Positions 1 through 23,222 of a stretch of 23,222 nucleotides of DNA are shown piece by piece. The position numbers were made by a program, and so were the translations under genes. The stretch comes from a virus. Under the pieces are notes generated by a model. It made no database searches, was not told where the DNA came from, and worked only from the letters and a program-made list of their open reading frames with translations. The stretch is from positions 1 to 23,222 of the IMG/VR virus record IMGVR_UViG_3300025736_000211, one strand, 5' to 3'. Position 1 is the first letter of the stretch. Each line of letters starts with the position of its first letter.

Positions 1-1
1 G

Positions 2-688
2 TATACCTTTAGCATTACTCATAAGTTTCTTAAGAGTAGCTAAACTAATACGCTTAGCGCCTTTAGCTGCCCTAAGAGCAGCGGGTAAGAGTCTTCTTGC
101 TATGTCAGCAATACCAGCATCTTTCTCTATCATCATAATAGGATCAACTCCTGCTGCCGCGCATTTATTCATAAAACCTTCGAGATACTCTAATTCCTGT
201 GCTGTAATTTCTGTGTTCATTAATGCTCCTTTTTTCTCTCTACCTTTATTATTTCTTGGTGCCGCGGAACGAGAAATCGCGCCTATATGTGCGCCTGAAA
301 CTCCACCTATGCCGGCGCCAAAAAGCGCCATTGCAATAATTCCGAGTAATCTATTTTTTGAAGACATACCAAGACCTAGACGAGCAAGCCTACTACGCGC
401 TAGTCCTGTACCCCCTAATAATCCACCAGCAATACCCCCAGTAGTTCCGCCAGTCACTCCACCCGATAAAGCGCCCCGCAATAACGATTGCAATCTAGTT
501 TCATCAACCTGTGCTTTCTTCTCCGGTAAGTTTTTAGTCTTTGTCGCTGCAAAATCCCTGAGTTGTTTACATGTCATGCTAGCTGCCATTTCTTTTGAAG
601 AGCCCCATAAAGGTTTGCCTTTACCCTTGCATTTGTACGCGTATGCACGACCCATTGCTTGTTGTTGACCTGAACTTACTGATGGCAT
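2..688 (-). CDS. DUF3008-like N-terminal domain fused to glycine-zipper membrane region, partial at left edge
   Basis: The gene runs off the left edge; 229 codons are visible. Residues 5-57 (SSGQQQAMGRAYAYKCKGK, then KEMAASM and KQLRDFAATK up to NLPEK) match my memory of the small phage family DUF3008, where the domain normally stands alone at about 70 aa. Here it is followed by a Gly-rich stretch (76-95) and a hydrophobic segment (114-138, repeated GxxxG), which suggest a membrane-inserting hairpin. A helical segment at 165-192 (EYLEGFMNKCAAAGVDP...IEKDA) follows. The start is set by AAGGA eight bases upstream. It is the last gene visible in the structural block and appears to have its own promoter. 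A virion or ejection role is inferred only from context and glycine zippers. Confidence 0.75.
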   Translation of the reverse strand, partial: MPSVSSGQQQAMGRAYAYKCKGKGKPLWGSSKEMAASMTCKQLRDFAATKTKNLPEKKAQVDETRLQSLLRGALSGGVTGGTTGGIAGGLLGGTGLARSRLARLGLGMSSKNRLLGIIAMALFGAGIGGVSGAHIGAISRSAAPRNNKGREKKGALMNTEITAQELEYLEGFMNKCAAAGVDPIMMIEKDAGIADIARRLLPAALRAAKGAKRISLATLKKLMSNAKGI

Positions 689-718
689 GTTTGGTGTCCT
701 TATTTATTATTATCACAT

Positions 719-747
719 ACGATAGCACAATTTTAAATAAATGTCAA
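719..747 (-). promoter_or_regulatory. Sigma70-type promoter before the DUF3008-like gene
   Basis: Read on the minus strand: a perfect TTGACA at 747-742, a 17-base spacer, then TATCGT (4 of 6 to consensus) at 724-719. The start codon follows about 30 bases later. It lies in the only real gap (689-754) between this gene and the one before it. Inferred from motif match only. Confidence 0.5.
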
Positions 748-754
748 AACAATT

Positions 755-1102
755 TTATATAAAAGTCCAGCCTGGCATTTTAGGTTTGTTTAATTGTTTA
801 TTAATAACTTTACCTATACCGTAACCGGCCATACCGGATATTAATTGCCCCACAGGCCCCATGCCGAAATACTTTGATATAAGCCAACCTATAGCCCCGC
901 CTAAACCTTTATACATTAATGCCGACAACGGTGTGCTTGGATTTGCGTATCCTGTTATGCCTTTGACTTGGCCTATGAGCTCAGCTTTAGACATAGAACC
1001 TAATCCCGTGTCTGCTCGGATAGCTAAAAAAAGATCTTCAAGTGTTTTACCGCGTACCATAGATAATGCGCCGAATGCCGAATCTTGTGCCTGTTTTTTC
1101 AT
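755..1102 (-). CDS. Small glycine-zipper membrane protein, putative virion component
   Basis: 115 aa, no family recognised. It opens with MKKQAQDSAFGA. The C-terminal half (about 63-103) is hydrophobic and glycine-rich (GLGGAIGWLISKYFG, then GQLISGMAGYGIGKVI), consistent with two short membrane helices packed by GxxxG contacts. The start overlaps the stop of the 349-aa gene by ATGA and has GGAGGA upstream, so the two are translationally coupled. Its place between two other Gly-zipper proteins downstream of the portal gene suggests an internal virion or DNA-ejection protein; that is inference. Confidence 0.75.
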   Translation of the reverse strand: MKKQAQDSAFGALSMVRGKTLEDLFLAIRADTGLGSMSKAELIGQVKGITGYANPSTPLSALMYKGLGGAIGWLISKYFGMGPVGQLISGMAGYGIGKVINKQLNKPKMPGWTFI

Positions 1103-2148
1103 CTGTAGTATCCTCCAAATCCATAAGGTGTAGATGGTAGTTTAATCTTGGGCATTGCATGTGGCTTAAATCTTGCAAGTATAGCCTGGCGTACTGGTTT
1201 AGAATAAGAGTTAAACATTTTCTTGAGGCCGGCATATTGTGCTGCATTACCCGCATTATATCCTGTGGGCGTCGTAGGAGTAGGCATCTTCACGCCTGGT
1301 GCTAAACTCGGTAGTGTCCAGGCAGCCGTAGGAATAGCACCTTTAAAAGCTGTACGTTTAGCTAATTGTTTAAGCGCTGACCGCCTAGCCGCTCCAGTTA
1401 ATACATGCCTTCCTTTCCATATGTGTTTAGCCGATGGTCCTGCTAATGATATGTTTTTTGCTGCGCGCCATTTAGCTAAACTTGATACTCCCGGGATATA
1501 CTTTAAAAATCTGGCCTTCCCAAACGGTAAAGCCGCCCAAAGCGCTTCGCCTGCCCCCGCACCTATATGCCGAAACATTTTGCCGTATTGCTTTGCCCTA
1601 CCCGCTTGGTATGCCTTTTTACCTTGTTTAGCTGCTAACCATGCAAAAAGAGCAGCCGACCCGTATTTATACGCGATCCAAAGCGCTGTCCCTATCGCAG
1701 CCGGAAATGCCTGTTTCTCCATTTTTGCTGATTGCTCTTTGTACAAAGGGGGGTTTCCGAAATCCTGCTTATCGTACCACCCGCCCCATGTCTTAGGTCG
1801 TTGTGCTATTGGTACTTTAGGTTGTTGTGATAATGACTGCGTAGCACCTATAAAACCTAATGCGGAGCCTATAGCCGTACCTATCAATAATGGCTTGAAT
1901 ACTGATACAGGCGTTTTATTTCCAGCTCGCAGGCGCATATGCCGGCGCAACATAGCATAGCCTAAGCCCGACGCAGCCCCGAGCAAGCCTAATTGCAGCC
2001 CGGCAGCCAGCGGGTTTTGCTTCACGTAGTTAGCATCAAAGCCGTGAAACGGTATTGACCGCCACGCATTAGACGGATACGCATTATACGGGCTGGAATA
2101 AGGATATTCCGGCGGAGTATAAAATATGTTATTTTGGGCGTTTGACAT
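1099..2148 (-). CDS. Putative internal virion/ejection protein with glycine-rich hydrophobic segments
   Basis: 349 aa, no named family recognised. The N-terminus is Pro/Tyr/Asn-rich (1-45). Hydrophobic glycine-rich segments lie at about 47-67, 84-103 and 149-173; the third directly follows the charged motif MEKQAF (143-148). The C-terminal half is strongly basic with many aromatic residues and ends in a Gly/Tyr tail. Basic, Ala/Gly-rich proteins with membrane helices next to portal genes are often internal virion proteins in large phages, so that role is suggested, not shown. The start lies 20 bases inside the preceding gene, with an A/G-rich run just upstream as a weak ribosome site. Confidence 0.7.
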   Translation of the reverse strand: MSNAQNNIFYTPPEYPYSSPYNAYPSNAWRSIPFHGFDANYVKQNPLAAGLQLGLLGAASGLGYAMLRRHMRLRAGNKTPVSVFKPLLIGTAIGSALGFIGATQSLSQQPKVPIAQRPKTWGGWYDKQDFGNPPLYKEQSAKMEKQAFPAAIGTALWIAYKYGSAALFAWLAAKQGKKAYQAGRAKQYGKMFRHIGAGAGEALWAALPFGKARFLKYIPGVSSLAKWRAAKNISLAGPSAKHIWKGRHVLTGAARRSALKQLAKRTAFKGAIPTAAWTLPSLAPGVKMPTPTTPTGYNAGNAAQYAGLKKMFNSYSKPVRQAILARFKPHAMPKIKLPSTPYGFGGYYR

Positions 2149-2614
2149 CCTTTTTCTTCTTTGTATTGGAGGTAGTTTTAATCTTTGAGTTAAGAATTGT
2201 TTTTAGTCCTAATTCGATCTGCGCACATTGCATACAGATTTTAAACCCGGGTATAGGAAGTAACTCTTTAACTTGATTACAATAAGTGCATTTGTCTGCC
2301 TTTTTACTAGCTTTGCTAACCTTTTTATCAGCTTTAATATCGGGAACAGGCATAATTGAGCCATTAGTTAAAGGTAATTTGTCGAACGAAGATAAACAAA
2401 CAAGATTAGACCCCACAAGCATCTGGTGTGTTAAACCCTCGATCTTGCATCGTGTTAAAACTAAGAACACCGGTTTGTTAAAGTCAAACTTATTTAACAA
2501 TGGCGTTACATCCATAATAGCGGCGCCATGAAGATCGCAAAAGATATCGGTTTCAGGGCCCGTAATGATATGTAAGTCTGATCCTAATTGATTCTCTCCA
2601 GCTATAGCCAGCAT
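2129..2614 (-). CDS. Small protein with C-terminal zinc-binding CxxC...CxxC motif
   Basis: 161 aa, not recognised. Residues 1-90 look like a compact alpha/beta region. A basic linker (94-108) leads to a treble-clef-like motif with Cys109, Cys112, Cys127 and Cys130. The tail (146-161) is almost all Lys, Thr and Ser. AAGGAG sits just upstream of the ATG. It follows the portal gene by 41 bases, so a virion or head-assembly role is possible, but nothing in the sequence proves this. Confidence 0.7.
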   Translation of the reverse strand: MLAIAGENQLGSDLHIITGPETDIFCDLHGAAIMDVTPLLNKFDFNKPVFLVLTRCKIEGLTHQMLVGSNLVCLSSFDKLPLTNGSIMPVPDIKADKKVSKASKKADKCTYCNQVKELLPIPGFKICMQCAQIELGLKTILNSKIKTTSNTKKKKDVKRPK

Positions 2615-2655
2615 ATGATTCTCCTTCTTATTGAATTAACCTCGTATTCGTATTA

Positions 2656-4620
2656 TTACCAACCGCGTGTCTGTGCAAAAATGAAATGAAACGCTTCTTT
2701 AGCTTTCGGGTATTTATGCTTAATCTGCATCGCCATCTTGCGAAGATCGTTACGGTTATAATCAGAAATCTGATCTGCTACCAATAACTGAATAACGAAC
2801 GGGCTTGGAATATTACTATATTCTTTGGGTATTTCGGCTGAAGCCATCTTCGCTTGCTCCATCATCATAGCCTGACCCTGACTCCTAAACTCCGCTCTCA
2901 TGTCGTCCATCGCTTGTATTACAAGTGCATGCAGAGTAGGATTGCTATGTTTGATCTTAATCAGCTCACCCCTTCTTTGAGTTTCCGGAGTCTGTAATAA
3001 TAGTTGCTTAGCCGTATCTTGCGCTTGCTGCGCCACGTCCCCAGGAGTAGATCCTACATCTCCACCAGGCCCACCAGGCATACCGCCTCCACCTTGTTGC
3101 ATCTGTCCGGCCTGTGCCCTCTCCATTGCTTCCTGCTGAAGCTTCTGAATCTCTTCTTGCTCCTCAACCACCCTTCGCTGTTCCGTAAGATAGTCTATGC
3201 CCAACGGTCTGTAAGCAGTGGCCTTACTAATATCCATACCGGCAGCAGCCTGCAATGCTAATGCTTTACGCTCAATATCATCAGCTAATGTAACAGACCG
3301 TAAGCTACCTTTAATATCCCCCCATAGAAAATGCCGGCTTAGCATTTTAAGTAGCCACGCTATATACCCGTTCAATCCCTCCACGAGAGCCCCCCAGGTC
3401 TTCTCAAATAGTCGTAGCGCTACAGGAAACGCTTGAATGCTTAACGATCCCTTGTACAGCTCAGCAGGCAGCCCTATCGCGTTCAACAGTTCATCTAGCG
3501 CCACAGCGATACTCTCCTTCGGGGATAATGCTTGTGCTTCACCCCCGAGCATTTCGTAACCAATTTCAAACGGTGACACTTGTATATCTGTAATATTCTT
3601 GCGTTTCTTTACTACCATATCCTGCATTTTGCTTATGAAACCGCCCATGTTCATTGTACTTAAAGGATCATTACCACCCGGGCCCGCTTGTGCCTTAGGA
3701 AACAATATACGGAATGGCACGATGAAGTCTAAAGCTATAGCTTCATCGTAACGCCGCAGCATTTGTATATAATAAGCTAGTTTGAAGTTCGGCAATATAG
3801 ACGGTATCGACCAGCCTTTAATCGGTAAGCCTGCTAATGTTGAGTCTTTTAAATGATATATAGCGTCATCACGAAGCTGAAATACTGAGTCTGCATCAGC
3901 TTTAGCCATATTGCAACAGGTTTTAACCATCGACCACGGTGTTTGATTAAGATAAAATGAATTACCGTCTCTGATTTTCTGCGCAAAGTTAGGATCGATT
4001 TCTAAGTAATATTCAATTTTACCGCTGATAGGATGAATGCGTAACTTTATCTGCTTCGGATTCCACCTGATAACCGCTATACGATCCTTATCCGGAGAAC
4101 GCCTATCTTCACGCTTGAATATAACCTTATTCTTACAGCCTATACATACGCCTTCGAATGTGTTAGTTTTGGGTTTAAACTTAGTTTGTATAGTCTCAAC
4201 ATGATATGACATACCGCACTCGGGGCAAATCAAAAACCGATCAAAGGGGAAAAATGTGCTTAGAAAAACATTACCGTATACCATAAAATCATCGCCGATA
4301 TCAGCAAGCAGCGGCATGATATGCAATATGTCGTTTAGAAAATCGTTGTATAACTCTCGTTCTTTATCCGATTCACCTTCGAGCACTAGTTCCGTAAGAA
4401 AATACCTGACAACACGCCGCGAAGCTGTGCGATATGTTCCCATACTAAGATACATATATTCGCAAAGTTCGAATATCGTAGGCAAATCGCTAGGCATATA
4501 TTCCGAAGCAATATCACAAAACGGGTTGGGAAATTTACCAGCACCGGCTTGCATTATGCCGCTACCACCGGAACCTTCACCAGATCCAAAAGGATAAACA
4601 CTTAAATTTTGTGTGTTCAT
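2656..4620 (-). CDS. Portal-like protein with internal zinc ribbon
   Basis: 654 aa. Length, the long amphipathic middle and C-terminal helices, the Gly-rich, low-complexity N-terminus and the Gln/Gly-rich stretch near 512-545 fit a phage portal protein, the dodecameric ring through which DNA is packaged and ejected. I recognise the overall pattern rather than a single diagnostic motif. Residues 132-162 hold CPEC...CIGC (Cys132, 135, 159, 162), a zinc ribbon inserted in the N-terminal third, which is unusual. The start overlaps the stop of the small gene upstream as TAATG, with AAGGA in front. It is the largest gene in the window. No terminase or major capsid gene is visible to confirm the order. 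Confidence 0.7.
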   Translation of the reverse strand: MNTQNLSVYPFGSGEGSGGSGIMQAGAGKFPNPFCDIASEYMPSDLPTIFELCEYMYLSMGTYRTASRRVVRYFLTELVLEGESDKERELYNDFLNDILHIMPLLADIGDDFMVYGNVFLSTFFPFDRFLICPECGMSYHVETIQTKFKPKTNTFEGVCIGCKNKVIFKREDRRSPDKDRIAVIRWNPKQIKLRIHPISGKIEYYLEIDPNFAQKIRDGNSFYLNQTPWSMVKTCCNMAKADADSVFQLRDDAIYHLKDSTLAGLPIKGWSIPSILPNFKLAYYIQMLRRYDEAIALDFIVPFRILFPKAQAGPGGNDPLSTMNMGGFISKMQDMVVKKRKNITDIQVSPFEIGYEMLGGEAQALSPKESIAVALDELLNAIGLPAELYKGSLSIQAFPVALRLFEKTWGALVEGLNGYIAWLLKMLSRHFLWGDIKGSLRSVTLADDIERKALALQAAAGMDISKATAYRPLGIDYLTEQRRVVEEQEEIQKLQQEAMERAQAGQMQQGGGGMPGGPGGDVGSTPGDVAQQAQDTAKQLLLQTPETQRRGELIKIKHSNPTLHALVIQAMDDMRAEFRSQGQAMMMEQAKMASAEIPKEYSNIPSPFVIQLLVADQISDYNRNDLRKMAMQIKHKYPKAKEAFHFIFAQTRGW

Positions 4621-4766
4621 TATTTGTCCTTATGTTTTTTAACTTTTTTAGCGCCCTTCGTAGATTCAAATTCGTCGGCAGCTTTTTTGTCCCAATCATC
4701 ATCTGTACGATGAAGTTCAGGCTTAGGCGTCCGTCTATCATTCACAATATTTCGTTTTTCCATCAT
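4620..4766 (-). CDS. Small charged protein upstream of portal
   Basis: 48 aa (47 if the second ATG at 4763 is used), highly charged: RRTPKPELHRTDDDWDKKAA then a Lys-rich tail ending KKVKKHKDK. No family recognised. AAGGAG precedes the tandem ATGATG. The first ATG overlaps the stop of the preceding gene (ATGA), and its own stop overlaps the portal start by one base. This tight coupling supports a real gene. Confidence 0.65.
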   Translation of the reverse strand: MMEKRNIVNDRRTPKPELHRTDDDWDKKAADEFESTKGAKKVKKHKDK

Positions 4767-5038
4767 AATATTCTCCTTTCCAACATATCCTTTTCCTTTA
4801 CTTTAGCCTTTGCCTTATCTACAAGTGAAGATGTAAAACTTGTTTCACCCATAAGCTGCAAAAGCCGTTGACAGCATGACAATTTCCAGGTATGTAAAGG
4901 CTCAATGCCCTGGCGATTAAAAACGCCGCCTTTCTCATGTGACGCTACTAACTGCTCAAGTGACATTGCTCTAATGGTTTCATCTACAAAATACGCCTGC
5001 TTTGCCGCTCTTCGTTTTGCACATCCACTACAAGCCAT
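4763..5038 (-). CDS. Small cysteine-containing protein of the structural block
   Basis: 91 aa. The start at 5038 is chosen because AAGGAGG lies just upstream; the longer reading frame to 5101 has no ribosome site and overlaps the previous gene. It begins MACSGCAKRR, with a second Cys pair (Cys53-Cys54, in LSCCQRLL); a metal site is possible but not a standard finger. The C-terminus is a charged helix (VDKAKAKVKEKDMLERR). It overlaps its upstream neighbour by 11 bases. Function unknown. Confidence 0.65.
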   Translation of the reverse strand: MACSGCAKRRAAKQAYFVDETIRAMSLEQLVASHEKGGVFNRQGIEPLHTWKLSCCQRLLQLMGETSFTSSLVDKAKAKVKEKDMLERRIL

Positions 5039-5213
5039 TATTTTCCTCCTTAGGCGCATCTGTATTCTCCGTAACCGTAGGAGTAGCGTCAAGAATATCA
5101 TCGATATAAGAAGTTGAAATTCTTGTTTTTACGTCTTTAAGCTCATTGTCAGATAGGTCTTCACGCCCATGCGTCTTAGCAAGCTCTCTAATAACGTCAT
5201 CAGTATTATCCAT
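5028..5213 (-). CDS. Small acidic hypothetical protein
   Basis: 61 aa, beginning MDNTDDVIRELAKTHG. The start at 5213 follows GAGGAAG and overlaps the end of the 268-aa gene by 8 bases; the 12 residues upstream in the same frame lack a ribosome site. It is acidic and probably helical with a loose tail (TVTENTDAPKEENNG). No family recognised. Confidence 0.6.
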   Translation of the reverse strand: MDNTDDVIRELAKTHGREDLSDNELKDVKTRISTSYIDDILDATPTVTENTDAPKEENNGL

Positions 5214-6012
5214 TATTATCTTCCTCTTTCCTAACAAATGCCAGGCCAATAAGTTTTAACTTAGGTATATCGAAACTAATACCTGGGAAATAACAATTCC
5301 AAGAGTCTAGTCCCTGGGAAATAGTAATCTCGGATCCTGGTTTCGGTATAAATGTAGGGTTATCTCCTAACGGCAATAACACAACAAGCCCATAAGGGCT
5401 CAATATTATATCTATTGCCATCACCGACATTGCACCATCTGCTAGCTCCATTGTAATGCGCTTACGCTGTCCGATATAGTCTGACATTTGTCCTACATCG
5501 TTTGACATAGCTTTTAATGCCACCGCCGCCGGTGACAATTCCCGTTCTGGTGGCACTTGTGCCCCGATACCCTTTTCTGCTTGCTCCTTAAAGGACTGTT
5601 TTAGTTCGTTAATCATAGGATGGTCAGCACCTAACGGGTCATAATCTTGAGGCGCTTCTGTGGGCATTTCTGTAATACCCGGCGCTGTCTTCGCCGATTT
5701 ATCCTCGTCTAATCCATCTTTAATACTAGGCATGTCACCCCTTTGTCGTGCTGTCAAATTAGCAGACGCTTCTTCAGCAGATACAGTTTTATATCTACCA
5801 GGACGATGCGACCTTTCAGCCGGCGCTGTTCGGCCACTCTGTGTCGCCGAAAATCCAGAGCCTGCCCTCATTGGTAGTGTTAAGCCTTCTTTCTCCGCAT
5901 CTTCAACACGTTCAGGATACTTCTCCGCAGCATACCCGGAACGTGACGCCATCCTCTTCTTTTTAGATAAGCTTCCTTCTGTTCGTCTTTTTTTATCCGT
6001 TTTTGTTGGCAT
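5206..6012 (-). CDS. Hypothetical structural-block protein with disordered N-terminus
   Basis: 268 aa. The first 130 or so residues are Lys/Arg/Ser/Pro-rich and likely disordered. A helical part (about 134-195) follows, then a beta-rich C-terminal domain (about 196-260, including SPYGLVVLLPLGDNPTFIP and SWNCYFPGISFDIP). AGGAGG precedes the ATG. It sits between small genes upstream of the portal gene, so a head-associated role is plausible, but I do not recognise the family. Confidence 0.7.
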   Translation of the reverse strand: MPTKTDKKRRTEGSLSKKKRMASRSGYAAEKYPERVEDAEKEGLTLPMRAGSGFSATQSGRTAPAERSHRPGRYKTVSAEEASANLTARQRGDMPSIKDGLDEDKSAKTAPGITEMPTEAPQDYDPLGADHPMINELKQSFKEQAEKGIGAQVPPERELSPAAVALKAMSNDVGQMSDYIGQRKRITMELADGAMSVMAIDIILSPYGLVVLLPLGDNPTFIPKPGSEITISQGLDSWNCYFPGISFDIPKLKLIGLAFVRKEEDNNG

Positions 6013-6511
6013 TTATTGTTCCTCCTATGTGTTTTTCGATTGCGTCCATCGTTACTCTATCCCCACTAAAAACGGGTTTTCCCGGCACGTTCTCGTTTGC
6101 CGCCTGTAAATCACTCAAACTTATAGTACCTAGTTTTAACTCTTCGGGGTTAATATCCTTGATCTCTTTAATCTTTGCTTTTACCTTAGGTTGTACCTGT
6201 GGTTGTAATAGCATAGATTTGGAAATACTCTTAGGTTTGATTTTAGGTTTAGGTTTCGATTTTGTTATTTGTTTGACTGCTCTCAAGGGCTTATCACCTT
6301 CAGCTTGAATAAACGTAATGAATTGTTTGTCCTCAGCACTTAATCGGATTTGTATTTTGTTAGCACGCAAATCCGTTTGTAATATAGGCAAAAAAACATT
6401 GGATAAATTAAGCTCAGGTCCGATTTCGCCCGCATGTAAAGTACGCCCACCAGAAGAACTGCTGGCATACGATATATGTCTAGGATGCGGCATGCTGTTT
6501 ACAATGCGCAT
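5993..6511 (-). CDS. Hypothetical protein with Lys/Pro-rich linker
   Basis: 172 aa. The first 87 residues look folded (MRIVNSMPHPRHISY, later LSAEDKQFITFIQ). Residues 82-115 form a Lys-Pro linker (KSKPKPKIKPKSISK), and the C-terminus is a short, mixed segment. AAGGA precedes the ATG. The 20-base overlap with the next gene indicates co-translation. Function unknown. Confidence 0.65.
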   Translation of the reverse strand: MRIVNSMPHPRHISYASSSSGGRTLHAGEIGPELNLSNVFLPILQTDLRANKIQIRLSAEDKQFITFIQAEGDKPLRAVKQITKSKPKPKIKPKSISKSMLLQPQVQPKVKAKIKEIKDINPEELKLGTISLSDLQAANENVPGKPVFSGDRVTMDAIEKHIGGTINANKNG

Positions 6512-6537
6512 AATTCGTTCCTTATTTAGTTTTCGTA

Positions 6538-6696
6538 TTATACAGCTTTAATGTCAAGTTCTTTAGCGATCTTAGACATCTGAGCTTCAAAAAGAGCTTC
6601 AGCAACTTTAGGCTCAATGCCCCGTTCTTTATAGCGCAAAGCTGCGGCTTTCTTAAACTCTGCAATTTGTTCGGGGGTGGCGGATGTTAAATCCAT
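6538..6696 (-). CDS. Small helical protein, first gene of the structural block
   Basis: 52 aa, beginning MDLTSATPEQIAEFKKAAAL and ending AKELDIKAV. It is predicted as helical and charged. A good ribosome site (AAGGAGA) sits 8 bases upstream. It is the first gene after the promoter at 6733-6761, so it heads the transcript that continues into the portal gene. No family recognised. Confidence 0.7.
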   Translation of the reverse strand: MDLTSATPEQIAEFKKAAALRYKERGIEPKVAEALFEAQMSKIAKELDIKAV

Positions 6697-6732
6697 AATA
6701 ATCTCCTTTAATAGTTTTATTAGTATCAGAAT

Positions 6733-6761
6733 ACATTAACATAAGCCATATATAATGTCAA
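6733..6761 (-). promoter_or_regulatory. Sigma70-type promoter heading the structural block
   Basis: On the minus strand: TTGACA at 6761-6756, a 17-base spacer ending in TGT (extended -10), then TAATGT at 6738-6733. The start of the 52-aa gene is 36 bases further on. The terminator lies immediately upstream, which is the expected layout at a transcription-unit border. Motif-based only. Confidence 0.55.
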
Positions 6762-6797
6762 CATTTAATTACCTTTTTTATTTTATCCATAATAGCT

Positions 6798-6830
6798 AAA
6801 AAAAGCGCGTGATCTAGCGCACCTTTTTTT
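6798..6830 (-). terminator. Hairpin terminator at the border of the accessory and structural blocks
   Basis: On the minus strand an A7 run, then GGTGCGC, an 8-base loop, GCGC and a T7 run. The core GCGC/GCGC pairs, and the flanking A and T runs extend the stem past a T-T mismatch and two G-T pairs. It lies 8 bases after the stop of the 76-aa gene. The A/T symmetry means it could act in both directions. Confidence 0.6.
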
Positions 6831-6838
6831 ATTTCATA

Positions 6839-7069
6839 TTACTCCTTTTTTACCCTATTTAATTCCCGCACGCTATTTAACTCGGCCAAAGGCATATACT
6901 CGCCATTGTTTCTAAGCCCGCACTTCAGACAGACGGAGCCATAGAGCCGCTCCTCCTCTGCTTGCACCCGTGTTCCACCACACTTCATACAAGGACTATA
7001 GACAACCTCATAGTTGTCCTCATCGCCAGCGTCCGCAGTACAGTTAGATTCATGATCTTCAATATGCAT
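6839..7069 (-). CDS. Small zinc-ribbon protein
   Basis: 76 aa. Cys27, Cys30 (CMKCGG) and Cys47, Cys50 (CLKCGL) form a plausible zinc ribbon, flanked by acidic ends. AAGGAG precedes the ATG. It is the last gene of the accessory block before the terminator. Such proteins are common in phages, often DNA-binding or adaptor proteins; no specific function can be given. Confidence 0.7.
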   Translation of the reverse strand: MHIEDHESNCTADAGDEDNYEVVYSPCMKCGGTRVQAEEERLYGSVCLKCGLRNNGEYMPLAELNSVRELNRVKKE

Positions 7070-7119
7070 TATATTCTCCTTTTTAACATTAAAAGATAAA
7101 AGATATACTTTCTCTCCAG

Positions 7120-7157
7120 TATCTTATAACCGCTTTATAGCAATTATTAAAGCTTAT
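7120..7157. repeat. 38-bp direct repeat, copy A
   Basis: Identical over 38 bases to 7823-7860. The copy begins (minus strand) within the last codons of the Imm-5-like gene and runs into the gap downstream. It includes short self-complementary parts (GCTTTA/TAAAGC and TATAA/TTATA). The two copies flank the Imm-5-like gene like cassette ends. Confidence 0.9.
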
Positions 7158-7773
7158 TCTTGACTCCTAATAGTTTTAGCCCATACCGAATTATTTTCAA
7201 TGACATTTGCCTGTGGGCTGCCCTGTAAGTCATTATAACCGGCACACTAGCAGCCGCTATGACTGCGTTAGCACCCGCACTGGCAGCCACACTGGCAGTA
7301 GTGCCGTCAGCCATACTGGTCACAACACTGGCAGCACTGTAAGCCGCGCTGTCAACCGCCCTAACCGCGCTGTAGCACGTAGTGTCACCCGCACTGACCA
7401 TGTTGGCGGCCACACGATATGCCGCCCTAGCTGCGCTGTACGCTGTATTGACCGCATTTTTGTTTTTCGCGGTAGAAGCTTTGAGGTATGTCTCTACTGC
7501 CTCAATTGTCTGCCGTGGTCGGTTATCGTCGGGATATGTTGCTTCGTAGATACCCAATACTTGCCGTGCAGCGAAAATAGCATATTGCACATTCATTTTT
7601 TTAGTCGGAAACAAGCGACAAATCAACCAGCTTGTCCAATCCAATTCTGCCCGTTTGATCATTAACTTTAAAATCTTTTCAGTATTTCGTTCAGGTTGCG
7701 CCGCAAACTCTTTAACCGCAACGTTACATGCGCTAATTGACTTCAGATATTTTACCGATAGTGTTTTTCTCAT
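7147..7773 (-). CDS. Imm-5-like alanine-rich protein
   Basis: 208 aa. Residues 68-97 (AARQVLGIYEATYPDDNRPR, then an IEAVETYL helix) match my memory of the Imm-5-like (putative immunity) family, in which this motif precedes a long alanine-rich helical repeat. Here the Ala-rich part covers about 109-176 (AAYSAARAAYRVA...). The C-terminus MSLKIIRYGLKLLG is also typical. The family is common in phages and bacteria; its biochemical role is not established to my knowledge, and 'immunity' is only a family label. AAAGGA precedes the ATG. The gene is flanked by 38-bp direct repeats, and a decayed second copy of its 3' end lies at 8636-8690. Confidence 0.7.
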   Translation of the reverse strand: MRKTLSVKYLKSISACNVAVKEFAAQPERNTEKILKLMIKRAELDWTSWLICRLFPTKKMNVQYAIFAARQVLGIYEATYPDDNRPRQTIEAVETYLKASTAKNKNAVNTAYSAARAAYRVAANMVSAGDTTCYSAVRAVDSAAYSAASVVTSMADGTTASVAASAGANAVIAAASVPVIMTYRAAHRQMSLKIIRYGLKLLGVKNKL

Positions 7774-7792
7774 AATATTCCTTTATTTTATT

Positions 7793-7821
7793 ATTATATA
7801 AAAGATAGACTCGTCTCTCTA
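7793..7821 (-). promoter_or_regulatory. Possible promoter before the Imm-5-like gene
   Basis: On the minus strand: TAGAGA (4 of 6 to TTGACA) at 7821-7816, a 17-base spacer, and a perfect TATAAT at 7798-7793, about 20 bases before the start codon. The region is AT-rich, so chance matches are likely. Confidence 0.35.
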
Positions 7822-7822
7822 C

Positions 7823-7860
7823 TATCTTATAACCGCTTTATAGCAATTATTAAAGCTTAT
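7823..7860. repeat. 38-bp direct repeat, copy B
   Basis: Identical to 7120-7157. It starts (minus strand) at the stop codon of the 19-aa hydrophobic ORF. Both copies therefore begin at the end of a reading frame and lead into the leader of the next gene. Confidence 0.9.
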
Positions 7861-7916
7861 ATTAATAAATAAAAAATGTAATATAGTATAACAAAAAATG
7901 CAGCAAGTACCATCAT
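7857..7916 (-). CDS. Tiny hydrophobic peptide
   Basis: A 19-codon frame, MMVLAAFFVILYYIFYLLI, entirely hydrophobic, enough for one membrane helix. It begins within two bases of the previous stop, and AAGGAGG sits at proper spacing inside the end of the upstream gene. That gives it a credible translation signal. It may be a real membrane peptide or chance in AT-rich DNA. Confidence 0.4.
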   Translation of the reverse strand: MMVLAAFFVILYYIFYLLI

Positions 7917-7917
7917 T

Positions 7918-8283
7918 TTACATCCTCCTTTGTTCCTTTCTAATCATTCTATGTATTTGAGCAATAATGGCCGATAGTCCTGCTGTTTGGGTATCAAGAT
8001 AATATTCCATGTATCCTGTATCAATATCCAGAGGTTGTTTCATATGTGAATATGGAAGTATCGTTTTTGTTTCAACCAATATTCGGGCTATGTTAAAATA
8101 CATCTTTTTTACCCCAGACCGGAGGCAACTGCAATGTTTACATCCGGCCCAATATGTTGGGTTGCTCGAATTGTCTACAGTCCTAATTGGTGTTAATTTT
8201 CCTCCGCAACCTTCACAAACTCTATTCCTTGTTTTTATCTCTTCCTCACACTCTTTTTTAGTCACTATATATTTTCGCGTCAT
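7918..8283 (-). CDS. Conserved phage zinc-finger protein
   Basis: 121 aa. Cys23/Cys26 (CEGCGGKLTPIRTVDNSSNP) and Cys48/Cys51 (CKHCSC) form a zinc-binding pair set. The order CxxCGG, then a T(V)DN.sNPTYW segment and a second pair is one I recall from many phage genomes without known function. The C-terminus is basic and helical. The start overlaps the preceding stop by ATGA. Confidence 0.75.
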   Translation of the reverse strand: MTRKYIVTKKECEEEIKTRNRVCEGCGGKLTPIRTVDNSSNPTYWAGCKHCSCLRSGVKKMYFNIARILVETKTILPYSHMKQPLDIDTGYMEYYLDTQTAGLSAIIAQIHRMIRKEQRRM

Positions 8284-8630
8284 AATGCTCCTATTTCTAT
8301 GCGCCTTATAACAGGTTCATGCACCTTCCACTCCTGCTGTTGCAAGAACATTAGCAAGCCCTGATTAGGCTGCCAATGGCTACAAACATCAAAAGAACTT
8401 ACGTTTATTCCATAGCGTGGCCCGTTTGGGCACTTACAATGCCTTATCGGTTCACCTGCAAAAGCACAATATGTACAACATAAGGGAATTTTTAGGGGAC
8501 TATATCGATTATTGAGACGGGTTCTGTATTCCTTTTCTAACCTCTTCTTTACTCCTGTTCTGCGCTCTTCCCTTATTACGGTTGTTTCCTTTTGTATTAT
8601 CTTATCCGGCATTTCAACTTTTATTTGCAT
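8280..8630 (-). CDS. Cys/His-rich small protein
   Basis: 116 aa. A basic helical N-terminus (8-45) precedes a Cys/His cluster (CCTYC at 51-55, HCKC at 64-67, Cys83, His85), probably metal-binding. AGGAG lies 8 bases upstream of the ATG. Notably this ribosome site is embedded in the remnant of the duplicated Imm-5-like tail. Family not recognised. Confidence 0.65.
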   Translation of the reverse strand: MQIKVEMPDKIIQKETTVIREERRTGVKKRLEKEYRTRLNNRYSPLKIPLCCTYCAFAGEPIRHCKCPNGPRYGINVSSFDVCSHWQPNQGLLMFLQQQEWKVHEPVIRRIEIGAL

Positions 8631-8635
8631 TGTTT

Positions 8636-8690
8636 AACTCCTAATAGTCTTAGTCCGTATCTTATTATTTTTAAGCTCATTTTCTTTGCT
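8636..8690 (-). pseudogene. Remnant 3' end of a second Imm-5-like gene
   Basis: On the minus strand one frame reads MSLKIIRYGLRLLGVK, nearly identical to MSLKIIRYGLKLLGVK at the end of the intact 208-aa gene (one Lys/Arg change). The DNA differs at many synonymous positions, so this is an old coding copy, not a recent duplication. An in-frame TGA lies just upstream and the rest of the gene is absent. The part coding for LLGV supplies AGGAG for the next gene. Confidence 0.7.
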
Positions 8691-8709
8691 GTTCATTTTG
8701 CGCCTTTCT

Positions 8710-8961
8710 TCATTGCCATTGCACATTGTACAGGTATGCGTTCCCATCTGCGAACATTTCATCGCCCGCGTCATCCTGCAATTTTTCGTCCAGCTTCACC
8801 AACGCCTCCGCCAATCGTGAGCACGGGTAGGGGTAGGGGCGGCATACATCTCCATCCGCAAAAACGAGTACCGCTCTCCATTGCTTCTTTGCGTCGCGCT
8901 GATGTATTTCCAGTTTTCCGCCCATTTCTATTGCTGATTCAATCCATGGTAAGTTTTTCAT
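8710..8961 (-). CDS. Small conserved hypothetical protein
   Basis: 83 aa, starting MKNLPWIESAIEMGGKLEIH. The start at 8961 has AAGGAGG upstream and overlaps the preceding stop as ATGA; the longer frame to 9048 only reads through the neighbour. It looks like a compact alpha/beta fold (WRAVLVFADGDVCRP, then a helix LAEALVKLDEKL). Function unknown. Confidence 0.7.
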   Translation of the reverse strand: MKNLPWIESAIEMGGKLEIHQRDAKKQWRAVLVFADGDVCRPYPYPCSRLAEALVKLDEKLQDDAGDEMFADGNAYLYNVQWQ

Positions 8962-9737
8962 TGATCCCCCTCCTTTTTTAACTGTTTCGCCGCCTTTAGC
9001 GTGCCCTCCCAAAGAATCTCCGCAGTTGAACCGCCATGTAACCGCCATTTCTTACCATCAAAGCTTGGTACTAATCCCATTTTCCAAAGATCAACAGCAC
9101 ACTGATAGGGGTACTCTTTTTTCCATGCGGGCACCTCAGAAATAAAAATACTACCTATATATGCCCAGACCGAATCCCTGACCGAATCCCCGAGACCGGT
9201 CGAAGCCCAGACCGAAGCCCTGAGACCGACCAAATCCCGGACCGAAGCCCAGACCGAAGCCCTGAGACCGACCAAATCCCCGACCGAAGCCCAGACCGAA
9301 GCCCTGAGACCGACCAAATCCCCGACCGAAGCCCATTTTTCTGTCAATTGTATATGTTTCTTTGTAATTTTATTTGGAGGAAGAATTTTGAATGGATTTA
9401 TCGGGTTGCAAGCCTCTTTATAGTTCCATTGAAACACAGTTTTCGGGTTTAATTCTTCAATAATAGCCAGTTCTTCAAAACCGCATTTTACTTTATCCTC
9501 TTTTATCGATTTCCCAGAAACACGATATGCCGAACATGGTATCCTTGCCCCTACAAAACAATCATTTGGCTTGCGCGAAGCATGTATAAAGGCGTCCGAA
9601 CATAAATCGCCTGCAACGTTAAATTGGGGACATTTAACTGTTTTTCCTATATTTTCGCGATAATTTATAGTTTTGCCTGTGTAAAAATCAAAGCCATCCA
9701 GTTTCGCTAACTTATAAAATTTCTCAGTTTTGTTCAT
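8958..9737 (-). CDS. Phage protein with 14-residue WASV repeats
   Basis: 259 aa. The N-terminal part (1-134) is folded and contains GFDFYTGKTINYR, a Cys motif around 36-68 and CGFEELAIIEE. Residues 135-190 are four tandem copies of WASVGDLVGLRASV (the fourth degenerate), passing into WAYIGSIF. The C-terminal part contains CAVDLWKMGLVPSFDGKKWR, a motif I recall from widespread phage proteins that carry DSVWxSV repeats. The repeats probably form a regular helical or beta-solenoid rod; function is unknown. AAAGGAT precedes the start. The repeat frame is unusually GC-rich for this window. Confidence 0.75.
   Translation of the reverse strand: MNKTEKFYKLAKLDGFDFYTGKTINYRENIGKTVKCPQFNVAGDLCSDAFIHASRKPNDCFVGARIPCSAYRVSGKSIKEDKVKCGFEELAIIEELNPKTVFQWNYKEACNPINPFKILPPNKITKKHIQLTEKWASVGDLVGLRASVWASVGDLVGLRASVWASVRDLVGLRASVWASTGLGDSVRDSVWAYIGSIFISEVPAWKKEYPYQCAVDLWKMGLVPSFDGKKWRLHGGSTAEILWEGTLKAAKQLKKEGDQ
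9168..9335. repeat. 42-bp tandem repeat coding for the WASV units
   Basis: Three near-perfect 42-bp units and one degenerate unit, rich in GACC and CCGA words. The unit is a multiple of three, so the neighbouring frame also stays open across it, giving a Gly-Phe-Arg repeat that is a shadow, not a gene. Unit number could vary by slippage or recombination. Confidence 0.9.
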
Positions 9738-9780
9738 ATTTTAGCATCCTTTTTGTTTTTTTATTTGTCTTTCCCTTCAT
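9724..9780 (-). CDS. Tiny basic peptide or leader
   Basis: An 18-codon frame, MKGKTNKKTKRMLKYEQN, with a strong ribosome site (GGGAGGAG). It overlaps the start of the WASV-repeat gene. It may be a coupling leader that brings ribosomes to the larger gene rather than a functional protein. Confidence 0.35.
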   Translation of the reverse strand: MKGKTNKKTKRMLKYEQN

Positions 9781-9804
9781 TACTACTCCTCCCGTTTAAT
9801 CTTA

Positions 9805-10377
9805 TTATCTCACGTCTTTCGCAAACAAAGCAAAATCTTCACCATCAACTTTCCACGCTGTTGTAACATCAAACTTGCCCGTACTCAAGCAAAGTTCCAA
9901 CTGTTTGGATAGTACACCTGCAAAAAACTCCCTATAAGCAATACGCCTTGTATACTTCAAAAGCCCTTTTTTAAGTAAATAAATTAACGCCCCTGATTTT
10001 GCATTAGTTTCTGTATCCCTTACTACATCATTTATTAACTTTGTATGACCTACTGAAGTCGTATAGCTTACTATCCATGAAGTTTCACCTTTATTAATGT
10101 TAAGGTAAAAATTTGTACCGTCTTTACGTAGCACGTAGGGCAATCTATCCCCCAACTCGACAGAAGTAAGTGCAGAAATGTCTTTATCATCACAAATATG
10201 ATCCCCATAAGAAATTTGATCTCTATAATCCTCTAAATTATGGCCCGTCCACAAGGCTAAACGATACTCTCCTAGGGACAGGTGCCAATACCATACACTT
10301 TCTTGTTTTACGCCAAGCCTTTTTAATTCTTTGGAATCAGATAAATTACACGTATGCCCAGATTTTATTATATCCAT
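9805..10377 (-). CDS. Conserved hypothetical phage protein
   Basis: 190 aa. The start at 10377 (MDIIKSGHTC) is preceded by GAGGAGGATAAT; two ATGs further upstream in frame overlap the small gene before it. Residues 14-95 contain LKRLGVKQESVWYWH and LPYVLRKDGTNFYL, a pattern I recall in phage proteins without known role. It ends with GEDFALFAKDVR, which resembles GKNFALLADDIV in the 67-aa gene at 20487-20690, so the two may share a small C-terminal domain. Confidence 0.7.
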   Translation of the reverse strand: MDIIKSGHTCNLSDSKELKRLGVKQESVWYWHLSLGEYRLALWTGHNLEDYRDQISYGDHICDDKDISALTSVELGDRLPYVLRKDGTNFYLNINKGETSWIVSYTTSVGHTKLINDVVRDTETNAKSGALIYLLKKGLLKYTRRIAYREFFAGVLSKQLELCLSTGKFDVTTAWKVDGEDFALFAKDVR

Positions 10378-10378
10378 A

Positions 10379-10516
10379 TTATCCTCCTCTATTATACCCA
10401 TTTTCTTTATCCCGTTCTTCTGCAATTATTGCTGCTAATTGATATGTGCTATGTAGCATACTGCCTTCAGCCCTTACAATCCGTTCAGCTGTTCGTCCAT
10501 CTGCTTGTGTTATCAT
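10379..10516 (-). CDS. Small hypothetical protein
   Basis: 45 aa (MITQADGRTAERIVRAEGSM...), predicted helical. GGAG lies 6 bases before this ATG; a second ATG directly in front (10519) is too close. Its final codons GGA GGA double as the ribosome site of the next gene, and its stop is one base from the next start. This coupling supports a real gene. Confidence 0.6.
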   Translation of the reverse strand: MITQADGRTAERIVRAEGSMLHSTYQLAAIIAEERDKENGYNRGG

Positions 10517-10602
10517 CATGTGCTCCTTTCAGTATTGTGAGTGTTATCTAAATAAAGAATAGCACGGCGCCATATATATATGAGTGATGTAAGGGCCACT
10601 TT

Positions 10603-10636
10603 AAAAAATGTAGCACCACAATAGAAAAGTGTGCTA
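10603..10636 (-). terminator. Hairpin terminator overlapping the stop of the 172-aa gene
   Basis: On the minus strand TAGCAC ... GTGCTA (6 bp, extendable past a bulge) followed within two bases by a T6 run. The left arm contains the TAG stop codon. It would end the transcript from the right before the 45-aa gene. No strong promoter was found between it and that gene. Confidence 0.5.
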
Positions 10637-11152
10637 TTTAGCCTTATTTTTCTTAAGCAACCATCTCACAAAGTGAACGAAACTAGCTGCGCCTAAGCGT
10701 ACCTCTCCTGAGAATCTGTGTATCAGCTCCGTTATATCCTTGTCATCGACCATCATGTTACTAATTAGCATTGTTTTTATTATAGCTTTGGAGTTATCCA
10801 TAATTCCGATATCCGCGTTCCAATTGTTCATCCTCATAATCCTGGCCGATGGGCCCCTCACCACCGCAACTGTTGCGCTCTCATAATCTATGTCCTCAAT
10901 TACTCCCCTTGCAAGATCTATATTCCCCATTATTCCCTTACCGAACAATGCTAGCCCTTGTCTATTGTCAAAGGCGGATGCCGCAAACCATAAATTAGGC
11001 GTATCAGCATTATCCAGCACATACTGGATAGCTTTATCTCTGTATAATTTTACGCTGTTGCCGGCATGAGAAACAGCTATGCGGACAAGATCTTCAGGAT
11101 CGAATAATAAACGCATAAAATTAGGTACAAATTCTGTTAAAGTATAAGGCAT
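10634..11152 (-). CDS. Hypothetical protein
   Basis: 172 aa from MPYTLTEFVPNFMRLLF. The frame is open to 11212, but the ATG at 11152 has the best, though weak, site (CGGAATATT, like that of the Imm-5-like gene). It appears alpha/beta with a basic tail (VRWLLKKNKAK). No family recognised. The TAG stop lies in the terminator stem. Confidence 0.6.
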   Translation of the reverse strand: MPYTLTEFVPNFMRLLFDPEDLVRIAVSHAGNSVKLYRDKAIQYVLDNADTPNLWFAASAFDNRQGLALFGKGIMGNIDLARGVIEDIDYESATVAVVRGPSARIMRMNNWNADIGIMDNSKAIIKTMLISNMMVDDKDITELIHRFSGEVRLGAASFVHFVRWLLKKNKAK

Positions 11153-11420
11153 AATATTCCGCATATAGTATTTAAGAGGTACAGAGACGTAAATTAGCAG
11201 AAATCGAGGCATAAAGTAAAGAAGGCATAAGAGAATTCATCGTAGATAGCTGTTTTGCGGATAATATATGTTAAATTCAAGGCAAAAGTGGGGTAGGTAC
11301 AAAGATGTTATATATATAATATATTTATTATTGTAGTAACCCCACTTTTAGCTGAATAGTGCATGTGAAAATAATATAATGCGCATGCGTCGTATGCATT
11401 TGCAATAAGGTCAATCTTCA
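11153..11420. other. AT-rich gap with no confident gene
   Basis: No credible plus-strand gene. On the minus strand the only frame with any support is a 37-codon ORF (11308-11421). Most of the stretch is very AT-rich and contains the inverted repeat at 11284-11349. A near-palindrome of GCATGC words lies around 11380-11402. Confidence 0.5.
11284..11349. repeat. 11-bp perfect inverted repeat around an AT loop
   Basis: AAAAGTGGGGT (11284-11294) pairs perfectly with ACCCCACTTTT (11339-11349). After a 3-base internal loop, TACAA (11298-11302) pairs with TTGTA (11331-11335). The enclosed core is a run of TATATAAT-type sequence. The flanking T run is only four bases on either strand and the loop is long, so it is a poor classical terminator. 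Confidence 0.8.
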
Positions 11421-11421
11421 T
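11308..11421 (-). CDS. Doubtful small ORF
   Basis: 37 codons (MKIDLIANAYDACALYYFHM...). It begins as TGATG on the stop of the 51-aa gene, with AAAGAG nearby. The second half lies inside the inverted repeat and AT-run, so it may be chance or the decayed remainder of a longer gene. Confidence 0.3.
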   Translation of the reverse strand: MKIDLIANAYDACALYYFHMHYSAKSGVTTIINILYI

Positions 11422-11576
11422 CAGCGGCTCTTTATGCTGAATAGGCGGCGAACGCAGTTGAAATGTTGCAAACAAGAAAATTCCAATTCCTTCTCTACTG
11501 CTTCTTTAAGTGAGGCGTATTTTCCCACTGGAATTATAATTCTTCCATTATCCCATCGTTTGATAGCTATGTTCAT
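11421..11576 (-). CDS. Truncated N-terminal part of a pentapeptide-repeat-type protein
   Basis: 51 aa. MNIAIKRWDNGRIII then KYASLKEAVEKE resembles the N-terminal cap I recall from phage pentapeptide-repeat proteins (a short beta hairpin, then 'slKEavE', then ANLxGAxL repeats). No pentapeptides follow here; the frame changes to an unrelated basic tail and stops. AGGAG precedes the ATG, and the start overlaps the previous stop by ATGA. Either a truncated gene or an independent small protein. Confidence 0.5.
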   Translation of the reverse strand: MNIAIKRWDNGRIIIPVGKYASLKEAVEKELEFSCLQHFNCVRRLFSIKSR

Positions 11577-11695
11577 TTTGATTCTCCTGTTGGCGGGGTG
11601 AGGCGCTTCTTTTTTAGTTTTGCCTGTACACGAAGTGCTACCTCTCTTGCTCCATCTAATCCTTCAAGATGTCCATTTGCTCTAGCAGACTTCAT
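11573..11695 (-). CDS. Small basic hypothetical protein
   Basis: 40 aa (MKSARANGHLEGLDGAREVA..., ending KLKKKRLTPPTGESK). AAGGGA precedes the ATG, and its stop overlaps the next start (ATGA). Helical with a Lys/Arg tail. Family not recognised. Confidence 0.55.
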   Translation of the reverse strand: MKSARANGHLEGLDGAREVALRVQAKLKKKRLTPPTGESK

Positions 11696-11751
11696 TCTTC
11701 CCTTTTCGTGTAGAACCTAACCGCCTCTTTTTCTTTTTTCAACCCATCCAT
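11692..11751 (-). CDS. Doubtful 19-codon ORF
   Basis: MDGLKKEKEAVRFYTKREE lies between the 139-aa gene and the 40-aa gene. It overlaps the 40-aa start but has no ribosome site of its own. It may be a coupled peptide or the displaced tail of an older gene. Confidence 0.25.
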   Translation of the reverse strand: MDGLKKEKEAVRFYTKREE

Positions 11752-11753
11752 AG

Positions 11754-12173
11754 TCAGTTCAAGCCAGCCCGCTTCCGCCTGTCCGCTTCTGCCGGTGCGT
11801 TGGAGGGCGGTACTGCTAATACCTTGTTATTCTGCCTTAAAATCCTTACTTCATAGGCAAGCAATACGATTCTTCTTAAATCTTGATTATTTGTCATTTC
11901 TCCTCGATGCCATCCATCGCCAGATAAATCATCTGCTCTTTTTATAGCATCCTCAACTGAATCATTTGGCTGTAACCCACATGGTTTATTCTTCAAGTTT
12001 TCCGCCTCCCTGTCCGCTTCTGGCGGTACGGTGGAGGGCAGGGCGGGCTGGCTTTCCCGTTCTTTTGCCGACATATCGCCCACCGATGCCACCCATTGTC
12101 GTTTTTTAGTTAGTTCTCGCTGTTTCCGTGCAACTTTTTCAATATCTCCGATAGGATAACATTTCTTTTTCAT
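11754..12173 (-). CDS. Hypothetical protein carrying two GC-rich repeat insertions
   Basis: 139 aa. A basic N-terminus (MKKKCYPIGDIEKVARKQRE) precedes a Pro/Ala-rich stretch (PALPSTVPPEADREAEN), an ordinary acidic helical middle, then a second similar stretch at the C-terminus (AVPPSNAPAEADRRKRAG). The two stretches are coded by related GC-rich DNA that stands out against the AT-rich gene. The protein may therefore be an old small gene expanded by repeat insertion. Function unknown. Confidence 0.5.
   Translation of the reverse strand: MKKKCYPIGDIEKVARKQRELTKKRQWVASVGDMSAKERESQPALPSTVPPEADREAENLKNKPCGLQPNDSVEDAIKRADDLSGDGWHRGEMTNNQDLRRIVLLAYEVRILRQNNKVLAVPPSNAPAEADRRKRAGLN
11779..11811. repeat. 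GC-rich repeat, copy 2
   Basis: Shares CTGTCCGCTTCTG (11779-11791) exactly, and the following ~20 bases closely, with 12010-12042 in the same orientation. AAGCCAGCCCGC just to the left (11761-11772) is the exact reverse complement of 12043-12054. Confidence 0.75.
12010..12042. repeat. GC-rich repeat, copy 1
   Basis: Direct-repeat partner of 11779-11811. GCGGGCTGGCTT to its right (12043-12054) forms a 12-bp perfect inverted repeat with 11761-11772, so the whole 11761-12054 segment is bracketed by inverted ends. Confidence 0.75.
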
Positions 12174-12182
12174 ATTCCTTCT

Positions 12183-13910
12183 TTATTTTATCGTGTCAAA
12201 ATCTTTATGCTTTATTTTCGTAATAATTCGCTTACCGTTTCTAGCAAATAGCTCTGTTCGAGGACGTGCCACAATGCCTTCTGCAATAAAATCTCCCCAC
12301 TGTGACTTAAATCCTACCCTTGTCATTTCAACCATTTTCTCCAATGTTCCAAAACCAATTATGGGCGCAACTTCTATGCCAAACTTTAATGCAATATCTA
12401 TGACGTCTTTGCGTTGCAACCACCAATTACCGACCTTAACATCAAATAATAAGAAGCCCTTGTCCTGCCGATAACATCCACCCTTCTGGATACCTGTACC
12501 GTATCCTTCGCCATATAAGCAAACGGCTAGTGGTTTACCTTCTGGAGGAATAAAGGTTTCTTTAAATAAACCTAATTGAAGGTCAAATATATCGTGGAGT
12601 CTCTGAATTAAGTCCGGGTGGAGGTTCGCTTTGTCTGTCTTTCCTGCAAATTTTAATATACCGTCAAACTTAATACGGACATTTGTATTATGAACCAATA
12701 TACTATTAGTGAAATAATCAGAGTTGTCCTTAACCGATAAATCATATTGAAAGGTTTGTTGTCCTATCGCTCGTTTAGGCATCTTTTTTGAAATAGATAA
12801 TACTTCAGTATCTACAATATCTAAATATGTATCAAACGATTTATCCAAAATACAAAAATACTTTCTATATTTTTTAGGCAATTTATATTTCATACTATTA
12901 CAGATATAAGGGAAAATAATACTAAATAATTTTTCTGAACCATCGGCAGTCAAACACAAAGTATTGCCTTTATAATTAAATGTTTTACTATCTATATTAT
13001 ATTTTGTCTTAAACATATTTTGAAGTAATTTTACTTCATTATTATTAAAAGCATTAGTGGCAAATCTTACTCTTGCTCTTTGTCTATTATTAAAATCCGC
13101 TGAGCCATCATCCATATACCAAAAAGCAATCCCCATTGGTGATAATTCATTAGCCCACTCTTTTGAAACTTGTTTTTTATTATCTTCTTCACAATAGTTA
13201 ATTATTAAATTTGAAATAGCATTATTAACTATTGAATTACCTCGCCTATTTTTTTTACTTCCAGGAAAACCACCCCTACCTCCTTTATTTTCACTAAATA
13301 TCTTTCCTAAAAGCATTTTTTTATAGTCAAAATAACTACTTTGAGATATAGAATGAATAAAATTAAATCCTCTTGTGGTCTTTGATGGGCTATAAATTGA
13401 ACTATCACCAAGTAATGTTCCTAAAATTATTTGTCTAATTTCTTCTGGTAATTTTTCTGACAGATGACTAACTAATTGTCCTTTTACTAAATCTTTAGCT
13501 TGAATCCATTTATTGTCTGAAAAAAAGCTATGATTATCTGTGCATACAATATGTTTAGGTCTATTACCTTTATTTTTACTTTTTACCGAAATACATAAAA
13601 AATCTCGTTGTCTTTTTTCTTTATGATAATGTTCAATTTCTTTATACTCTACAACTTCTTTTTGTATATTATAAGATAACACTTTTACTGGTAATTTATT
13701 TTCAACTATTTTGCCTATCATTAACAAGCCTTTATCGGTATATATTTGATTCGTATAATGCAAACAACCGTCTACTTTTTCTGTAAAGCACCACTCGTTG
13801 TTGGCAAGATACTCAAATTCAGGGAGTGAAAATTCCCCCTCAAGCAAGGTTTTATAGTTGTTCTCTGGATCTCTTTTATATACTGTCTGAATTTTATGAT
13901 AAGTGTTCAT
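12183..13910 (-). CDS. RNA ligase precursor interrupted by an intein
   Basis: 575-aa precursor. The exteins (1-48 and 409-575) make a 215-aa ATP-dependent RNA ligase of the nucleotidyltransferase family. Motif I is EKVDG-TNVRI with Lys45 as the predicted AMP-accepting lysine. Motif III is around LYGEGYG, IIIa is GFLLFDVKV, IV is AEGIVARP, and V is ITKIKHKDF. It would seal nicked or cut RNA, as phage ligases do in repairing tRNA cleaved by host defences; the actual substrate is unknown. It is shorter than T4 Rnl2 (334 aa) and seems to lack a C-terminal domain. The intein sits directly after Gly48, so active enzyme requires protein splicing. The ribosome site is weak (AGAAGA). Confidence 0.88.
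   Translation of the reverse strand: MNTYHKIQTVYKRDPENNYKTLLEGEFSLPEFEYLANNEWCFTEKVDGCLHYTNQIYTDKGLLMIGKIVENKLPVKVLSYNIQKEVVEYKEIEHYHKEKRQRDFLCISVKSKNKGNRPKHIVCTDNHSFFSDNKWIQAKDLVKGQLVSHLSEKLPEEIRQIILGTLLGDSSIYSPSKTTRGFNFIHSISQSSYFDYKKMLLGKIFSENKGGRGGFPGSKKNRRGNSIVNNAISNLIINYCEEDNKKQVSKEWANELSPMGIAFWYMDDGSADFNNRQRARVRFATNAFNNNEVKLLQNMFKTKYNIDSKTFNYKGNTLCLTADGSEKLFSIIFPYICNSMKYKLPKKYRKYFCILDKSFDTYLDIVDTEVLSISKKMPKRAIGQQTFQYDLSVKDNSDYFTNSILVHNTNVRIKFDGILKFAGKTDKANLHPDLIQRLHDIFDLQLGLFKETFIPPEGKPLAVCLYGEGYGTGIQKGGCYRQDKGFLLFDVKVGNWWLQRKDVIDIALKFGIEVAPIIGFGTLEKMVEMTRVGFKSQWGDFIAEGIVARPRTELFARNGKRIITKIKHKDFDTIK
12687..13766 (-). other. Intein with LAGLIDADG homing endonuclease
   Basis: 360 residues (Cys49 to Asn408 of the precursor). 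It starts with Cys and ends ILVHN, followed by Thr409 as the +1 extein residue. The splicing blocks are visible: CLHYTNQIYT at the N-terminus, TDNH (124-127, block B), YDLSVKDNSDYF (block F) and the terminal His-Asn (block G). Two LAGLIDADG motifs (ILGTLLGDS at 162-170 and AFWYMDDGSA at 262-271) carry the acidic residues expected of an active nuclease. All key splicing residues are present, so it looks functional. Its DNA is visibly more AT-rich than the exteins, which fits recent arrival. Confidence 0.9.
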
Positions 13911-13943
13911 ATTCTTCTTTTTTATTTAGATTTATTTTACCTA

Positions 13944-20890: not shown

Positions 20891-20920
20891 AATTTTCTCC
20901 TTTTAGTTAGTTTGTGAGTT

Positions 20921-21187
20921 TCACACCTTTTTTACTTCTATTTTTGTTATTAACGCGGACGGGATAAGCGCACAATCAAACTCAACCGCGTCTGTGTTGT
21001 CCGGGTTGAAACTCATCTGAAGCACAACATAAGGAACGGGATCGCGCTGTCTATGTATTTCATATACCCACCCCCAGTTAATAACTTTAATCGGCTTTAT
21101 TATTGTTATTTGTGCGTTTGCTCCACCACTTGCATCATACCAAGTGACGGCACAAAATTTGTGCAAAATTTTGTTATCGATTTTCAT
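20921..21187 (-). CDS. Hypothetical beta-rich protein
   Basis: 88 aa from MKIDNKILHKFCAVTWYD. The start at 21187 has AAGGAAAACA; the longer frame to 21217 overlaps the previous gene. Strands: AQITIIKPIKVINWGW, PYVVLQMSFN and ALITKIEVKKV. Not recognised. Confidence 0.65.
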   Translation of the reverse strand: MKIDNKILHKFCAVTWYDASGGANAQITIIKPIKVINWGWVYEIHRQRDPVPYVVLQMSFNPDNTDAVEFDCALIPSALITKIEVKKV

Positions 21188-21207
21188 TGTTTTCCTTTTT
21201 GTTTTCT

Positions 21208-21707
21208 TTAACACCATATCCGATGGATTTCATGTATCTCCTCAACCCCATCAGGGGCATAAATTTCCCATTTAACCCCATCAGGTATTTCAACAACTTT
21301 TAAGCCCGCTTTGTCACTGCACGCGGCATCTCCCAGTTCTTCCACTACCTTGATCAGCTTACGATCAGTTCTTATACGCCGTAGATCATTACCTTCTGGA
21401 TTCGTAAAAAGGTGCTCAATGCTTATTTCTTTGTGCTGCCTCCTAAGCACATCTTTTTCTTGGGCACTTAACTTTGACCAATGCTGCGGAGTATACAATT
21501 TGTTTATTTTTTCTATATCATCTGTAGAAAATGCCGACCACCAATTCCGATAAGACGTGCTACACTCTTCTAGTGATATTCTTTTATATCCATCTTCACA
21601 TCGGTGTAAAAGTAACAGTTTTTACCGCTTAATTCAGTCCATAGTTTTACTGCCAATGGTGATAACTCAAATGCGCCAGAAAAACATTTGTTTAGTATTA
21701 TCTTCAT
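21208..21707 (-). pseudogene. Conserved phage gene split by a frameshift
   Basis: The start at 21707 (site GGGGAT) gives MKIILNKCFSGAFELSPLAV and ...GKNCYFYTD, then frame 0 stops at TAG (21572-21570). The -1 frame continues as CEDGYKRISLEECSTSY to the conserved ending LIKVVEELGDAACSDKAGLK, VVEIPDGVKWEIYAPDGVEE and HRIWC (TGA at 21210-21208). Both halves belong to one phage family that I remember ('MKIvlNkCfGGFsLS...dr.LikVVEeLG..A.g..a.LKvVEIPDgveyeI...dG.E.ihE.HR.W'). One missing base around 21590-21625 explains it. A TTG inside the second frame (21498) is not a credible start. Confidence 0.75.
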
Positions 21708-21733
21708 ATTATTATCCCCTATTAATGCAAGGA

Positions 21734-21910
21734 CTATGCGTCCTTTAACATTGTTTTTATAATACGCGCTAGAGCAGCTATAGCCGCGCCTTGATTTCCA
21801 ATATATTCACCGGCGGTTTTTCCGGTAAAGGGGCGACCATCAGCTTGTTTTGCATCATTTGCCATGTCCTCTTCTATCATTTCCAGCGTTTTTATCCTCT
21901 TATCTGTCAT
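21734..21910 (-). CDS. Conserved small phage protein
   Basis: 58 aa. MTDKRIKTLEMIEEDMANDA, then DGRPFTGKTAGEYIGNQGAA and a helix LARIIKTMLKDA. The block 'dGrpFtGktvaeyfGnqgAaIaaLA.iik' is one I recall from many phage genomes without known function. AAGGAAAA precedes the ATG. Confidence 0.75.
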   Translation of the reverse strand: MTDKRIKTLEMIEEDMANDAKQADGRPFTGKTAGEYIGNQGAAIAALARIIKTMLKDA

Positions 21911-21924
21911 TTTATTTTCCTTGT

Positions 21925-22098
21925 TTATGTTGCCTTTCTATGCTTCTTATATTCAGCTAGCGCCCGCGAAAATGTACTTGGATCACACCCGATCACTTCT
22001 TTTGCCCACTTTCTTTGTGAAACAAATCCAGATTTATGGGCTACTAAAAAGTGCCTTATAGAATCTAGGCTCACTTTTTTATAGTGATGGATTTTCAT
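21925..22098 (-). CDS. Small helix-turn-helix-like protein
   Basis: 57 aa. LVAHKSGFVSQRKWAKEVIG then DPSTFSRALAEYKKHRK resembles a small helix-turn-helix: a turn, then 'StfSRaLaeYk' as recognition helix, with basic ends. It could be a DNA-binding regulator. GGAGT precedes the ATG by 4 bases. Confidence 0.6.
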   Translation of the reverse strand: MKIHHYKKVSLDSIRHFLVAHKSGFVSQRKWAKEVIGCDPSTFSRALAEYKKHRKAT

Positions 22099-22099
22099 T

Positions 22100-22384
22100 T
22101 TACTCCTTTAACTTGCTTTCTGCTCTTTTTAGAACAATCATCACGCGCACCGCTTTTGGCAAGCGCCATCCAAACGGTTCATCGCGTAAATCACGGCGCG
22201 TCTTGATAAAGCCGTACTCTTTCATAATATAGTCTCTTGTCTCTTGCCGCGTCTTAAAAAGCACAGGTAAACAGTCAGCATGCAATATGTATTCTGTCAG
22301 TCCGTCCAAACTGTTTTTAGAGTGCCATAGCGCGCCCCACGCCGAACAAGCACGTGATGATGGTATATATGATTTTGTTTTCAT
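22100..22384 (-). CDS. Conserved small phage protein
   Basis: 94 aa. SAWGALWHSKNSLDGLTEYI, CLPVLFKTRQETRDYIMKEY, GFIKTRRDLRDEPFGWRLPK and AVRVMIVLKR are conserved blocks that I recall from numerous phage proteins of unknown function. Basic alpha/beta protein. AAAGGCG precedes the ATG. The frame is intact, unlike several of its neighbours. Confidence 0.75.
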   Translation of the reverse strand: MKTKSYIPSSRACSAWGALWHSKNSLDGLTEYILHADCLPVLFKTRQETRDYIMKEYGFIKTRRDLRDEPFGWRLPKAVRVMIVLKRAESKLKE

Positions 22385-22385
22385 T

Positions 22386-22586
22386 TTATTCGCCTTTAAT
22401 TATAGTATAAAATGGAGGGGGCAGGGTTTTGTATCCCGATGTCTCGGGGTAATTCCACCTGCCACCGGATTCTACCAATGTAATAATGCAAATCATCATT
22501 GGCACCCGGATGTCACCACCACAAGCAGCTTACTTGCGATATTCGCTGTCTTGCACAACAGCCCCTCCATTTCATAGATTCTAATC
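22386..22586. other. GC-richer segment with nested short ORFs, no confident gene
   Basis: On the minus strand a 24-codon ORF (22570-22496, MEGLLCKTANIASKLLVVVT...) overlaps by ATGA a 37-codon ORF (22499-22386) that ends two bases before the next start. In a second frame a 59-codon reading (22575-22396) is broken by one TGA (22515-22513). None has a ribosome site. CCCGA-TGTC-TCGGG (22426-22439) is a 5-bp hairpin. Confidence 0.4.
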
Positions 22587-22734
22587 TTATCTTTTCCAGG
22601 TAGCTACAAGCTTAAAATGACTTAACATTATCAACATTGCTACCCACCACGAAACACATCCTGTTACACATAACGCAACTGCAATACCTATCCAAACAGG
22701 CAACCATATATTTATCTTTATATTTTTTTTTCAT
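22587..22734 (-). pseudogene. Small membrane-protein gene out of frame behind an A9 run
   Basis: The ATG at 22734 (site AAAGGAAA) is followed by nine A. As written the frame gives a 40-aa Cys-rich peptide ending at 22612. With one A fewer it gives MKKNIKINIWLPVWIG, then IAVALCVTGCVSWWVAMLIM and HFKLVATWKR, a 48-aa protein with two likely membrane helices ending at 22587. The second reading looks like the true protein. Poly-A tracts of this length can be decoded by RNA polymerase slippage, can vary in length, or can be misread by sequencing. Confidence 0.6.
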
Positions 22735-22758
22735 TTTATTTCCTTTGCATGAACTTGC

Positions 22759-22976
22759 TTACATGCCTTGTACCCAGCAAGTACCCCGCAAGTACCCCGC
22801 AAGAGTATGCATATGCCTGGCGTGATTAGTCAACGCCATTCGGCACGCTAGACAAACCACAATACCTTCCGACCCAGAAACATATAATGACAAATATGTT
22901 GCATCTTCCTTAGGACTATCGAGCCCACAAATGGAACAACAGCTGGACTTTCTTCTATCTTTGATAATTGTGTCAC
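22759..22976 (-). pseudogene. Frameshifted small zinc-finger gene
   Basis: GTG at 22976 overlaps the previous stop (GTGA) and has AAGGAGG at good spacing. It opens MTQLSKIEES. The -1 frame, with no start codon of its own, reads DRRKSSCCSICGLDSPKEDA, then YLSLYVSGSEGIVVCLACRM and ALTNHARHM, a CxxC...CxxC phage protein pattern ('CsiCG....msLyv.GSEGi.vCl.CrM.L'). One missing base near 22945-22965 would restore one ~71-aa protein. An 11-bp tandem repeat near the 3' end may have changed the C-terminus. Confidence 0.7.
22779..22803. repeat. 11-bp tandem repeat
   Basis: Two copies of AAGTACCCCGC followed by a partial AAG. The unit is not a multiple of three, so gain or loss of a copy alters the end of the zinc-finger reading frame. 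Confidence 0.8.
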
Positions 22977-23221
22977 AATGCTCCTCCTTTTGAGATGTAT
23001 GCTTTTCCGTACCCTGTTAATTCTTCTACTTTCTTCTTGTCCATAAGCAACCAAGTGTGCTTGCGTGAATCAGAAACCAAAGAAAACTCTTCCATTTCAT
23101 TTTCACTGAAACAATATGCCGCTGCATCAAAGAATTCATTTTCTACTACACAAATTAATGCTTTGTCTTCATCTATTTCATCGAAAGTAGGATAATCAAT
23201 TATTTTAGCATTATACTTAGT
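22973..23221 (-). CDS. Hypothetical protein, partial at right edge
   Basis: The last 82 codons of a gene that enters from the right edge. The frame reads TKYNAKIIDYPTFDEIDEDK, then CVVENEFFDAAAYCFSENEM and a C-terminus KKVEELTGYGKAYISKGGAL. It is acidic and alpha/beta in character. Its end holds the ribosome site (AAGGAGG) of the next gene and overlaps it by GTGA. Its N-terminus and family are unknown. Confidence 0.65.
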   Translation of the reverse strand, partial: TKYNAKIIDYPTFDEIDEDKALICVVENEFFDAAAYCFSENEMEEFSLVSDSRKHTWLLMDKKKVEELTGYGKAYISKGGAL

Positions 23222-23222
23222 G

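Follow-up and report, generated by a model that had tools for sequence, protein, structure and literature searches.

Introduction

A survey of mycobacteriophage inteins published in mBio in 2016 places these elements beside invariant residues of active centres, with terminases, RecB-like proteins, RDF, methylases and a C1 "nucleotidyltransferase" as hosts, while the word ligase is absent from it (PMC5050341). The paper on the cluster J mycobacteriophages describes their RNA ligase and, separately, inteins of the terminase, and the passages found in it mention no ligase intein (PMC3706429). In the sequence records, the cluster J phages Dallas, Bobby, Phoebus, Beem, KashFlow and Hannaconda have motif I of an RNA ligase interrupted by a LAGLIDADG intein, here after the residues KLHG; the annotation calls these genes RNA ligase or HNH endonuclease and leaves the intein unnamed. 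Other ligases are interrupted as well: an RNA ligase of a Miltoncostaea oceani plasmid (WP_217924968) has an intein in motif I, after KSHG, the ATP-dependent DNA ligase of halobacteria harbors another (PMC4071816), a Pseudaeromonas phage KLEP7 protein (UNY40322) is annotated in GenBank as "intein-containing RNA ligase," and NCBIfam holds models for intein-containing RtcB ligases.

Here we analyse the viral IMG/VR record IMGVR_UViG_3300025736_000211, positions 1 to 23,222 (the whole stretch of 23,222 nucleotides is called the window hereafter), in which an RNA ligase gene is interrupted at motif I by an intein. This intein is of a kind already known, and what is added is the recurrence of the motif I site across ligase families; in the literature searched, which took in few subscription papers, we found no earlier description of repeated intein insertion at motif I.

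Compared with the window intein, those of the cluster J phages are about 25% identical, are followed by Ser at the +1 position and reside in another ligase family. Likewise, the Miltoncostaea intein is 25% identical and followed by Ser, in a DRB0094-type ligase on a bacterial plasmid. The KLEP7 protein, also a phage RNA ligase, has a LAGLIDADG intein related to that of the window at 28% identity, but there the insertion is at motif III (GEWAG/S, the slash marking the junction) and the intein belongs to a separate clade together with those of contigs L127, L129 and L132. The halobacterial host is also a covalent nucleotidyltransferase ligase, although an archaeal DNA ligase. The closest intein, 42% identical, is that of contig L125 (IMGVR_UViG_3300000304_000005), which shares both the insertion point (TEKIDG/C..VHN/C) and the architecture, whereas its host is a DRB0094-type ligase with an N-terminal OB domain, its +1 residue is Cys and its block-F His is present.

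The interrupted ligase gene

The gene and its parts are as follows.

12183-13910, minus strand: open reading frame of the RNA-ligase/intein precursor, 575 aa
13767-13910, minus strand: N-extein, residues 1-48, ending in motif I K45-V-D-G48, from the gapless alignment to intein-free ligases
12687-13766, minus strand: intein, residues 49-408 (360 aa, Cys1 to Asn360), from the Pfam Intein_splicing and LAGLIDADG_2 matches and the AlphaFold2 model
12183-12686, minus strand: C-extein, residues 409-575 (167 aa and stop), starting with Thr at +1 (T-N-V-R), from the Pfam RNA_ligase match and homologues that read TN[IV]R

When residues 49-408 are excised in silico, the remaining 215 aa can be aligned over their whole length with intein-free ligases, and at the joint EKVDG/TNVR no residue is lost or doubled. 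The original prediction had placed an intein at 12687-13766 directly after KVDG of motif I, and both parts stand: the open frame and the alignment confirm the coordinates to the base, and the joint is continuous in the intein-free homologues. All three Pfam matches to the precursor exceed the curated cut-offs (LAGLIDADG_2, 2.7e-25; RNA_ligase, 5.6e-11; Intein_splicing, 3.4e-9), and NCBIfam adds a match to an intein C-terminal region. Taken together, the Pfam, motif and junction matches can hardly be put down to chance. The G+C content of the intein (26.4%) lies below that of the exteins (37-39%) and of the window (39.6%), and the difference from the exteins fits the expectation for a mobile element of other origin.

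An intein-free homologue continuing KVDGTN had been set as the test on which the prediction could fall, and such homologues are plainly there: those in the phage records MW202524, MW202615, cr116_1 and MT835544 and in IMG/VR read EK[VI]DGTN[IV]R uninterrupted. By a strict pattern, EK[VI]DG[TM]N was found in 78 of 87 scanned loci, and the other nine are misses of the pattern, with unbroken tblastn matches. The search that had been proposed among homologous phage ligases thus yielded the intein-free alleles, but in IMG/VR no intein-bearing allele of the window's own ligase family came up with the junction patterns TEKVDGC and VHNTNIR, which returned unrelated matches and one ligase with a natural KVDGC and no intein. 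A single-sequence search of IMG/VR with the intein gave nothing close, the related inteins there being recovered by profile search, and no DNA-level relatives of the window were found among phage records.

Splicing and nuclease parts of the intein

The residues expected to act in splicing and DNA cleavage were located by aligning 20 related inteins; Cys1, T76, H79, D121, D219/D220, D342, H359 and N360 are among the invariant positions.

13764-13766, minus strand: block A, with Cys1 of the intein (precursor Cys49) as the first nucleophile in splicing, unchanged in the 20 aligned inteins
13530-13541, minus strand: block B, T-D-N-H (TxxH), intein T76 and H79, both invariant in the 20 inteins
12951-13436, minus strand: LAGLIDADG homing endonuclease domain, Pfam LAGLIDADG_2 at residues 159-320, with I-SceI as top PDB match by sequence and fold
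13404-13427, minus strand: LAGLIDADG motif 1, ILGTLLGD, catalytic Asp being intein D121, invariant in the 20 inteins and aligned with the GD motif of I-SceI
13104-13130, minus strand: LAGLIDADG motif 2, IAFWYMDDG, intein D219/D220, invariant in the 20 inteins and aligned with YWFMDDG of I-SceI
12687-12752, minus strand: blocks F and G, FQYDLSVKDNSDYFTNSILVHN, with Asp342, His359 and Asn360 kept and the block-F His replaced by Ser, from the intein alignment

The AlphaFold2 model of the intein, built with the 20-intein alignment as input, has a mean pLDDT of 90.6 and presents a Hint fold split by the endonuclease domain. In Foldseek searches with this model the nuclease part matches I-SceI, and the Hint part matches the Mtu RecA, DnaB and DnaE inteins. 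The homing endonuclease that had been proposed inside the intein is borne out as a two-motif LAGLIDADG domain (Pfam 2.7e-25) resembling I-SceI by both sequence and fold, and the insert as a whole is predicted to be a class 1, full-length LAGLIDADG intein.

The further claim that all key splicing and nuclease residues are present holds for C1, TxxH, Asp342, His359, Asn360 and the LAGLIDADG acids, but not for the block-F His, since block F reads DNSDYF in the window versus the usual DNHNYF. This His is absent from 8 of the 23 motif-I inteins described below (Ser in the window; Asn, Lys, Gly, Ser or Ala elsewhere), so that its loss is to be taken as variation and not as proof of inactivity. The intein of the window ends in His-Asn followed by Thr (VHN/T), and it is the only one of the 23 with Thr at +1, a position taken by Ser in 16 and by Cys in 6. 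Because of the Ser in block F and the Thr at +1, splicing could be slow or partial.

The ligase host

The spliced 215-aa sequence retains the nucleotidyltransferase motifs I, III, IIIa, IV and V. In motif I, K45, D47 and G48 are invariant both in the alignment of homologues (alignment A1) and in 32 viral homologues, and the remaining motifs lie in the C-extein.

12498-12512, minus strand: motif III, GEGYG, invariant in alignment A1
12438-12455, minus strand: motif IIIa, F.LFDV, invariant in alignment A1
12270-12281, minus strand: motif IV, EGIV, with E, G and V invariant in alignment A1
12210-12218, minus strand: motif V, K-I-K, invariant in alignment A1

For an intein-free homologue (L012), the structural model (pLDDT 89.6) has as its best PDB matches 2hvr and 1s68, the adenylyltransferase domain of T4 Rnl2. 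The window ligase consists of this adenylyltransferase domain alone, and since it is devoid of the Rnl2 C-terminal domain and scores far under the cut-off of the full-length Rnl2 equivalog TIGR02307 (31.8 bits against 197), we name it Rnl2-like and not Rnl2. Judging from its motifs and the fold of its homologue, it is a putative short, ATP-dependent, T4 Rnl2-like RNA ligase. An identity as DRB0094/Rnl5 was considered and rejected, as TIGR02306 gives 18.4 bits against a cut-off of 151 and the N-terminal OB domain is missing.

As for the surroundings of the gene, another mobile nuclease is encoded 1.2 kb upstream of it by a free-standing GIY-YIG homing endonuclease gene (15090-15434, minus strand; Pfam 2.5e-11), which is overlapped by a gene for a DHH-family phosphoesterase (15431-16291, minus strand; PHROG 4771, 1.3e-52). 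Elsewhere in the window, the product of 7147-7773 (minus strand) has a weak Imm5-like immunity protein match under the Pfam cut-off and matches PHROG 38757, of unknown function, at 4e-25, and a 654-aa protein (2656-4620, minus strand) has distant relatives of 28-29% identity in Vibrio phages D69, D148 and D181 and in Salmonella phage Arash, some of which are annotated as portal protein.

Repeated intein insertion at motif I

Protein searches with the precursor and with its intein led to the ligase inteins of cluster J, Miltoncostaea and KLEP7, and a profile scan of IMG/VR to the contigs listed below. Besides that of the window, 22 further inteins were found in ligase motif I, making 23 distinct cases; since ligase inteins served as seeds for the scans, these counts describe recurrence and not frequency relative to other sites. 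The insertion follows the same glycine of KxDG/KxHG in 21 of the 22 and is shifted by one residue in the last (L145, KMDGE/C). Their carriers are mycobacteriophages, a Miltoncostaea plasmid and 20 distinct IMG/VR contigs, and their hosts include Rnl2-like, DRB0094/Rnl5-like and T4 Rnl1-like RNA ligases as well as two DNA ligases. Among the IMG/VR contigs, the host matches Pfam RNA_ligase in twelve (L122, L123, L125, L126, L134, L137, L140, L145, L154, L160, L193 and L210), RNA_lig_T4_1 in four (L146, L189, L212 and L221) and DNA_ligase_A_M in two (L147 and L162), and in L186 and L206 the sole match is the PHA02142 OB domain, which precedes such ligases. With 23 motif-I cases, the GenBank annotation of KLEP7 and the NCBIfam models for RtcB, the view that an RNA-repair enzyme is a less usual intein host can no longer be upheld. 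A second recurrent site lies at motif III (GE[WY][AC]G/S.IQK), where the inteins of L127, L129, L132 and KLEP7 (L003) form a clade of their own.

Inteins of this kind also occur outside ligases. Related ones sit in a phage tail collar domain (L128:2836-4401, L150 and L219; GWLL/CDGxxxSR; Pfam Collar 3.5e-18), a structural host and not one of DNA or RNA metabolism. In L167/L215 (IMGVR_UViG_3300035034_002218), an intein follows GKIDG in an open frame of more than 2300 aa, near whose end a second Hint region may lie (CLAGDTEVETWDG). Although the junction reads KIDG/C..VHN/S, this frame encodes a giant, virion-like protein and no ligase, and the case was left out of the counts. On the Aeromonas jandaei plasmid CP053880 (L110:1949-3073), a RecA/UvsX-like gene contains the start of a related intein, which breaks off shortly before an IS4-family transposase gene.

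Possible movement between ligase families

In two intein trees, whose deep nodes are poorly supported, the window intein and that of L125 form a sister pair (UFboot 99 and 97). The closest intein therefore sits in motif I of another RNA-ligase family, and inteins seem to cross families. Similarly, the intein of L210, whose host combines RNA_ligase with the PHA02142 OB domain, is nested in the T4 Rnl1-like intein clade with a support of 100. The incongruence between intein and host family at L125 and L210 suggests movement between ligase families at motif I. Only 10 of 24 central bases of the flanking DNA are identical between the window and L125, which makes present-day cross-cutting unlikely and implies that the transfer was old or went through intermediates; a shared homing-site DNA was accordingly rejected, and no recent direct transfer is claimed.

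It might be argued that all motif-I inteins of ligases descend vertically from a single ancient invasion, with neither repeated invasion nor transfer across families, as they occupy the same position in families with a common nucleotidyltransferase fold and many of them are related. We consider this improbable, given that the intein of the short Rnl2-like ligase groups with that of the DRB0094-like one at 97-99, that the T4 Rnl1-like intein clade (support 100) takes in the intein of L210, and that empty sites prevail, the cluster J mycobacteriophages being polymorphic at the site, with six carrying the motif-I intein and Schatzie, Courthouse and many others having it empty. We lean instead, somewhat cautiously, toward motif I (KxDG/KxHG, then Ser, Thr or Cys) being an intein landing site across the whole covalent nucleotidyltransferase superfamily, with LAGLIDADG inteins moving among ATP DNA ligases and RNA ligases of the Rnl1-, Rnl2- and DRB0094-like types, because motif I alone stays recognisable in both DNA and protein across these ligases.

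Proposed splicing and homing, and alternative readings

We hold with high confidence that the gene encodes the precursor of an Rnl2-like ligase with a class 1 LAGLIDADG intein between Gly48 and Thr49, which would be spliced to the native KVDGTN and would spread by homing. Following the conserved chemistry, the precursor would fold, Cys1 would attack, the N-extein would be passed to Thr +1, and cyclisation of Asn360 would restore KVDGTN. The ligase would presumably be inactive until then, since the catalytic Lys lies four residues before the joint. The I-SceI-like nuclease would cut intein-free motif-I DNA, into which the insert would be copied by homing, and we propose that the intein persists because the stretch of the gene in which it is seated tolerates change least. 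The intein would be one of a set that repeatedly took motif I in RNA and DNA ligases of various families.

The replaced block-F His and the Thr at +1 could also be read as signs that the intein is dead for splicing and the ligase gene effectively a disrupted pseudogene. Such a fate appears very unlikely, as the 575-aa frame is open, C1, TxxH, the block-F Asp, His359 and Asn360 are retained along with all ligase motifs after splicing, and seven other motif-I inteins likewise lack the block-F His.

The same non-consensus residues bear on an extended form of an idea of the original prediction, which had named redox, temperature or zinc: splicing as a conditional switch that keeps the ligase off until redox state, temperature, metal or infection stress permits it, and so times RNA repair. 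The catalytic Lys45 region is split from Thr49-Asn50, so that precursor and product must differ in activity, and conditional splicing is documented for other inteins, such as that of M. smegmatis DnaB (PMC6195587). Yet no regulatory feature is conserved and no conserved cysteine is near the junction; a redox trap through the Cys at -8 (position 41) was rejected, as this residue varies among homologues. Moreover, the window has no tRNA gene, no kinase or phosphatase repair partner was recognised among its scanned ORFs, and intein-free homologues dominate, hence the family has no need of a switch. The proposal is unsupported and seems highly improbable to us, and nothing points to splicing under regulation.

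Implications

Taken by itself, the intein of the window is one more active-site intein, and the reportable part is the recurrent motif-I site, where inteins have occupied one catalytic lysine motif again and again, in four ligase families or more, with an intein tree that does not track the host families. The collection makes it testable whether active-site inteins are due to the need of the homing nuclease for conserved DNA or to use of the delay by the host. It also supplies natural precursors in which adenylylation could serve as the readout of splicing and which differ, all at one site, in the +1 residue (Thr, Ser or Cys) and in whether the block-F His is kept.
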